Made by a program: the position numbers and the translations under genes | NCBI RefSeq assembly: GCF_008040105.1 | Contig: NZ_VRMG01000005.1 | Location: 496,001 to 560,000 of the forward strand | Reading direction: 5' to 3' | Length of the DNA: 64,000 nucleotides | DNA from: Lacisediminihabitans profunda | GTDB lineage: Bacteria > Actinomycetota > Actinomycetes > Actinomycetales > Microbacteriaceae | Shown: positions 1-64,000 of the stretch, in pieces | Position numbering within the stretch: the first letter of the stretch is position 1 | Layout of the letters: each line of letters starts with the position of its first letter | Notes under the pieces: generated by a model | Seen by the model: only the letters and a program-made list of their open reading frames with translations | Database searches by the model: none | What the model was told of the DNA's origin: nothing

Positions 1-291
1 ACTCACCCGCCAGAGGTATTCCCGGCCGTTCGGTCTGAACCAGCGGACAACGAGCACGGTGCACCTGGCGAGGTCCCGGCCGGACACCATGACCTCGAGG
101 GACTCCCCGGGAAGCAGGGTCGCGGGCAGGCTGGCGGGCATCATCCCCGAACCGAGAAGGCTCACGGTCACGCCGTCCACCGGCTCCGTCCCCGCATTGG
201 TGAGGAGGTACCGCCGTGGCCCGGTGTCCCGGTCGAGGCGGAACGGGACCGGGTAGGCGTCGTCGAGGTCAGGGAGGCTGTGAGTGGTCAT
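1..291 (-). CDS. Hypothetical protein, N-terminal part (runs off the window edge)
   Basis: The first 97 codons of a minus-strand gene are open to the window edge without a stop. The peptide has no signal sequence or membrane segment. It alternates short hydrophobic and polar stretches (RRYLLTNAGTEPVDGVTVSL, then LLPGESLEVMVSGRDL), which suggests a small beta-sandwich domain. The ATG at 291 was chosen because a TAGATT -10-like box ends six bases before it, the spacing of a leaderless transcript. I do not recognise the family. The C-terminus lies outside the window, so neither length nor function can be judged. Confidence 0.6.
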   Translation of the reverse strand, partial: MTTHSLPDLDDAYPVPFRLDRDTGPRRYLLTNAGTEPVDGVTVSLLGSGMMPASLPATLLPGESLEVMVSGRDLARCTVLVVRWFRPNGREYLWRVS

Positions 292-297
292 GCGGCG

Positions 298-303
298 AAT
301 CTA
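298..303 (-). promoter_or_regulatory. -10 box TAGATT, leaderless start at 291
   Basis: TAGATT on the minus strand lies six bases before the ATG, so the transcript should begin at or next to the start codon. No Shine-Dalgarno sequence is visible. Confidence 0.5.
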
Positions 304-376
304 ATGAGGGCGTGCGACGGCACGGCGTTGCCGGTGCACACCTCCTGACCGCTCTCGGTGTGAGGGAGGGGCGGTC

Positions 377-1198
377 TTAGGGTTTCGGCGGCCGCGGAGT
401 CTTCCGAGCGCGCGGGGCCTTGGGCTCGGACGCTGTTTTCCCAAACCGGGGGAGCGCGATGCGCGAGCGGGCGGTCTGCACCCGCACCGGTCGCACCTTC
501 GGTTCGAGCACGAGGGGGAACGACTCGGGCGGCGGTCCGAAGGCATCTCGCGCGCTGGTGACGACCTTGCGACCGAGCATGTGGTTACCGGTTCCGCCGA
601 TCACAGCACCGATCCCGAACGGGATCGCCCGCCCGATGATGCTTGCGCCCTGGGTGGCCGCGAACCTCTTCACGAAGACCCGCTTGACCCTGTCGCCGAC
701 CTGCCCCATCGCCGCCTGCGGAAGGCTCTTTGTCACGAGCTCGCCCCAGAAGCGTCCACGCGACGGGCCGACGCCGGCGGCCTGACCGGCGAGTTGCTTC
801 ACGAGGTCGGAGCCGGCGGTGCCCAGCATCATGGTCATCACGAGGGTTCGCGCCCGCTCCGGATCCTCCACGGCGATGCCGTGCACCTCGGTCACCGACT
901 GCGCGAAGAGGGCACTCGTCTCGAGGAAGCCCGCCGTCTCCACCCCGCTGAGGGCGAGGGAGATGCCGAAGCCGACGCCGGGGATCACGGCGCTCGCCCC
1001 GACGGCGGCGCCTCCTGTGGTGACCGCGGCGAGGTAGTGGCGCTCGAGGATGGTCACGATCTCCGCCGGAGTCGCCCCGGGATGCCGCTGGCGAATTCCC
1101 CGCACGTGGGCGATCACGAGGGGCCGCTGCACCGAGAGCAGCCGGTCGATCCCCGCCTCCACCGGAGCGGTCTGTCGGGCGCCGACGGGCAGCGTCAC
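377..1198 (-). CDS. EcsC-family protein
   Basis: This protein of about 273 residues probably associates with the membrane. Two features resemble EcsC: the stretch around FGISLALSG followed by a dipeptide-rich helix ending in ...VEDPERAR, and the C-terminal hydrophobic glycine-rich stretch AIPFGIGAVIGGTGNHMLGR leading into a basic amphipathic helix. The last 50 residues are rich in Lys, Arg and Pro and look disordered. The GTG at 1198 was chosen because it overlaps the stop of the ABC ATPase gene by four bases (GTGA); a longer frame exists upstream but lies inside the ATPase gene. The gene is translationally coupled to the polysaccharide exporter. EcsC function is poorly defined, so the family call is moderate and the role is unknown. 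Confidence 0.65.
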   Translation of the reverse strand: MTLPVGARQTAPVEAGIDRLLSVQRPLVIAHVRGIRQRHPGATPAEIVTILERHYLAAVTTGGAAVGASAVIPGVGFGISLALSGVETAGFLETSALFAQSVTEVHGIAVEDPERARTLVMTMMLGTAGSDLVKQLAGQAAGVGPSRGRFWGELVTKSLPQAAMGQVGDRVKRVFVKRFAATQGASIIGRAIPFGIGAVIGGTGNHMLGRKVVTSARDAFGPPPESFPLVLEPKVRPVRVQTARSRIALPRFGKTASEPKAPRARKTPRPPKP

Positions 1199-1968
1199 GG
1201 GGTGACTCCGTACTCCTGGTTGTAGCGGTCGAGCACCTCGTCGATGGACGCGTCGAGCACGAGCGCGCCCTTGTCGAGGTACAGGCCCCTGGTGCAGAAC
1301 CGGCGCAGATCTCTCTCGTTGTGGGACACGAAGAACAGGGTACGCCCGCCCGCCAAGAGCTCCTCGATGCGCCGGTAGCACTTCTCCCGGAAGCCCTTGT
1401 CGCCCACGGCGAGCACCTCGTCCACGAGCAGGATGGGCTCCTCGAGCCTCGAGATCACCGAGAACGCGATGCGCACCTTCATTCCGCTCGACAGGTGCTT
1501 GTACGGGGTGTCGAGAAAGTCGCCGATCTCCGCGAACGCGATGATCTCATCGAACTGAGCGTCGATCTCTGCGCGCTTCATGCCGTGCAGGCCGGCCGTG
1601 AGGTACACGTTGTCCCGCACGGTGAGGTCGTCGACGAAGCCTCCGGTGATCTCGATCAGCGGAGCCACACCGGCGTGCACCCCGATTCTGCCCTCGTCCG
1701 GGTACACGACCTCGGCCACGAGCTTGAGCAGGGTGGACTTGCCCTGCCCGTTGCGCCCGACCACGCCGATCGCCTCGCCCGGAGCGACGCTGAACGACAC
1801 GTTACGCAGCGCCCAGAACTCGCCGGGGCGAGCGCGGCGTTGCGAGCCGGCGAAGAGGTCCTTGAAGCTGCGGCGCGAACGGCGGTTGCGCTTGAACCGG
1901 ATGCCGACATCCGAGACGGTGATCACGGGGGCCTGCACCGCGGTCACCGGGGTGCTGAGATCCGTCAC
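1195..1968 (-). CDS. Wzt/TagH-type polysaccharide ABC exporter, ATPase
   Basis: This 257-residue cytoplasmic ATPase subunit should power export of an undecaprenyl-linked glycan or teichoic acid through the Wzm-type permease encoded just upstream. It has a Walker A motif (GRNGQGKST), the family-typical insertion after the first strands (FAGSQRR...EFWALRNVSF), a signature SSGMKVR, Walker B (ILLVDEVLAVGD, the E-V-L-A-V-G-D form found in TagH/Wzt) and the switch His (FVSHNERDL). It lacks the C-terminal carbohydrate-binding domain of long Wzt proteins. The GTG start lies one base after the permease stop codon. The substrate cannot be read from the sequence. Confidence 0.88.
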   Translation of the reverse strand: MTDLSTPVTAVQAPVITVSDVGIRFKRNRRSRRSFKDLFAGSQRRARPGEFWALRNVSFSVAPGEAIGVVGRNGQGKSTLLKLVAEVVYPDEGRIGVHAGVAPLIEITGGFVDDLTVRDNVYLTAGLHGMKRAEIDAQFDEIIAFAEIGDFLDTPYKHLSSGMKVRIAFSVISRLEEPILLVDEVLAVGDKGFREKCYRRIEELLAGGRTLFFVSHNERDLRRFCTRGLYLDKGALVLDASIDEVLDRYNQEYGVTP

Positions 1969-1969
1969 G

Positions 1970-2788
1970 TCAGATCTCCTTCAGCACGGTGGGGATCGTG
2001 CGCCGGAAGACCAGCGCGCCCACGACGAGGATGACGATGGTGAACCCGGCGCTCACCGCGACATCGACCCAGTTCAGCTCGAGCGGGAAGAACGCCGAGC
2101 GGTAGAGAGACAGGATTCCCGACATCGGATTGATCGCGATGAACGGCTTGAGGTGGATCGGTACCGACTCGAGCCCATAGACGATCGGCGACGCGTAGAA
2201 GAGGAACCGCAGGCCGAGCTTCACCGCGCGTTCCAGGTCCCGGAAGAACACGACGAGCGGCGCGACGATCAGGGCCACGCCGAAGGCGAGGGCTGCCTGG
2301 AGGATGATCGCGAGCGGAAGGAAGACGATCTGCCAGTGGAGCTGGGCCGGGGTGTTCGTTCCGAGGGAGACCAGCGCGAAGATGATGATCACCGGGAGGC
2401 TGACCACGAACTCGATGCCCTTCGACAGCACGAGACGGGCAACCCAGATCGTGCGCGGGATCTTGGTGGAGCGGATCAGCTTGGCTTCCTTGGTGAAGGC
2501 GCGCGTGGCATCCGACACCACCCCGTTGAACCAGGTCCACGGGAGCAGCGCCGTCAGCAGGAAGACGATGTACGGCTGCTCGTGGCCGACGGTGCCGCGG
2601 TGGAAGATCTGGGTGAATACGATCCAATAGATCGCCGCCATCACCAACGGGTCGAGGATCGACCAGAAGTAGCCGAGGAACGAGGTGGAGTAGCGCACCT
2701 TGAGGTCGCGCGTGGTCAGCAGCCACAGCGAATGGCGGTAGCGCGCGAACGGCGACCGTGTCGGGCGTGCTTCAAGAGCTGCACTCAC
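1970..2788 (-). CDS. Wzm/TagG-type polysaccharide ABC exporter, permease
   Basis: This is an ABC-2 family permease of about 272 residues. It has the family N-terminal motif LTTRDLKVRYSTSFLGYFWS, followed by LDPLVMAAIYWIVF, and six predicted membrane helices. With the ATPase gene downstream it forms a two-gene exporter for a lipid-linked cell-wall or surface glycan. I chose the GTG at 2788, which has AAGGA ten bases upstream; a TTG at 2812 in the same frame is the alternative and would add eight residues. The nucleotidyltransferase gene directly upstream could supply an activated precursor, but that link is inferred from position only. Confidence 0.85.
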   Translation of the reverse strand: MSAALEARPTRSPFARYRHSLWLLTTRDLKVRYSTSFLGYFWSILDPLVMAAIYWIVFTQIFHRGTVGHEQPYIVFLLTALLPWTWFNGVVSDATRAFTKEAKLIRSTKIPRTIWVARLVLSKGIEFVVSLPVIIIFALVSLGTNTPAQLHWQIVFLPLAIILQAALAFGVALIVAPLVVFFRDLERAVKLGLRFLFYASPIVYGLESVPIHLKPFIAINPMSGILSLYRSAFFPLELNWVDVAVSAGFTIVILVVGALVFRRTIPTVLKEI

Positions 2789-2830
2789 GCGATACGGGTC
2801 CTTAGAGATCAAGCACCCCCGCGCCTCGCG

Positions 2831-3523
2831 CTAGACGAAGAGGTTGGCCCGCTCCAGGTCTTCCGCGAAGTCGATCTCTACGGCGTAGAGGTCGGAGATG
2901 TCTACCGGCTCAAATCGTAGCTTGTCCTGCTCGATGGCCAGTTCAATGCCGCGCTCGAAGTAGTCCTGGTCGCCGACGCGCCCCAGCTGGCGCAGCAGCG
3001 CTGCCTTGTCGGCGCGCGACACGTAGTTGATGCCGACGGCCTCGCCCAGCCCGCCCTTGACGGTCTTGGAGAGCTCGTTGATGTATCCCTCGGCGTCGAC
3101 GGTGTACTTGACCTCTTCATCCGAGACGCGCTCGGTGTTGACCGACACGAAGGACTGGTCGCGAGCGACCATCTTCGCCGCGCGCTCCAGCGCCTCCGGG
3201 TCGAAGACGACGTCGCCGTTCATCCACAGGACGCCACCGGGCGACGACGCGCGCAGGGCACGCATGAGGCTCTTGGACGTGTTGGTCTGGTCGTACTGCT
3301 CGTTGTAGACGAACGAGGCGTTGGGGAAGGCCTCAATGATGTGCTCGAGCTTGTAGCCGACGACGATGGTGACCTTCGCGGCCTTGCCGAAGGCGTGGTG
3401 GATGTTGTCGAACTGCTGCTGCATGATGGTGCGGCCATCGTTGAGTTCGGTCAGCGGCTTGGGCAGCGAGCGGCCGAGACGGCTGCCCATTCCTGCGGCC
3501 AAGATGACGATCTGTGTGCTCAC
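2831..3523 (-). CDS. Sugar-phosphate/LicC-like nucleotidyltransferase
   Basis: This 230-residue NTP-transferase fold protein should transfer a nucleotidyl group to a phosphorylated small molecule. The N-terminus shows the nucleotide loop VILAAGMGSRLG and the lysine motif LPKPLTEL. The metal-binding Asp is in WMNGDVVF, and a second acidic site lies near the C-terminus (YAVEIDFAEDL). The length and the motif order with VDISDLYAVEID resemble LicC-like phosphocholine or sugar-1-phosphate nucleotidyltransferases; the substrate is not determined. The GTG at 3523 has a strong GAGGAG site seven to twelve bases upstream. The reading frame continues antisense into the neighbouring gene, but that extension is not coding. 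It lies 42 bases before the exporter permease and is probably co-transcribed. Confidence 0.8.
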   Translation of the reverse strand: MSTQIVILAAGMGSRLGRSLPKPLTELNDGRTIMQQQFDNIHHAFGKAAKVTIVVGYKLEHIIEAFPNASFVYNEQYDQTNTSKSLMRALRASSPGGVLWMNGDVVFDPEALERAAKMVARDQSFVSVNTERVSDEEVKYTVDAEGYINELSKTVKGGLGEAVGINYVSRADKAALLRQLGRVGDQDYFERGIELAIEQDKLRFEPVDISDLYAVEIDFAEDLERANLFV

Positions 3524-3738
3524 GATTGGTCTCCTCAATTGACTGTTGTCCGACTGGGGCGCGGTGTCAATACCAAAAGGGTTTACCGTCTGTTCATCCC
3601 CAGACACTTGTCTGGACACATCGTCGTGCTCGGGCAAGCCTACTCGGTGGCCCACGATTTCGACAGGGACGCACCTGTGGATGTTCTCAATTCGTGACAG
3701 AAACCCCGGTCGCCGCTCGGGCGCACAGGTGCCGTTGA

Positions 3739-3744
3739 TACGGT
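3739..3744 (+). promoter_or_regulatory. -10 box TACGGT, leaderless start at 3751
   Basis: TACGGT ends six bases before the GTG start of the ABC ATPase gene and no Shine-Dalgarno sequence is present. The spacing supports the long N-terminal form of that protein. Confidence 0.5.
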
Positions 3745-3750
3745 TAGCAG

Positions 3751-5421
3751 GTGGATCCAGAACCCGAGAAGAAGCCAGATGCCGAGCCAGTTGACTTGGC
3801 GCGCGAGGCGACTCCGAGCGACGGCCCGATGGCGCCAGTGGCGTCCATTTCCGGCGCCCCGCGCGCCCCGCGCAGCCCTCGGACGCCCCGTCAGCGCCCC
3901 GCTGCCGGTGCCGCCCGGCCGACGCAAGGATCGTCGGTGGAGTCTGCCCAGACCGAGGCCGAATCGACGCCTGCCGAATCGACGACGGACCAGCAGACTG
4001 CCAAGCCAACCCCGGCGTCCCGACCGGCCCGGCGACCGAGCGCCCGCTCGACGAGCGCAGCCAAGGCCCCCCGCGCCGCTCCGACGAAGCCTGCGCCCGC
4101 CGAGCCCGCGCCCGCCGAGGCGGCTCCCGCCGTCGACGCTCCGGTGATCCCGGATTCACCGGAAACCGTGGTTGCCGGCGCGGCCGAGACCGCGGACGCC
4201 GCGACGGCAGAGAAGCCCACACCGAGCTCCGCCCGCAAGCCCGCCGCTCCGCGCCGACCGGCAACGGCGAGGAAGCCGGCCGCTCCACGGGCCACGGCGT
4301 CCCGCGCGCCGGCAACTCCGCGGAAGACACCGTCGAGTGCCACGACTCGCGCGGTCCTGGCGGCACAGGCTCCTGAGGCGGCCGGCATGACGGTCCCAGC
4401 CCAGCCTCCTGCCGCCGTGGTCGATACACCGGCGGAGGCGCTCGACCCGCCGATCGCGGAAGATCCTGTCGTCGAGGCCCTCGTGATCGAGGACGCGGTC
4501 GTCGACGACCTCGTCGTCGAGGCGCCTCTCGTCGCACCGGCGCCGGCCACGCGGACCGTCACCCGCAAGCCGGCGACGCCTGCCAAGGCGCCCACCCAGG
4601 CACCGACAAAGGCCACGATCACGACTGCGGCGCGCACGCCAGCACCGGAATCCGCCGATGCCGACGTCGTGCTCGAGTTGCACGACCTGGTGAAGAGGTT
4701 CGGCGACACGGTGGCGGTGGACCACGTGAGCCTCTCGATCCCCACCGGCTCGATCTTCGGAATCGTCGGACCGAACGGGGCGGGCAAGACCACCACCCTG
4801 TCCATGGTCACTGGGCTGCTGCGGCCGGACGGCGGCACGATCGCGGTGCACGGGGCCGACGTCTGGTCGGACCCCATCGTCGCCAAGCGCAACATGGGAG
4901 TGCTGCCGGACCGCCTGCGGCTCTTCGATCGGCTCACCGGCGGCCAGCTGCTGTATTACGCGGGAATCCTCCGCGGGCTCGACCCCCAGACGGTGAAGAA
5001 GCGGTCGGCCGACCTCGCCTCGGCGTTCGGCCTCGAGGACGCCCTCGACCGGCTCGTGGCCGACTATTCGGCCGGGATGACGAAGAAGGTCGCGCTCGCG
5101 TCGGCCATGATCCATTCTCCGCGGCTGCTCATCCTCGACGAACCGTTCGAGTCGGTCGACCCCGTTTCGGCGGCGAACGTCACCGAGATCCTGCAGAACT
5201 ATGCGGCGGCCGGGGGCACGGTCGTGCTCTCGAGCCACAGCATGGATCTCGTGCAGCGCATCTGCGACTACGTCGCCATCGTGGTGTCCGGCTCGGTGCT
5301 CGCCTCCGGGACCATGGACGAGGTCAGGGGAATCGGATCGCTCGAAGAACGCTTCGTGGAACTCGCCGGCGGACGCAAGACAGCGGAGGGCATGGAGTGG
5401 TTGCACAGTTTCTCGGACTGA
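3751..5421 (+). CDS. ABC transporter ATPase with long disordered Ala/Pro/Thr-rich N-terminus
   Basis: This 556-residue protein has two parts. Residues 1 to about 305 are almost only Ala, Pro, Thr, Ser, Arg and Glu, with no fold visible. From about residue 308 a standard ABC-2-type ATPase follows: Walker A GPNGAGKT at 340-347, signature YSAGMTKKV, Walker B LLILDEPFESVD and the switch His in SSHSMD. It couples to the downstream permease, whose GTG start lies inside its last codons. The GTG start is supported by a -10-like box at leaderless distance. A shorter product from an internal ATG near 4387 is possible. The low-complexity half is open in several frames because of the high GC content, so its boundary is less certain than the ATPase half. 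Confidence 0.8.
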   Translation: MDPEPEKKPDAEPVDLAREATPSDGPMAPVASISGAPRAPRSPRTPRQRPAAGAARPTQGSSVESAQTEAESTPAESTTDQQTAKPTPASRPARRPSARSTSAAKAPRAAPTKPAPAEPAPAEAAPAVDAPVIPDSPETVVAGAAETADAATAEKPTPSSARKPAAPRRPATARKPAAPRATASRAPATPRKTPSSATTRAVLAAQAPEAAGMTVPAQPPAAVVDTPAEALDPPIAEDPVVEALVIEDAVVDDLVVEAPLVAPAPATRTVTRKPATPAKAPTQAPTKATITTAARTPAPESADADVVLELHDLVKRFGDTVAVDHVSLSIPTGSIFGIVGPNGAGKTTTLSMVTGLLRPDGGTIAVHGADVWSDPIVAKRNMGVLPDRLRLFDRLTGGQLLYYAGILRGLDPQTVKKRSADLASAFGLEDALDRLVADYSAGMTKKVALASAMIHSPRLLILDEPFESVDPVSAANVTEILQNYAAAGGTVVLSSHSMDLVQRICDYVAIVVSGSVLASGTMDEVRGIGSLEERFVELAGGRKTAEGMEWLHSFSD

Positions 5422-6968
5422 AGCTCCGACTGCTCGCGAACATCTTTCGCCGCAGTCCCATGCAGGTGATCGGCATTGCTATCGGGCTCGCCTACGGTCT
5501 CGGCACCGCGGCCCTGGCGGTGATCGGATTCCTCGCGCTGAGGTTCGCCGATGTCGCCTTCGCCACGAGCGTGTCCGTCACCGTCGGCTCCCTCATCGTG
5601 CTCGGCTTCCTGCTCGTTCCCCTCGCCTTCGGCACCGACGACACACTTGACCCCCGCGCGTTCTCGCTCCTCGGAGTGCCCACCACCCGGCTCGCGGCCG
5701 GACTGGCGCTCTCCGCTCTCATCGGGGTGCCAGCCCTGGCCATCGCGATCGTCGCCGTCGCCCAGATCTTCACCTGGACCCGTGACCCCTTCGCCGCCTT
5801 CCTCGCCCTGGTCGGCGCCGTCCTGATCGTGGCGACCTGCGTGCTGGGCGCCCGCGTGACCACCTCTGTCGCGGCGTTCCTGCTCGCCACCCGGCGCGCC
5901 CGCGAGGCCACCGGGCTCATCGCCCTGCTCGTGATCGTGTCGTTCTCGCCGGTGGTCGTGCTGCTGGCGACCGTCGACTGGGCGCGCGACGGGCTGCGGG
6001 TGCTCCGCTCCGTCGCCGCGGTGGCCGGCTGGACGCCGCTGGGCGCCGTCTGGTCTGCACCCGCCGAGGCGGCCGCGGGCGAACCGGTACTCGCGCTCGC
6101 CAAACTCGCGATCGCCCTCGCCTTCCTGGGCCTGCTCTGGCTCGGCTGGCGCGCGCTTGTCGCCTGGATGCTCGTGACGCCGCAACGCGAGTCGCGCAAG
6201 AGGGCCTACGTCGGTCTCGGCTGGTTCGACCGGATGCCGGGGACGCCGGCCGGAGCGATCGCCGCTCGCAGCATCACCTACTGGCTCCGCGACGCGAGGT
6301 ATCACACGTCGCTCGTGGCCGTCCCGGTGGCGCCCATCGTCTTCGTCGTGGCGCTCTCCGTGGCCGGCGTGCCCGGGAACGTGCTCGCCCTCATCCCGGT
6401 GCCGGCCATGTGCCTGTTCCTGTCCTGGTCGATCCACAACGACGTCGCCTACGACAACACGGCGATCTGGCTGCACGTCGCCTCCAACGTGTCCGGGTGG
6501 GCGGACCGCCTCGGCCGGGTCGTGCCGGCGCTGCTGATCGGCGTGCCGCTCGTCTTCATCGGGTCGCCGATCGCCGCAGCGCTGTATGGCGACTGGGCGG
6601 TGCTTCCGTCGCTCATCGGAGTGAGCTCGTGCATCCTGCTCGCCGGGCTGGGCTTCTCGAGCGTGATCTCCGCGCGCTTCCCGTATCCCTCGGTGCGACC
6701 GGGAGACAGCCCGTTCAACCAGCCGCAGGCCAGCGGGACCGCGGCCGGTCTCATCCAGTCGCTCTCGTTCTTCGCCGCCATCATCGTCTCGATGCCGGCG
6801 CTCGCCTTCGCGGCGCTCGGACTGTTCGTGAACCCCGCCTGGCACCTCGGCTCGCTCGTGGCCGGCCTGCTCATCGGGCTCGCCGCCCTCGTGCTCGGCA
6901 TCCACTGGGGCGGAGCGATCTTCTCCCGCCGGGGGCCCGAGCTGTTGGCCTTCACGTTGAAGAACTAA
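5397..6968 (+). CDS. ABC-2-type transporter permease
   Basis: This 523-residue integral membrane protein has about twelve hydrophobic helices (for example VLIVATCVLGARVTTSVAAF and a C-terminal LIGLAALVLGIHWGG). It overlaps the ATPase gene by 25 bases; the GTG start has GGAGGG six bases upstream, inside the ATPase coding region, so translation of the two is coupled. The pair forms an exporter or a membrane-tension-type complex of unknown substrate. I see no substrate-specific motif. Actinobacterial genomes often place this pair next to the DUF3039 and pncB genes, as here. Confidence 0.82.
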   Translation: MVAQFLGLKLRLLANIFRRSPMQVIGIAIGLAYGLGTAALAVIGFLALRFADVAFATSVSVTVGSLIVLGFLLVPLAFGTDDTLDPRAFSLLGVPTTRLAAGLALSALIGVPALAIAIVAVAQIFTWTRDPFAAFLALVGAVLIVATCVLGARVTTSVAAFLLATRRAREATGLIALLVIVSFSPVVVLLATVDWARDGLRVLRSVAAVAGWTPLGAVWSAPAEAAAGEPVLALAKLAIALAFLGLLWLGWRALVAWMLVTPQRESRKRAYVGLGWFDRMPGTPAGAIAARSITYWLRDARYHTSLVAVPVAPIVFVVALSVAGVPGNVLALIPVPAMCLFLSWSIHNDVAYDNTAIWLHVASNVSGWADRLGRVVPALLIGVPLVFIGSPIAAALYGDWAVLPSLIGVSSCILLAGLGFSSVISARFPYPSVRPGDSPFNQPQASGTAAGLIQSLSFFAAIIVSMPALAFAALGLFVNPAWHLGSLVAGLLIGLAALVLGIHWGGAIFSRRGPELLAFTLKN

Positions 6969-6971
6969 AAT
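6966..6971 (+). promoter_or_regulatory. -10 box TAAAAT overlapping a stop codon, leaderless start at 6978
   Basis: TAAAAT begins with the TAA stop of the permease gene and ends six bases before the ATG of the DUF3039 gene. It is the box closest to consensus in the window. Confidence 0.6.
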
Positions 6972-6977
6972 CGAAGC

Positions 6978-7241
6978 ATGAGCGGTGACACACAGCAGGG
7001 CGGCGGCGGCACAGACACGCTTGACCGCGAACTCGAAGAGCTGCTGAACCAGGAGCAGGTGGAAGACGGCGACCACGACCGATACTCGCACTATGTGCAG
7101 AAGGACAAGATTCTCAAGTCGGCGCTGAGCGGCAAGCCGGTGATCGCGCTGTGCGGCAAGGTCTGGACGCCCGGGCGCGACCCGGAGAAGTTCCCGGTCT
7201 GCCCGACCTGCAAGGAGATCTACGACTCGATGAAGGCGTAG
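6978..7241 (+). CDS. DUF3039 small zinc-ribbon-like protein
   Basis: This is an 87-residue acidic cytoplasmic protein. Its first half is charged ([20 protein letters not shown]). The second half has a single Cys in ALCGKVW and a CxxC in [11 protein letters not shown], with a His in DRYSHYV, which together suggest one metal site. The order matches the DUF3039 family, widespread in Actinobacteria and of unknown function. Its own -10 box at leaderless distance suggests it is expressed separately from the ABC pair. No catalytic role can be assigned. Confidence 0.85.
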
Positions 7242-7264
7242 CGACCTCCTCCCGGCGTGCCGGC

Positions 7265-8578
7265 CTACTCGTAGCGGGTGGCGACGGCCGGGTCGCCTCG
7301 GCCGAGTCTCAACGCGTCGGCGGGGAGTTCGGCCATCGCCGCTGCGCGATGCTCCCTGGCGAGGGCCGTGCCGGCGGCACCGCGATAGCGCTCCACCGGG
7401 ACTCCGGCATTCATCAGGGGCACGAGGAGCGGCCGGTGCCGGCTGGTCGCCGCCTCCGGCTCGCCGACGTGGATCACTTCGGCCGTCGCGCGACCCGCCT
7501 CGTCCAACTCCCGCACGGGGAACTTGCGCCCGCCGACGGTCGCCTTGTGCGCGGACCTCTTGGCCACGGAGAGCCACTCGCCGTCCGAGCCCTTGCGCGC
7601 CACGAGCTTGTAGACCATGCCGGCCGCCGGGGAACCCGAACCGGTGACGACGGAGGTGCCGACGCCGTAGGAGTCGACCGGGGCGGCGCGCAGGGCGGCG
7701 ATGGTGAACTCGTCCAGGTCGTTCGTCACGGTGATCCGGGTCTTCGTCGCCCCGAGGGCGTCGAGTTGCCTGCGCACCGCTGCCACCTGCTCCGGCAGGT
7801 CGCCACTGTCGATCCGCACGGCGCCGAGGCCCGTGCCGGCCACCCGGACGGCGAGTTCGACCGCCGCCGGCACGTCGTAGGTGTCGACGAGCAGTGTCGT
7901 TCCGACGCCGAGCGCCGCGACCTGGGCGCGGAAGGCATCCTCCTCGGTGTCGTGGAGGAGGGTGAACGAGTGCGCGGCCGTGCCCATGGTCGGGATCCCC
8001 CAGCTGCGGCCGGCCTCGAGGTTGCTCGTCGCGCCGAAGCCCGCGATGAACGCCGCGCGCGCCGCGGCCACGGCGCTGCGCTCGCCGGTGCGGCGCGATC
8101 CCATCTCGGCGAGGGGCCGACCGCTCGCGGCGGACACCATCCTCGCTGCCGCGCTCGCGACGGCGCTGTCGTAGTTGAGCACGCTCAGCGCGAGGGTCTC
8201 GAGGAGAACGGCCTCGGCGAAGGTGCCGTCGACGACGAGGATGGGGGAGCCGGGAAAGTAGAGCTCGCCCTCCTGATAGCCCCAGATGTTGCCGGTGAAG
8301 CGGTAGTCGGCCAGCCAGGCGATCGCCTTGTCGTCGACGATCTCGTTGTCCCTCAGCCACTCCAGTTCGGCATCCGTGAACCGGAAGTCGGCGATGAGGT
8401 CGAGAAGCCGCCCCGTGCCGGCGACCACCCCGTAGCGGCGACCGCCCGGCAGATGTCGCGCAAAGACCTCGAACACGCATTCCCGTTCGTGCGTGCCGCT
8501 TCGGATGGCCGCATCGACCATGGTCAGCTCGTACTGGTCGGTCAGGAAGGAACTCACGGGGTGCGGAGCGCTGGTCAC
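7265..8578 (-). CDS. pncB: Nicotinate phosphoribosyltransferase
   Basis: This enzyme makes nicotinate mononucleotide from nicotinate and PRPP in the NAD salvage pathway. The 437 residues match the usual family length. Visible motifs include [10 protein letters not shown] at the N-terminus, TMGTAAHSF with the His that is phosphorylated in this family, the phosphate-binding IDSGDL, and [20 protein letters not shown]. The GTG start at 8578 has TAGGCT six bases upstream and no ribosome binding site, so it is probably leaderless. It is divergent from murI across about 90 bases and convergent with the DUF3039 gene. Confidence 0.95.
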
Positions 8579-8584
8579 CGCTCA

Positions 8585-8590
8585 AGCCTA
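8585..8590 (-). promoter_or_regulatory. -10 box TAGGCT, leaderless pncB start
   Basis: TAGGCT on the minus strand ends six bases before the pncB GTG. It lies back to back with the murI box about 65 bases away. Confidence 0.5.
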
Positions 8591-8654
8591 GCCAGAGCGG
8601 CCGCCGGGGCGCCGCCGTGCCGCCCCCGGACTGCGGACGACCGCGGGTCGCGGC

Positions 8655-8660
8655 TAAACT
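8655..8660 (+). promoter_or_regulatory. -10 box TAAACT, leaderless murI start
   Basis: TAAACT ends eight bases before the GTG start of murI. It would also drive the four-gene run that follows. Confidence 0.55.
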
Positions 8661-8668
8661 CGACTCCC

Positions 8669-9532
8669 GTGGCTGATCCTCTGACAAACTCCGGCGCCCC
8701 GATCGGGATCTTCGACTCGGGTGTCGGCGGGCTCACGGTCGCCAGGGCGATCATCGACCAGCTGCCGAACGAATCCATCCTCTACGTGGGGGACACGGCT
8801 CATTCGCCGTACGGCCCGAAGCCGATTGCCGATGTTCGCCGATACACCCTCGCCGTGCTCGACGACCTCGTCGCGCAGGGCGTGAAGATGATCGTGATCG
8901 CCTGCAACACCGCGTCGTCCGCGATGCTGCGGGATGCGCGCGAGCGCTACACCCAGGCCCTCGGGATTCCGGTGGTCGAGGTGATCCAGCCGGCGGTGCG
9001 CGCCGCCGTGCGCCAGACGCGGAACGGACGGGTCGGAGTGATCGGCACCGTCGGCACGATCGGGTCGAAGGCCTACGACGACGCCTTCGCCGCCGCCCCG
9101 CACCTCGACCTGTTCACCCAGGCCTGTCCGCGGTTCGTGGAGTTCGTGGAGGCCGGTGTCACGAGCGGCGCCGAGCTGTTCGACGTGGCCGAGCACTACC
9201 TCTCGCCGCTCAAGGCGGCCGGGATCGACACCCTCGTGCTCGGCTGCACCCACTATCCGCTCATGTCCGCGGCCATCCAGTACGTCATGGGCGAGGACGT
9301 GACCCTCGTCTCGAGCGCGGAGGAGACGGCCTTCGACGTGTACCGCACCCTCGTCAAGCACGGCATTCAGCGCACGTCTGCCGCACCGCCCGTGCACGTC
9401 TACGAGGCCACCGGCGACAGCCAGGCCCAATTCACCTCCCTCGTGACCCGCTTTCTCGGACCCGCGGTGTCGACCGTCGACCTCGTCGAGACCGGCACCA
9501 TCCACCTCCCAGCTAAGGACGCCATCGCATGA
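8669..9532 (+). CDS. murI: Glutamate racemase
   Basis: This enzyme converts L- to D-glutamate for peptidoglycan precursors. The 287 residues show all the catalytic landmarks: [13 protein letters not shown] with the conserved Asp, DTAHSPYG, the first catalytic Cys in IACNTASSA, and the second Cys with its His in LGCTHYPL. The GTG at 8669 was chosen because it sits eight bases after TAAACT and gives the typical N-terminus; the frame is open far upstream but antisense to pncB. It overlaps rph by four bases (ATGA), and murI-rph-rdgB is a common actinobacterial operon. Confidence 0.95.
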
Positions 9533-10287
9533 GCATCAGCCAGGCCACCGACACCCCCAGCGGTCCCCGCAGCGACGGGCGCGGGCACGACGAGCTTCGG
9601 GCCATCACGATCGAGCGCGGTTGGAGCGACCAGGCGGAAGGCTCGGCCCTCATCTCGTTCGGCCGCACCAAGGTTCTCTGCACGGCCTCCTTCACCAACG
9701 GCGTGCCCCGCTGGATGACCGGCAAGGGCAAGGGCTGGGTGACGGCCGAGTACTCGATGCTTCCGCGCTCCACCAACGACCGCATGGACCGGGAATCGGT
9801 GAAGGGCAAGATCGGCGGGCGCACCCACGAGATCTCCCGCCTGATCGGCCGGAGCCTGCGCGCGGTCGTCGACATGAAGTCCCTCGGCGAGAACACCATC
9901 GTGATCGACTGCGACGTGCTCCAGGCCGACGGAGGCACGCGCACCGCGGCGATCACCGGCGCCTACGTGGCGCTCGCCGACGCGCTGGAGTGGGGCCGTT
10001 CCAAGCGATTCATCGGCCAGAACGCCAAACCCCTCATCGACAGTGTCTCGGCGGTCTCGGTGGGCATCATCGACGGCGTTCCCATGCTGGACCTGGCCTA
10101 CGTGGAAGACGTACGGGCCGAGACCGACATGAACGTGGTCGTCACCGGCCGCGGCCTCTTCGTGGAGGTGCAGGGCACCGCCGAGGGAGCGCCGTTCGAC
10201 CGCTCGGAGCTCGACTCGCTCCTGGACCTCGCCCTCGGCGGGGCCGCCGACCTGACCAAGCTCCAGGTGGAGACCCTGGGCCGATGA
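9529..10287 (+). CDS. rph: Ribonuclease PH
   Basis: This is a phosphate-dependent 3'-5' exoribonuclease that trims tRNA 3' ends. The 252-residue protein carries the family features: [20 protein letters not shown], the phosphate-binding [17 protein letters not shown], the active-site acidic stretch [20 protein letters not shown], and [18 protein letters not shown]. The gene is coupled at both ends by ATGA overlaps with murI and rdgB. Nothing unusual is seen. Confidence 0.96.
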
Positions 10288-10955
10288 CCACTCAGCCGAC
10301 GACGGGCGGCCCGACGGCGCACGAGCCGGTGCGGCTCGTGCTGGCCACCCACAATGCCCACAAGGTCGCGGAGCTGCGCCGCATCCTCGGGGCCTCCCTC
10401 GACGGCATCGAGCTCATCGCCTACGAGGGACCCGAGCCGGTGGAGGATGGCGAGACCTTCGAGGCGAACGCGCTGATCAAGGCGCGAGCGGCCTCCGAGC
10501 ACACCGGTCTCCCGGCGATCGCCGACGACTCCGGCATCGCCGTCGCGGCCCTCGGGGGAGCCCCCGGCATCAACTCGGCCCGCTACGCCGGCAGCCGGGA
10601 CGACGCGGACAACGTGCGGTTGCTTCTCGCCAACCTCGTCGGGAAGGAGGAGCGCGGCGCCCAGTTCGTGTGCGCGGCCGCCCTCGTGGTGCCCGCGCCG
10701 CTGGCTTCGGTCGGTCCGGATGGGCCATCGGAGGACGCCACGAGCTTCGAGTGGGTGGAAACGGGAATCTGGGCGGGGACCGTGTTGCACGAGGCGGTCG
10801 GCGGCGGCGGATTCGGCTACGACCCGGTGTTCAAACCGGCCGGCTACGCCGTCTCGTCCGCCGAGCTCCACGCCGACGAGAAGAACGCCATCAGCCACCG
10901 CGCCCGCGCGTTCGCGGCGCTCATGCCTGTCGTCCGGGAACGATTGGTACCCTGA
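10284..10955 (+). CDS. rdgB: RdgB/HAM1-type non-canonical purine NTP pyrophosphatase
   Basis: This enzyme cleans dITP, XTP and similar nucleotides from the pool. The 223 residues include [18 protein letters not shown] at the N-terminus, the metal site in [39 protein letters not shown], and the C-terminal FGYDPVFKP and ISHRARA motifs. An insertion of about 20 residues in the middle (after VVPAPLASV) is longer than in E. coli RdgB. The start overlaps the rph stop (ATGA). Confidence 0.95.
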
Positions 10956-10985
10956 GCGGTGCGCGGCGCCGCTGAGGACTCGGGT

Positions 10986-12218
10986 GTGGCAATGAATCGG
11001 GCAGCGGCACGCCCGGTGACACGCGGAGTGTGGCTCCTCGGGCCGGCATTCGTCGCCGCCATCGCCTACGTCGACCCTGGCAACGTCGCCGCGAACCTCA
11101 CCGGCGGCGCCCGCTACGGCTACCTCCTCGTCTGGGTGCTGGTGGCGGCCAATCTCATTGCCGCCCTCGTGCAGTACCAGTCGGCCAAGCTCGGGCTCGT
11201 CAGTGGTCGAACGATGCCAGAGCACCTGGGCGAGCGAATGCGCACGCCGGCCAGGATCGCCTTCTGGGGGCAGGCGGAACTCGTCGCGGCCGCCACCGAC
11301 ATCGCCGAGGTGATCGGCGGCGCGATCGCGCTCAACCTGCTCTTCGGCCTGCCGCTCTTCGTCGGCGGACTCATTGTCGGTGTGGTCTCGATGGCCCTTC
11401 TCGCGCTGCAGAGCCGCTACGGCCAGCGCCCATTCGAGACCGTGATCATCGGCCTGCTCACGGTGATCGCTGTCGGCTTCCTCGCCGGGCTCTTCATCAG
11501 CCCGCCGGACGGGCTCTCGGTGCTCGATGGGCTCATTCCCCGTTTCGACGGCACCGGGTCGGTGCTGCTCGCGGCGAGCATGCTCGGCGCGACCGTCATG
11601 CCGCACGCGATCTATGTGCACTCCGCCCTCGCGCGCGACCGCCACGGGCGGGCTGGCTCCGCGGATGATCGGGCGCGCCTGCTGCGCGCCACCAAGTGGG
11701 ACGTGGTGATCGCCCTCGGCCTCGCCGGGGTGGTGAACATCGGCATGCTGCTGCTCGCCGCGGTCAACCTGCGGGACGTGGCCGGCACGGACACGATCGC
11801 CGGCGCGCACGCGGCGATCGGCTCGGCGCTCGGTCCGGGCATCGCGCTCGTCTTCGCGATCGGCCTTCTCGCCTCGGGGCTCGCGTCCACATCCGTGGGC
11901 AGCTACGCCGGGGCGACGATCATGGCCGGGTTGATCAAGCGCTCCATCCCGGTCTTCGTGCGGCGCGGGGTGACCCTCATCCCCGCGCTGATCGTGCTCG
12001 CCGTGGGGGTGAACCCCACCTGGGCGCTCGTGATCAGCCAGGTGTTCCTGAGCTTCGGCATCCCGTTCGCCCTCGTGCCGCTGCTCCGCCTCACCAACGA
12101 TCCGGCGATCATGGGCGAGAGCGTCAATCGCCGGCCGGTGAGATGGGCGCTCGGCGTGGTGGTGGTTCTCGTGGTCGCGCTCAATCTCGCGCTCATCGTG
12201 CTCACCCTTGCCGGGTAG
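10986..12218 (+). CDS. mntH: Nramp-family divalent metal transporter
   Basis: This is a proton-coupled Mn2+/Fe2+ importer of about 410 residues and eleven membrane helices. The metal-binding DPGN motif is clear (AYVDPGNVAANLTGGARYGYLL), and the helix-6 M-P-H motif is present (GATVMPHAIYVHSAL). Start choice: the GTG at 10986 has GAGGA seven bases upstream; an ATG two codons later and a GTG at 10959 are also in frame. It follows rdgB by about 30 bases and may be read from the murI promoter. I see no MntR-type operator next to it. Confidence 0.9.
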   Translation: MAMNRAAARPVTRGVWLLGPAFVAAIAYVDPGNVAANLTGGARYGYLLVWVLVAANLIAALVQYQSAKLGLVSGRTMPEHLGERMRTPARIAFWGQAELVAAATDIAEVIGGAIALNLLFGLPLFVGGLIVGVVSMALLALQSRYGQRPFETVIIGLLTVIAVGFLAGLFISPPDGLSVLDGLIPRFDGTGSVLLAASMLGATVMPHAIYVHSALARDRHGRAGSADDRARLLRATKWDVVIALGLAGVVNIGMLLLAAVNLRDVAGTDTIAGAHAAIGSALGPGIALVFAIGLLASGLASTSVGSYAGATIMAGLIKRSIPVFVRRGVTLIPALIVLAVGVNPTWALVISQVFLSFGIPFALVPLLRLTNDPAIMGESVNRRPVRWALGVVVVLVVALNLALIVLTLAG

Positions 12219-12259
12219 GGCGGCGGCCCCGCGCGCCGCGGGGTACCGTTGGAGTCGCC

Positions 12260-12811
12260 ATGAACAACATTGACCCCGCCTCCGACGTCCCCCTCGACGA
12301 CTCACCAGCCCACAGGATCGCGGTCGCCGTCGAGCGGTTCGGCGAAAAGAACGTCGCCGAGCGCGCGGCCTCCCTGCTTCGCGGTGGCAACGAGGGCGAG
12401 GAATTCCTGCTCTGGGTGGGCGGCCGTCACGCCCAGGGCGTGCTCGACGGGGCGCCGCCCCTGTACTGGCCGGAGGTGTGGGGCGCGCGCGCCCTCAACT
12501 ACGTGTGGGACGACTCCTGCGAGTCCGCCGTGATCGCCGGGCTCTCCGACCGGGCCTGGCGCGTGCGCGAAATGTGCGCCCGCGTGTGCCTCGGGCGGAA
12601 GATCGGCAGTTCGGAGACCCTCTCGCCCCTGCTCGCCGACGAGAACGAGCGAGTTCGGATCGCCGGCGCGCGGGCCATCGCCGAGGTCGGTGACGCGGAG
12701 AACGCCCCGGCCCTCACGGCGATGCTGCGGGATCCGCAAAAGGAAGTGCGCCGGGCCGCGCAACAGTCCCTCGTCCGCCTGGCGAAGCGACTCGACCGGC
12801 CGCTCGCCTGA
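12260..12811 (+). CDS. HEAT-repeat domain protein
   Basis: This 183-residue soluble protein is mostly helical. The C-terminal half has HEAT or PBS-lyase-type repeats: SSETLSPLLADENERVRIAG, then ARAIAEVGDAENAPALTAML and a third repeat ending KEVRRAAQQSLVRL. The N-terminal half contains a helix and a Trp-rich stretch around YWPEVWGARALNYVW. Such repeats usually bind partner proteins; no catalytic residues are visible. The ATG start has GGAG about five bases upstream. It follows the Nramp gene by 41 bases and is convergent with the DedA gene seven bases later. No specific function can be named. Confidence 0.8.
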   Translation: MNNIDPASDVPLDDSPAHRIAVAVERFGEKNVAERAASLLRGGNEGEEFLLWVGGRHAQGVLDGAPPLYWPEVWGARALNYVWDDSCESAVIAGLSDRAWRVREMCARVCLGRKIGSSETLSPLLADENERVRIAGARAIAEVGDAENAPALTAMLRDPQKEVRRAAQQSLVRLAKRLDRPLA

Positions 12812-12817
12812 CCGTCG

Positions 12818-13540
12818 CTACTCGGCCTTGCGGTCGAAGTACTTCGCGTCGATCACGACGTCCGCATCGGTCGGCAGGGGGGCGTTCTCACGATTGGCCC
12901 GCTTCGCCTTCACCGTCGACTGGATGTAGTGGTACACGGTGGGGATGAGCGTGAGCACGACGGCGGCGAGCAGAATCACGTCGATGTACTTCGAGACGAA
13001 GGCGGCGACCGGTGGGATGTAGCCGAGCAGGTATCCGCCGAAGGTGAGGCCGGCCGCCCAGAGCAGCGCACCGATCAGGTTGTAGATCGAGTACTTGCGG
13101 TAGTTCATGCGACCTACGCCAGCCGCCACCGGCACGAAGGTGCGCAGCACGGGGACGAAGCGGGCCAGCACGACGGCGAATCCGCCGAAGCGCTCGAAGA
13201 ACGCATTGGTGCGTTTGACGTTTGCGATGCTGAAGAGCCCGGTCTCCTTGCGTTCGAAGATGCGCGGCCCGGCCTTCTTACCGATGAGGTAGCCGACCTC
13301 GCCGCCGAGGAACGCGGCGAGCCCGATGGCGGGCACGACCAGCCAGATCGGCACGCCGATTCCGGGGTGGAAGGCCAGCAGTCCCGTGATGATGAGGAGC
13401 GTGTCGCCCGGCAGCAGGAATCCGACCAGGAGTCCGGTCTCGGCGAAGATGATGAGGCAGACACCGACAAGCGCGTAGGGCCCGAAGGCATGGATCAGCG
13501 ATACCGGGTCGAGCCAGGGGATGAGGCCGGAAGATAGCAA
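12818..13540 (-). CDS. DedA-family membrane protein
   Basis: This 240-residue integral membrane protein belongs to the DedA/VTT family, whose members act in lipid carrier flipping and membrane homeostasis. The family signatures are the N-terminal FAETGLLVGFLLPGDTLL with its acidic residue in the first re-entrant loop, and the basic stretch ARFVPVLRTFVPVAAGVGRM followed by YRKY and a final pair of helices. The C-terminal tail of about 30 residues is polar. The apparent start is a TTG at 13540 with GGAG about nine bases upstream. Confidence 0.9.
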   Translation of the reverse strand: MLSSGLIPWLDPVSLIHAFGPYALVGVCLIIFAETGLLVGFLLPGDTLLIITGLLAFHPGIGVPIWLVVPAIGLAAFLGGEVGYLIGKKAGPRIFERKETGLFSIANVKRTNAFFERFGGFAVVLARFVPVLRTFVPVAAGVGRMNYRKYSIYNLIGALLWAAGLTFGGYLLGYIPPVAAFVSKYIDVILLAAVVLTLIPTVYHYIQSTVKAKRANRENAPLPTDADVVIDAKYFDRKAE

Positions 13541-13622
13541 AGGGGAAAGCTCCAGTCGTCTGTATTAGACAGGGTAGCCCGTGGACCGGGGGACAGGATG
13601 GGGATAACCTCCCAATCCGCCT

Positions 13623-13707
13623 TGGTGCGGAAGAAGGGACTCGAACCCTCACGCCTTTCGGCACAGGTACCTAAAACCTGCGTGTATACCAATTTCACCA
13701 CTCCCGC
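13623..13707 (-). tRNA. tRNA-Leu (anticodon UAG)
   Basis: The 85-nucleotide minus-strand sequence folds as a type II tRNA. The acceptor strand GCGGGAG pairs with CTTCCGC, the CCA end is encoded, the anticodon stem CAGGT/ACCTG closes the loop TTTAGGT (anticodon UAG, reading CUA), a variable arm GTGCCGAAAGGCGT follows, and the T loop is GGTTCGAGTCC. It stands alone, with a repeat-filled gene-free block on its 5' side. Confidence 0.97.
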
Positions 13708-13800
13708 GAGTGCCGCTCAAGTGTATCCGCACCGGCCGGAGGCCGCCTCATTCGCCGATGTCCCCGCCACTGCGCGGCACTCGCTTGCCCCTGGCATGCG

Positions 13801-13983
13801 TTGTGCAGGACGGCGCCGCCGTCCACGGGTGTCCGCCCCGCAGACTCCAGTTGTGCAGGACGGGTGGTGCAGGACGGCAGGACGGGTTGTGCAGGACGGC
13901 TCCGCCGTGCACGGGTGCCCGCCCCGCAGACTCCAGTTGTGCAGGACGGGTGGTGCAGGACGGCAGGACGGGTTGTGCAGGAC
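13801..13983 (+). repeat. 86-bp tandem repeat, two copies plus a partial third, built on TTGTGCAGGAC
   Basis: Copy 1 (13801-13886) and copy 2 (13887-13972) differ at only three of 86 positions, and a third copy starts at 13973 but breaks off after about 15 bases. Each copy contains TTGTGCAGGAC twice plus one GGTGCAGGAC, and begins with a small hairpin (GGACGGC paired with GCCGTCC in copy 1; GTGCA paired with TGCAC in copy 2). Confidence 0.9.
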
Positions 13984-14072
13984 GGCTCGGGCGGATGGCG
14001 AGGACGATTGGCGCAGAACCGACGGGAGCGTCCTGCAGACCGGGACCGTTCGGGGCGCCACACCCCTGCCGT

Positions 14073-14139
14073 GTCCTGCACAAGCTGTCCTGCACAGGCT
14101 GTCCTGCACAGGCTGTCCTGCACAAGCTGTCCTGCACAA
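14073..14139 (+). repeat. Five 14-bp tandem copies of GTCCTGCACA(A/G)GCT
   Basis: Copies start at 14073, 14087, 14101, 14115 and 14129. The core GTCCTGCACAA is the exact reverse complement of the TTGTGCAGGAC core in the 86-bp repeat to the left. The sequence following the last copy (CTGGAGTCTG...) is the reverse complement of the CAGACTCCAG flank there. Confidence 0.92.
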
Positions 14140-14297
14140 CTGGAGTCTGTGGGGTAGGCACCCTCACCTCCGGGGCCCGTCCTGCAGAACACGGCCCGAC
14201 CAGAAGGTCCACGACCACGAGATCCGCAACCTCGCTCACGTTCACCGACTGAAGCGAGTCGTCACACCCAATCAACCACCCTGCCTGGGCAGTGCAC

Positions 14298-15500
14298 CTA
14301 GAGGTGGTCCTTCTCCGCCTCGACGCGGGGAACCAGCGGCACGGCCAGGGCCGGGGACGCCGCCACGACGAGGAAGGCGAGCGGGAAGCCCACGAGTCCG
14401 ATGAGGGCACCGACGAGCGGTCCCACCGCGGAGGCCGCGATGAACTGGCCGGTGTTCTGCACCCCGAGGGCGCGACCTGACCAGGCCGCCCCCGACATCT
14501 CCGCGACCGAGGTGAACGCGAGACCGTTGTCGGCCACCGTCACAGTCATCGCGACCATCAGCACGATCGCGCCGAGCAGCCAGCCGGCGCCCCCGACGGC
14601 GGCGAGCAGCGCCATCACGACGCACGCCGAGACCGCCACCCAGCGCAGGGGGCGAACCCGGCTCCCGACCCGGTCGCTCAGAACGCCGACGCCGATGCGG
14701 CCCACCGCCCCCACGAACTGGGCGGATCCCACGATGATGCCGGCCGCGAGCGCCGGGACACGCAGCTCCGTCACGAGCCAGACGAGGCCGAAGGTGGAGA
14801 GCGTGAACTGCGGCACGACGAGCAGCACCGATACCGCGTGGATGCGCCAGAGGAATCCGCTCGAACGGTACGGATTGCGCGGAGTTTCGCCGGTCGCCGT
14901 CCTGGCGGGCCGCGGCGGGTTCACGATTCCGATGGCGCAGGCGACGGCGAGCGCCGCGGTGAGCGCGAGGGGCACGATGAGGGCGGCGCCGATGCCTCCC
15001 GCCGACGCGATCGACGGCACGGTCACGGCGGCGATCGTCACGCCGAGCGGCTGTGCCATCTGCCGGATTCCCATCGCGAGCCCGCGCCGGTCCTTGGGAA
15101 ACCAGCCGACCACCACCTTCCCGCTCGCCGAGTTGGTGCTCGCCGACGCGGCCCCGCCGAGCAGCAGGAACACCCCGAGCGAGACGTATCCGGGCGAGAC
15201 CGCCGCCCCCAGGGCCGCGAGGGAGGTGAGCGCGAGTCCGCCGGCGATCACCCATTTCTCGCCCACCCGATCGGCGAGGGCGCCCCACGCGATGAGGGTG
15301 AGAACCATGCCCATCGTCGGCGCGGCGGCCAACAGGCCGGCCTGCGCGAGCGAGAGTCCGCGTTCGGCGTGCAGGAGGGGGATGAGGAACGCGGGAGTCG
15401 TGACGAAGACGGTGCCGGCGGTCTGCGCGGCGACCCCGAGCACGAGCGCGGTCCAGGCGCGCGTCGCGTGCGGGAAGGGGGCCGTGGAGACCGTGGTCAT
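14298..15500 (-). CDS. MFS transporter
   Basis: This is a 12-helix major facilitator of about 400 residues. The loop 2-3 motif is degenerate but present (WGALADRVGEKWVI), as is its second-half counterpart (GVLSDRVGSRVRPL). The pattern is that of small-organic-anion or drug-type MFS permeases; the substrate is unknown. I chose the ATG at 15500, which has GGGAGGA about ten bases upstream; an ATG seven codons earlier contains that ribosome site within its own coding sequence. It has no obvious operon partner: its 3' end faces the repeat block and its 5' end is divergent from the NeuA-like gene. Confidence 0.85.
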   Translation of the reverse strand: MTTVSTAPFPHATRAWTALVLGVAAQTAGTVFVTTPAFLIPLLHAERGLSLAQAGLLAAAPTMGMVLTLIAWGALADRVGEKWVIAGGLALTSLAALGAAVSPGYVSLGVFLLLGGAASASTNSASGKVVVGWFPKDRRGLAMGIRQMAQPLGVTIAAVTVPSIASAGGIGAALIVPLALTAALAVACAIGIVNPPRPARTATGETPRNPYRSSGFLWRIHAVSVLLVVPQFTLSTFGLVWLVTELRVPALAAGIIVGSAQFVGAVGRIGVGVLSDRVGSRVRPLRWVAVSACVVMALLAAVGGAGWLLGAIVLMVAMTVTVADNGLAFTSVAEMSGAAWSGRALGVQNTGQFIAASAVGPLVGALIGLVGFPLAFLVVAASPALAVPLVPRVEAEKDHL

Positions 15501-15664
15501 GTGCGCGTGTTCCTCCCGCATCCGCCCGACCGCTGAATCCGGCGGCCGGCTCCGACGCCGTTTGGTCAGCGGACCGTCACGCGGCGTTCACACTGCGGCC
15601 AATTAGGGGCAGCGTCGGCTTCCTAGTCTCGCAGGATTATGACTGAGATTCCGACGGTGAGCCG

Positions 15665-16870
15665 ATGAGCGTCGTGGCCATCATCCCGGCGCGGGGCGGG
15701 TCCAAGGGCGTGCCGGCGAAGAACCTTGCCCGGGTCGGCGGGGTGTCGCTGATCGTGCGCGCGGTGTCGGCCGCACGGGCGAGCAGGCTCATCGACCGGG
15801 TGGTCGTGAGCACGGATGACCCGTCCATCGCCGCGGCCGCCCGGTCGGCCGGAGCCACCATCGTGAACCGCCCGCCGACGCTCTCGACCGACCTCGCGAC
15901 CTCCGAGTCCGCGCTCCTGCACGTTCTCGAACAGCAGGGCGGCACCCCGGACATCGTCGTCTTCATTCAGGCAACCTCGCCGTTCATCAACACCGCGGAG
16001 CTCGACGAGGCGATCGAACGGGTGCGCAGCGGGGTCGAGGACGTGGTGTTCTCCGCCGCGGAGACGCACGCCTTCCTCTGGCGCATCACCGATGCCGGCG
16101 CCGTCGGCGTCAACCACGAGCCGGCCGTGCGGCAGCGTCGGCAGGACCGCGAACCGCAGTTCCGGGAGACCGGGGCGTTCTACGTGCTGCGCGCGGCGGG
16201 TTTCGTGCGGGCGGGGCACCGCTTCTTCGGCCGCCTGGGCGTGACGATCGTGGACGAGCGCACCGCGATCGAGATCGATACCGTCGATGAGCTCGAGATG
16301 GCGAACGCCCTCGCGCCCCTCGTCGACCCCTCGCTCGAACCCCATCCGATCGACGTCGATGCGGTCGTCACCGACTTCGACGGGGTGCACACCGACGACC
16401 GTGTGCTCATCGGCGCCGACGGGTCCGAGTTCGTCACCACCAATCGTTCGGACGGCCTCGGCGTGCGACTCCTGCGGGAGAGTGGGATGCCCGTGCTGAT
16501 CCTCTCCACCGAGGCGCACCCCGTGGTCTCCGCCCGGGCCGCGAAGCTCCGAGTGGAGGTGCTTCAGGGCGTGCGCGACAAGGCCGCGGCGCTCACCGGC
16601 TGGGCCGAGGACCGCGGCATCCCGCTCGAGCGGATCGCCTATCTCGGAAACGACGTCAACGACCTCGGCTGCCTCGCGATCGTCGGCTGGCCGATCGCGG
16701 TGCCGGATGCGATGCCCGAGGTGATCGCCGCCGCCCGCGTGGTGCTCGACACACCGGGCGGCTACGGCGCCGTGCGCGAACTCGCCGACCTGATTTTGAC
16801 GACCCGCAGTGCACGGATCGACGAGCAATTGGAGGAACCATGGTTGTATCCATCGGCAGTTCAGAGCTAG
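15665..16870 (+). CDS. neuA: NeuA-type CMP-sugar (acylneuraminate) cytidylyltransferase fused to a KdsC-like HAD phosphatase
   Basis: This 401-residue two-domain enzyme has a cytidylyltransferase at residues 1 to about 225, with the CTP-binding IIPARGGSKGVPAKNL and the substrate region ATSPFINTAELDEAI. A HAD domain at about 232-385 has the catalytic D237-x-D239 in TDFDGVHTDD and motif IV YLGNDVNDLGC. It should activate a nonulosonic acid with CTP, and the HAD part could remove the phosphate from the 9-phosphate precursor. The same domain order is known in other NeuA proteins. It overlaps the neuB-like gene by 31 bases. The exact sugar (sialic, legionaminic or another) cannot be told. Confidence 0.85.
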   Translation: MSVVAIIPARGGSKGVPAKNLARVGGVSLIVRAVSAARASRLIDRVVVSTDDPSIAAAARSAGATIVNRPPTLSTDLATSESALLHVLEQQGGTPDIVVFIQATSPFINTAELDEAIERVRSGVEDVVFSAAETHAFLWRITDAGAVGVNHEPAVRQRRQDREPQFRETGAFYVLRAAGFVRAGHRFFGRLGVTIVDERTAIEIDTVDELEMANALAPLVDPSLEPHPIDVDAVVTDFDGVHTDDRVLIGADGSEFVTTNRSDGLGVRLLRESGMPVLILSTEAHPVVSARAAKLRVEVLQGVRDKAAALTGWAEDRGIPLERIAYLGNDVNDLGCLAIVGWPIAVPDAMPEVIAAARVVLDTPGGYGAVRELADLILTTRSARIDEQLEEPWLYPSAVQS

Positions 16871-17709
16871 GAAATGGCGCGGTGTACGTCATCGCGGAGA
16901 TCGGGCTCAACCACAACGGCGACGTGGATCTCGCGATGCAGTTGATCGATGTGGCCGCGGACGCGGGCGCCCAGGCGGTCAAATTCCAGAAGCGCACCCC
17001 GGAGATCTCCACCCCGGAGCACATGAAGAACACGCCGCGGGAGACGCCGTGGGGGCTCATGACCTACCTCGAATACCGCTACCGGGTGGAGTTCAGCCGC
17101 GAGCAGTACGTGGAGATCGGCGACTACGCGACGCTCCGCGGCCTCGACTGGTTCGCCTCCCCGTGGGACGAACCGTCCGTCGATTTCCTCGAGGACCTCA
17201 ACGTCTCCGCCCACAAGGTGGCCTCGGCCTCCGTCACCGACCTCGGCCTCCTCGAGGCCCTCGCTGCGACCGGAAAGCCCGTGATCCTGTCCACCGGCAT
17301 GTCCACCCTCGACCAGATCGACCGGGCGGTGGACGTGCTCGGCACAGACAACCTCGTGATCCTGCACGCGACGTCGACCTACCCGCTCCCGCCGGAGGAG
17401 GCGAACCTCCGCATGATCACCACCCTCCGCCACCGCTACCCCGGGGTGCCCATCGGGTACTCCGGCCACGAGCGCGGCCTGCAGATCTCGATCGCGGCCG
17501 TCGCCCTCGGCGCCGTCGCCGTCGAACGGCACATCACGCTCGACCGCACGATGTGGGGATCCGACCACGCCGCCTCGCTCGAACTGCAGGGCTTCACGCA
17601 GCTGGTTCGCGACATCCGGATCGTGGAGGAGGCGCTCGGCGACGGAGTCAAGCGCATCTTCCCCGGGGAGTTGGCACCGCTCGCCAAGCTTCGACGCGTT
17701 CCCGCTTGA
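16840..17709 (+). CDS. neuB: NeuB/SpsE-type N-acetylneuraminate synthase, short form
   Basis: This enzyme condenses phosphoenolpyruvate with an N-acyl hexosamine to give a nonulosonic acid. The 289-residue TIM barrel shows IAEIGLNHNGD, VKFQKR, the glycine loop ILSTGMSTL, HATSTYPLPPEEANL, GYSGHERG, and the metal and substrate motif ERHITLDRTMWGSDH. It ends soon after the barrel, so the C-terminal antifreeze-like (SAF) domain of usual NeuB proteins (about 345 residues) is missing; that domain normally completes the neighbour's active site. The ATG has GGAGGA four bases upstream, inside the neuA gene. Confidence 0.88.
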   Translation: MVVSIGSSELGNGAVYVIAEIGLNHNGDVDLAMQLIDVAADAGAQAVKFQKRTPEISTPEHMKNTPRETPWGLMTYLEYRYRVEFSREQYVEIGDYATLRGLDWFASPWDEPSVDFLEDLNVSAHKVASASVTDLGLLEALAATGKPVILSTGMSTLDQIDRAVDVLGTDNLVILHATSTYPLPPEEANLRMITTLRHRYPGVPIGYSGHERGLQISIAAVALGAVAVERHITLDRTMWGSDHAASLELQGFTQLVRDIRIVEEALGDGVKRIFPGELAPLAKLRRVPA

Positions 17710-18959
17710 CGACGCCCACCCGCATCCTCGCGATCGCGGACTCCGACTCGTACATCAAGTGGGGGGCCGCCCTCCTCGACCGCGCGCCGGCCGAGTGGGA
17801 GAAGACCCTCGTGGTGGTGGCCAGCCCGGTGCTGCCGAGCGCCGACCAGTTGTCGGCGGCGCTCGCCGGGAGCGCGTCAGACGGCGCGCGACCGGCGATC
17901 CTGGACCTCTCGGCCCTCGCCGTGCGGATCGGCCGCCTGCAGCCGGCCGTCGTGCTCGTCTCCGTTCGCGGGCCGCTGGTGAAGGTGGTGGTCCGCGCCG
18001 TCGTCGGGGCGGCGACCCGACGCCCGGTGATCGTCACCGGGCTGCCCGGCATCTCCGTGCCGGCCAGCAGGATGGCCATCGCGCACCGCGCCCAGGCCGA
18101 CCTCTTCGTGCTGCACAGCCGCCGGGAGACGCGCGAGTTCGCCGAACTCGCCGAACACATGGGCATCGACCAGAGGTTCGCCCTGGCGACCCTGCCGTTC
18201 CTGCCGCGTCGCACGCCGGGCCGGCGCGCGGACGGCGACGTCATCTTCGCCGCGCAGGCGAAGGTACCGTGGGACAAGGCCGACCGCCTCGCCCTGCTGA
18301 GCTGGCTCGCCGAGTCGGCTCGGCGGCATCCGTACCGTCGCGTGATCGTGAAGGTGCGTGCGGCGCGCGGCGAGGCGCAGACGCACGCCGAGACTCACGA
18401 CTATCCGAGCCTGATGGCGCAGCTGAAGCCCCCGGCGCCCGGCAACCTGGTGGTGGCCGGCGGCGCGATGTCCGACCACCTGGCCGGGGCCGCCGGCCTT
18501 GTCACGGTGAGCTCGACGGCCGCGATCGAGGCGGTGGCGCTCGAGGTGCCGGTGCTCGTGATCGCGGACTTCGGCGTCAACGCCGCGCTCATCAACACCG
18601 TGTTCGAGGGCAGCGGCCTGCTGGGCAACTGCGCGGACCTCGTGGACGGCCGGTTCAAGCGGGCCGACCCGGCCTGGCTCGACGACAACTACTTCCACGG
18701 CACCGGCGAGGACGACTGGGTGCACCGCACGTTCGAGCTGCTCGTCCTGCGCGAGGCGGGCCAGTTGCCGCTCAAGACGCTGACGCGCGGCACGGCGGGC
18801 GGGGTGGTGCGACGCGCGTGGGACCGTAAGCGGGCCCTCGGCCGGTTCGACCGCTCGCTCGCCGGCGCGATCGCCCTCGTCATCGGCACGCCCGTGCGAA
18901 TCCTGCTGCTCGCGGTGCGCAAGGTCAGCCGGGAGCGCAAGCGGGCCGTGCGACCCTGA
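17706..18959 (+). CDS. Putative glycosyltransferase next to neuAB (DUF6716-like)
   Basis: This is a 417-residue protein with a GT-B-like layout. The N-terminal half has Rossmann-type strands (TRILAIADSDSYIKWGAALL, RRPVIVTGLPGISVPA). The C-terminal half has a donor-site-like pattern (LAGAAGLVTVSSTAAIEAVA, then VPVLVIADFG), similar in style to polysialyltransferase or capsule transferases. The start is a TTG overlapping the neuB stop (TTGA). A basic C-terminal tail with one hydrophobic helix may hold it at the membrane. From position it should transfer the CMP-activated sugar made by its two neighbours onto a surface glycan. I recall it as resembling the actinobacterial family DUF6716; that match is from memory. 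Confidence 0.65.
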   Translation: MTTPTRILAIADSDSYIKWGAALLDRAPAEWEKTLVVVASPVLPSADQLSAALAGSASDGARPAILDLSALAVRIGRLQPAVVLVSVRGPLVKVVVRAVVGAATRRPVIVTGLPGISVPASRMAIAHRAQADLFVLHSRRETREFAELAEHMGIDQRFALATLPFLPRRTPGRRADGDVIFAAQAKVPWDKADRLALLSWLAESARRHPYRRVIVKVRAARGEAQTHAETHDYPSLMAQLKPPAPGNLVVAGGAMSDHLAGAAGLVTVSSTAAIEAVALEVPVLVIADFGVNAALINTVFEGSGLLGNCADLVDGRFKRADPAWLDDNYFHGTGEDDWVHRTFELLVLREAGQLPLKTLTRGTAGGVVRRAWDRKRALGRFDRSLAGAIALVIGTPVRILLLAVRKVSRERKRAVRP

Positions 18960-19026
18960 TTCCCGACTCTCCGCGGCCTGTGGACAATCGGTGCGGCCGG
19001 GGTCCGGCTCGGCCCACACTGTCGGC

Positions 19027-20259
19027 ATGTCGAGGGCCGTCACGATCATCACCGAGCAGGTGCGCGAGAGGGTGCGTCTGGATGGCGTGGACCTCGGCAA
19101 CGACCGCGCGCTCGCTGACCGCTACGTTCGGGATGAGGTTCAGCGGTACAGCGAGCGCGCGCTCGGCGGCACCCTGCCGATGCTCGCGGACGAGGGGGCG
19201 GCCACCCGGCAGATCGTCGCCTCGATAGCCGGCTTCGGCGCCCTCCAGCCCTACCTCGACGACCCCGAGATCGAGGAGGTCTGGATCAACGGGCCCTCGA
19301 GGGTCTTCGTCGCCCGCAACGGCGTGCCCGAGCGCGTCGATGTGGTGCTCACGGGCACCCAGGTGCGCGACCTGGTCGAGCGGATGCTCCAGTCCTCGGG
19401 GCGCCGGGTCGACCTGAGCAGCCCATTCGTCGACGCATCGCTGCCCGACGGATCGAGGCTGCACGTGGTGATCCCGGACGTGACCCGCGCGCACTGGGCG
19501 GTCAACATCCGCAAGTTCACCCGACGCATCCGCGACCTGCAGACCCTCGTCTCGCTCGGATCGCTCACCCAGCAGAGCGCGGAGTTCCTGCGGATGTGCG
19601 TGCTCGCCGGGCAGAACATCCTCGTCTCCGGCGCCACCCAGAGCGGCAAGACCACCATGCTCAACAGCCTCCTCGCCGCGGCGCGCCCCGGGGAGCGCAT
19701 CGTCACCGTCGAGGACACCTTCGAACTCGACCTCGCCGCCCGGGACACCGTCGCGATGCAGTGCCGGCAGCCGAGCCTCGAGGGCACCGGCGAGATCACC
19801 CTGCGCCGCCTCATCAAGGAGGCTCTGCGGATGCGCCCCGACCGGCTCGTGGTCGGCGAGGTGCGCGAGGCGGAGTCGCTCGACCTGCTCATCGCGCTGA
19901 ATTCCGGCATCCCCGGCATGTGTTCCCTCCATGCGAATGGGGCGCGCGACGCCCTCGCGAAACTGTGCACGCTGCCGCTTCTGGCGGGACGCAACATCGA
20001 CTCCGCGTTCGTGGTGCCCACCGTCGCCGCGTCGGTGGATCTCGTGGTGCACTGCGAGTTGGCCCGCAATGGCAGGCGGCGAGTGACCGAGATCGTGGCG
20101 CCGAGCGGACAGGTCACGGCGGGCGTGATCGAGGCCAGCACGATCTTCGCGAGCGAGCGCGGCGTGCTTGAACCGACCGGAAGCTACCCCACCAAGTCCG
20201 CAAAGTTCGTCGCCGGCGACTTCGACCTCGCCTCCGTTCTCGGCACGGTGCGCACGTGA
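19027..20259 (+). CDS. tadA: Tad pilus assembly ATPase TadA (CpaF)
   Basis: This hexameric secretion ATPase powers Tad/Flp pilus assembly. The 410 residues carry an N-terminal helical domain, then VWINGPSRVFV, the Walker A loop GATQSGKT at 202-209, an Asp box (TVEDTFELDL), Walker B (RPDRLVVGEVREAE) and a His box (SLHANGARDAL). The Walker A loop has Gln where TadA proteins usually have Gly, but it still fits GxxxxGKT. The ATG at 19027 was preferred over an earlier GTG because it is six bases after CACACT, a weak -10 at leaderless distance. It overlaps tadB by four bases. Confidence 0.92.
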   Translation: MSRAVTIITEQVRERVRLDGVDLGNDRALADRYVRDEVQRYSERALGGTLPMLADEGAATRQIVASIAGFGALQPYLDDPEIEEVWINGPSRVFVARNGVPERVDVVLTGTQVRDLVERMLQSSGRRVDLSSPFVDASLPDGSRLHVVIPDVTRAHWAVNIRKFTRRIRDLQTLVSLGSLTQQSAEFLRMCVLAGQNILVSGATQSGKTTMLNSLLAAARPGERIVTVEDTFELDLAARDTVAMQCRQPSLEGTGEITLRRLIKEALRMRPDRLVVGEVREAESLDLLIALNSGIPGMCSLHANGARDALAKLCTLPLLAGRNIDSAFVVPTVAASVDLVVHCELARNGRRRVTEIVAPSGQVTAGVIEASTIFASERGVLEPTGSYPTKSAKFVAGDFDLASVLGTVRT

Positions 20260-21116
20260 CCGTCGCGCTCGGCCTGCTGCTCGGTCTGGGGATCGTCCTC
20301 TCGGTCTCGCCGCTGCTCTGGCCCCCATCTGACGCCGCGTCGACCCCTCCTCGTTTGACCCGGTTGCTCAGGGAGCGGCTCGCCCAGGCCGGACTCCAGG
20401 CCGTCTCGCTTCCCGCCCTCGCAGCCGCCTCGGTGCTCGCGGCGATGGCCTCGAGCGCCCTCGTCTTCGCCCTCGTGCCGGTGCTCGCCATCGCCGTCAT
20501 CGCCGGAGGTGTCGCGCTCGTCCTGCCCCTGTCGATCGTGGGCTGGCGTGCGCGAAGCCGACGACGCCAGGCCAGGGTGGTCTGGCCGGATGTCGTGGAC
20601 CACCTCGTCTCGGCCGTGCGCTCCGGACTCGCCCTGCCCGACAGTGTCGTGGCGCTCGCTCATTCGGGGCCGCCGCAGACCCGTGAACAGTTCGCCGCCT
20701 TCGAACGGGAGTACCGGGCCACCGGCAACTTCGCGCTCTGCGCCGACTCACTCAAGACCAGGCTCGCCGACCCGGTCGCCGACCGCATCCTGGAGACGCT
20801 CCGGATGTCGCGGGAGGTCGGCGGGAGCGAGCTCACGACCGTGCTGAGGAGCCTCGCGTCCTACCTCAGGGCGGAGTCGGCGATCCGATCGGAGGTCGAG
20901 GCGCGGCAGTCCTGGGTGCTGAATGCGGCCAAACTCGGGGTGGCTTCCCCGTGGGTGATCCTCCTGCTGCTGTCGACCCGGCCGGAGGCGGCCGCGGCCT
21001 ACAACACTCCGGGCGGGGTGGTGCTGATCGTGGCCGGGCTTGCGGTGACCGCCGTGGCCTACCGCGCCATGCTCGCTCTGGCGCGGTTGCCGGAGGAGCG
21101 ACGATGGTTCAGTTGA
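20256..21116 (+). CDS. tadB: Tad pilus assembly membrane protein TadB
   Basis: This 286-residue inner-membrane platform protein of the type II secretion F family works with TadA and TadC. It has two N-terminal helices (LGLLLGLGIVLSVSPLL and a second near 65-95). The cytoplasmic F domain starts at VVWPDVVDHLVSAVRSGLAL and contains REVGGSELTTVLRSLASYLR. A C-terminal helix pair follows (SPWVILLLLSTRP). The GTG start overlaps the tadA stop (GTGA). Confidence 0.88.
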   Translation: MTVALGLLLGLGIVLSVSPLLWPPSDAASTPPRLTRLLRERLAQAGLQAVSLPALAAASVLAAMASSALVFALVPVLAIAVIAGGVALVLPLSIVGWRARSRRRQARVVWPDVVDHLVSAVRSGLALPDSVVALAHSGPPQTREQFAAFEREYRATGNFALCADSLKTRLADPVADRILETLRMSREVGGSELTTVLRSLASYLRAESAIRSEVEARQSWVLNAAKLGVASPWVILLLLSTRPEAAAAYNTPGGVVLIVAGLAVTAVAYRAMLALARLPEERRWFS

Positions 21117-22051
21117 CCTCGCTCGGCGGCTGGGCGGTGCTCGCCGGGACGGCTTTGGGTGTCGGTCTCTGGTCGCTCGTGAGCCTCGTCCCGCGGCTGG
21201 GCCGACCGCGTCTCGCCGACCGGGTGGCCCCCTACCTCGTCGACGTCGCGCCCGGTGCGCGCGAGCTGCTGGGCAGGCGGTCCGCCGACCCGCTCCCAGT
21301 CTTCTGGGCGCTCCTGGCGCCGATCGCGGCGGGGGCACGGAGGGCGCTCGGCTCCCTCGTGGGCGGCTCCGTGACGATCCAGTTGCGGCTCCGGCAGTCG
21401 GGGAGCGGTCTGTCAGTGGAGGCGTTCCGATCCCGCGAGCTCGGCTGGGCGCTCGGCGGGGCCGTCGCCGGGGTGTTCGCCGCGCTGGCGATCGGGCGCG
21501 CACAGTCTCCACCGGCCGTCGTCTACGCGATCATCGTGGTCGGCTCCGCGATCGGCGGGGTGCTGCTCCGTGACTTCCTGCTGCAGCGGGCGGCACGGCT
21601 GCGACTCCAACGGCTGTCGAGCGAGCTGCCCACCGTGCTCGAGTTCCTCACCCTGAGCCTCTCGGCGGGGGAGGGCATCCTGGATGCGATCCGCCGCGTC
21701 GCGCGGGTGAGCCACGGGGAACTCGCGGCCGAGTTCGGCGCGGTTGTCGCCGCGGTGAATACCGGCCTCCCGCTCGGCGAGTCCCTCGCGGCGCTCGCCG
21801 AGGGCGTGCGCCTCCCGGCGCTCACCCGCTGCGTCGAACAGATCACCGGCGCGCTCGATCGCGGAACGCCGCTCTCCGAGGTGCTGCGGGCCCAGGCCCA
21901 GGACTCGAGGGACGAGGCGAAGCGCGAACTGCTCGAGGTCGCGGGAAAGAAGGAGGTGGCGATGCTCGTGCCCCTGGTCTTCCTGATCCTCCCGGTGACG
22001 ATCGTCTTCGCGATCTTCCCGGGAATCTTCGTGCTCCAACTGGGCCGGTGA
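21104..22051 (+). CDS. tadC: Tad pilus assembly membrane protein TadC
   Basis: This is a second type II secretion F-family platform protein, 315 residues. The N-terminal half is shorter on conserved motifs. The F domain includes RLSSELPTVLEFLTLSLSAG, then GEGILDAIRRVARVS and DEAKRELLEVAGKKEVAMLV, and the protein ends in a hydrophobic anchor (VFLILPVTIVFAIFPGIFVL). The ATG overlaps the end of tadB by 13 bases and has GGAGGAG five bases upstream. Confidence 0.88.
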   Translation: MVQLTSLGGWAVLAGTALGVGLWSLVSLVPRLGRPRLADRVAPYLVDVAPGARELLGRRSADPLPVFWALLAPIAAGARRALGSLVGGSVTIQLRLRQSGSGLSVEAFRSRELGWALGGAVAGVFAALAIGRAQSPPAVVYAIIVVGSAIGGVLLRDFLLQRAARLRLQRLSSELPTVLEFLTLSLSAGEGILDAIRRVARVSHGELAAEFGAVVAAVNTGLPLGESLAALAEGVRLPALTRCVEQITGALDRGTPLSEVLRAQAQDSRDEAKRELLEVAGKKEVAMLVPLVFLILPVTIVFAIFPGIFVLQLGR

Positions 22052-22076
22052 CGGTCGCAAGAGAAAGGAAGAAATC

Positions 22077-22253
22077 ATGTCGAGAGTCCGTCGGATGCTG
22101 GCCGGTCTGGTCGCGGAGGAACGCGGCGACGTACCGGGCTGGGTGCTCATCACACTCATGACCGCGGGGCTGGTGATCATCATCTGGGCCCTCGCGGGGC
22201 CTGCGCTGAGCAGCGTGTTCCAGCAGGCGATCGAGCGAGTCACGAGTTTCTGA
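22077..22253 (+). CDS. Flp-type pilin-like small protein
   Basis: This 58-residue protein has a basic start (MSRVRRMLAGLVAEERGD), one hydrophobic helix (GWVLITLMTAGLVIIIWALA) and a short polar C-terminus, the layout of a Tad/Flp pilin. The usual processing site G-x-x-x-x-E-Y is not clear; EERGDVPGW comes closest, which would place a cut after the Gly. The start has AAGGAAG about six bases upstream. Its position directly after tadC fits the major pilin, but no prepilin peptidase (TadV) gene lies in the window. Confidence 0.75.
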   Translation: MSRVRRMLAGLVAEERGDVPGWVLITLMTAGLVIIIWALAGPALSSVFQQAIERVTSF

Positions 22254-22258
22254 TCGCC

Positions 22259-22660
22259 GTGCGTGCCCTCCGGTCGGCGCTTCGTCGTGACGACGGCTCC
22301 GCCCCGGCCGAGTTCGTCATGGTCGCGGCGCTGCTCACCGTGCTCACCCTGTCGGTGATCCAGCTCGGGCTCGCGCTGCACATCCGCAACACCGTGCTCG
22401 ATGCGGCGGCCGAGGGTGCCCGGTTCGCGGCCCTCGCCGACAACGGGCTTCAGGACGGAGCCGCTCGAACTCGTGATCTCATCACCGAGGCGTTGGGCGC
22501 GGGCTATGCGGCGGGCGTCTCGGCCGACTACGGGAGCTACCTCGGACATCCGGCGGCCATCGTGACGGTGCGCACCCCACTGCCGCTCATCGGCCTGGTC
22601 GGGATCGACGGCGGGCTGGAGGTGACCGGTCATGCCTCGGTGGAGACTCTGGGTGAATAG
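22259..22660 (+). CDS. TadE-like minor pilin
   Basis: This 133-residue protein opens with a basic segment and DDGSAPAEFVMVAALL, in which the Glu before a hydrophobic helix (VMVAALLTVLTLSVIQLGLAL) is the TadE hallmark. The rest is a small extracytoplasmic domain (NTVLDAAAEGARFAALAD). The GTG start is five bases after the pilin stop, and no Shine-Dalgarno is visible there. The stop codon lies inside an 18-bp tandem duplication that also holds start sites of the next gene. Confidence 0.8.
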   Translation: MRALRSALRRDDGSAPAEFVMVAALLTVLTLSVIQLGLALHIRNTVLDAAAEGARFAALADNGLQDGAARTRDLITEALGAGYAAGVSADYGSYLGHPAAIVTVRTPLPLIGLVGIDGGLEVTGHASVETLGE

Positions 22661-23147
22661 GAGACTCTGGGTGAATAGGGGCTGGGTGACTGAGCGCCGG
22701 GTGCATGAGGGCTGGACAGATGAGCGCGGGTCGACCTCGCTGGAGTTCGTCACGGCCGGTCTGTTGTTGCTGCTTCCGCTCGTCTATCTCGTGTTGTCCG
22801 TGTCGTCGATCCAGGCCGGCGCCCTGGCCGTGGAGGGGGCGTCCCGCCAGGCCGCCCGCGTGTTTGTGCAGGCCGGCTCCGCCGAGGCTGGGCGGCGCCA
22901 GGCGGAGCGGGCGATCGACGTGGCCCTTGCCGACTATGGACTCGATGGCCGCTCGGTGAGCGTGACGGTCGCCTGCAGCCCGCGCCCCGAGCGCTGCCTC
23001 ACCCGCTTGGGCACCGTCACCGTGACGATCGACGGGGCGGTGCCACTGCCGCTGCTCCCGTCGGTGCTGACCGGCAGCTTCCCCTTGGCCATCCCGCTGC
23101 ACGCCAGCGCGACGCAGCAGGTCTCCCGATTCTGGGGTACCCGGTGA
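22632..23147 (+). CDS. TadE-family minor pilin, second copy
   Basis: The predicted protein has up to 171 residues. After a basic leader comes DERGSTSLEFVTAGLLLLLP, the TadE-type Glu plus hydrophobic helix, then an outer domain with two Cys (VACSPRPERC) that may form a disulfide. The start is uncertain: an ATG at 22632 overlaps the previous gene by 29 bases. GTG codons at 22653 and 22671 each follow GGAG by seven bases, because an 18-bp unit containing both is duplicated in frame. The coordinates give the longest form; the 22671 start would remove 13 residues. Confidence 0.8.
   Translation: MPRWRLWVNRRLWVNRGWVTERRVHEGWTDERGSTSLEFVTAGLLLLLPLVYLVLSVSSIQAGALAVEGASRQAARVFVQAGSAEAGRRQAERAIDVALADYGLDGRSVSVTVACSPRPERCLTRLGTVTVTIDGAVPLPLLPSVLTGSFPLAIPLHASATQQVSRFWGTR
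22642..22677 (+). repeat. Perfect 18-bp tandem duplication carrying a GGAG site and a GTG start
   Basis: GGAGACTCTGGGTGAATA occurs twice without a gap. It preserves the frame of the downstream pilin gene (adding RLWVNR) and duplicates its ribosome binding site and start codon. Confidence 0.95.
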
Positions 23148-23587
23148 GGGGCGGACCGCGCGACGCCCGCGGCGAGGAGGGGTCGATCCTGCCGCTGACG
23201 ATCTTCTACGGCTTCCTCTCGCTCGTGCTCGTTCTGCTCGTCGTGGCGGCGACCTCGCTCTACCTCGAGCGCAAACGACTCTTCACGCTGGCGGACGGGG
23301 CGGCGCTCGCAGGAGCCGAGGCCTTCGCCCTGGAGGACGTATTGCTCGGTGCGGGCGGCCCGCGTCCTCGGCTGAGGTCGCCGGCTGTCGCCGCCGCGGT
23401 GCGCGACTACCTGGCAACCGCACCGAGCGACATCGATTCGCTCGCGGTGGAGCGGGCGGTGACCACCGACGGGCGAAGCGCGACCGTCGAGCTCTCGGGC
23501 TACTGGCGACCGCCCGTGCTGACCGTGTTCGTGCCGGCGGGGTTCCGCCTCGAGGTGACGGCGGTGGCCCGGTCGGTGTTCTTCTGA
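23144..23587 (+). CDS. TadG-like pilus assembly protein (Rv3660c-locus type small form)
   Basis: This 147-residue protein has an N-terminus EEGSILPLTIFYGFLSLVL leading into one long helix, then YLERKRLFTLADGAALAGAEA, the pattern of TadG/TadE N-terminal domains. The remaining 80 residues form a short extracytoplasmic part. It lacks the von Willebrand domain of full TadG. The GTG start overlaps the previous stop by four bases (GTGA), so all seven tad genes form one translationally coupled run. The symbol is left blank because the C-terminal domain is absent. Confidence 0.72.
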   Translation: MRGGPRDARGEEGSILPLTIFYGFLSLVLVLLVVAATSLYLERKRLFTLADGAALAGAEAFALEDVLLGAGGPRPRLRSPAVAAAVRDYLATAPSDIDSLAVERAVTTDGRSATVELSGYWRPPVLTVFVPAGFRLEVTAVARSVFF

Positions 23588-23595
23588 CCCGACGG

Positions 23596-24246
23596 CTAGG
23601 GGTTCGCGGCGTCGCCGTGGCCGACGAAGGCCAGGGTGGTGCCGATGCCGATCATCATCACGCCACCGGCCGCGCTGAGGTGCTCCACCCGGCGCGGGGA
23701 CCGGCCGAACCAGTCGCGCGCCGCCCCCGCGGCGAGGGCCCAGACGCTGTCGCTCGCGAGCGCGATGCCCACGAAGATCGCCCCGAGCACGATCATCTGC
23801 ACCGGCACGTTTCCGAGCGAGTAGTCCACGAACTGGGGAAGCACGGCGATGAGGAAGACGATGGTCTTGGGGTTGGAGACGCCGACGACGAAACCCTCGC
23901 TGAGAATGCGCCCCCTGCTGCGCCGGGACACGGTCGAGGTCGCGGCGCTGGCCCGCTCGCGCCGGTGCCGGATGGCCTGGATGCCGAGGTAGACGAGGTA
24001 GGCGGCGCCGAGCAGCTTGACCACGGTGAACAGAACTATCGACTCCTGCAGGAGCGGCCCGATCCCGAGCGAGATCGCGAGGGCGGCCACGAAGGTGCCG
24101 GCCGACGTGCCCAGCACGCTGAGCAGGCCGCCGATGCGGCCGAGGGAGAGCGAGCGGCCGATCACGAACAGCACGGCCGGCCCCGGCAGGAGGATGAGCG
24201 GGATCGACAGCAGCGCGAACGCCACGAGGTGCGAGGGGGAGACCAT
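23596..24246 (-). CDS. LysE/RhtB-family amino-acid exporter
   Basis: This is a 216-residue, six-helix efflux protein. The N-terminal signature is ALLSIPLILLPGPAVLFVIG, followed by GGLLSVLGTSAGTFV and the conserved GFVVGVSNPKTIVFLIAVLPQF. The substrate is probably an amino acid or homoserine lactone-like compound, as for the family; it cannot be narrowed. The ATG at 24246 has TAGCAT six bases upstream. It is divergent from the flavoprotein gene, and their two leaderless promoters nearly touch. Confidence 0.88.
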   Translation of the reverse strand: MVSPSHLVAFALLSIPLILLPGPAVLFVIGRSLSLGRIGGLLSVLGTSAGTFVAALAISLGIGPLLQESIVLFTVVKLLGAAYLVYLGIQAIRHRRERASAATSTVSRRSRGRILSEGFVVGVSNPKTIVFLIAVLPQFVDYSLGNVPVQMIVLGAIFVGIALASDSVWALAAGAARDWFGRSPRRVEHLSAAGGVMMIGIGTTLAFVGHGDAANP

Positions 24247-24252
24247 GCAGCG

Positions 24253-24258
24253 ATGCTA
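24253..24258 (-). promoter_or_regulatory. -10 box TAGCAT, leaderless LysE-type gene
   Basis: TAGCAT on the minus strand ends six bases before the ATG at 24246. It lies back to back with the TAGGGT box 17 bases away. Confidence 0.5.
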
Positions 24259-24274
24259 GCGCTGACGACGGAAG

Positions 24275-24280
24275 TAGGGT
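24275..24280 (+). promoter_or_regulatory. -10 box TAGGGT, leaderless start at 24289
   Basis: TAGGGT ends eight bases before the ATG of the flavoprotein gene. Confidence 0.5.
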
Positions 24281-24288
24281 GGACGCAA

Positions 24289-25446
24289 ATGTTCAGCGAG
24301 CAGACCCTCTGGGATGTGGTCGTCGTGGGAGCCGGGCCGGCCGGCTCTTCGGCGGCACGCGTCGCGGCCGAGGGCGGGGCATCCGTGCTGCTTGTCGACC
24401 GGGCTCGGTTCCCGCGCTACAAGACCTGCGGCGGCGGCCTGATCGGCATCTCGCTCGACCACATCCCGCCGTCGGTGCTCGCGACCGTCGAGCAGCGCGC
24501 GAGCGCCGTGCGGTTCTCGTTGCGCGGTGGCTCAGCGCGGTCCCTCGGGGCGGGCCGGCAGTTCCTCGCCCTGGTGCAGCGGGAACGGTTCGACTCCGCC
24601 CTCGTGGAGGCGGCGGTCGCGGCGGGCGTCACCTTCGCCGACGGAGTGACGGTGCGCTCGATCGCCGAGGATGCGAGGGGCGAGGTGGTCGTCTCGACCG
24701 ACGAGGGTGACATCCGGGCACGAACGGTGATCGGCGCCGACGGCACGAGCGGCCGCTGCGGCCGGTACGTGGGGGTGGTCGCGGGCGGGATCGACCTCGC
24801 GCTCGAGCTGGAGATCGCCCGCCCGTCGGCGGGCGCGGCCTTCGACGACCGGGTCTTCCTCGACTGGGGCGGGAGCCCCGGCAGCTACGCGTGGATGTTC
24901 CCCAAGAACGAGGTGCTCACCGTGGGGGTGATCCAGGCGAAGGGGGCGGCGGATGCCACGCGCGACTACCTGCGGGAGTGGGTGGGGCGGCTGGGCCTGC
25001 AGAACGACGAGGTGCTGCGGTCGTCCGGGCATCTCACCCAGTGGCGGACGCCGGACTCGCCGCTGCGGCGCGGGAACGTGATCGTGGCCGGGGACGCGGC
25101 CGGGCTGCTCGACCCGTGGACGAGAGAGGGCATCTCCTACGCCCTCCGCTCCGGATGCTGGGCCGGGGAGGCCGCGGCGCGGGCCGCCCACGCCGACGAG
25201 AGCGCTCGGGCGGCGGCCCTCGACTCCTACCCGGCGAGGATCGCCACCGGACTCGCGGCCGACATCGCGGCGGGTCTCAGGCTCCTGCGGATCTTCGAGA
25301 GGCATCCGGGGCTCGTGCACTTCTTCCTCGCGTACTCGGGCGTCGGCGGACGCCTCTTCGTAAGCGTCTGCACCGGCGTCAGGACCCTCGCCGGCATCGT
25401 CGGCACGAGGGTGATGCGAACGGCGCTGGCCCTGCTGCGGCTCTGA
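24289..25446 (+). CDS. Geranylgeranyl-reductase-family FAD-dependent oxidoreductase
   Basis: This is a 385-residue flavoprotein. The dinucleotide fold motif GAGPAG is at residues 14-19, the family motif FPRYKTCGGGLIG follows at about 42-55, and the second FAD motif is NVIVAGDAAGLLDPWTREGI. Members reduce isoprenoid double bonds, for example in menaquinone or archaeal-type lipids. In Actinobacteria such proteins often act on the menaquinone side chain (MenJ-like), but this is inference. The ATG was chosen from its TAGGGT box; the frame is open upstream but antisense to the exporter gene. Confidence 0.87.
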   Translation: MFSEQTLWDVVVVGAGPAGSSAARVAAEGGASVLLVDRARFPRYKTCGGGLIGISLDHIPPSVLATVEQRASAVRFSLRGGSARSLGAGRQFLALVQRERFDSALVEAAVAAGVTFADGVTVRSIAEDARGEVVVSTDEGDIRARTVIGADGTSGRCGRYVGVVAGGIDLALELEIARPSAGAAFDDRVFLDWGGSPGSYAWMFPKNEVLTVGVIQAKGAADATRDYLREWVGRLGLQNDEVLRSSGHLTQWRTPDSPLRRGNVIVAGDAAGLLDPWTREGISYALRSGCWAGEAAARAAHADESARAAALDSYPARIATGLAADIAAGLRLLRIFERHPGLVHFFLAYSGVGGRLFVSVCTGVRTLAGIVGTRVMRTALALLRL

Positions 25447-25461
25447 CCGGGGGCGATCCGG

Positions 25462-26703
25462 TCAGCGACGGTGCGGCGCGAACCGGGGCACGTAGCGCAG
25501 CAGGATGCCCGCGCCGATGAGCCCGACCACACCCATGACGCCGCTCGCGACGGCGATCGACGCGGCGGCCACGACGGCCGAGACCGCGAGCGGCGCGGCC
25601 GCACTGCCGGCGTCGCCGGTGAATCGCCAGGCCCCGAGGAACGGGGCGGGGTCTCGTGGGTCGGCGAGGTCGGCACCGAGTGTCATCAGGATCCCGCTGC
25701 CCACCCCGTTGGCGAGCGACATGAAGATCGCCGCCGCGATGAACCAGGCCACCGCCCCCGGCACGTCGTGCGTGAAGGCGAGGATCAGGTGCCCGATGCC
25801 GAGACCGATCATCGACGGCAGGGCGCTCCAGAGTCTGCCCCAGCGGTCCATGATCTGGCCGCTCGCGTAGAAGAGGGCGAAGTCCACGGCGCCCGCCGCT
25901 CCGATGATGAGGGCGGTCTGGGCATCCGGAATCCCGATGCTCACCGCCCACAGCGGCAGGATCACCTGCCGGCTCGCCCGCATGGCCCCGATCAGGGCGG
26001 CGCCGGTGCCGAGCCGCGCCAGCACCGCGCGGCTGTTCCAGATGCTGCGGAAGAGGCCGTGGGCCTCGTCGGCCACGAGCTTCTCGCCCTCGCGCATGAC
26101 GGCCGGCGCGCGACTGACCGCGAGCTGCTCCGTCGGGTCCCTGAGCACGAGGAGGAGGATCGCGGCCGTCGCGCAGCCCACGATGTGCACCCAGAACACC
26201 GACTGGGTGCTGCCGGTGAGGTGGATGACCGCCGCGCTGATGAACGGACCGACGAAGTAGCCGAAGCGGAAGGTGCCGCCGAGCGTGGAGAGGGCGCGGG
26301 CACGGTAGGCGCGCGGCACGAAGCTCGTCATGAACGCGTGCCTGGCCAGGGCGAACACCGCGGTGGAGAGGCCGATCGCGAGGATCCCCACGCCGAGGAC
26401 CCAAGGGTTCGGGGCCAGCAGGGCGGTGACGAGCCCGACGATGGAAAGCAGCGCCGCGTAGATCATGGCGGTGCGCTCGCCGATGCGGGACACGATCCAG
26501 CCGCTCGGGATGTCGCCGAAGAGTTCGCCGAGCATGATCATCGACGCGATCAGGCCGGCGACCGCGAGCGAGGCGCCGAGGCTGTTCGCCACCACCGGGA
26601 TGATCGGGATGATCGCGCCCTCGCCGAGCGAGAAGGCGAGCGTCGGCAGGATGGCGGGTAGCGCTATCGAACGGAAGCTGAAGTCCTGCTCGGCGGTGCC
26701 CAT
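25462..26703 (-). CDS. MFS transporter
   Basis: This 413-residue major facilitator has about twelve helices. The loop 2-3 motif is FGDIPSGWIVSRIGERTAM and an acidic residue follows in helix 4; the central loop is charged (VMREGEKLVADEAHGLFRS). It resembles drug- or sugar-efflux-type MFS proteins, and the substrate is unknown. The ATG at 26703 has TAGCAT eight bases upstream, so it is probably leaderless. It is divergent from prfB, with 69 bases between the starts, and convergent with the flavoprotein gene. Confidence 0.84.
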   Translation of the reverse strand: MGTAEQDFSFRSIALPAILPTLAFSLGEGAIIPIIPVVANSLGASLAVAGLIASMIMLGELFGDIPSGWIVSRIGERTAMIYAALLSIVGLVTALLAPNPWVLGVGILAIGLSTAVFALARHAFMTSFVPRAYRARALSTLGGTFRFGYFVGPFISAAVIHLTGSTQSVFWVHIVGCATAAILLLVLRDPTEQLAVSRAPAVMREGEKLVADEAHGLFRSIWNSRAVLARLGTGAALIGAMRASRQVILPLWAVSIGIPDAQTALIIGAAGAVDFALFYASGQIMDRWGRLWSALPSMIGLGIGHLILAFTHDVPGAVAWFIAAAIFMSLANGVGSGILMTLGADLADPRDPAPFLGAWRFTGDAGSAAAPLAVSAVVAAASIAVASGVMGVVGLIGAGILLRYVPRFAPHRR

Positions 26704-26711
26704 CCCTTCCG

Positions 26712-26717
26712 ATGCTA
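26712..26717 (-). promoter_or_regulatory. -10 box TAGCAT, leaderless MFS gene
   Basis: TAGCAT on the minus strand ends eight bases before the ATG at 26703. GGAAGGG abuts the start codon too closely to act as a normal ribosome site. Confidence 0.45.
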
Positions 26718-26757
26718 CCCGCGGTCGGGGCACCGGAGGGGACACCCGCTGGGCCGG

Positions 26758-26763
26758 TAGGCT
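26758..26763 (+). promoter_or_regulatory. -10 box TAGGCT of prfB
   Basis: TAGGCT ends nine bases before the prfB ATG, giving a leader of at most a few bases. Confidence 0.4.
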
Positions 26764-26772
26764 GGTGGGGAC

Positions 26773-27882
26773 ATGGACGAGCTCGATTTTTCTGAACAGA
26801 TCGCCGCGCTTCGCTCGACCTTTGCGGACATCCGCTCTGTCGTCGGGGTAGACAAGCTCACGGCGGAGATCGCGGACCTCAGCGAACAGGCAGGCGTGCC
26901 CGACCTGTGGGACGACACCGAGAAGGCGCAGAAGATCACCTCGGCGCTCAGCCACAAGCAGGCGGAGCTCGCGAAGATCGTGAGCATCCAGTCGCGGCTG
27001 GACGACCTCGAGATCATGGTCGAGCTCGCCAACGAGGAGGCGGATGCCTCGGCCGCCGCCGACGCGCAGGCCGAGCTCACGAGCATCCAGAAGCTGCTCG
27101 GCGAGCTCGAGGTGCAGACGCTGCTGAACGGTGAGTTCGACTCCCGCGCCGCCGTCGTCACCATCCGGGCCGGGGCCGGGGGAGTGGACGCCTCGGACTT
27201 CGCCGAGATGCTCATGCGCATGTACCTGCGGTGGGCCGAGCAGCACAACTACCCGGCCAAGGTGCTCGACACGAGCTACGCCGAGGAGGCGGGCATCAAG
27301 TCGACGACGATCGAGATCGACGCGCCATACGCCTTCGGCACCCTGAGCGTGGAGGCCGGCACCCATCGCCTCGTGCGGATGAGCCCCTTCAATTCGGCCG
27401 GAAAGCGGCAGACCAGCTTCGCCGCGGTCGAGGTGATCCCGCTCATCGAGCAGACCGACGTCGTGGAGGTGCCAGAGGGCGACATCCGGGTGGATGTCTT
27501 CCGGTCGAGCGGTCCGGGCGGCCAGTCGGTGAACACCACGGACTCCGCCGTGCGAATCACTCACATCCCCACCGGCACGGTGGTGTCGATGCAGAACGAG
27601 AAGAGCCAGATCCAGAACCGTGCTGCGGCGATGCGGGTGCTGCAGTCCCGCCTGCTGCTGATCGAGCGCGAGCGCGAGGCGGCACAGAAGAAGGAGCTCG
27701 CCGGCGTGATCACCGCGAGCTGGGGCGACCAGATGCGCAGCTACGTGCTCGCGCCGTACCAGATGGTGAAGGACCTGCGCACCGACTACGAGGTGAACAA
27801 CCCGTCCGCCGTGTTCGACGGCGACCTCGACGGGTTCATCAATGCCGGCATCAAGTGGCGCAAGCGCGACAAGAGCGACTAG
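26773..27882 (+). CDS. prfB: Peptide chain release factor 2
   Basis: This factor ends translation at UAA and UGA. The 369-residue protein has the RF2 tripeptide SPF ([16 protein letters not shown]), which reads the stop codon, and the catalytic GGQ at residues 249-251 ([17 protein letters not shown]). It reads as one uninterrupted frame: there is no in-frame stop near codon 25, so the programmed frameshift of E. coli prfB is absent. The last two codons overlap the convergent permease gene in a shared CTAG. Confidence 0.96.
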
Positions 27883-28802
27883 CCCTTGACCGCCCCCGCC
27901 GCGATGTTGGCGATGAAGTGGCGTGAGCCGATGAGGAAGACGCCGATGAGCGGCACGACACTGATCAGCGCGCCGGCCATCACCATGCCGTAGTCGGTTC
28001 CGTAGATGGAACTGAGCTGCGAGAGGGCCACCTGCAGAGTCTGCCGCTTGGGGTCGACCAGCACGATGAGCGGCCAGACGTAGTCGTTCCACGCGCCGAT
28101 GAACGTGAAGATGCCGAGAAACGCGAGTCCGCCGCGCAGCATCGGCACGGCCACCAGGAAGTACGTCCTGAAGAAGCCTGCGCCGTCGATGCGGGCCGCC
28201 TCGACGAGTTCGTCGGGGATGGCTCCGGATGCCAGCTGGCGCAGCAGGAAGATCCCGAACGCGTTGGCCGCCCCCGGGATGATCAGCGCCTGGAACGAGC
28301 CGATCCAGCCCAGCTGGCTCATGACCACGAAGTTGGGAACGAGGGAGAGCTGCGCGGGAATCATGAACGTGGCCAGCAGCACCGCGAACAGGCTGCGCCG
28401 GAACGGGAAGTCGAACTTGGCGAAGGCGAAGGCCGCGAGCGAGTCGAAGAACATGACGAGCACCGTGCAGGACAGGGCCACGAACAGGGTGTTGCCGAGT
28501 GCCCCGAACAGGTCGATGCTGGCCAGCACGTGGCCGACGTTCTCGAAGAGATGGCTGCCGAAGATGAGCTTGGGCGGATATCCGAAGATCTCGGCGGTGG
28601 TGTTGGTCGCCATCACGACCAGCCAGTAGAACGGGAAGATCGACAGGAAGACGCCGACGAGGATGGCGAGGTGGGTGACGATCCTGGCGACTCGGCCCTG
28701 TTTCAGCGCCCGGGCATCCCGCCTGGCCTGGGCATCGTCGATCGGGGGCGAGGGCCGTGGAGGAGTCTGAAGCTCGAGCGGTTTGGCCTGCGTGGTCGTC
28801 AT
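27879..28802 (-). CDS. Carbohydrate ABC transporter permease (MalG type), module 1
   Basis: This is a CUT1-family inner-membrane permease of about 307 residues with six helices. The EAA loop that contacts the ATPase is [20 protein letters not shown], and the motif [15 protein letters not shown] is family-typical. The ATG at 28802 overlaps the stop of the partner permease (ATGA); five more upstream codons are open but less likely. It works with the adjacent permease and the frameshifted binding protein upstream. No ATPase gene is present in the cluster. Confidence 0.9.
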
Positions 28803-29728
28803 TTCGTGCGTCCCCACTTCTTCGTTCCGGTTCGTTCACTGACCAGCCGCCAATTGATGGCCGCGAAGAGGGCGGCGATCACGAAGAGCGCCCAGCCGAT
28901 TGAAGAGCCGTAGCCGAAGTCGAACTGGGTGAACGCCTGGTTGTACTGGTAGAGCACGATGGTCATGCCGGACTCGTTGGGGCCTCCGGTGTTGCCCAGC
29001 AGCACCTGCGGTTCGGTGAAGAGGCTGAGACCGCCGATCGTGGAGGTGATCACGGTGAAGAGGATCACCGGCCGCAGCATCGGGATGGTCACCTGGGCGA
29101 AGATGCGGGCGGTGCCCGCGCCATCCATCTTGGCGGCGTCGTAGACGTCGGAGGAGATGGCCTGGAGCCCGGCGAGGAAGATTATCGCGTTGTAGCCGGT
29201 GAACCGCCAGATCACCATGACCGCGATCGTGGTCTTGATCCCCCAGTCGGAGGTGAGCCACGGCACCGTGTCCAGGCTCAGGGCCTTGAGGGCGGAGTTG
29301 ACGATTCCGAAGCTGTCCGAGAAGACCGAGCCGAAGACGAGGGCCATCGCCACCATGGACGTGACGTTCGGCATGAAGTACGCGACGCGGTAGAAGCCCT
29401 TGAAGCGGATGTTCTGGTGCAGCAGCACGGCGATCACGAGCGCGAAGAACAGCATCGGGATCGTGGACATGAACCAAATGATGAAGGTGTTCGAGACCGC
29501 GTTCCAGAACCGGGGATCGCTCAGCAGGTACTGGAACTGGGCGAGGCCCACCCACTTCATCGTGCCGATGCCGTCCCAGTCGTGCAGGGAGATGTAGAGC
29601 GAGAACACGATGGGGAAGAGCCCGAAGATCAGAAACAGGATGTAGAACGGCGAGATGGCCAGGTACTGCGGCCAGTAGCGCTTGAGGGCGGACACCGGGC
29701 GGCGAGTCGTCAGCGGGGAGGTGGTCAT
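28799..29728 (-). CDS. Carbohydrate ABC transporter permease (MalF type), module 1
   Basis: This CUT1-family permease has 309 residues: YLAISPFYILFLIFGLFPIVFSL as first helix, the periplasmic-facing LHDWDGIG, an EAA loop DVYDAAKMDGAGTARIFAQV and the family motif TGGPNESGMTIVLYQYNQAF. Its ATG overlaps the binding-protein stop by four bases (ATGA), so the three transporter genes form one coupled operon. The substrate is an unknown sugar or oligosaccharide. Confidence 0.92.
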   Translation of the reverse strand: MTTSPLTTRRPVSALKRYWPQYLAISPFYILFLIFGLFPIVFSLYISLHDWDGIGTMKWVGLAQFQYLLSDPRFWNAVSNTFIIWFMSTIPMLFFALVIAVLLHQNIRFKGFYRVAYFMPNVTSMVAMALVFGSVFSDSFGIVNSALKALSLDTVPWLTSDWGIKTTIAVMVIWRFTGYNAIIFLAGLQAISSDVYDAAKMDGAGTARIFAQVTIPMLRPVILFTVITSTIGGLSLFTEPQVLLGNTGGPNESGMTIVLYQYNQAFTQFDFGYGSSIGWALFVIAALFAAINWRLVSERTGTKKWGRTK

Positions 29729-31016
29729 GTCATCAGCCCCCTCTTCTCGAGCTGGCGTATGCCCTGGGCCATGGCGTCGGCCCAGGCGCGATCCGGGTCC
29801 TTGCCCTGGGTCTCGACGTTCACGAGCTCCTTGAGCACGCCCTCCGAGACCTGGCTGTCGTAGGGGCTGATGAAGGTGATCGGCACCTCCTTCGCCGACT
29901 CCTGGAACACGCCGAGCACGTCCTGCCCGCCGAAGAACTTGTCCGGCGAGCTGAGCTGCGGTGACTCGAACGCCTTCGGCGCCGAGGGGAAGAGCTGCAC
30001 GTCCCGGTAGGTCTGGATCTGGGCCGCGGGGGAGGTGAGCCAGGTGATGAAGTCGAAGGCGGCCTTGGGGTCCTTGCAGCTCTTCGGGATGGCGAGGAAC
30101 GAGCCGCCGCTGTTGCCGGGGGCGCCCGGCTGGTGGGCCACCGCCCAGGTGCCGGAGCTGTCCGGCGCGGTGGACTTGAGGATCGGGCCCCACCAGACGG
30201 CCTCGATGTGGCTCGCGACCTTGCCGCTCACCCAGGCGGAGTTCATCTCGGCCGGGGTCTGCACCCTCGCGGTGACGCCCGCCCGGGCGGCGGCGACCGC
30301 GACATCCCAGGCCCGGCGGATGGTGCCCTCCTGGTCCTGGAACAGGGCGCGACCGGCGGGGGAGAAGTAGCGTTCGGCGCTCGCGTTCACGATCTGGCTG
30401 TAGACGATGCTTGCGTTGGCGATCAGCGACACCCCCGAGTTGCGCTTGAGCTTCTTGCCCGCGTCGAGCCACGCCGGCCAGGTGTCCGTGGAGGCCGCGA
30501 CCTCCTCCGGATCACGCGGGAGCGAGGCGGCGGCGAAGAGGTCGGTGCGGTAGAACTGCGCCGTCGGACCGGTGTCCATCGGCCAGAAACACATGCGGTC
30601 GGTCGGCGTGACCCCGAACTGCCACTTCCAGGGCAGGTAGTCCGCCTTGTGCTCTTGCGCCCCCAGCTCGTTCATGTCCACGAACTGGTCTTCCGACGGA
30701 AAGTAGAGCGCGACGTTCGAGTTCAGCCCCGTGATGTCCGGCACGTACGCCCGGCCGGCGAGGCTCGTGCCAGCTTGACGTCGAAGTCGCCTCCGATCAT
30801 GTCGGTGCGCAGCCTCCGCGGCGTGCCGGTGATGTTCCGGCGGGCCGAATCCAGCAGTTTCTCGCTGATCGAGCGGTTCCAGTACCACAGCGTCAGGAGG
30901 TTCGGATCGGGGGAAATCGACTCCGTTCGAGAGCATCCGGCGAGGACTCCCGTCGCCGCGAGCCCCGCGACGGCCATCGTTCCGGACATGAATCTGCGGC
31001 GGGACAAGTTGTCCAT
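29725..31016 (-). pseudogene. Sugar ABC transporter substrate-binding lipoprotein with a frameshift, module 1
   Basis: Two frames together make one extracellular solute-binding protein (family 1) of about 430 residues. The first frame gives MDNLSRRRFMSGTMAVAG with a twin-arginine-like SRRRF and the lipobox LAGC, then LLTLWYWNRSISEKLLDSAR, up to GGDFDVKL. The sequence then continues one frame over from TSLAGRAYVPDITGLNSN to the stop. The break is at 30769-30770, where two bases (GC) stand between the codons CTG and ACG; adding one base restores the frame. Continuing in the first frame would give a truncated protein of about 97 residues. It is either a true mutation or a sequence error. Both permease genes downstream are intact. 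Confidence 0.8.
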
Positions 31017-31046
31017 CCGGTTTCCCACTCTCATCATTGAGCATGC

Positions 31047-31058
31047 GTGAACGTTCAC
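31047..31058. promoter_or_regulatory. LacI-type operator GTGAACGTTCAC (left copy)
   Basis: This perfect 12-bp palindrome lies 31 bases before the binding-protein ATG and overlaps the predicted start of its transcript (TACGTT box at 31062-31067, minus strand). An identical copy stands at 31207. A central CG flanked by symmetric arms is typical of LacI-family operators. Confidence 0.75.
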
Positions 31059-31168
31059 GAAAACGTAGCCGACTCTGTCAGGTTCCCGAGGGAGTGTCAA
31101 GCATTCGGATGTCCGTGCGGGCCTTCGGCGGGCGCCGGCGGCGACCCGACGGGGTCGCAAAAAACCAT

Positions 31169-31197
31169 TTGACCTGCGGTGCGCGGCTCGGTAACCT
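31169..31197 (+). promoter_or_regulatory. Promoter of the oxidoreductase fusion gene (TTGACC-17-TAACCT)
   Basis: A -35-like TTGACC and a -10-like TAACCT are separated by exactly 17 bases. The right-hand GTGAACGTTCAC operator begins ten bases after the -10 box, in the position for repression by blocking initiation. Confidence 0.6.
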
Positions 31198-31206
31198 CGA
31201 GACTTC

Positions 31207-31218
31207 GTGAACGTTCAC
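31207..31218. promoter_or_regulatory. LacI-type operator GTGAACGTTCAC (right copy)
   Basis: Second identical perfect palindrome, 160 bases from the first and 15 bases before the fusion gene ATG. The likely regulator is the LacI-family protein encoded just downstream of the fusion gene. Confidence 0.75.
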
Positions 31219-31233
31219 TACGCAGAGGGAAAA

Positions 31234-33234
31234 ATGACTGCACACGCCCTGAACTGGGGAATCCTGGGGCCCGGAAACATCGCTCGCCGATTCGCGAGCC
31301 AGCTCGCCGACAGTGCGACGGGGCGCCTCGTGGCGGTCGCCAGCCGTGACGCCGGAAAGGCCGAGGCCTTCGCCAGGGAATTCGGGGCCGAGCGAAGCTA
31401 TTCGAGCTACGAGGAGCTGCTCGCCGACCCCGGCGTCGATGCCGTGTACATCTCGCTCGTGCACACGCTGCACGCCGAGTGGACGGTCAAGGCGGCGGAT
31501 GCCGGCAAGCATGTGCTGGTCGAGAAGCCGATCGCGGTCAACCACGGATCGGCGATGGTCGCGGCAGAGGCCGCGCGGCGCAACGGTGTCGTGCTGCTCG
31601 AGGCCTACATGTACCGGTTCCACCCCCAGATCGACACGCTGCTCGAGCTGGTCTCCGGCGGGGCGATCGGCAGCGTGCAGCACATCGACACGAGCTTCTC
31701 CTTCGACACCGGCGGCAGTGAGGGCCGCCTGTTCGACGAGAGCCTCGCCGGTGGGGGAATCCTCGATGTCGGCGGGTATCCGGTCTCCCTGGCCAGGCTG
31801 GTCGCCTCGGCCGCGCTCGGTCGTCGCAGCGAGCCGATCTCGCTCACCGCCCAGGGCTCCATCGGCGAGACGAACGTGGACGAGTGGGCCACGGCGACCC
31901 TGCAGTTCGACGCCGGAATCAGCGCCCACGTGCGCACCGGGGTGCGCCTCGACGACGAGGAGCGCGTGGTCGTCTACGGCTCACACGGAACCATCCAGGT
32001 TCACACCCCCTGGGTGGTCGACCCGTCGGCGAACCCCAGGATCACCGTGCGCCGAGTGGGGGAGCCGGTGCGGGTCATCGAGTGCCCGTCCGAATCCCAG
32101 TACGCCGCGGAGGCCGACGCCGTCGCCGCGGCCGTGACCGGCGCCGTCGGCGGCACCGCCTCGTCCGACGTTCCACGCATGACGATCGACGATTCGCTCG
32201 CCAACCTCCTCGTGCTCGACCAATGGCGGGCCGCGATCGGCCTGCGCTACTCGTTCGAGCGCGACGACGCCACGACCACCACGGTGAGCGGCGAACCCCT
32301 CGCGGCGCGTGAGAACTCCATGGTCTACGGCAGGATCCCGGGCATCGACAAGGACGTGTCGCGCCTCGTGATGGGGTGCGACAACCAGCAGAACCTAGCC
32401 CACGCCTCCGCGATGTTCGACGACTTCACCGAGCGTGGCGGCAACGCCTTCGACACGGGATACATCTACGGCGGTGGGCTGCAGGAGCGGCTGCTCGGGC
32501 AGTGGATCTCGAACCGGGGACTCCGCGAGCAGGCCGTGGTGATCGCCAAGGGCGCCCACACCCCGCACTGCGACCCCGAGTCGATCACCCGTCAGCTCAC
32601 CGAGAGCCTCGAGCGGCTCCAGACGGACTACGTGGACATCTACCTGATGCACCGGGACAACGAGGATATTCCGGTCGGGGAATTCGTCGACGTGCTGGAC
32701 GAGCACGCGCGGGCCGGGCGCATCCGGGCCTTCGGCGGTTCGAACTGGAGCCTCGCGCGATTCGACGAGGCCAATGCGTATGCCGAGGCCAATGGCAGGC
32801 AGCACTTCGGCATCCTCAGCAACCACTTCGGTCTCGCGGAGGCGTACGACGTGCCGTGGGACGGCTGCCGGCACGCCACCGACGACGCCTCGAAGCTCTG
32901 GCTCAAGCAGACCCAGACGCCGCTGTTCCCCTGGTCGTCGCAGGCGAGAGGGTTCTTCACCGGCAGGGCTCGGCCGGACGACCTCTCCGACCCGGAGCTC
33001 GTGCGCTGCTACTACGGCGACGGCAACTTCGAGCGGCTCCGTCGAGCTGAGCAGCTCGGTGCCGAGCTCGGCGTGATGGCGACGGCGGTGGCTCTGGCCT
33101 ACGTACTGCACCAGCCGTTCCCGACCTTCCCGCTGTTCGGCCCTCGGTCGATCGCCGAGACGCGCACCTCCCTGGCCGGGTTGAGCATCGAGCTGACGGA
33201 TGCCCAGGTGCGGTGGCTGGACCTGGCCGACTGA
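31234..33234 (+). CDS. Fusion: Gfo/Idh/MocA oxidoreductase + aldo/keto reductase
   Basis: This 666-residue protein has two different NAD(P)-dependent oxidoreductases in one chain. Residues 1 to about 345 are Gfo/Idh/MocA: nucleotide fold WGILGPGNIARRF, the EKP motif in VLVEKPIAVNH, and the dehydratase-like YRFHPQID and GGGILDVGGYP. After a short linker, residues about 357-666 are an aldo/keto reductase-like barrel: AFDTGYIYGGG with the catalytic Asp and Tyr, KGAHTPHC, YLMHRDNED and the cofactor-site IRAFGGSNW. It should oxidise and reduce sugar-type substrates brought in by the module 1 transporter. The ATG at 31234 has AGAGGGA just upstream. Adjacent separate genes of these families are common; the fused form is less so. 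Confidence 0.85.
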   Translation: MTAHALNWGILGPGNIARRFASQLADSATGRLVAVASRDAGKAEAFAREFGAERSYSSYEELLADPGVDAVYISLVHTLHAEWTVKAADAGKHVLVEKPIAVNHGSAMVAAEAARRNGVVLLEAYMYRFHPQIDTLLELVSGGAIGSVQHIDTSFSFDTGGSEGRLFDESLAGGGILDVGGYPVSLARLVASAALGRRSEPISLTAQGSIGETNVDEWATATLQFDAGISAHVRTGVRLDDEERVVVYGSHGTIQVHTPWVVDPSANPRITVRRVGEPVRVIECPSESQYAAEADAVAAAVTGAVGGTASSDVPRMTIDDSLANLLVLDQWRAAIGLRYSFERDDATTTTVSGEPLAARENSMVYGRIPGIDKDVSRLVMGCDNQQNLAHASAMFDDFTERGGNAFDTGYIYGGGLQERLLGQWISNRGLREQAVVIAKGAHTPHCDPESITRQLTESLERLQTDYVDIYLMHRDNEDIPVGEFVDVLDEHARAGRIRAFGGSNWSLARFDEANAYAEANGRQHFGILSNHFGLAEAYDVPWDGCRHATDDASKLWLKQTQTPLFPWSSQARGFFTGRARPDDLSDPELVRCYYGDGNFERLRRAEQLGAELGVMATAVALAYVLHQPFPTFPLFGPRSIAETRTSLAGLSIELTDAQVRWLDLAD

Positions 33235-33260
33235 GGTCAGGCGGCCGCCGGGCCGACTGC

Positions 33261-33266
33261 TAGGGT
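33261..33266 (+). promoter_or_regulatory. -10 box TAGGGT, leaderless start at 33274
   Basis: TAGGGT ends seven bases before the ATG of the LacI-family gene and decides its start against the GTG inside the box itself. Confidence 0.55.
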
Positions 33267-33273
33267 GCACAAC

Positions 33274-34278
33274 ATGAAGCCGGAACGGTCGCGAGCGAAG
33301 CCCGCGACGATCCTGGATGTGGCGAGCGAGGCCGGCGTCTCGCGCCAGACCGTCACCCGCGCCATGAACAATATGTCGGGGATCAACCCGGCGACGAAGC
33401 AACGCGTGCTCGAGGTGGCGAGGGCGCTCAAGTACCGCCCGAGCCGGTTCGCCCGGGGCCTGGTCGTCGCGCATCCGCTCACCATGGGGCTGCTGCTCGA
33501 CGACATGACCAACCCCTTCTATTCCGAGTTGGCGGCGAGCGTGGTGTCGTCGGCTGCGGAGTTGGGCTGGAACGTGATCTTCGCGGACACCGCCCACGGC
33601 GTCGCCGGGCCGCGCCCGATCCTCGAATCGCTGGCCATGCAGGTCGACGCCGTCATCGGCTACCTTCGCGTGCGCCCCGACGAACTCGACGAGGTCTTCG
33701 GTGATCTGCCGGTCGTCGTGCTCGAGAAGGCTCCGGAGCCGGGGGACCGGTCGGTGATCACCTTCGACTTCGAGCCGGGTCTCCGCTCCGGCATCGCGCA
33801 CCTGGTCGACTCCGGGCGGCGGCACATCGCGATGCTCGACGCCGGCAGTGGCGAGGAGCCCTCCGAGCGCGGATGGCTGTTCGAGAAGATCATGGTCGAG
33901 CGCGGCCTCGAGCCGATCCGCATCCCGGGTGGGCCCACCATCGCTGACGGCGTGGACGTCATGCGGCGACTACTCGACGCGAGACCCGAGGTCGACGCGG
34001 TGATCGCCTTCAACGACCTGGTCGCGATGGGGGCCATGAAGGAACTCCATCGCGTGGGGGCCGACATCCCGGGTCGCTGTGCCGTCCTCGGCATCGACGG
34101 TCTCTCGATCGGCGAGATCGTCACGCCGGAACTCTCGAGCCTGGCCCTCGACCTCCGGGCCGTCGGGCGGCTCGCGGTCGAGCTCGCGGTCGGGATGCAC
34201 GGGGGTGCGCTCCCGATGACGGGACCCGAGGTGCAGCGCACGGTGAGCCACACGCTCCTGCTGCGCGCCACGGCCTGA
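33274..34278 (+). CDS. LacI-family transcriptional regulator, module 1
   Basis: This 334-residue repressor-type regulator has an N-terminal helix-turn-helix (ATILDVASEAGVSRQTVTRA) with hinge helix (KQRVLEVARALKYRPSRFAR). A periplasmic-binding-like sensor domain follows (MGLLLDDMTNPFYSEL to VLGIDGLSIGEIVTPELSSL). It probably binds the two GTGAACGTTCAC palindromes in the divergent promoter region about 2 kb upstream and responds to the sugar handled by module 1; this pairing is inferred from position. It follows the fusion gene by 39 bases with its own leaderless promoter. Confidence 0.9.
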   Translation: MKPERSRAKPATILDVASEAGVSRQTVTRAMNNMSGINPATKQRVLEVARALKYRPSRFARGLVVAHPLTMGLLLDDMTNPFYSELAASVVSSAAELGWNVIFADTAHGVAGPRPILESLAMQVDAVIGYLRVRPDELDEVFGDLPVVVLEKAPEPGDRSVITFDFEPGLRSGIAHLVDSGRRHIAMLDAGSGEEPSERGWLFEKIMVERGLEPIRIPGGPTIADGVDVMRRLLDARPEVDAVIAFNDLVAMGAMKELHRVGADIPGRCAVLGIDGLSIGEIVTPELSSLALDLRAVGRLAVELAVGMHGGALPMTGPEVQRTVSHTLLLRATA

Positions 34279-34352
34279 CCGACCCGGCGTCCCGGCCCGC
34301 GCGCCGCTCCTCGCCGCTCCTCGCCGCGCCTCGCCGGTCCGCGCCCCGCTAA

Positions 34353-34412
34353 TGTGCCCGTTTGTCGGGTCCGGTACCCGTCGTAGGGGCACAATCGCGA
34401 CAAGGGGGCACA
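34353..34412 (+). repeat. Palindromic repeat element, copy 1
   Basis: The ends TGTGCCCGTTTGTCG and CGACAAGGGGGCACA form an imperfect 15-bp inverted repeat, with a further GGGGCACA and a CGGTACCCG core inside. Its first 30 bases match the copy at 40149 at 28 positions, in the same orientation. It lies between the two LacI-family genes, whose 3' ends converge here; the rest of that 200-base gap is G/C-rich low-complexity sequence with no gene. Confidence 0.85.
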
Positions 34413-34478
34413 GGCACAAGCACGGGCGCGGCGGGGCGAGCGCGGGGCGGGCGCGGGCGCGGCAGCGCGGGCGCGGGC

Positions 34479-35489
34479 TCAGGCGGGCATGCCGCATCCG
34501 CAGCTCTGCCGCACGATGAGCTTGGTGGGGTAACGGCTGAAGTCGTCGGACGCCGTGGGGGCCACGAGCCGCTCGACGGCCTCCTCCGCCATCTCCGCCA
34601 CGGGCTGCTGCACCGTGGTGAGGGCGGGCCAGGTGTACTCGGCCTCCGGAGAGCCGTCGAAGGAGACGACGGCGATCTCGTCGGGAATGGCGATCCCCGC
34701 CTCGTGGAGGGCGCGGAGCACGCCAACGGCCTGGAAGTCCGAGCTCACGAAGATGGCGGTCGGGCGGTTGTCGTCGGCGACCAACTTCTGGCCGGCGGCG
34801 TAACCCCCCTCCCGGGAGAAGGCGGCGGCCGCGGCGGGTCCCGCCGTGAGTCCGGCGGCGGTGAGGGCATCCCGCCAGCCGCGTTCCCTCACGTCCGGTG
34901 GCCCCATCTCGCCCACGTAGCCGATGTTGGTGTGTCCGTGCCAGATCAGGTGGTTGACGCCGGTGCGGGCACCCTCGTAGAGGTCGGGGCCGACCGACGG
35001 CACGCCATCGACGGCGCTGAACTGGTTGATCAGCACCGTGCGGATGCCGCACTCGCTGATCGCGTTCAGGGTCGGCATGCTCACCTGGGCCGCCACGATC
35101 ATGCCGTCGACCTGACGCAGCGCGAGCTCCCGGATGCTGCTGGCGACATCGTGGCCGGGGCCATCGAAGTTCACCACGATGAGGGCATAGCCGTGCGCTG
35201 TCGCGGTGTGCTCGAGAACGCGGCCGAGCTCTACGAAGAACGGGTTGCCGGAGTCCGGCACCACGACACCGAACATCTTCGTGTGACCGATCTTGAGCGC
35301 ACGGGCCGCGGCATTCGGGCGGTAGCCGAGCACACGGATGGCCTCCAGCACCCGCTCGCGGGTGGCGGGGGCCACCGCACGGGGACCGGCGTTCACGGTG
35401 TAACTCACGACGGCGGGGCTCACCCCGGCGTACCGCGCAACATCGGCCCTCGTCGCCCGTCTGGCGGGAGCGCCGTCAACGGTGTCCAT
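34479..35489 (-). CDS. LacI-family transcriptional regulator, module 2
   Basis: This regulator of about 336 residues has a helix-turn-helix TRADVARYAGVSPAVVSYTV, hinge TRERVLEAIRVLGYRPNAAAR and a sensor domain starting FGVVVPDSGNPFFVEL. It ends in CGCGMPA, with two Cys typical of a subset of LacI-family proteins. I chose the ATG at 35489; a longer frame starts at 35525. It lies 93 bases downstream of the Gfo/Idh/MocA gene, with an A/T-rich GATATATC in the gap that may be its own promoter. It probably controls the divergent promoter at about 36.9 kb. Confidence 0.9.
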   Translation of the reverse strand: MDTVDGAPARRATRADVARYAGVSPAVVSYTVNAGPRAVAPATRERVLEAIRVLGYRPNAAARALKIGHTKMFGVVVPDSGNPFFVELGRVLEHTATAHGYALIVVNFDGPGHDVASSIRELALRQVDGMIVAAQVSMPTLNAISECGIRTVLINQFSAVDGVPSVGPDLYEGARTGVNHLIWHGHTNIGYVGEMGPPDVRERGWRDALTAAGLTAGPAAAAAFSREGGYAAGQKLVADDNRPTAIFVSSDFQAVGVLRALHEAGIAIPDEIAVVSFDGSPEAEYTWPALTTVQQPVAEMAEEAVERLVAPTASDDFSRYPTKLIVRQSCGCGMPA

Positions 35490-35582
35490 TCCAGCCGGCC
35501 CTTTCTCGGTGCGCCTTGATGCCAAGGTGCTCGAACATGACCGCGCGGGGCGGCGTGGAACCGATGATATATCGCCGGTCGA

Positions 35583-36827
35583 TCAGCGCGCCGATGCGGG
35601 CTCCGCCCCGGCCCCGACCGCGACCGGGAGCGACTTCGGAGCGTCGCCGAAATCGTCGATCGGCAGGCGGGCGCCGCCGTTGAGGGCTGACTGGTGGGCG
35701 ACGATTCCGGGGAGCGTGAATCGTGCGGCCACCCAGGCGTTCACGGGCGGCAGCGTGCCGTTGACCACCGCGGTGACGAAGTCGTCGGCGAGGAAGTGGT
35801 GGCTTCCCTCGTGCCCGTCCGGTGCGCCGATGTACGAGTCCGGGAGGCGCGACGAGTCGTGGACCTCGGCGTGGCCGGAGATGAACGACGCACGAAGCTC
35901 GGGAGCGACGTGGGTCAGGATCTCGTCGTCCGGCGACATCGTCTCAGCAGTGGCGAGAAGCGTCGAGACGTCCTCGACGCCGTCCTTGGTCTGCCAGACC
36001 GAGACCTCGGCGAGCTGCTCGAAGCTGCCCTCCGTGCCGAAGAAACGGAACCGGGACTCGCGGATGTGGGACGGGTAGCCGACGCGGCGCATCTCGTTGA
36101 TGCGCATCGAGCCGCCGCCGTCGAGTTCGAACAGGGCGGTCGCATTGGAGAAGTCATTATTGAACATGCTCGTCTCGCGATCGAACACGCCGTCCCCGAG
36201 CTGGTCTCGCACACCGATGCAGCTCACGCTGACCGCGTGCGTCGGCAGGGCGCCCAGAACGCCGCCGATGGAGTGCGTGGGGTAGAGCATGGGCGGATAG
36301 CTCGCCGTGCGCTTCCACTCCGCCCCCCCGCTGTACTCGTAGGCGGAGTAGAAGCCCAGGTCCATGTCGTGAACGTAGTCGCCCTCCGCGTAGAAGACCC
36401 GACCGAACGCGCCTGAGGCGAGTTTCTTGCGGGCGAAGACCGTCGCGGGGTTGTAGTAGCTCGTCTCGCCCATCATGTAGGTGAGTCCGGTCTCCCGCAC
36501 GGCGTCGATGATGGCGGCGATTTCGTCCCGGGAGATCGCCATCGGCACGGCCGAGTAGACGTGCTTACCCGCGCGGAGGGCGGCGAGAACCAGCGCGCCA
36601 TGCGTCCAGCGCTGGGTGAAGATGGCGACGGCGTCGACATCCGAGGCCAACATCGCGTCGAAGTCGGGCAGCGTACCGTCCAACTCCTGCAACTCGTTGA
36701 GCTCGACGGCGCGCTCGGCCACGAGGTCGGTGACGAGGACCCGGGAGACCTCGGGGTGAAGCTTGAACAGCTTCGTGAACTGGCCGGCGAACTGACCGGC
36801 GCCCACGACGCCAATGGAGATCGACAT
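35583..36827 (-). CDS. Gfo/Idh/MocA-family oxidoreductase, module 2
   Basis: This is a 414-residue NAD(P)-dependent sugar or inositol dehydrogenase-like protein. It has the nucleotide fold IGVVGAGQFAGQF, the VYSAVPMAISRDE motif at the usual EKP position (here A-V-P, so the catalytic-motif Lys is missing), the sequence MMGETSYYNPATVF and a C-terminal dimer domain. The change of EKP to AVP may alter the chemistry toward a non-dehydrogenase role. The ATG has AAAGGG about eight bases upstream. It is divergent from the binding-protein gene of the same module. Confidence 0.87.
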   Translation of the reverse strand: MSISIGVVGAGQFAGQFTKLFKLHPEVSRVLVTDLVAERAVELNELQELDGTLPDFDAMLASDVDAVAIFTQRWTHGALVLAALRAGKHVYSAVPMAISRDEIAAIIDAVRETGLTYMMGETSYYNPATVFARKKLASGAFGRVFYAEGDYVHDMDLGFYSAYEYSGGAEWKRTASYPPMLYPTHSIGGVLGALPTHAVSVSCIGVRDQLGDGVFDRETSMFNNDFSNATALFELDGGGSMRINEMRRVGYPSHIRESRFRFFGTEGSFEQLAEVSVWQTKDGVEDVSTLLATAETMSPDDEILTHVAPELRASFISGHAEVHDSSRLPDSYIGAPDGHEGSHHFLADDFVTAVVNGTLPPVNAWVAARFTLPGIVAHQSALNGGARLPIDDFGDAPKSLPVAVGAGAEPASAR

Positions 36828-36862
36828 GGTGTGACCCTTTCTGGAGATAGCTCACAATTACA

Positions 36863-36883
36863 CAGCGAATCTACACGCGTCAA
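36863..36883 (-). promoter_or_regulatory. Leftward copy of TTGACNCGTGTAG...CGCTG control element
   Basis: On the minus strand this reads TTGACGCGTGTAGATTCGCTG. It matches the rightward copy at 36948 over the 13-bp core with one difference and shares the CGCTG tail. It is placed before the Gfo/Idh/MocA gene, in a promoter position. Confidence 0.6.
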
Positions 36884-36934
36884 CACCCTGTTTGGGCGAC
36901 ACGCGACCCGTCAATGAAACGGACTCGGTGATCC

Positions 36935-36970
36935 TTGCGCTTGACTATTGACTCGTGTAGCTTTTCGCTG
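36935..36970 (+). promoter_or_regulatory. Promoter and rightward control element before the module 2 binding protein
   Basis: TTGCGC (36935) and TAGCTT (36958) are 17 bases apart and make a plausible promoter. TTGACTCGTGTAG with a CGCTG tail (36948-36970) covers the -10 region and is the mirror of the leftward copy at 36863. Confidence 0.5.
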
Positions 36971-37051
36971 AGGTCCCGCAGATGTCTGCCTGACCGCGGC
37001 TGGCCCGACAGCGAAACGAAGCAAATTTCACATCCCGATGGAGGAATGTCA

Positions 37052-38314
37052 ATGAGATCGCGATCGCTGTTCGTCGTTGCCGGTGCGACTGCCCTCGTGC
37101 TCGCTCTGGTCGGGTGCGGGTCCGCGCCGGGATCGAGCGAGACGAAGTCCACCCTGGAGTTCCAGACCGGGCAATCGGTGGACTCCGTCTTCCTCAAGCA
37201 GCTCACGACGATCACGAAGAAGTTCGAATCGGCGAACCCGGGAATCACCGTGGATCTCAGGCCGTCGACCTCCAGCTACGAGTCGGACATCAAGGTGCGC
37301 CTCGCCTCGGGCAACGTGCCGGACATCTGGTGGACGCACGGTTGGTCTCTGCTGCGGTATAGCAAGTTCCTCGTTCCGCTGCAGAACGAGGCGTGGGCGA
37401 AGGACTTCAACCCGGCCCTCGCCCCGGCGATGAAGAACTCCCATGGGCAGTTCTTCGCCTTCCCAGTCGACACGGATGTCGCGGGCATCATCTACAACAA
37501 GGACGTGCTCGCCGCCTCGGGCGTCTCGGTCGCCAGCCTCACCACCTGGGATGCCTTCGGGAGGGCGGCCGAGAAGATCGCCGCCACCGGCATCGCTCCG
37601 ATCACCGTCTCCGGTAAGGCCAATGGCCCGGCCGGCAACCTCGCCGACTGGATCGCCTCCGGCGCGTACTCGAAGTCGGAGCTCGCCGAGTTGTCCAGCG
37701 GCACCTTCGTCGACGCCCCGTACACGCACGTTCTCGACCTGATCGCGGCCTGGAAGAAGGAGTCGCTGTTCAACCCCGACTACGTCTCCGCCACATCGGA
37801 CGACATGTCGCGAGCCCTCGCGACCGGCAAGGCCGCGTTCGCGTTCAGCCAGAACACGACGGCGGGCGACGCGCTCCAGTACAATCCCAAGGCCAATCTC
37901 GGCTACTTCCCGGTGCCGTCCCTCACCGGCGGCAAGCCGTATCTGATTGGCGGGGAGATGAACGCGTTCGGGATCTCGAAGACCTCGAAGCACCTCAAAG
38001 ATGCGAAGGCATTCATCGCCTACCTGGCCAAGCCGGCCAACGCCACGGTGCTCGCGAAGGCGGCCGGCTCCATCCCGGGGCTGACGAATGTGACGCCGGA
38101 CCTCGGGGTGCTGCAGGCCAGCTACGACTCGATCGTGAAGCCGGGCAAGTTCCCGCTCGTGCCATACTTCGACCGGGTCTACCTGCCCAACGGCATGTGG
38201 AACACCATGGTGACGACCACGGACTCGGTGGTGACCGGCGGCCACGCGAACGTCGCCGCGGGGGTTTCGACGATGGCGAAGGACTTCGCCAGACTGGATG
38301 CCCAGACCAAGTAG
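37052..38314 (+). CDS. Sugar ABC transporter substrate-binding lipoprotein, module 2
   Basis: This 420-residue family 1 solute-binding protein has a signal peptide MRSRSLFVVAGATALVLALV with the lipobox LVGC. Then come LEFQTGQSVDSVFLKQLTTI, the ligand-domain pattern SGNVPDIWWTHGW, and FAFPVDTDVAGIIYNKDVLA. It should capture a sugar outside the cell and pass it to the two permeases that follow. I chose the second of two close ATG codons, at 37052, which has GGAGG seven bases upstream. Unlike the module 1 protein it is intact. Confidence 0.93.
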   Translation: MRSRSLFVVAGATALVLALVGCGSAPGSSETKSTLEFQTGQSVDSVFLKQLTTITKKFESANPGITVDLRPSTSSYESDIKVRLASGNVPDIWWTHGWSLLRYSKFLVPLQNEAWAKDFNPALAPAMKNSHGQFFAFPVDTDVAGIIYNKDVLAASGVSVASLTTWDAFGRAAEKIAATGIAPITVSGKANGPAGNLADWIASGAYSKSELAELSSGTFVDAPYTHVLDLIAAWKKESLFNPDYVSATSDDMSRALATGKAAFAFSQNTTAGDALQYNPKANLGYFPVPSLTGGKPYLIGGEMNAFGISKTSKHLKDAKAFIAYLAKPANATVLAKAAGSIPGLTNVTPDLGVLQASYDSIVKPGKFPLVPYFDRVYLPNGMWNTMVTTTDSVVTGGHANVAAGVSTMAKDFARLDAQTK

Positions 38315-38339
38315 CAGCGAAGGCCGACCGGGAGCGCGC

Positions 38340-39290
38340 ATGACTCAGGCCTCGACACCGGCCGCCACCGTGGCGGCTGCGACCGGACCTCGCGCCGCTC
38401 CGAGGAGCGCGCGCCTCCGGACGCGGGGCGGCGGCCTCATCAACCTGCTCTACCTGCCGGCAGTGCTGCTGTTCGTCGTGTTCACGGTCTATCCGCTCCT
38501 CAGCGGGGTCGGCTTCTCCTTCACCGACTGGGACGGCTACAGCCCGGACAGGGCCTTCGTCGCGTTGCAGAACTACCTGCGGCTCTTCCAGGACGACACG
38601 TTCCGGCTGGTTCTGCTCAATACCTTCGGGTATGGGATCGGCAGCACCGTCCTGCAGCAGCTGCTCGGGCTGGCGCTCGCGGTGGCTCTCGACCGGCCCT
38701 TCCGCGGCCGATCTGCCGCGCGGGCGATCATCTACCTGCCCGTGCTCGTCTCGCCCGTGATCATGGGGACGATGTACTACCTGCTCTTCCAGTACAACCA
38801 GGGGGCCTTCAACGACATCGTCGTGCTCTTCGGCGGCGCGCGCGTCGCCTGGCTGAGCGACCAGACGGCGGCGGTCGCCATCATCATGGTGGTCAATTCC
38901 CTGCAGTTCGTGGGCATCTCGATGATCATCTATCTCGCCGGCCTGCAGGCGATCCCCACCAGCTACTACGAGGCCGCGATGCTCGACGGCGCAGGGGCGT
39001 GGCAGCGGTTCACCGCGATCACCCTTCCCCTGCTGCAGCCGGCCTTCGCGACGAGCATCGTGCTCAACCTGATCGGCGGGCTCAAGCTCTTCGACGTGAT
39101 CAAGGTCATGACGGGAGGCGGCCCCGGCTACACCACCAACTCGGTGTCGACGCTCATCGGCGTCACCTACTTCGAGAACCAGAGCGCCGGATACGCCTCG
39201 GCGATGGGGATCGTGCTCTTCATCATCATCGCCATCTTCACCCTCGCGCTCAACGCGCTTCTCAACCGCCGACGACTGGAGCAGCAGTGA
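38340..39290 (+). CDS. Carbohydrate ABC transporter permease (MalF type), module 2
   Basis: This is a 316-residue CUT1 permease with six helices, starting LLYLPAVLLFVVFTVYPLL. It has the SFTDWDGY motif, an EAA loop SYYEAAMLDGAGAWQRFTAI and the family signature TGGGPGYTTNSVSTLIG. The ATG follows the binding-protein stop by about 25 bases and has GGGAG upstream. It overlaps the next permease by four bases (GTGA). Confidence 0.92.
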   Translation: MTQASTPAATVAAATGPRAAPRSARLRTRGGGLINLLYLPAVLLFVVFTVYPLLSGVGFSFTDWDGYSPDRAFVALQNYLRLFQDDTFRLVLLNTFGYGIGSTVLQQLLGLALAVALDRPFRGRSAARAIIYLPVLVSPVIMGTMYYLLFQYNQGAFNDIVVLFGGARVAWLSDQTAAVAIIMVVNSLQFVGISMIIYLAGLQAIPTSYYEAAMLDGAGAWQRFTAITLPLLQPAFATSIVLNLIGGLKLFDVIKVMTGGGPGYTTNSVSTLIGVTYFENQSAGYASAMGIVLFIIIAIFTLALNALLNRRRLEQQ

Positions 39291-40129
39291 GCCGGACTCG
39301 CACGGACGCCGGCCGACGCACCGGCAGGGCCGCGATCGGCGCGGCGCTCCTCGCGGTGATCCTGCTGCAGCTGCTGCCGTTCTACGTCGCCCTGACCACG
39401 GCGCTCAAGTCCAGGACGGACCTCTCCTCGCAGTGGCTGCTCCCGATCGGCGACCTGTTCTGGGGCAACTTCGCCACCGCCATCCGGGACGGCGGCATCC
39501 TCCGGGCCATCGGCAACAGCGCGGTCGTCACCGTGGCCGCCACCGCCATCGTCTGCGTTCTCGGCGCGCTCGCCGCCTACCCCCTCGCCCGTCGACGGAC
39601 GACGCTCAACAAGGCGGTGCTGCTCGGGATCATCGGCCTGATCATGATCCCGCCGCTGAGCATCCTGGTTCCGCTGTACTCGATGCTCAACCGGTTGGGG
39701 GCGATCAACACCTACTGGGGCATCATCCTGGTGATGGCGACGACCCAGCTTCCGCTCGCGATCTTTCTCTACTCCTCCTTCATGCGATCGCTGCCGATCG
39801 CGGTGGAGGAGGCGGCGGTGATGGATGGCGCCAACCTGCTCCAGGTGCTGTTCCTGGTGATCTTCCCCATGCTCAAGCCCGTCACCGCCACGGTGGTCAT
39901 TCTCGCCGGCGTCGCGATCTGGAACGACTATGCGCTGTCGGTCTACGTGCTCACCGACCCGCAGGTGAAGACCATCGCGCCGGCGATCGGCGCCTTCTTC
40001 TCCACCCAGTCCAGCAACCTCGGGGCGGCCGCCGCCGCGTCGCTGATGGGCTTCCTCCCGGTGCTGGTCGCCTATCTGTTCCTGCAGCGCTACTTCATTC
40101 GCGGGATCGTGGCGGGGTCGGAGCGCTGA
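39287..40129 (+). CDS. Carbohydrate ABC transporter permease (MalG type), module 2
   Basis: This is a 280-residue CUT1 permease. Its first helix is AALLAVILLQLLPFYVALTTAL, and the EAA loop is AVEEAAVMDGANLLQVLFLV, followed by WNDYALSVYVLTDPQVKTIA. The GTG start overlaps the partner gene. No ATPase gene follows; the operon ends here and a palindromic repeat begins about 20 bases later. Confidence 0.92.
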   Translation: MSRTRTDAGRRTGRAAIGAALLAVILLQLLPFYVALTTALKSRTDLSSQWLLPIGDLFWGNFATAIRDGGILRAIGNSAVVTVAATAIVCVLGALAAYPLARRRTTLNKAVLLGIIGLIMIPPLSILVPLYSMLNRLGAINTYWGIILVMATTQLPLAIFLYSSFMRSLPIAVEEAAVMDGANLLQVLFLVIFPMLKPVTATVVILAGVAIWNDYALSVYVLTDPQVKTIAPAIGAFFSTQSSNLGAAAAASLMGFLPVLVAYLFLQRYFIRGIVAGSER

Positions 40130-40147
40130 CGGCGCCATCCCCGTGAC

Positions 40148-40207
40148 TGTGCCCGATTGTCGGGTCCGGTACCGGTCGCCCGAGCCCAAACCCGACGAAC
40201 GGGAACA
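40148..40207 (+). repeat. Palindromic repeat element, copy 2
   Basis: The arms TGTGCCCGATTGTCGGGT and ACCCGACGAACGGGAACA pair at 15 of 18 positions, and the perfect palindrome CCGGTACCGG follows the left arm. The first 30 bases match copy 1 at 34354 in the same orientation. It follows the stop of the last module 2 gene and could also act as a terminator hairpin. Confidence 0.88.
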
Positions 40208-40310
40208 TCAGCGGCGAACGCGGCGAAGGCGGCGAAGAAACCTGAGAGTCCGGGCATCCGGCCTGTCGCTATGCTCCGGATGCCCCGGCCGAACCTAGAG
40301 TCGGAGGGTC

Positions 40311-41081
40311 ATGATTCGGTTTGATCAGGTAACCAAGCTCTACAAGGGCAACGCGCGACCGGCGCTCAATGCGGTGACGCTTGAGATTTTGCGCGGTGAG
40401 TTCGTGTTTCTCGTTGGGGCGTCCGGCAGCGGCAAGTCGAGCTTTCTGCGGCTCGTGCTCAAGGAGGAGAGCCCCTCCAGGGGCCAGATCCATGTGCTCG
40501 GCCAGAACCTCGGCGGCCTCACGAGCCGAAAGGTGCCGTTCTTCCGGCGCAACCTCGGTGTCGTGTTCCAGGACTTCCGGCTGCTGCCGCAGAAGAACGT
40601 GTTCGACAACGTGGCCTTCTCGCTGCAGGTGATCGGCAAGTCTCGCGGCTTCATTCAGGAGGCCGTGCCCGACGTGCTCAAGATGGTCGGCCTCGCGGGC
40701 AAGACCAACCGGCTCCCGCACGAGCTCTCCGGTGGTGAGCAGCAGCGCGTCGCGATCGCGCGCGCCATCGTCAACAAGCCGGCCATCCTGCTTGCCGACG
40801 AGCCGACGGGAAACCTCGACCCGTCAACGAGCGCGGGCATCATGACCCTGCTCGAGCGCATCAGTCAGAGCGGTACCACCGTGATCATGGCCACCCACGA
40901 CGCGGGCATCGTCGATCAGATGCAGCGCCGGGTGATCGAACTGGTGAGCGGCCAGATCGTGCGTGACGAACGCCAGGGCGGCTACCAGACCCAGGCGATT
41001 CCGCTTCAGGGCTTCGGCCCGTCGTCCATGCCGCGCCAGAATCTCGGCATCGCCGGCCAGGCCGAGGAGGCGATCCGATGA
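40311..41081 (+). CDS. ftsE: Cell division ATP-binding protein FtsE
   Basis: This ABC-type ATPase, with FtsX, controls peptidoglycan hydrolases at the division site. The 256-residue protein has Walker A GASGSGKS (36-43), the FtsE-specific [20 protein letters not shown], signature [10 protein letters not shown], Walker [14 protein letters not shown] and switch [11 protein letters not shown]-terminal tail of about 35 residues beyond the ATPase core is rich in Gln and Gly. The ATG has GGAGG four bases upstream and TAGAGT nine bases upstream. It overlaps ftsX by four bases (ATGA). Confidence 0.95.
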
Positions 41082-41992
41082 GGTTCGGCCTGATCATGTC
41101 GGAGGTCGGACACGGACTGCGACGCAACTTCTCGATGGTCGTCTCCGTCGTGCTCGTCACCTTCATCTCCCTCACCTTCGTGGGGGCCGCGATCCTTCTC
41201 CAGTTCCAGATCGGCCAGATGAAGGGCTACTGGTACGACCGCGCCCAGGTGGCCGTCTACATGTGCACGAGCCTGTCGACCGACGGCAACTGCAAGCTCG
41301 CCGAGGCGACGAAGGACCAGAAGGCGCTGGTCGAGGCGCAGCTCAAGTCGCCGGCCATCGCCGGGCTGATCAAGAGAGTCGACTTCGAGAACCACGACCA
41401 GGTCTACGCCGAATACAAGGCGCAGTTCGGCGACACCACCGGCTCGGACTTCGTGACGCCCGCCTTCCTGCCGGAGACCTTCTGGATCAACCTCAAGGAC
41501 CCGCAGCAGGCCGACGTGATCGTGGAGAGTGTGTCCGACCTCCCCGGGGTCGAGCAGGTGAAGGACCAGCGCAAGTACCTCGATCCGATCTTCACCGCGC
41601 TCAACGCCGCGAGTTTCACCGCGGTTGGGGTCGCCGCGCTGATGCTCGTCGCCGCCGTGCTCCTCATCGCCACCACCATCCGCCTGTCGGCGTTCTCCCG
41701 GCGCCGCGAGCTGGGGATCATGCGGCTGGTCGGAGCATCGAACCGGTTCATCCAGACGCCCTTCATTCTCGAGGGCGTGATCGCCGCGCTCATCGGATCG
41801 GTGCTCGCGAGCGCGGCCGTCGTCGCGATCGTGAAGTTCTTCGTGCAGGGCTACCTCGGCGGCCAGGCCCAGGACACCCCGTTCATCGGGATGTCGGACG
41901 CCCTGATCGTGGTGCCGATCCTGCTCGTGGTGGGCGCGGTGCTCGCCGCGTCGTCGGCGAGCTTCGCGATCGGTCGGTACCTGAAGGTCTAG
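41078..41992 (+). CDS. ftsX: Cell division protein FtsX
   Basis: This 304-residue membrane partner of FtsE has four helices. The first is near residue 22 ([20 protein letters not shown]). A large external loop contains two Cys ([17 protein letters not shown]), an actinobacterial feature, and three C-terminal helices include [20 protein letters not shown] followed by [18 protein letters not shown]. The loop should contact a cell-wall hydrolase of the NlpC/P60 type encoded elsewhere. Confidence 0.95.
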
Positions 41993-42080
41993 CAACCCGT
42001 TCGCGGTGGAGCGCGGTGGGATGCTCAGGTTAGACTGATGGGCTGCTCACGACGTGTGGGCCGGACAACAGGAGTGAATC

Positions 42081-42557
42081 GTGCCCAGGGAACGTGGCCA
42101 GAAGGTTGTGGCCACCAATCGAAAAGCCCGCCACGACTACACCATCGAGGACACCTTCGAGGCCGGACTGGTCTTGACGGGAACAGAGGTGAAGTCGCTG
42201 CGGGCCGGCAGGGCTTCCCTCGTCGACGGCTACGGGTTCATCGAGAACGGCGAGGCCTGGCTCGACGCCGTGCACATTCCCGAGTTCAACCAGGGGTCGT
42301 GGAACAACCACCCGCCGCGGCGCAAGCGCAAGATGCTGTTGCACAAGGCCCAGATCCTCAAGATCCACAACAAGGTGAAGGAGGGCGGGTACACGCTCGT
42401 TCCCCTGTCGATCTACTTCAGCGACGGCAACGCGAAGGTGGAGCTCGCCGTGGCCAAGGGCAAGAAGGAATACGACAAGCGCCAGGCGCTGCGCGAGCGC
42501 CAGGACAACCGCGAGGCCGACAGGGCGATGTCTGCACGCCGCCATCTGGGCGACTGA
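42081..42557 (+). CDS. smpB: SsrA-binding protein SmpB
   Basis: This partner of tmRNA in ribosome rescue has 158 residues. It contains the typical [35 protein letters not shown], and a basic C-terminal tail ([16 protein letters not shown]) that enters the mRNA channel. The GTG start follows GGAGTGAATC. It lies about 170 bases before ssrA, an arrangement common in Actinobacteria. Confidence 0.96.
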
Positions 42558-42662
42558 CGAGGCGGAGTCAACCCTCGGCGGCGACCGCTCGCTTTCGCGC
42601 GGAATCCGGCGTAGGATAGAGGGCTGCCTAGGTAGCGAAGCCAGCGCCCGCGAGGGTGCTGA

Positions 42663-42690
42663 TTGACAAGTCAACAGTGCGCGATAACGA
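42663..42690 (+). promoter_or_regulatory. Likely ssrA promoter (TTGACA-16-TAACGA)
   Basis: A consensus -35 TTGACA is followed after 16 bases by TAACGA. Transcription would start near 42697, leaving a leader of about 33 bases to be removed by RNase P from the 5' end of tmRNA. Confidence 0.5.
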
Positions 42691-42729
42691 CCGCCTCCAG
42701 CAGCGAATTCGGCTGCCCGGGGTGAGCAT

Positions 42730-43106
42730 GGGGATGATCGGTTTCGACATTGCCTGCGCAAGTGTGAGAAGCGGGTCGAGGATGCAGGGTTAACTCGTTA
42801 ACGATCTCTGCAAACAATAAGTGCGAAAACAAACCGCGCTGACTTCGCTCTTGCTGCATAAGCAAAAGCACTAAATGAAGTCCGTCAGACCGGCGACGCT
42901 CTCTAACCGGATCCTGGCGCAATTTAGAGGGATTGCTACCGTGTTACGCCTTCGGGGCACGGCGGGACTTTTACCAGGGCTGGGCTTGTCGGATTGGATG
43001 CCAGTGGCAAATTCCGGAGCCGAGTAGAACGCTTTCACTGGCTACACCCGTAGAAGGCACATGACCACAGCAGTGGACGGGGGTTCAATTCCCCCCATCT
43101 CCACCA
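42730..43106 (+). ncRNA. ssrA: Transfer-messenger RNA (tmRNA)
   Basis: The 377-base RNA begins GGGGATGATCGGTTTCGAC and ends in a tRNA-like GGTTCAATTCC T arm, CATCTCC acceptor strand and ACCA. The 5' GGGGATG pairs with the acceptor strand (one G-U pair). The tag frame starts at GCG (42823) and ends at TAA (42859-42861), giving AKTNRADFALAA, with the ALAA end recognised by ClpXP-type proteases. The bases before the resume codon (CAATAAGT) resemble those of mycobacterial tmRNA. Confidence 0.97.
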
Positions 43107-43188
43107 TGGTCGTTATCGCGCACCGTTGACCTCCTTCCGTCGGCGATCGTATTCGGCTACGCGCACGTGGAGAGCGGGACATCGACCG

Positions 43189-43785
43189 ATGGCCAAGAAA
43201 CGCGAACGGCGGTCCGCGCCGGCACGACCGTACGTTCCGGTTCCCCGCGCCGAGCCCATCACGGTCGAGCACGCCGTCGAGGAGGGCATGCTCATCGCGC
43301 GTTCTGCCCTCACGATGGAGGTGAAGAACCGCATCATCGTCGGGGCGCTTCGCGACGACCTGGCCTTCGATCCGGCCGAGACCGCCGACCTGGTGAAGCG
43401 GGAGCTGGCGGTGCTCTCCCAGGAGCAGGCCGGCTACGCGAGGCGCATGAGCCGGCTCGCCGTCGCCGTGTCCGGGGCGAGGGGGTCGTCGATCCGTGAC
43501 CACGACTACGGGCCGCGCGACTACCGGGCGCTCACCCACCGAGGCAAGATCTACGCCGCACTGTCAGAGGAGCTCGAGCGCCTCGTCGACGACGAGGAAT
43601 TCGTGCAGGAGATCGTGGAGACCGCCAGGGCCCAGGCCTGGGCCGAACTGGGCAGGACGATCGTGGGCCGGCTCGAGCGGGCCATGAGAGTGGACCGGGA
43701 TCCGGACTACGCGATCGACCGAATAGACCGGATGAGGTCGCTCGTCGAGGTCGACCTTGCCGCCCTGGACCGCGGGTCGCGCTAG
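43189..43785 (+). CDS. Conserved hypothetical protein
   Basis: This is a 198-residue soluble, highly charged, mostly helical protein with a basic N-terminus (MAKKRERRSAPARPYVPVPR). The middle includes EEGMLIARSALTMEVKNRII and a central SSIRDHDYGPRDYRALTHRG, and the C-terminus is rich in Asp and Arg pairs (RVDRDPDYAIDRIDRMRSLV). No catalytic pattern, signal peptide or membrane helix is visible. The ATG was chosen as the first in frame after the tmRNA; there is no strong ribosome binding site. I do not recognise a characterised family. Confidence 0.7.
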   Translation: MAKKRERRSAPARPYVPVPRAEPITVEHAVEEGMLIARSALTMEVKNRIIVGALRDDLAFDPAETADLVKRELAVLSQEQAGYARRMSRLAVAVSGARGSSIRDHDYGPRDYRALTHRGKIYAALSEELERLVDDEEFVQEIVETARAQAWAELGRTIVGRLERAMRVDRDPDYAIDRIDRMRSLVEVDLAALDRGSR

Positions 43786-43792
43786 ATCCGGC

Positions 43793-45703
43793 TCATTCCA
43801 CCCGCAGCCAGACGAACTGGTGCGGGGCGAGCAGCAGCCCGCCGGAGAGCAAGAGCCGCGTGCCGGTCACGAGGTCGAGGGCAACCGCGGGCAGCCCGGA
43901 CAGGGTGAGCGCCGCGACTCTCTCCGCGGTGTCGGCGAAGTTCGCGAGCACCACGACCGCCGAGCCGCCATTCCGGCCGGGCCGCTGGTAGCCGAGCACG
44001 TGGTCGTTCTTCGCGTCGAAGGGCACAAGCCGCCCGCCCGCGAACTCGGTGGTGCTCGCCCGGGTGTCGATGAGCCGGCGCAGGCGAGTGAAGATGGCGC
44101 CGGCATCCGTCGTGGGGTCGTTCCGGTGGGAGTAGGCGTCTGCGGGATACTTCGGCCGGCCCACCCATCGGCTGTCGTCCGCATGGGCTGGCACGTCGAG
44201 GTAGCCGTAGTCGTTGAGCTGGCCCACCTCGTCGCCGAGATAGAGCAGTGGGATGCCGCCCGTGCTCAGGATGATCGAATGGGCGAGCAGCACCCTGTCG
44301 ATGGCCTGCGGGTCGTGGGCCTCGAGGCCGGCGAGGGATGCCGTGGTGCCGGAGATGCGGCAATCCCCGGTGCGCGGGTTGTCCTGGAACGGCACGCCGC
44401 GCGCGAAGCTGCCCTCGAACCGGTTGACGAAGAAGGCGTTGAGGAATCGCCGGTGTTCGGATCCGTTGATGCCGAGTTCGGCGACGTCTTCGTCGGCGAA
44501 GGTCCAGCCGATGTCGTCGTGGCTGCGCACGTAGTTGACCCAGGCCGTGCCCGGCGCGATCTCGTGTCGCCGGTCGAGGGCCTGGGACAGCATCCGCACA
44601 TCCCGGGTGGCGAGCGAGCTCCAGATCAGCGCCATCTGCAGCGGGTTGTAGCTGAGCTGGCACTCCTTCTCGTCGATGTATTCCACGACCTGGTCGGGAT
44701 GCACGATCGCCTCAGACTTGAAGAGCAGCGACGGCGCGGCGATTCGACACACCGCGTTGAAGGCCTGGATGAGCCAATGCGCCTGCGGCAGGTTCTCGCA
44801 CGAGGTGCCGAGCTCCTTCCAGATGAACGCCACGGCGTCCATCCGCAGCACGTCCACGCCCTGGTTGGCGAGGAAGAGCATTTCGGCCGCCATCGCCCGG
44901 AACACCGCCGGGTTGCGGTAGTTGAGGTCCCACTGGAACGAATGGAAGGTGGTCCACACCCATCGGCCGTCGTCCAGCCGCACGAACGAGCCGGGATGGT
45001 CGTCGGGGAAGATCTCCCGCACGGTCTGCTCGTAGGCGTCCGGCATCTCCCGGTCCGGGAAGATCCAGTAGAAGGCCTCGTGCTCCGGATCGCCGGCGAG
45101 TGCCTTCCGCGCCCACTCGTGCTCGTCGGAGGTGTGATTGAAGATGAAGTCGACGACGAGGGAGATGCCGTTTTCTCGCAGCTCCGCGGTGAGGGCGGCG
45201 AGTTCGGCCATGGTTCCGAGGGCGGGGTTGACGGCGCGATAGCTCGAGACGGCATAGCCGCCGTCGGAATTCTCCGCCGGTGCGAGGAAGAGCGGCATGA
45301 GGTGCAGGTAGGTGAGGCCGAGTTCGCGGAAGTACGGGATCCTGGACCGGATGCCGGAGAGGTCGCCCGCGTAGAGGTCGACGTAGCAGACTCCACCCAG
45401 CATTCGGTTGGACTGGAACCAGTCGGGAGTGGCCGCACGTCTCGAGTCGATGGCCTTGAGGTCCGCCGACCGGTCCTGCCAGGAGTTCGCCGCGTCGATC
45501 GTCAGCAGCGTGAGTTGCTCGACAGCCTCCGGGCCGTCGCCGTAGATGTCACGGAAGAGCCGTTCGAGCCGGGGGAACTCGGTGTCGAGGCGCCTCTCGA
45601 GCGACCTCCAGTCCTCATCCGTGGTGGTGTCGCGGCGGACGGCCGAGACTCGGTGCAGGAGGGGAAGCGTCGTCGCTTCCGTCCGCTCGTCAGTGGGGGA
45701 CAC
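43793..45703 (-). CDS. Amylosucrase (GH13 family)
   Basis: This enzyme splits sucrose and transfers glucose onto a growing alpha-1,4-glucan. The 636 residues match amylosucrase length, with an N-terminal helical domain. GH13 landmarks: [18 protein letters not shown], the nucleophile Asp in [16 protein letters not shown], the acid/base Glu in [13 protein letters not shown], and the amylosucrase-type [10 protein letters not shown] with the third catalytic Asp. There is no signal peptide, so it acts inside the cell. The GTG at 45703 is seven bases after TACACT; the frame is open 39 codons further upstream. It is divergent from the hydroxybutyrate dehydrogenase gene. Confidence 0.88.
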
Positions 45704-45710
45704 GACTGCA

Positions 45711-45716
45711 AGTGTA
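45711..45716 (-). promoter_or_regulatory. -10 box TACACT, leaderless amylosucrase start
   Basis: TACACT on the minus strand ends seven bases before the GTG at 45703 and decides the start. Confidence 0.55.
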
Positions 45717-45798
45717 TTGCCGCGGCGACCCTCCCGGCCGGGACGCTGCGCGCCGAACGGTACTGCAGTTCTGCAGATGCGCAGTGCGAATACGCCGG

Positions 45799-45827
45799 TT
45801 GACCGGTGTTCCAAGTGCATGAATACT
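45799..45827 (+). promoter_or_regulatory. Promoter of the hydroxybutyrate dehydrogenase gene (TTGACC-17-AATACT)
   Basis: TTGACC and AATACT are 17 bases apart, followed by CAT. The same architecture with an identical -10 box and downstream CA is found before the MHS transporter gene at 47690. Confidence 0.65.
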
Positions 45828-45903
45828 CATTAGGTCCTCTCCGGAATCGAAAATGGTGCGGCCACCACTCGGAGACGTCGACGTCGACAAGGAAAGAGCA
45901 CCG

Positions 45904-46710
45904 ATGAGCGACCCCAGACCGTCCGCCGGCACCGACTCGATGGCTGGAGGCGGGCCGCTCGGCGGGAGCCGGGCCTTCGTGACCGGCGGCGCAAGCGGCA
46001 TCGGGGCCGCCGCCGCCCGGGCCCTTGCGACACGCGGCGCCCACGTGGTGGTGGCCGATATCGATGCCGTCGGCGCCGCGGAGCTCGCCGCCGAGATCGG
46101 GGGGTCGTCGTGGGCGATCGACCTGCTCGATGCCGACGCCCTCGGGGATGGCGCGCTCGCCGAGGCTCTCGACGGGGTGGACATCCTCGTCAACAACGCG
46201 GGCATCCAGCGCATCGGCCCGATCCAGGACTTCGACCCGCGCGACTTCCGTCGCATCATCTCCCTCATGCTCGAGGCGCCGTTCCTCCTGATCAGGGCGG
46301 CGCTTCCCGGCATGTACGAGCGGGGCTTCGGACGCATCATCAACGTGTCGTCCGTTCACGGGATCCGCGCGTCGCCGTTCAAGGCGGCCTACGTCTCGGC
46401 GAAGCACGGTCTCGAGGGGCTGTCGAAGGTCACCGCCCTGGAGGGCGGGCCGTTCGGCGTCACGAGCAATTGCGTGAGTCCCGGCTACGTGCGCACCCCG
46501 CTCGTGGAGAAGCAGCTCGCCGAGCAGGCTCTCGCCCACGGCATCCCGGAGTCCGAGGTGCTCGAGAGGGTGATGTTGACCGAGAGCGCGATCAAGAGGC
46601 TCGTCGAGCCGGAGGAGGTCGCCTCGCTCGTGGCCTGGCTGGCCTCCCGGGAGGCCGCGATGGTCACCGGAGCGAGCTACACGATGGATGGCGGCTGGTC
46701 GGCGCGCTGA
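45904..46710 (+). CDS. 3-hydroxybutyrate dehydrogenase (SDR family)
   Basis: This short-chain dehydrogenase of 268 residues should interconvert 3-hydroxybutyrate and acetoacetate with NAD. The cofactor motif is VTGGASGIGAAAARAL, then ILVNNAGIQ. The catalytic Ser lies in INVSSVHGI and the Tyr-Lys pair in AAYVSAKHGLEGL. The run SPFKAAYVSAKHGLEGLSKV plus SNCVSPGYVRTPLVEKQ is characteristic of bacterial 3-hydroxybutyrate dehydrogenases. The ATG has AAGGAAAG upstream. Its last 34 bases overlap the 3' end of the convergent LysR gene. It shares a promoter type with the MHS transporter on the other side of LysR. Confidence 0.85.
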   Translation: MSDPRPSAGTDSMAGGGPLGGSRAFVTGGASGIGAAAARALATRGAHVVVADIDAVGAAELAAEIGGSSWAIDLLDADALGDGALAEALDGVDILVNNAGIQRIGPIQDFDPRDFRRIISLMLEAPFLLIRAALPGMYERGFGRIINVSSVHGIRASPFKAAYVSAKHGLEGLSKVTALEGGPFGVTSNCVSPGYVRTPLVEKQLAEQALAHGIPESEVLERVMLTESAIKRLVEPEEVASLVAWLASREAAMVTGASYTMDGGWSAR

Positions 46711-47639
46711 TCGATCTGCGGCGTCGGCTCGGCCGCGGTGCCCATCAGCTCGGTCTGGAACGCCCGAGTCTGCGCCCGCAGCGCGTCGGCGACCGCGGCG
46801 ACTGCCGGCTGCCGAAGGGACTCCGACCGCAGCACCATCCAATAGGGGAGCATCTCGGCGAAGTCACCGGGCAGCAGGCGCACGAGGTCCGGGTGCGGGT
46901 CGGCCATGAAGCACGGCAGGAATCCGATGCCGGCTCCCACCCTCGCCGCCTCCACGTGCACGAACACGTTCGTGGAGCTGATCGAGTCGCGCATCGTCGG
47001 CACGAGCCGCCGGGGCGCGTCGAGGTCGTCCACCTGCAGCATCGAATCCACGAAGTAGACGAGCGGATGCGCGATGAGTTCGTCCACGGTGGTGGGAGTG
47101 CCGTGCTCGGCCAGATAGTCGCGCGAGGCGTACATGCCGAGGACGTAGTCGCCGAGCTTGATCGCCTCTGCGCGATGCACCTGCGGTTCGCCGACCACGA
47201 TCTCGATGTCGAGCCCTGATCGGTGCTGCATGGCCCGTCGGGTGACGGTGACGATCTCCACGCTGAGGGTGGGGTTGTCGCGCTGCAGGGCGGCGATCGC
47301 GGGTGCGGCGATGTACGCGCTGAACCCGTCGGTCGCCGACATCCGCACCACGCCGGTGAGCTGGCGCGCCTCCCCGGGCGAGCCGCCGAGCAGCGACACC
47401 GCGGACTCCACGTCCTCGGCGGCCCGGACCGCTCGGCGCCCGAGGTCGGTGAGCTCCCAGCCCCCGATGGTGCGGGAGAGCACCCGTCCCGCCAGGGACT
47501 TCTCGAGGGCGCCGATCCGGCGCGAGACCGTGGTGTGATTGAGGCCGAGGCTGTCGGCCGCGGTGGTGAATCGTCCGGTGCGCGAGACGGCGAGCAGGAT
47601 GAGAAGGTCGTCGGGATGGGGCGGGGGCGGAGGCGACAT
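46677..47639 (-). CDS. LysR-family transcriptional regulator
   Basis: This 320-residue regulator has an N-terminal winged helix-turn-helix (LILLAVSRTGRFTTAADSLG, then LNHTTVSRRIGALEKSLAGR) and a LysR substrate domain (GVVRMSATDGFSAYIAAPAI onward). LysR proteins act from divergent promoters, and here the partner is the MHS transporter gene; the dehydrogenase gene on the other side is probably also a target. The ATG at 47639 is seven bases after TATGCT, so the transcript should be leaderless. The gene overlaps the dehydrogenase gene tail to tail. Confidence 0.9.
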   Translation of the reverse strand: MSPPPPPHPDDLLILLAVSRTGRFTTAADSLGLNHTTVSRRIGALEKSLAGRVLSRTIGGWELTDLGRRAVRAAEDVESAVSLLGGSPGEARQLTGVVRMSATDGFSAYIAAPAIAALQRDNPTLSVEIVTVTRRAMQHRSGLDIEIVVGEPQVHRAEAIKLGDYVLGMYASRDYLAEHGTPTTVDELIAHPLVYFVDSMLQVDDLDAPRRLVPTMRDSISSTNVFVHVEAARVGAGIGFLPCFMADPHPDLVRLLPGDFAEMLPYWMVLRSESLRQPAVAAVADALRAQTRAFQTELMGTAAEPTPQIDQRADQPPSIV

Positions 47640-47646
47640 CGGATCC

Positions 47647-47652
47647 AGCATA
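47647..47652 (-). promoter_or_regulatory. -10 box TATGCT, leaderless LysR gene
   Basis: TATGCT on the minus strand ends seven bases before the ATG at 47639; an in-frame ATG lies inside the box and is not the likely start. Confidence 0.5.
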
Positions 47653-47662
47653 TCTGCAAGTA

Positions 47663-47679
47663 TGCACACGAAATGTGCG
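47663..47679. promoter_or_regulatory. Candidate LysR binding site GCACA-N5-TGTGC
   Basis: An inverted repeat GCACA CGAAA TGTGC (47664-47678) is centred about 54 bases before the predicted transcription start of the MHS gene, the usual position of a LysR recognition site, and close to the LysR gene's own promoter. Confidence 0.5.
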
Positions 47680-47689
47680 CAAGTGGTCA

Positions 47690-47718
47690 TTGATGCCCAC
47701 CAACTCTGCAGGAATACT
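47690..47718 (+). promoter_or_regulatory. Promoter of the MHS transporter gene (TTGATG-17-AATACT)
   Basis: TTGATG and AATACT are 17 bases apart, followed by CAG. It closely matches the dehydrogenase promoter at 45799. Confidence 0.6.
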
Positions 47719-47798
47719 CAGTGGAGCCCAGTCGCGCAGCACTCGAGAGCGGCGGGTTCCCACGACAGGTGTCAGCGACGACACCGAAGGAGACTCAG

Positions 47799-49202
47799 AT
47801 GATCGTCAGCAGCAGCGCCGAAACCGTCGAAACGGGACGCGGGGGACCGCGGGGCGGCGATGCCGAGACCTCCGGGCTCAGGAAGATCGTTGCCGCATCC
47901 ATGGCCGGCACCGTGGTGGAGTGGTACGAGTTCTTCCTCTACGCGACCGCGGCCAGCCTCGTCTTCGGCACCTTCTTCTTCCCCAACGCGGGAACCCAGC
48001 TCGACGGCATCATCGCCGCCTTCCTCACCTATGCTGTCGGCTTCATTGCGCGCCCCATCGGCGGCATCGTGTTCGGCCAGATCGGCGACCGTCTCGGCCG
48101 CAAGCACACCCTGCAGGTGACGATCATCCTCGTGGGTGTCGCCACCTTCCTCATGGGCTGCCTGCCCGGCTACACCACCATCGGCTACTGGGCGCCGGCG
48201 CTGCTCGTGGCCCTGCGCTTCATCCAGGGCTTCGCAGTCGGCGGAGAGTGGGGCGGCGCTGTGCTGTTGGTTGCCGAGCACAGCCCGGACAAGTCCCGTG
48301 GATTCTGGTCGAGCTGGCCGCAGGCGGCGGTGCCCGTGGGCAACCTCCTCGCGACCCTCGTGCTGCTGACGATGTCGTGGATCCTCCCCTCCGACCAGTT
48401 CCTCGGCTGGGGCTGGAGGGTCGCGTTCTGGCTCTCCGCCATCATCGTGCTCATCGGCTACTACATCCGCACCCACGTGAGCGAGGCGCCGATCTTCCTC
48501 GAGGCGCGCGCCCAGGTGGAGGCCGAGAAGGCGATCAGCTACGGCGTCGGCGAGGTCATCCGCAAGTACCCGAAGGGAATCCTCCAGGCGATGGGCCTGC
48601 GGTTCGCGGAGAACATCCTCTACTACATCATCGTGAGCTTCTCGATCGTCTACCTGGTCACGGTTCACCAGTACAACACCAGCCAGCTGCTGCTCGCCCT
48701 GCTGATCGCGCACGCGGTGCACTTCCTCGTGATCCCCCAGATCGGCCGCCTCTCCGACCGGATCGGCCGCAAGCCGGTCTACCTCATCGGGGCGGTGCTC
48801 GGCGCCACCTGGGCGTTCTTCGCCTTCCCGATGTTCGACACCCTCAACCCGGTGGTCATCGTGATCGCCATCACCATCGGCCTGTGCTTCCACGCCTTCA
48901 TGTATGCCGGCCAGCCGGCCATCATGTCGGAGATGTTCCCCACCCGCATGCGGTACTCGGGGGTCTCGCTCGGCTACCAGGTCACGTCGATCCTCGCCGG
49001 GTCTCTCGCCCCGATCATCGCGACGGCGCTGCTGCAGCAGTACAAGTCCTGGCTGCCGGTGGCCATCTACATCGTGATCGCCTGCGCCATCACGGCGTTC
49101 ACCGTGATCACGCTGCGCGAGACCACGGGAGTCTCGCTGCGGGACGTGGACTTCGCCGACGCGAAGAAGCACGGACTCGCGACCGCGCAGCGCACGGTCT
49201 AG
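47799..49202 (+). CDS. MHS-family metabolite:H+ symporter (MFS)
   Basis: This is a 467-residue, twelve-helix importer. The MHS signature is plain: AASMAGTVVEWYEFFLYATA, GGIVFGQIGDRLGRKHTL, LRFIQGFAVGGEWGGAVLL and VGNLLATLVLL. Family members bring in organic acids and osmolytes such as dicarboxylates, shikimate or betaine. Next to the hydroxybutyrate dehydrogenase, uptake of a short hydroxy or keto acid is plausible but not shown. The ATG has AAGGAG six bases upstream. A stem-loop follows the stop codon. Confidence 0.88.
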   Translation: MIVSSSAETVETGRGGPRGGDAETSGLRKIVAASMAGTVVEWYEFFLYATAASLVFGTFFFPNAGTQLDGIIAAFLTYAVGFIARPIGGIVFGQIGDRLGRKHTLQVTIILVGVATFLMGCLPGYTTIGYWAPALLVALRFIQGFAVGGEWGGAVLLVAEHSPDKSRGFWSSWPQAAVPVGNLLATLVLLTMSWILPSDQFLGWGWRVAFWLSAIIVLIGYYIRTHVSEAPIFLEARAQVEAEKAISYGVGEVIRKYPKGILQAMGLRFAENILYYIIVSFSIVYLVTVHQYNTSQLLLALLIAHAVHFLVIPQIGRLSDRIGRKPVYLIGAVLGATWAFFAFPMFDTLNPVVIVIAITIGLCFHAFMYAGQPAIMSEMFPTRMRYSGVSLGYQVTSILAGSLAPIIATALLQQYKSWLPVAIYIVIACAITAFTVITLRETTGVSLRDVDFADAKKHGLATAQRTV

Positions 49203-49217
49203 CGACACCGATCGACG

Positions 49218-49249
49218 GAGTGCGGTCGCCCCTCGGGGTGGCCGCACTC
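49218..49249 (+). terminator. Stem-loop after the MHS gene
   Basis: GAGTGCGGTCGCCCC pairs with GGGGTGGCCGCACTC (15 bp with two G-U pairs) around a very tight loop, 16 bases after the stop codon. No T-run follows, as is usual in high-GC genomes. Confidence 0.7.
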
Positions 49250-49347
49250 GTGCCGTGTTCGGCGTGCACTGTCGGGCGCGCTGTGTTTCGGCCGACCGGT
49301 CTGGCAAGCTGGAGTCAGCATCCGCCGGCCGGGAGAGGACGGGCATC

Positions 49348-49854
49348 ATGACCGCGCAGTCCAGATCCGTCGTCGTCGGCATCGTGCCGGGGCAATCGGA
49401 TGACGTGGTGCTTCAGGCCGCGTTGTTCGCCGGCCGATTCGAGGCCGAACTCGTCTGCGCGTTCGTGGAGACGAGCCGCTACGTGGTGGAGGAACTGGCC
49501 GACGGGAGCGTGCGATCGCTTCCCTTCGACCCCGACCTGCCCGAACTGCGCGACGAGGTGTTCGACCCGGAACTCGCCGCCCACCTCGAGTCGCTGCTCG
49601 CGGCACGGAACGTGCGCTGGACCACCCGCGCGCTCGCCGGCGATCCGGCCCGCGCGCTCGGCCACCTCGCGGAGGCAGTCGATGCCGCGATGATCGTCGT
49701 CGGCACCCGGCGCACCTCGCCGAGGCGCGGCATCCGGGAATTCTTCGGCGGCTCGGTCGCGGCCCAGCTCGCCCATCGCCAGCACCGCCCGGTCGTCGTC
49801 ATTCCGCAGGCTCCGGTGTCGATCGAGCAACCGCTGCCCTGGGAACCCGCTTGA
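49348..49854 (+). CDS. Universal stress protein (UspA family)
   Basis: This single-domain Usp has 168 residues. It starts VVVGIVPGQSDDVVLQAALF and has the ATP-site pattern GTRRTSPRRGIREFFGGSVA followed by RPVVVIP. The G-x2-G-x9-G-S motif is modified: the first glycines are replaced (GTRRTS...GG-S), so nucleotide binding is uncertain. The ATG follows GAGAGGAC. It overlaps the first crcB gene by four bases. Confidence 0.88.
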   Translation: MTAQSRSVVVGIVPGQSDDVVLQAALFAGRFEAELVCAFVETSRYVVEELADGSVRSLPFDPDLPELRDEVFDPELAAHLESLLAARNVRWTTRALAGDPARALGHLAEAVDAAMIVVGTRRTSPRRGIREFFGGSVAAQLAHRQHRPVVVIPQAPVSIEQPLPWEPA

Positions 49855-50315
49855 CGGGCAGGGCCCACGACGGCCGCGAGGGTGCGCGGCCCATCCATCT
49901 CCGCTGGCGCTACCTGGGGCTCGTCGCCGCCGGCGGGGCGGTCGGCACGGCGCTGCGCGAGGCCCTCAGCCTGCTGCTGCCTCCCGTCGAGGGCATCGAT
50001 GTCGCCGTGCTCGGCATCAACATCGTCGGGGCCTTCCTGCTCGGGGTGCTGCTGGAGCACCTCGCCAGGCGTGGTGCCGACGAGGGCGGCCGGCGAACCG
50101 CGCGACTGCTGCTCGGCACCGGGGTGCTCGGGGGTTTCACCACCTACAGTGCCCTCGCGGTCGACACGAGCCTCCTCTTCGCGGCCGACCGCGGCTGGCC
50201 CGCGCTGGCCTACGGCCTCGGCTCGGTGCTGGTCGGCGCGCTCGCGGCCTGGGCAGGAATCACCGTCTCGGCCGCCGCCGGGCGGGCGCGTCGCTCGACG
50301 GGGGACGGCGAGTGA
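49851..50315 (+). CDS. crcB: Fluoride channel subunit CrcB/FluC, first copy
   Basis: This small four-helix membrane protein (154 residues) exports fluoride. It has the family pattern GLVAAGGAVGTALREAL, NIVGAFLLGVLLEHL and LGGFTTYSALAVDTSLL, where the Thr/Ser track lines the pore. The start is a TTG overlapping the Usp stop. Actinobacteria often encode two different Fluc subunits that form heterodimers, and a second copy follows immediately. The N-terminal 20 residues are longer and more charged than in the second copy. Confidence 0.9.
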   Translation: MTGRAHDGREGARPIHLRWRYLGLVAAGGAVGTALREALSLLLPPVEGIDVAVLGINIVGAFLLGVLLEHLARRGADEGGRRTARLLLGTGVLGGFTTYSALAVDTSLLFAADRGWPALAYGLGSVLVGALAAWAGITVSAAAGRARRSTGDGE

Positions 50316-50689
50316 ACCCCCTGCTGTTCCTCGCGATCTCGGTCGCGGGCGGCGTCGGAGCCGCCCTCCGGCTCGCCGTCGACGGCATCCTGCGGGCCCG
50401 CATCCGCATCGCGTACCCCTTGGGCACCACGGTGATCAATGTCACGGGCTCGCTCGTGCTCGGCTTCCTCGTCGGCCTCGCGCTCACCGGGGTGCTCTCG
50501 ACCGAGTGGCGGCTCATCCTCGGCACGGGTCTCATGGGCGGCTACACCACCTTCAGCACGGCGAGCGTCGAGACGGTGCGCCTCCTGCAGAGCCGCCGGT
50601 TCGCAGCGGCGCTCGGCACCGGGCTGGGGATGCTCGTGATCTCCGTGCTGGCGGCGAGCCTCGGGCTGTGGGTCGGGTCCCGGTTCTGA
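50312..50689 (+). CDS. crcB: Fluoride channel subunit CrcB/FluC, second copy
   Basis: This is a 125-residue four-helix protein with ISVAGGVGAALRLAVDG, VINVTGSLVLGFLVGLAL and MGGYTTFSTASVETVRLL. The GTG start overlaps the first crcB gene by four bases (GTGA), which supports equal production of the two subunits. I saw no fluoride riboswitch before the operon. Confidence 0.93.
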   Translation: MNPLLFLAISVAGGVGAALRLAVDGILRARIRIAYPLGTTVINVTGSLVLGFLVGLALTGVLSTEWRLILGTGLMGGYTTFSTASVETVRLLQSRRFAAALGTGLGMLVISVLAASLGLWVGSRF

Positions 50690-50692
50690 CCC

Positions 50693-51520
50693 TCAGGCGA
50701 AGCGCCGCAGGACCTGGTCGTGCAGCAGCCCGTTGGTGGCGATCGCCGACCCGTGCCACGGGCCGGGTTCACCGGCCACCGATGTGAAGCGGCCGCCGGC
50801 CTCCTCGACGATCGGGATGAGGGCGGCGATGTCCCACGGCTTCATGTCGTATTCGCCCGCGATCTCCACGAGTCCCTCCGCCACCATCATGTACGGCCAC
50901 ATGTCCCCGTAGTCCCGGCTGCGCCAGACGCTCCTGGCCAGGCCGAGAAACTCGTCGAGCTTGCCCGCCTGCTCCCAGCGCAGGAGACCGCTGCAGCTCA
51001 TCGAGGCGTCGGAGAGGTTGCTCACCGCCGAGACGGCGATCCGCCGCTCGCTCGAACCGGTGCCGGAACCGAGCGAGTCGTCGATGAAGGCGCCGAGCCC
51101 CTTCGCCGCCCACCACCGCTTGCCGAGGGCCGGGGCGCTCACGACGCCGACCACGGGCACCCCGTCGATCGCCAGCGAGATGAGGCTCGCCCAGACCGGG
51201 ACTCCGCGCACGTAGTTGGCGGTGCCGTCGATCGGGTCGATGATCCATTGCCTGGCGGATGCCCCGGTCTCGTCGAGGCTGCCGGGCTCCTCGCCCGCCT
51301 CCTCGCCGAGCACCGAGTCGTGCGGCCTGCTGTCGCGAAGCGCGGCCCGGATCGCCGCCTCGACGGCCTTGTCGGCATCCGTCACGTGGGTCATGTCTGG
51401 CTTCATCGACACGGCGAGATCATTGGCGCGGAAGCGATCCATCGAGATGGCATCGGCCATGTCGGCGAGCTCACGGGCGAGCCTGAGGTCGGACGGGAGG
51501 GAGTATGCGGTGTCGTTCAC
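50693..51520 (-). CDS. hisN: Inositol-monophosphatase-family phosphatase, probably histidinol-phosphatase HisN
   Basis: This 275-residue Mg-dependent phosphatase has the metal-site motifs LGEEAGEE, WIIDPIDGTANYVRG and WDIAALIPIVEEAGGRF. In Actinobacteria proteins of this subgroup serve as histidinol-phosphatase in histidine synthesis, and the DPIDGTANYVRGVP form fits, but inositol or other phosphates remain possible. The GTG at 51520 has TAGCCT six bases upstream and is probably leaderless. It is convergent with the crcB pair. Confidence 0.82.
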   Translation of the reverse strand: MNDTAYSLPSDLRLARELADMADAISMDRFRANDLAVSMKPDMTHVTDADKAVEAAIRAALRDSRPHDSVLGEEAGEEPGSLDETGASARQWIIDPIDGTANYVRGVPVWASLISLAIDGVPVVGVVSAPALGKRWWAAKGLGAFIDDSLGSGTGSSERRIAVSAVSNLSDASMSCSGLLRWEQAGKLDEFLGLARSVWRSRDYGDMWPYMMVAEGLVEIAGEYDMKPWDIAALIPIVEEAGGRFTSVAGEPGPWHGSAIATNGLLHDQVLRRFA

Positions 51521-51526
51521 GCCTCA

Positions 51527-51532
51527 AGGCTA
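51527..51532 (-). promoter_or_regulatory. -10 box TAGCCT, leaderless hisN-like gene
   Basis: TAGCCT on the minus strand ends six bases before the GTG at 51520. Confidence 0.5.
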
Positions 51533-51589
51533 TGGCAGGCGAGCCCGTCGGCCGGTCCGCGCGCCCCCGCATCCTCCAGCTCCCGCCTG

Positions 51590-51698
51590 CCTCTTCCCGT
51601 CCGTTTCCCTCCCTTTCCCCTCCCGTTTCTCTTCCGTTTCCCTCCCTTCCCTTCCCTTTTCCCGTCCGTTTCCCTCCCTTTCCCTCCCTTTCCCTTCC
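51590..51698 (+). repeat. Polypyrimidine tract of short CCCTTT/TTCCC units
   Basis: About 108 bases are almost pure C and T, broken only by a few single G residues, in irregular copies of CCGTTTCCCTCCCTTTCCC. It lies in the 301-base gap between the hisN-like and rsgA genes, which holds no gene. Confidence 0.9.
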
Positions 51699-51794
51699 GA
51701 AATCCATGCAATCCGTGCCGACACGCCGCGGCGCAGCACCAACACGCCGAGGTGGGGTCAGGAATGCATGGATTTCGGAAGGGGAAGGGAGGGA
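51681..51794. repeat. Long inverted repeat (18 bp perfect, about 30 bp overall) with 54-base loop
   Basis: CCTTCCGAAATCCATGCA (51693-51710) and its exact reverse complement (51765-51782) are extended outward by polypyrimidine and polypurine arms to about 30 bp with one wobble pair. The loop is 54 bases. It lies directly downstream of rsgA and upstream of the hisN-like gene, both read leftward. Confidence 0.92.
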
Positions 51795-51821
51795 GGAGGA
51801 GGAGGAGGGAGGGAGCGGCGG

Positions 51822-52850
51822 TCAGGCGGCGAGGGAGGCCAGTAGGCGTTGGAACGAGTCGAGCCGCAGAGCGCCGGCCTCGCCGAGTTCGCCCGCCTCG
51901 ACGCGCTCGGCGATCGCGCAGTCCGGCGCGTCCGGCAGGTGGGTGCAGCCGCGAGGGCAGTCCTCGGCGATCTTCGCCAGGTCGGTGAAGGAGCGCAGGA
52001 TGTTCTCGGGGTTGACGTGGCCGAGCCCGAACGAACGCACGCCGGGAGTGTCGATGATCCAGCCGTCGCCCACCCGGTAGGAGATCGTGGACGACGAGGT
52101 GTGCCTGCCGCGTCCGGTGACGGCATTCACCCGCCCGATCGCCCGGTTGGCGTCCGGCACGAGGGCATTCACGAGAGTGGACTTGCCCACGCCGGAGTGG
52201 CCGACGGCCACCGTCGTGTGGCCCACCAGCAGCGCCATGATCTCCTCGGTCGGCATCGCGTCTGCGCCGCTGCGCACCACGGTCACATCGAGCGCGGCGA
52301 AGTTCGCGAGAAATTCGGTAGGGTCGGCGAGGTCGGTCTTGGTGATGCAGATGATCGGCTTGAGCCCCGCGTCGAACGCGGCGACGAGGTAGCGGTCCAC
52401 GAGCCGGGGCCGCGGTTCCGGGTTCGCGGCGGCGACGACGATGAGCATCTGGTCGGCGTTCGCCACGATGATGCGCTCGACCTCGTCCGAGTCATCCGCG
52501 CTTCGTCGAAGCACCGTCGTTCGCGGCTGGATTCGCACGATTCGGGACAGGGTGCCCGTCTCGCCCGAGGTGTCGCCGACGAGGTCGACGAGGTCGCCCG
52601 TGACGATCGCCTGCTTGCGGAGCTCGCTCGCGCGCGAGGCGGTGGCCTCGTGCTCGTCGGGCGTGCCCTCGCCGACGAGCACCGAATAGCGACCGCGGTC
52701 GACCGTGAACACTCGACCGGTGACCGCATCCCCGTGCTCCGGGCGGATCTTGGTGCGTGCCCGATTCCCCTTGGGGTTCGGCCTCGACTTCGCCTCGTAG
52801 TCGGCGTACTTGTCCTCGTCGTCGTCGTCGACGTCGGTGAGCCAGCTCAC
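51822..52850 (-). CDS. rsgA: Ribosome small-subunit-dependent GTPase A
   Basis: This circularly permuted GTPase helps late 30S assembly. The 342 residues show an OB-fold region (VTGRVFTVDRGRYSVLV), then the permuted G motifs: KTDLAD (G4), GHSGVGKST (G1), GRGRHTSSS (G2) and DTPGVRSFGL (G3), then a zinc site CPRGCTHLPDAPDC. The N-terminal 45 residues are acidic and basic low-complexity sequence. The start is a GTG without a clear ribosome site. It lies 45 bases downstream of aroA and is probably co-transcribed. Confidence 0.95.
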   Translation of the reverse strand: MSWLTDVDDDDEDKYADYEAKSRPNPKGNRARTKIRPEHGDAVTGRVFTVDRGRYSVLVGEGTPDEHEATASRASELRKQAIVTGDLVDLVGDTSGETGTLSRIVRIQPRTTVLRRSADDSDEVERIIVANADQMLIVVAAANPEPRPRLVDRYLVAAFDAGLKPIICITKTDLADPTEFLANFAALDVTVVRSGADAMPTEEIMALLVGHTTVAVGHSGVGKSTLVNALVPDANRAIGRVNAVTGRGRHTSSSTISYRVGDGWIIDTPGVRSFGLGHVNPENILRSFTDLAKIAEDCPRGCTHLPDAPDCAIAERVEAGELGEAGALRLDSFQRLLASLAA

Positions 52851-52895
52851 CGCGCGGCCCCGATCACGGCGTCGTCGCCGATCATTGCCGGCCGA

Positions 52896-54296
52896 TCACA
52901 GGAGGCCGAGCGGGTCGACGGACGGCTTGCTGAGGCCCAGGGTCGGGCCCATCCAGAGCTCGACGAACTGGGGCAGGGTCTTCGCCGTGGTGCCGATGTC
53001 GTCGACCAGGATGCCGGGAACGGCGAGGCCGATCAGGGCCCCGGCGGTGGCCATGCGGTGGTCCTCGTAGCTGTGCCAGAGGCCGCCGTGCATCGGCTTC
53101 GGATGGATGACGAGGCCGTCCTCGGTCTCCGTCACGTCGCCGCCGATAGCGTTGATCTCCGCGCTGAGCGCCGCGAGCCGGTCGGTCTCGTGGCCGCGCA
53201 GGTGCGCGATGCCGGTGAGCACCGTCTCGCCGTCGGCGAGGGCGGCGAGGGCCGTGACGGTCGGCGCCAGTTCGCTCGCGTTGTCGAGGTGGATGCCCTG
53301 GATCGCGCCCGAGCCGGTGACCGTCAGGTCGCCGAGACCGCCGCCGGTCTCGTCGAACCGCACCACCGCCCCCATGTCGGCGAGGATGGTCGCCATCCGG
53401 GCTCCGACCTGGGTCGTCTCCTTCGGCCAGCCGGTGACGGTCACCGATCCGCCGGCGACGAGGGCGGCGCCGAGGAACGGCCCGGCATTGGAGAGATCGG
53501 GTTCGATGGCGATGTCCGCGCCGGAGATGGGTCCTGGCGGCACCACCCAGACGCCCGGCTCCGGACTCTGCACGGTGACGCCGCGCCGAGCCAGGGTCGC
53601 GATCGTCATCTCGATGTGTTCGAGGCTCGGCAGGCCGTCCCCGGTGTGCCGGAGGGTGAGGCCGTTCTCGAAGCGGGCGCCGACCAGGAGAAGGCCGGAG
53701 ACGAACTGGCTGGACGCGCTCGCGTCGATCGCGATCTCGCCACCGCGAACGGAGCCGGTGCCGTACAGGCTGAACGGCAGCCTGCCGCGGCCGTCGTCGT
53801 TCACGTCCACGCCGAGCGCGCGAAGCGAGTCGATGGTGGCGCGCATGGGGCGTTTCCTGGCGGCCGCGTCGCCGTCGAAGGCCACGGGGCCGAGGGCGAG
53901 GGCGGCGACCGGGGGGAGGAAACGCATGACGGTTCCGGCGAGACCGCAGTCGATCGAGGTGCCGCCGGCGAGCTCGGCCGGCGTGATCCGCAGGTCGGCT
54001 CCGTACGCGTTGTCGCCCGGAAGCTCCTCGATAACCGTGCCGATCGCGCGGAGCGCCTCGATCATGAGCGCCGTGTCCCTCGAGTGCAGCGGCGCGCGCA
54101 GCGTCGACGGGCCGTCGGCGATGGCGGAGAGCACGAGCTCGCGGTTGGTGAGTGACTTCGATCCTGGCAGGCTCAGGCGCGCCGAAAGGGGGCCGGGGGC
54201 GAGCGGCGCCGGCCAGGGGCCTGGCGTGTCGTCGACCACGAGCTCGTCGTCGCCGAACGGATTGAACTCGGGCCCGGAATACTTGAATACCTGCAT
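52896..54296 (-). CDS. aroA: 3-phosphoshikimate 1-carboxyvinyltransferase (EPSP synthase)
   Basis: This is the sixth step of the shikimate pathway. The 466 residues contain [20 protein letters not shown] with the phosphate and PEP-binding Lys, the [12 protein letters not shown] loop, [15 protein letters not shown] and the C-terminal [16 protein letters not shown]. An N-terminal extension of about 35 residues precedes the first motif. The active-site loop reads GLAGTVMRF, with Ala after Leu where many enzymes have Asn-Ala-Gly-T; it resembles the class found in other Actinobacteria. The ATG follows TACCCT by eight bases. It is divergent from sigH. Confidence 0.95.
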
Positions 54297-54304
54297 CGGT
54301 TACT

Positions 54305-54310
54305 AGGGTA
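54305..54310 (-). promoter_or_regulatory. -10 box TACCCT, leaderless aroA start
   Basis: TACCCT on the minus strand ends eight bases before the aroA ATG. Confidence 0.5.
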
Positions 54311-54406
54311 TCGGCACTTCACAGAACGCAACGGAAAGCACATCGGTGACTCTCGTACTCGAACGGACTGGTGTCCCGCACCCGGCGCCTCGGCATCCCG
54401 GCAAAG

Positions 54407-54412
54407 TAAGCT
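54407..54412 (+). promoter_or_regulatory. -10 box TAAGCT, leaderless sigH start
   Basis: TAAGCT ends eight bases before the ATG at 54421 and decides that start against an earlier in-frame start at 54346. Confidence 0.55.
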
Positions 54413-54420
54413 TGTCGGCG

Positions 54421-55107
54421 ATGACGAATTCGACGGAAGACACGACGGCGCCGAACACGACAGTGCCGACCACCACGGCGGCCGGCGCGACCGCGCAGGC
54501 GGAGGCGGACGCCAAGGCAGACGTGCGCGCTCTCTTCGAGACCCAGGCCATCCCGTTCATGGACCAGTTGTACGCCGCGGGCCTGCGCATGACGCGCAAC
54601 CCGGCGGACGCCGCCGACCTCGTGCAGGAGACCTTCGTCAAGGCGTTCGCCGCCTTCGGCCAGTTCCAGCAGGGCACGAACCTCAAGGCCTGGCTGTACC
54701 GCATCCTGACCAACACGTTCATCAACAACTACCGCAAGAAGCAACGTGATCCGTACCAGGGCACGATTGACGATCTTGAGGACTGGCAGCTCGGCGGCGC
54801 CGAGTCTGTCACGCAGGGTCGCTCGACCCGCTCGGCCGAGGCCGAAGCGATCGACCACCTGCCGGACAGTGCGGTGAAGGATGCCCTGCAGGCGATCCCC
54901 GAGGATTTCCGCATGGCCGTGTACTTCGCCGACGTCGAGGGCTTCTCCTACCAGGAGATCGCCGACATTATGAAAACCCCCGTGGGGACCGTGATGAGCC
55001 GCCTGCATCGTGGCAGGCGTCTGCTTCGCGATCTCCTCGCCGATTACGCGCTCGATCGCGGAATCTCGGCGGCGGGACCTGCCACTGCGAGGAGCAAGAA
55101 GAAATGA
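54421..55107 (+). CDS. sigH: ECF sigma factor SigH/SigR (redox and heat stress)
   Basis: This 228-residue group 4 sigma factor has region 2 [20 protein letters not shown] to [20 protein letters not shown]-type motifs, and region 4 [20 protein letters not shown] with the helix-turn-helix [20 protein letters not shown]. The first 40 residues are Thr/Ala-rich and disordered. The gene directly downstream encodes its zinc anti-sigma factor, the SigR-RsrA arrangement of Actinobacteria, which responds to thiol oxidation. The two overlap by four bases (ATGA). Confidence 0.95.
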
Positions 55108-55346
55108 CCGATTGCGGTTGCGACAAGGCCAAGGCCGAACTCGAAGAATATTTGCACCAGGAGCTGGCCGAACAGGACGCCCAGGACATCGCCGAGCACC
55201 TGGCGACCTGCACGGACTGCACCGAGGAGCACCTCGTGGGCCTGACGCTCACACTCAAGGTGCAGAAGGCGTGCCAGGAGAAGGCGCCCGCCGACCTGCG
55301 TGACCAGGTTCTGCTGCGGCTGCGCGATATGCAGTCCAGCCGCTAG
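55104..55346 (+). CDS. rsrA: Zinc-containing anti-sigma factor RsrA
   Basis: This 80-residue ZAS-family protein has the metal motif H32-x3-C36-x2-C39 (EHLATCTDC) and N-terminal Cys residues at 4 and 6 ([10 protein letters not shown]) that can complete the zinc site. It should hold SigH inactive in the reduced state and release it when the thiols form disulfides. It is translationally coupled to sigH. Confidence 0.95.
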
Positions 55347-55424
55347 AGCGCCGCCGGCGGCGACAACCGCCCGAGGCCGCCCTCCGGGCCGAGTCGCTGA
55401 TTGACGACCGCGACTTAACGACCA

Positions 55425-55453
55425 GGGCCGCCCCGTCGACGACGTGGCGGCCC
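55425..55453. terminator. Stem-loop between convergent rsrA and kgd
   Basis: GGGCCGCC pairs with GGCGGCCC around a 13-base loop. A perfect palindrome GCCGCCGGCGGC (55350-55361) lies just after the rsrA stop. One or both probably end transcription from each side. Confidence 0.6.
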
Positions 55454-55470
55454 GGTTCGCAAGGACTCCG

Positions 55471-58400
55471 CTAGCCGATGGTGAGCGCCTTGTTGATGAG
55501 TTCGACCTGCTCCTGGGCGCTGCGCTTGGCAGACCCCGAGGCGGGAGACGCGGATGCCGGGCGCGACGCGACCGAGATCGATCGGCCGTTGAGCCGCTTC
55601 GCGAGTTCGAGTCCGATGAACGGCCACGCCCCCATGTTCTCCGGCTCATCCTGCGCCCACACGAGGTCGGCGTTCGGATACTGGGCGAGCACAGCGTCGA
55701 GCTGGGCCTGGGGGAGCGGGTAGTACTGCTCCAGCCGCACGAGCGCGACGTCGGTCTGCTCGCGCTTCTCCACCTCGGCCAACAGGTCGTAGTAGATCTT
55801 TCCCGCGTTCAGAACGACGCGGCGCACGGCCGAGGCGTCCCGGATGCGGGAGTCGTCGAGCACCGGCTCGAACTTGCCGTTGGTGAAGTCGGCCACATTG
55901 CTCGTCGCTCCGCGCAGTCGCAGCATCGCCTTCGGGGTGAAGACGATGAGGGGTCGACGGGGCCGGGCGTAGGCCTGCCGACGCAGCAGGTGGAAGTACG
56001 ACGCCGGGGTCGACGGTCGCGCCACGGTCATGTTGTTCTCGGCACAGAGCTGCAGGTAACGCTCGATGCGGGCCGACGAGTGGTCCGGTCCCTGGCCCTC
56101 GTAGCCGTGCGGCAGAAGCAGCACCACGCTCGAGCGCTGGCCCCACTTCTGCTCGGCGGCGGAGATGAACTCGTCGATGATGGTCTGGGCGCCGTTGGCG
56201 AAGTCGCCGAACTGGGCCTCCCAGAGCACCAGGGCATCCGCCCGTTCCACCGAGTAGCCGTACTCGAAGCCCATCGCGGCGTACTCGCTGAGCAGGGAGT
56301 CGTAGATCCAGAACCTGGCCTGGTTGTCGCTGAGGTTGCCGAGCGGCAACCACTCCTGGCCGTTCACCCGGTCGTGCAGCACGGCGTGGCGCTGCACGAA
56401 GGTGCCTCGCCGCGTGTCCTGGCCGGCCATCCGCACCGGCGTTCCCTCGATGAGCAGGGAGCCCAGGGCGAGGAGCTCGCCGAAGGCCCAGTCGATCGAG
56501 CCGTTTCGGCTCATGTCGAAGCGCTTCTTGAGCAGTTGCTGCAGCTTGGGATGCACCGAGAAGCCGACCGGCGGGTTGTCGTGGGCGTCGCCGATGAGCG
56601 AAATGACGCTCTCGTTGACGGCGGTCGACGTCGGCTCGCCGGCCGCGTCATCCTGCTGGGACTCCGGACGCTCGAGATCCGCGACGGCATTGCCGTCCTG
56701 GACGATGATCGGCATCGAGCCGGTCTGCGCCGCGTGGGTCTCGGCGAACGCGCGCTCCAGACGGTCCTGGAAGTCGGCGTGGGCCGCCTCGTACTCCTCC
56801 TGGGTGATGTCGCCGCGACCGATGAGGGCCTCGACGTAGAGGGTTCGCACCGAGCGCTTCGCCTCGATCAGGTTGTACATGAGCGGCTGCGTCATCGACG
56901 GGTCGTCGCCCTCGTTGTGACCGCGACGGCGGTAGCAGATGAGGTCGATGACCACGTCGCGGTGGAACCGCTGGCGGTACGCGAAGGCGAGCTCCGCGAC
57001 GCGCACCACGGCCTCCGGGTCGTCACCGTTCACATGGAAGATCGGCGACTGGATCGTCTTCGCGACGTCCGTGGAGTAGATCGACGTGCGACCCTCCCCG
57101 GGAGGCGTGGTGAAGCCGACCTGGTTGTTGATGTTCACGTGCACTGTGCCGCCGGTGCGGTAGGCCCGCAGCTGCGACATCTGCAGGATCTCCGCCACGA
57201 TGCCCTGGCCGGCCATCGCCGCGTCGCCGTGGACCATGATCGGCAGCACGGTGAACGTGCCGATCGGCTTGCGGTCCTGCTTGGCGCGCACGATTCCCTC
57301 GAGCACGCCGTCGACGGCCTCGAGGTGGGACGGGTTCGCCGCGATATAGACGGGGATCTGGTCGCCGTTGGCGCTGGTGAACGTGCCCTCGGTGCCGAGG
57401 TGGTACTTCACATCGCCGGAGCCCTGAACGGTGCGCGGGTCCTGGGTGCCCTCGAACTCGCGGAAGATCTGGCCGTAGGTCTTGCCGGCGATGTTGGTGA
57501 GCACGTTGAGGCGGCCGCGGTGGGCCATGCCGATGGCGACCTCGTCGAGGTCGGCATCCGCCGCACCCTGCAGGATCGCGTCGAGCAGGGCGATGGTGGA
57601 CTCTCCGCCCTCGAGGCTGAAGCGCTTCTGCCCCACGTACTTGGTCTGCAGGAAGGTCTCGAAGGCCTCGGCCTCGTTGAGCTTGCCGAGGACGCGCAAC
57701 TGGGCATCCTTCGTCGGCTTCGTGTACGCCTGCTCCACGTGCTCCTGGATCCAGCGTCGCTGCTCCGGGTCCTGGATGTGCATGTACTCGATGCCGATGG
57801 TGCGCACGTAGGAATCGCGCAGCACGCCCAGGATCTCGCGCAGGTGGGCGGATTTCTTTCCGCCGAATCCGCCGGTGACGAACTCGCGGTCCAGGTCCCA
57901 GAAGGTGAGACCGTGGCTGGAGATGTCCAGGTCGGGGTGCGAACGCTGGCGGTACTCCAGCGGGTCGATGTCGGCCATGAGGTGGCCTCGCACGCGGAAG
58001 GAGTTGATGAGCTCCTGCACGCGGGCGGTCTTGCCGACCTGGTTGGCGAGGTCGACGTGGATGTCCGAGGCCCAGTGGATGGGCTCGTACGGGATGCGGA
58101 GGTCGGAGAAGATGTCCTCGTAGAAGCCGCGCTCGCCGATGAGCAGCTCGTGCACCTTCTTGAGGAACTCGCCAGAGCCCGCGCCCTGGATCACCCGGTG
58201 GTCGTAGGTGGAGGTGAGCGTGATGGTCTTGCCGATGCCGAGCTCCGCGAGCGTGACCTGGGACATGCCCTGGAACTCGGCCGGATACTCCAGCGCGCCG
58301 GCTCCCACGATGCAGCCGGCGCCTCGCATGAGGCGCGGCACGGAGTGCTCGGTGCCGATGCCGCCGGGGTTGGTCAGCGAGATGGTGTTGCCCTGGAAGT

Positions 58401-59340
58401 CCGGGGCGGTCAGCTTGTTCGCGCGTGCGCGGCTGACGACGTCTTCATACCCGGCGAGGAATTCGTTGAATCCCATCTCCTCGGTGCGCTTGATGCCCGG
58501 CACCAGGAGGGCGCGGGTGCCGTCGGGCTTGGGAAGGTCGATCGCGATGCCGAGGTTGATGTGCGCCGGCGCGACGACGGAGGGCTTGCCGTCCTTCTCC
58601 TCGTAATAGACGTTCTGGCTCGGGAACTCCTTGAGCGTCTTGACGATCGCCCAGGCGATGAGGTGGGTGAACGACACCTTGCCGCCGCGGGCCCGCTTGA
58701 GGTGGTTGTTGATCACGATGCGGTTGTCGATCATGAGCTTGGCCGGGATGGTGCGGACGCTCGTCGCGGTGGGGACCGTGAGGCTGGCATCCATGTTCGC
58801 GGCCAGCGACTTGGACATGCCCTTGAGGGTGGAGACCACATCCTGCGGCTCGGCCGCCTCGGTCTCTTCGGTGACCACCGGGGCCTGGGTGGAGGAGGCG
58901 GGAGCCTGCGCCGGGATCGGCTGGGGCTTCGGCTGGATGGAGGTGGTGCGGGCGATCGGCTGGCTGGCCGGCGCCGCGTTCGAGGCCGCCGGTTCCTGGG
59001 GCGCGGTCTCCTGGGGGGCGGGGGCGGCATCCGGTGCCTTCGCCGCCTCGACGATCGTCTCGGGAATCTGCGGCTCTGCGGTGACCGGCTGCTCGGCGAC
59101 CGGCTGTTCGACAGTTGGTTGCTCGGGAGCGGTCCCACTCGTCGCGGGCTCCGCCGCCCCGGCGGCCGGCGCTTCGGTCGTGAGTTGGTGGTAGCTCTCC
59201 AGAATCGGCCACCATGACTGGTCCACCGAATTCTTGTCGACGATGAATCGTTCGTACATCTCGTCAACGAGCCATTCGTTGGCTCCGAACTCGCCCGAGG
59301 ATCCGTCCTCCGCTGCCAGTCCGGTCACTTGGCTAGACAC
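55471..59340 (-). CDS. kgd: Multifunctional 2-oxoglutarate decarboxylase/dehydrogenase E1 (Kgd/SucA)
   Basis: This 1289-residue TCA-cycle enzyme is typical of Actinobacteria. Residues 1-40 are the E1 N-terminal motif (GANEWLVDEMYERF), and about 55-150 is an Ala/Pro/Glu/Thr-rich linker. An E2-like acyltransferase domain follows (NNHLKRARGGKVSFTHLIAW, with TYDHRVIQGAGSGEFL). The thiamine-diphosphate E1 part runs to the end, with GDAAMAGQGIVAEI, VHVNINNQVGFTTPP and LLPHGYEGQGPDHSSARIER. The E2 part lacks a lipoyl domain, so it works with the lipoylated E2 of another complex. The start is GTG. Confidence 0.96.
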   Translation of the reverse strand: MSSQVTGLAAEDGSSGEFGANEWLVDEMYERFIVDKNSVDQSWWPILESYHQLTTEAPAAGAAEPATSGTAPEQPTVEQPVAEQPVTAEPQIPETIVEAAKAPDAAPAPQETAPQEPAASNAAPASQPIARTTSIQPKPQPIPAQAPASSTQAPVVTEETEAAEPQDVVSTLKGMSKSLAANMDASLTVPTATSVRTIPAKLMIDNRIVINNHLKRARGGKVSFTHLIAWAIVKTLKEFPSQNVYYEEKDGKPSVVAPAHINLGIAIDLPKPDGTRALLVPGIKRTEEMGFNEFLAGYEDVVSRARANKLTAPDFQGNTISLTNPGGIGTEHSVPRLMRGAGCIVGAGALEYPAEFQGMSQVTLAELGIGKTITLTSTYDHRVIQGAGSGEFLKKVHELLIGERGFYEDIFSDLRIPYEPIHWASDIHVDLANQVGKTARVQELINSFRVRGHLMADIDPLEYRQRSHPDLDISSHGLTFWDLDREFVTGGFGGKKSAHLREILGVLRDSYVRTIGIEYMHIQDPEQRRWIQEHVEQAYTKPTKDAQLRVLGKLNEAEAFETFLQTKYVGQKRFSLEGGESTIALLDAILQGAADADLDEVAIGMAHRGRLNVLTNIAGKTYGQIFREFEGTQDPRTVQGSGDVKYHLGTEGTFTSANGDQIPVYIAANPSHLEAVDGVLEGIVRAKQDRKPIGTFTVLPIMVHGDAAMAGQGIVAEILQMSQLRAYRTGGTVHVNINNQVGFTTPPGEGRTSIYSTDVAKTIQSPIFHVNGDDPEAVVRVAELAFAYRQRFHRDVVIDLICYRRRGHNEGDDPSMTQPLMYNLIEAKRSVRTLYVEALIGRGDITQEEYEAAHADFQDRLERAFAETHAAQTGSMPIIVQDGNAVADLERPESQQDDAAGEPTSTAVNESVISLIGDAHDNPPVGFSVHPKLQQLLKKRFDMSRNGSIDWAFGELLALGSLLIEGTPVRMAGQDTRRGTFVQRHAVLHDRVNGQEWLPLGNLSDNQARFWIYDSLLSEYAAMGFEYGYSVERADALVLWEAQFGDFANGAQTIIDEFISAAEQKWGQRSSVVLLLPHGYEGQGPDHSSARIERYLQLCAENNMTVARPSTPASYFHLLRRQAYARPRRPLIVFTPKAMLRLRGATSNVADFTNGKFEPVLDDSRIRDASAVRRVVLNAGKIYYDLLAEVEKREQTDVALVRLEQYYPLPQAQLDAVLAQYPNADLVWAQDEPENMGAWPFIGLELAKRLNGRSISVASRPASASPASGSAKRSAQEQVELINKALTIG

Positions 59341-59471
59341 AGCCCACCGCCCACTCTCTTAACTGTCGCTGTCCGTTGTCACTGTTGGACCGGATGTCGG
59401 CCTTCGCTGGCCACACACTCGACCAGCTTAATCACTTTCGATCGGCCACACCGACCGTGGCTCGAAGGGAT

Positions 59472-59477
59472 TACCTT
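59472..59477 (+). promoter_or_regulatory. -10 box TACCTT, leaderless guaB1 start
   Basis: TACCTT ends seven bases before the ATG at 59485 and supports this start over longer open frames upstream. Confidence 0.55.
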
Positions 59478-59484
59478 TATTTTC

Positions 59485-60924
59485 ATGGAGTTTTACGAGA
59501 CGACGCCCAGCCACGACCTCACGTACTCAGACGTGTTCCTGGTGCCCAGCCACTCCGACGTGGGAAGTCGGCTTGCCGTCTCACTCGCCCCGGGCGATGG
59601 CACCGGCGCGACCATTCCCGTCATCTCGGCCAACATGAACTCGGTGACCGGGCCGCGGATCGCGGCGACTCTCGCCCGGCGGGGCGGGCTCGGCGTGCTG
59701 CCGCAAGACCTGCATCTGCAGGATCTCGACGCGGCCATCCGCTGGGTGAAGGAGCAGCCCGTGGCGTTCGACACGCCGCTCGTGCTCGCTCCGGAGCAAC
59801 TCGTCGCGGACGCCCTGCGCCAGATCCCGGCGCTCGAGGGCCACGGCATCGTGATCAAGGATGCGAGTGGGGCCTACCTGGGCTGCATCTCCGCGGCGCG
59901 CCTCGACACCGTGCTTCCGGAGACCCCGCTCGGCGACCTGCTGACCGGTCGGCTGACGTCGATCGACGCCGACGACGTGACCGACGCCCGCGCCGCCTTC
60001 GACCTGATGGTCGCGGCCGATCTCGAATTCGCCCCCGTGCTGCACCATGGGGCCATCGTCGGCACTCTCAGCCGCACGAGCGCGCTCCGCTCGACCCTCT
60101 ACCGGCCGGCGCTCGACTCGCGCGGGCGCTTGAGGGTAGCCGCCGCTCTCGGCATCACCGGCGACGTCGCGAGAAGGGCGAAGGCGCTCGCGGCCGCCGG
60201 CGTCGACATCCTCGTTCTCGACACGGCCCACGGCCACCAGGCCGGCATGCTGCGCGCGATCGAGGCCGTCGCCGGCCTCGACCTCGGGCTGCCGATCGTC
60301 GCCGGCAACGTCGTGACGACGGCCGGGGTGAAGGACCTCGTGGCGGCCGGGGCAAACATCGTCAAGGTGGGCGTGGGCCCCGGCGCCATGTGCACGACCC
60401 GCATGATGACGGCCGTCGGCCGCCCGCAGTTCTCCGCGGTGCTCGAGACGGCGGCGGCGGCTCGGGAACTCGGAGCGCACGTCTGGGCGGATGGCGGAGT
60501 GCGCTACCCGCGAGACGTCGCGCTCGCGCTCGCGGCCGGCGCATCCTCGGTCATGATCGGCTCCTGGTTCGCCGGCACGATCGAGGCCCCAGGCTTCATC
60601 GAGACGGACGAGGACGGCGAGTTGTACAAGGACAGCTGGGGGATGGCCTCCACCAAGGCCGTGCACGACCGTTTCGACCGGCTCGACCCGTACGAGCTGG
60701 CTCGCAAGGAGCTCTTCGCCGAGGGCATCTCCTCGTCGAGGATCTACCTCGACCCGCTGCGTCCCTCCGTGGAAGACCTCGTCGACATGATCACGGCGGG
60801 GCTGCGCAGCTCGTTCACCTATGCCGGGGCATCCGACCTCGGACAGTTCCGCGAACGTGCCCTCGTCGGCATCCAGTCGGCGGCGGGCTACGAGGAGGGC
60901 AAGGCGCTCCCGGTCTCCTGGTGA
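59485..60924 (+). CDS. guaB1: GuaB1-type IMP dehydrogenase-family enzyme (probable GMP reductase)
   Basis: This 479-residue TIM-barrel protein is closely related to IMP dehydrogenase. It has LTYSDVFLVPSHSDV at the N-terminus, a CBS-domain insertion at about 95-215, the barrel motif DILVLDTAHGHQAGM, the active-site loop GVGPGAMCTTRMMTAVGRPQ with the catalytic Cys, and DGGVRYPRDVALALAAGAS. The CBS-containing GuaB1 group of Actinobacteria has been reported to act as GMP reductase rather than IMP dehydrogenase; I apply that by family likeness. It is divergent from kgd. Confidence 0.88.
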   Translation: MEFYETTPSHDLTYSDVFLVPSHSDVGSRLAVSLAPGDGTGATIPVISANMNSVTGPRIAATLARRGGLGVLPQDLHLQDLDAAIRWVKEQPVAFDTPLVLAPEQLVADALRQIPALEGHGIVIKDASGAYLGCISAARLDTVLPETPLGDLLTGRLTSIDADDVTDARAAFDLMVAADLEFAPVLHHGAIVGTLSRTSALRSTLYRPALDSRGRLRVAAALGITGDVARRAKALAAAGVDILVLDTAHGHQAGMLRAIEAVAGLDLGLPIVAGNVVTTAGVKDLVAAGANIVKVGVGPGAMCTTRMMTAVGRPQFSAVLETAAAARELGAHVWADGGVRYPRDVALALAAGASSVMIGSWFAGTIEAPGFIETDEDGELYKDSWGMASTKAVHDRFDRLDPYELARKELFAEGISSSRIYLDPLRPSVEDLVDMITAGLRSSFTYAGASDLGQFRERALVGIQSAAGYEEGKALPVSW

Positions 60925-60973
60925 CCCTTTCCGCGGCGGCCAGCACGACCGGGAGAGGGCCCGTTCTCTCCAG

Positions 60974-60979
60974 TACACT
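60974..60979 (+). promoter_or_regulatory. -10 box TACACT before the CNNM gene pair
   Basis: TACACT predicts transcription starting near 60987. A small inverted repeat GGAGAG/CTCTCC lies just upstream and could end guaB1 transcription. Confidence 0.4.
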
Positions 60980-61029
60980 TGAGCGAATAATGGACGACCC
61001 TCCCTCCAGGCGCCGTGCCGGCCAGACCG

Positions 61030-62376
61030 ATGTCAGGCAGTCCCGTGTATGAGCTGATCATGCTGGGCATCGGCCTGCTCCTGACCGTCGGCACCGGTTT
61101 CTTCGTCGCCTCGGAGTTCTCGCTCGTCAACCTCAATCGGTCCGACCTGGAGTCGCGCGTGGCGCGCGGCGAGAAGAACCTGGGCCTCACCATCGGCGCG
61201 CTCAAGGTCACCTCGACCCACCTCTCGAGCGCCCAGCTCGGCATCACCCTCACGACGCTGCTCACCGGATACACCATGCAGCCGGCGATCAGTTCGCTCC
61301 TGGTCGCCCCGCTCACCGCGATCGGCTGGTCGAAGGGCGTGATCACCGTCGTCGCCTCCATCGCCGCGGTCGCAATCGCCACGTTGGTCTCGATGATCAT
61401 CGGCGAACTCGTGCCCAAGAACTTCGCCCTCGCGCTGCCGCTGCCCACCGCCAAGCTCGTGATCCCCTTCCAGGTGGGCTTCACCACGGTGTTCCGGCCG
61501 TTCGTCACGGTGCTCAACAACACGGCCAACCTCATGCTGCGAGCCGTGGGCATCGAGCCGAAGGAGGAGCTCTCCTCCGCACGCACCGCGGAGGAGCTGC
61601 GTTCCCTCGTGCGCCGTTCGGCGCACGAGGGCAGCCTGGACCGTGACACGGCGACCCTGCTCGCCCGAACCCTCGTGTTCAGCGAGCACATCGCGGCCGA
61701 CGTGATGACTCCGCGGCCGAGGGTGTCGAGCGTGGAGCGGGGCGACTCGGCGCAGACGGTGCTCGAGCTCGCGCGCAGCACCGGTTTCTCGCGGTTTCCC
61801 GTGGTCGATGAGGGGATCGACGACGTCGTGGGCCTCGTTCACGTGAAGCAGGCGATGGCCGTGCCCCGGGGCAGACGCGCCGACGTGCCGGTGTCTGCGC
61901 TGCAGACGGAGGCGCTCCGGGTGCCGGAGACCATGAAACTCGACATTCTGCTCGGCGAGCTTCGCGGCCGCGGCTATCAGATGGCCGTGGTCGTCGACGA
62001 GTACGGCGGCACCGCCGGCGTCGTCACTCTCGAGGACCTCGTGGAGGAGCTGGTGGGTGAGGTGTCAGACGAACACGACCGCACCCGCGCGGGCGTCGTG
62101 CGATCCCGGGACTGGCTCACCTTCCCCGGAATCCTTCGTCCGGACGAGCTGCTGGAGCGCGCGGATGTCGTGGTGCCGGAGGACGGCCCGTACGAGACCG
62201 TCGGTGGCTTCATCATGAGCGAGCTCGGGCGACTCCCGCTGGTCGGCGACGTCGTGGCGATCGAGGGCGGGGAATTCCGGGTGGAGCGGATGGACGGCCG
62301 TCGCATCGACCGGGTGCGGTACACCCCCACCGCTGTCGACGACGACGGTGCGGCCGAGGGCGGTGTCCGAGCATGA
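61030..62376 (+). CDS. CNNM/CorC-family (hemolysin-type) membrane protein, first copy
   Basis: This protein of about 448 residues has an N-terminal DUF21 (CNNM) domain of four helices, with FFVASEFSLVNLNRSDLESR and IIGELVPKNFALALP. A tandem CBS pair follows (VMTPRPRVSSVERGD..., DEYGGTAGVVTLEDLVEELV) and a C-terminal CorC/HlyC domain (VVPEDGPYETVGGFIMSELG). Family members act in Mg2+ or Co2+ efflux or resistance. I chose the ATG at 61030; a GTG five codons earlier is also in frame. It overlaps the second copy by four bases. Confidence 0.9.
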   Translation: MSGSPVYELIMLGIGLLLTVGTGFFVASEFSLVNLNRSDLESRVARGEKNLGLTIGALKVTSTHLSSAQLGITLTTLLTGYTMQPAISSLLVAPLTAIGWSKGVITVVASIAAVAIATLVSMIIGELVPKNFALALPLPTAKLVIPFQVGFTTVFRPFVTVLNNTANLMLRAVGIEPKEELSSARTAEELRSLVRRSAHEGSLDRDTATLLARTLVFSEHIAADVMTPRPRVSSVERGDSAQTVLELARSTGFSRFPVVDEGIDDVVGLVHVKQAMAVPRGRRADVPVSALQTEALRVPETMKLDILLGELRGRGYQMAVVVDEYGGTAGVVTLEDLVEELVGEVSDEHDRTRAGVVRSRDWLTFPGILRPDELLERADVVVPEDGPYETVGGFIMSELGRLPLVGDVVAIEGGEFRVERMDGRRIDRVRYTPTAVDDDGAAEGGVRA

Positions 62377-63413
62377 GCGATTGGGCAGGACTCGCCTGGC
62401 TGGCCGTGCTGCTGCTGGTCAACGCCTTCTTCGTCGGCGCGGAGTTCTCGGTGATCTCCGCCAGGCGGTCGCAGATCGAACCGCGCGCCGAGGCGGGCAG
62501 TCGTGCCGCGAAGTCGACCCTGTACGCGATGGAACACGCCACCCTCATGCTCGCCACCAGCCAGCTCGGTATCACCGTGTGCTCGCTGCTCATCCTCAAC
62601 GTGTCAGAACCGGCGATCCACCACCTCCTCGAGGCACCGCTCGGGCTCACCGGCTGGCCGGAGGAGGTGATCGGCACCATCGGTTTCGTCATCGCGCTCA
62701 TTCTCGTGTCGTTCCTGCACGTGGTATTCGGCGAGATGGTGCCCAAGAACCTCTCCTTCTCGGTTCCGGACCGCGCCGCCCTCCTCCTCGCGCCGCCGCT
62801 CGTGTTCCTGTCCATGGTGTTCCGGCCGATCATCTCCGGGCTCAACCACACCGCGAACGGATTCCTCCGGCTGTTCAGGGTCGAACCGAAGAACGAGGCG
62901 AACAGTGCCTTCACCGTGGATGAGGTGGCGAACATCGTCGCCCAGTCCACCAAGGAGGGCGTGCTCACCGACAGCATCGGAGCGCTCAACGCGGCCTTCG
63001 AGTTCAGCACCAAGAAGGTGAAGGACATCGCGGTCGGAATGCCGGATCTCGTGAGCCTCTCGGAGGCGGCGACACCGAAGGAGGTGGAGCGCGCGGTGGC
63101 CCGCAGCGGATTCTCTCGCTACGTGCTCGTCAATGACGAGGGCGAACCCACGGGCTACCTGCACCTCAAGGACGTGCTCGACCTGGAGGACCCGGTGGAG
63201 TTCACCGAGCCGGTGCCGCCCAAGCGCATCCGCCAGCTCATCTCCATCTTCCGCGGAACGGATCTCGAGGACGCCCTCGCGGCCATGCGCCGCTCGGGGG
63301 TGCACCTCGCCCGGGTGTTCGACGAGACCGGGGCCACCCGCGGCGTGCTGTTCCTCGAGGACATCATCGAGGAGCTGGTCGGAGAGGTGCAGGACGCGAC
63401 TCGGCGCCGCTAG
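62373..63413 (+). CDS. CNNM/CorC-family membrane protein, second copy
   Basis: This 346-residue paralogue of the upstream gene has a DUF21 domain (NAFFVGAEFSVISARRSQIE, VFGEMVPKNLSFSVP) and CBS domains (PDLVSLSEAATPKEVERAVA, TGATRGVLFLEDIIEELVGE). It ends right after them, so the C-terminal CorC domain is missing. The ATGA overlap suggests that the two proteins are made in equal amounts and may pair. Confidence 0.9.
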   Translation: MSDWAGLAWLAVLLLVNAFFVGAEFSVISARRSQIEPRAEAGSRAAKSTLYAMEHATLMLATSQLGITVCSLLILNVSEPAIHHLLEAPLGLTGWPEEVIGTIGFVIALILVSFLHVVFGEMVPKNLSFSVPDRAALLLAPPLVFLSMVFRPIISGLNHTANGFLRLFRVEPKNEANSAFTVDEVANIVAQSTKEGVLTDSIGALNAAFEFSTKKVKDIAVGMPDLVSLSEAATPKEVERAVARSGFSRYVLVNDEGEPTGYLHLKDVLDLEDPVEFTEPVPPKRIRQLISIFRGTDLEDALAAMRRSGVHLARVFDETGATRGVLFLEDIIEELVGEVQDATRRR

Positions 63414-63437
63414 CTCCTCGCCTCTTCGTCTCTCTGA

Positions 63438-63514
63438 GGGTCTGGGGCTCCGTGCCAAGGGTCGGGGTTCGGCGGGCATCTTTGGGCGGACCCTTGGCTC
63501 GGAGACCCAGACCC
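63438..63514. terminator. Large stem-loop between convergent genes
   Basis: Two 26-base arms (63438-63463 and 63489-63514) pair at 24 positions around a 25-base loop. It lies between the 3' ends of the CNNM pair and the old-yellow-enzyme gene and probably ends transcription from both sides. Confidence 0.75.
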
Positions 63515-63547
63515 GACCCCACGCCCTGGTGGGTTGGGGGGTGAGGG

Positions 63548-64000
63548 TCAGACGGCAGGCCACTTGGCGCGGAGGTACTGGGCCGGCCAGTAGTCGAGCT
63601 CGACACCCAGCTCGTGCGCGGCGCGCAGCACGAAGTGCGGATCCCGCATGATCGCGCGGCCGAGCATCACGGCGTCCGCCTTTCCGGAGGAGACGATCTC
63701 CTCGGCCTGGTGGGCGTCGGTGATCAGTCCGACCGCGTTCACCTCCACGCTCGAGGCGTGCTTGACGAAGTCGGCGAGGGGCACCTGGTAGCCGGGTTCG
63801 AGGGGGATGGTGACGCCGGAGACGAGCCCGCCGCTCGACACGTCGAAGAGGTCGGCGCCGGCATCCCTCGCCCAACCCGCGACCGTGGCGACCTGCTCCT
63901 TGTCGAGACCGCCCTCGGCGTAGTCGGTGGCGGAGAATCGCACGAACAGGGGAGCCCGGTCACCGGCCTCCGCGCGAACGGCGCGCACCACCTCGAGCAG
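63548..64000 (-). CDS. Old yellow enzyme-family NADH:flavin oxidoreductase, C-terminal part
   Basis: The last 150 residues of an FMN-dependent ene-reductase are open to the window edge. Visible features are APLFVRFSATDYAEGGLD, GADLFDVSSGG, and the FMN phosphate region VGLITDAHQAEEIVSSGKAD followed by MLGRAIMRDPHFVLRAAHEL. The order and the ending ...YWPAQYLRAKW resemble YqjM/NamA-type enzymes, which reduce activated C=C bonds. The N-terminus lies outside the window. Confidence 0.88.
   Translation of the reverse strand: MLEVVRAVRAEAGDRAPLFVRFSATDYAEGGLDKEQVATVAGWARDAGADLFDVSSGGLVSGVTIPLEPGYQVPLADFVKHASSVEVNAVGLITDAHQAEEIVSSGKADAVMLGRAIMRDPHFVLRAAHELGVELDYWPAQYLRAKWPAV

Follow-up and report, generated by a model that had tools for sequence, protein, structure and literature searches.

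A block of facing repeats beside a tRNA-Leu gene of Lacisediminihabitans profunda: probable cargo of an IS481-derived MITE

Introduction

What is the block of repeats that lies on the 5′ side of a tRNA-Leu gene in Lacisediminihabitans profunda, and how did it come to be there? The block was noticed in a 64,000-nucleotide stretch of the genome (the window), where a tandem array of long units faces an array of short units in the opposite orientation. The first-pass annotation, made from the sequence of the window, offered three readings: a nested transposition target, a protein-binding array or a structural RNA. Absence of the unit elsewhere would have reduced it to a local duplication. Bacterial MITEs and mobile insertion cassettes are short elements without a transposase that carry the terminal repeats of a parent IS and occur in many copies. 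We propose that the block is very probably the cargo of a non-autonomous MITE of this kind, derived from IS481, carrying captured host DNA and spread by transposition into CTAG.

Results and discussion

Layout of the block

The facing arrays are as first described, with two 86-bp copies (97% identical to each other) and a partial third opposing five 14-bp copies. The core of the right-hand copies had been taken as exact, but two of the five carry CTGTGCAGGAC instead of TTGTGCAGGAC. The window contains 14 occurrences of GTGCAGGAC; shuffled versions give an expectation of 0.92 and a maximum of 3. The repeat block itself (13800–14163) is the interior of a longer dispersed element; the limits originally drawn cut the feature, which extends from about 13759 to 14301. 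Its parts and neighbours are as follows.

13759–14301 (start approximate), no strand: truncated copy of an IS481-derived MITE, left IS481 end missing; span common to at least three other genomic copies, plus the right terminal repeat
13800–13988, plus strand: left array, with 86-bp units at 13800–13885 and 13886–13971 and a partial third to 13988; heads TTGTGCAGGAC facing inward
13913–13964, plus strand: left arm of a 52-nt inverted repeat (GGGTGCCCGCCCCGCAGACTCCAGTTGTGCAGGACGG...)
13989–14071, no strand: central spacer separating the two arrays and also conserved in other copies, with a 26-nt core at 14021–14046
14072–14139, minus strand: right array, five 14-bp units in reverse orientation
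14112–14163, minus strand: right arm of the inverted repeat, containing AACTGGAGTCTGTGGGG
14205–14235, minus strand: putative captured fragment of a host amidohydrolase gene (source gene Amidohydro_3), reading ..ADLVV.DL.. on the minus strand; 87% identity over 31 bp to locus L082, 1396–1426
14243–14301, no strand: IS481 right end; 81% identity over 59 bp to the last ~60 bp of a 1.1-kb IS481 in a sister species
14284–14301, minus strand: terminal inverted repeat CTAGGTGCACTGCCCAGG; CTAG at 14298–14301 is the target sequence and contains the MFS stop codon
14298–15521, minus strand: flanking MFS transporter gene, its TAG stop inside the CTAG at the element end
13623–13707, minus strand: neighbouring tRNA-Leu, outside the element

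Pairing between the inner ends of the arrays, first put at about 35 bp, is more extensive: the best inverted pair joins 13913–13964 with 14112–14163, giving 52-nt arms that are 87% complementary. Nested self-insertion as the source of the facing arrays was rejected, the inner and outer repeats not being matched pairs; the repeats within one arm look like independent tandem duplications. Elsewhere in the window, a pyrimidine-rich tandem array (TTCCCTCCCT, several periods) occupies 51586–51699 and two GC-rich low-complexity tandem arrays lie at 34300–34478.

Copies in the host genome and in relatives

The check proposed with the first description, a genome-wide search for the unit, was carried out on the host assembly (4.02 Mb, 171 contigs) and returned TTGTGCAGGAC 203 times, compared with twice for the reversed control. 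The block as a whole gives 154 BLAST matches and the 26-nt spacer core recurs at 28 places with at most three mismatches. A tally made by hand, comparing the islands side by side, resolves these into some 36 copies of a single element plus seven or more stand-alone arrays of another layout; the dozens of divergent copies lie at unrelated loci on many contigs. They differ from one another by roughly 10–25%, a divergence at which no recent transposition is seen; the MITE is old and partly decayed. In one copy (L054; G000:C76:2414–2691) the spacer holds about eight repeats of 7 bp (CTATCCG) that the other copies lack.

The element interior was not found in 12 other species of the genus, two of which have the right end. 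None of 399 further genomes of the family has the tandem 14-mer, and exact searches of the GTDB contig collection, from which records of the genome itself were possibly excluded, gave no match.

Element ends and parentage

Full copies are about 460–690 bp long, contain no gene and end in terminal inverted repeats of the form nCTAGn-TGTACTGCCCAGGGACGTTGGTT; one short copy measures about 330 bp. Recognisable terminal repeats are present at both ends of some 15 copies (CTAGnTGTACTGCCCAGGGACGTTGGTT on one side, CTAGnTGTACTGCCCAGGCAGGTTGGTTGATTGGGTGTGAC on the other). An IS481 end can be recognised in about 27 islands, including the window copy, of which only the right end (14284–14301) is left, and in about ten copies no terminal repeat can be recognised.

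A sister genome (G003) contains a 1.1-kb element that shares these ends; its IS481 transposase is frameshifted, and the ORF matches NCBIfam transpos_IS481 and Pfam LZ_Tnp_IS481. The MITE ends align to this element at mostly 78–88% identity, at parent positions 3–114 and ~948–1105; the copies cover its first 74–114 bp, its last 60 bp and some 33 bp surrounding the transposase start; the middle is absent. Read as the reverse complement, the left end still encodes HTAIGARPPISWLTNVPGQYS followed by a stop codon and the right end encodes VSHADAALTPKHR; the corresponding readings in a Leifsonia plasmid element are HTAIRNQPPITRLTNLPGQYT, again followed by a stop, and MSHANAALTPRHR. The transposase gene has thus been deleted internally, with its first and last codons retained at the MITE ends, and the terminal inverted repeats are those of the parent IS at both ends (in the window copy, at the right end only). 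Because its ends align to IS481 and retain the first and last transposase codons, we assign the element as an IS481 MITE.

An intact IS481 with exactly the MITE ends was not found in the host assembly. Two loci tried as the parent IS (L088 and L089) had no matching ends, and the multicopy IS481 at host contig ends has a terminal repeat that is related to, but different from, that of the MITE. Contigs C1, C23, C150 and C139 of the host (G000) end in or near this second IS481-type element, with the repeat TGTAGTTCCCAGGGACGTTG or TGTAGTTCCCGGGGACGTTG, and it also lies near the ends of C34, C76 and C2 (loci L061–L067 and L069 in all); it is probably a recent IS present in several copies, at which the assembly broke. 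One island (L038; G000:C65:45763–46433) is a hybrid with the MITE left end and the right end of the other IS481 type.

The closest known relatives are ISLxc2 and ISLxx4, IS481-family elements of Leifsonia xyli, with which the MITE shares a nearly identical terminal repeat (TGTGCTGCTCAGGGACGTTGGT versus TGTACTGCCCAGGGACGTTGGT) and the NCTAGN target. In ISLxc2 the repeat TGTGCTGCTCAGGGACGTTGGT is accompanied by an NCTAGN duplication and the target supplies the stop codon of the transposase (PMC2516522). ISLxc2 is 1.1 kb long and has a transposase gene, whereas the MITE is shorter, lacks the transposase and contains a repeat array. TnRErm46 of Rhodococcus equi likewise uses an IS481 transposase, duplicates NCTAGN, provides stop codons for neighbouring genes through CTAG and carries cargo (PMC6794481). 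It is autonomous, 6.9 kb long and gene-carrying, while the MITE has no gene.

CTAG target, stop codons and empty sites

A CTAG target has also been described for IS481 itself (PMC3053399). CTAG is present at both ends of most full copies, and in the 15 copies with both ends the outer NCTAGN bases match in 17 out of 30 comparisons, compared with 9.0 in shuffles (p = 0.00085), although the target duplications of individual copies are often imperfect. An intact CTAG is present at 38 ends, and 24 of these, among them that of the window copy at the MFS gene, close an open reading frame 100 or more codons long. The window as a whole has 20 CTAG sites in 64 kb, and 17 of the 40 strand readings terminate frames of at least 100 codons. 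The placement of the elements therefore seems to mirror where CTAG occurs in the genome, and we claim no preference for stop codons beyond this. By simple arithmetic from base composition, about 180 CTAG sites would be predicted in the window, so that the word is far rarer there than expected; it is found mostly where long reading frames end.

For an empty-site test, the flanks of eight copies were joined and aligned to sister genomes. At L039, the sequence of G004 aligns straight through the junction, and the L045 junction is crossed by alignments of G010, G009, G006 and G005, in both cases in the 70–75% identity range. The element is thus absent from orthologous sites at these two loci, the relatives being too distant for base-exact junctions.

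Probable capture of host DNA

The MITE interior matches host locus L082, where an Amidohydro_3 gene ends (final codons ..GSWTFSAL and stop) and a convergent array follows. L054 matches L082 over 104 bp at 87% and L051 is collinear with it over about 296 bp at 70%. No IS481 ends were found near L082. Since at L082 the end of the gene lies in an open frame and IS481 ends are lacking, the direction of capture would be from host to element, and capture from L082 or a similar locus is the simplest reading of these alignments.

The capture of host gene parts by transposons is well known in plants. A partial literature search gave no bacterial example of a MITE that had captured the end of a host gene along with an adjacent repeat array, and it is this interior, a captured gene end with a convergent array of palindrome halves, that sets the element apart from other bacterial MITEs and mobile insertion cassettes. 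In the Pack-TYPE transposons of plants, transposon ends flank host gene fragments (PMC8903248). The MITE is similar in this arrangement, but is bacterial, has IS481 ends and holds only a gene end and a noncoding array.

The palindrome unit and alternative readings

The stand-alone arrays are built of half-units that face inward (GACTCyrGTTsTGCAGGAC and variants), and a sister genome (G011) has simple perfect hairpins with 17-bp arms. Six intact stand-alone hairpins were compared, five from G011 and one from another genus. The search pattern forced all inner positions except one, so only seven positions count; none of the 42 unforced pairs is broken, and six positions show compensatory changes. 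Two occurrences outside G011 are a tandem array of ~28-bp half-palindromes (GTCCTGCACAACGGGAGGCGGGCGAGCCT) in a sister species (L164; G007:C143, ~8900–9040) and, in another genus of the family, the same palindrome core directly behind a mutY-like gene (L187; G108:C3:171362–171388).

These hairpins raise the question of whether the block belongs primarily to a REP/BIME-like palindrome family that spreads alone, the IS481 ends being secondary. The stand-alone units are indeed short, dispersed intergenic palindromes with compensated stems, as REPs are, at least seven of the arrays lack IS481 ends, and the G011 palindromes with their preserved pairing point the same way. However, the MITE copies do not have this character, the IS481 end recognised in so many islands argues against it and the palindrome unit is missing from nearly all of 400 genomes of the family. 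A Y1 (RAYT-type) transposase was found in none of 13 genomes of the genus by a search that was positive in five of 14 control genomes, and RAYT-driven REP spread is rejected for the genus. The layout also differs, with convergent tandem half-units here and alternating REPs there. We regard a primary REP/BIME origin as rather unlikely.

A functional structural RNA or a transcription-terminator module under selection would account for the position at gene 3′ ends and for the very stable predicted fold (z-scores of −9.1 and −9.5 on the two strands, relative to shuffles). The large hairpin that had been suggested is therefore predicted on energetic grounds, but its arms do not co-vary between MITE copies: among 20 copies the left arm always has CA, while the right arm has CA in 12 and, in eight, an uncompensated two-base change to TG. 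Rfam matches nothing in the region besides the tRNA and no T-run follows the hairpin. The structural RNA reading is thus unsupported for the MITE, and selection for such a role appears improbable, compensatory stem changes being confined to the stand-alone hairpins.

Binding of a regulator, or of a nucleoid or partition protein, to an array of sites would fit a conserved 11-mer repeated in convergent orientation. The spacings between the 11-mer sites vary (14, 22, 36, 50 bp and others), the sites were dispersed by a transposon and the compensated changes in the stand-alone palindromes favour pairing over symmetric protein contact, all of which make this reading more doubtful still. Lastly, a local duplication or assembly artefact, for which no supporting point was found, is refuted by the genome-wide counts of core words, BLAST matches and core sites and by the spread of divergent copies over unrelated loci.

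Proposed origin and spread

We return to the IS481 MITE as the preferred reading. The suggestion of a nested transposition target was correct in pointing to a mobile element, but the block is better described as cargo of the MITE than as a target of nested insertion. In the model that we favour, deletion of about 830 bp from the transposase gene of an ISLxc2-type IS481 element would have left both ends in place, and the element would have acquired the 3′ end of an amidohydrolase gene from the host, along with the adjoining convergent palindrome array. An IS481 transposase acting in trans may then have spread the element to about 36 sites. The transposase would target CTAG and, because this word is rare in the host and lies mostly within TAG stop codons, insertions would land at gene 3′ ends, where target duplication would preserve the stop codon. 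The arrays would have expanded and contracted copy by copy through tandem duplication. The window copy has lost its left end. Beyond perhaps capping transcripts, the hairpins of the MITE would serve no dedicated function.

A more speculative extension, which we put forward tentatively, is that GACTCCnGTTnTGCAGGAC-n2..5-GTCCTGCAnAACnGGAGTC represents an undescribed hairpin family of this lineage, selected for pairing and spread without RAYT, and that IS481 carried such a hairpin and a host gene end as a bacterial counterpart of Pack-TYPE elements inserting in stop codons. The hairpins may have a role, for example in terminating or protecting transcripts where genes end.

Conclusions

The element offers a case in which a bacterial MITE seems to have acquired a host gene end and the adjacent repeat array. 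The stand-alone hairpins raise the question of how such palindromes spread without RAYT enzymes. The element also suggests how IS481 may multiply with little harm in GC-rich genomes, where its CTAG target is mostly a stop codon that is restored on insertion.
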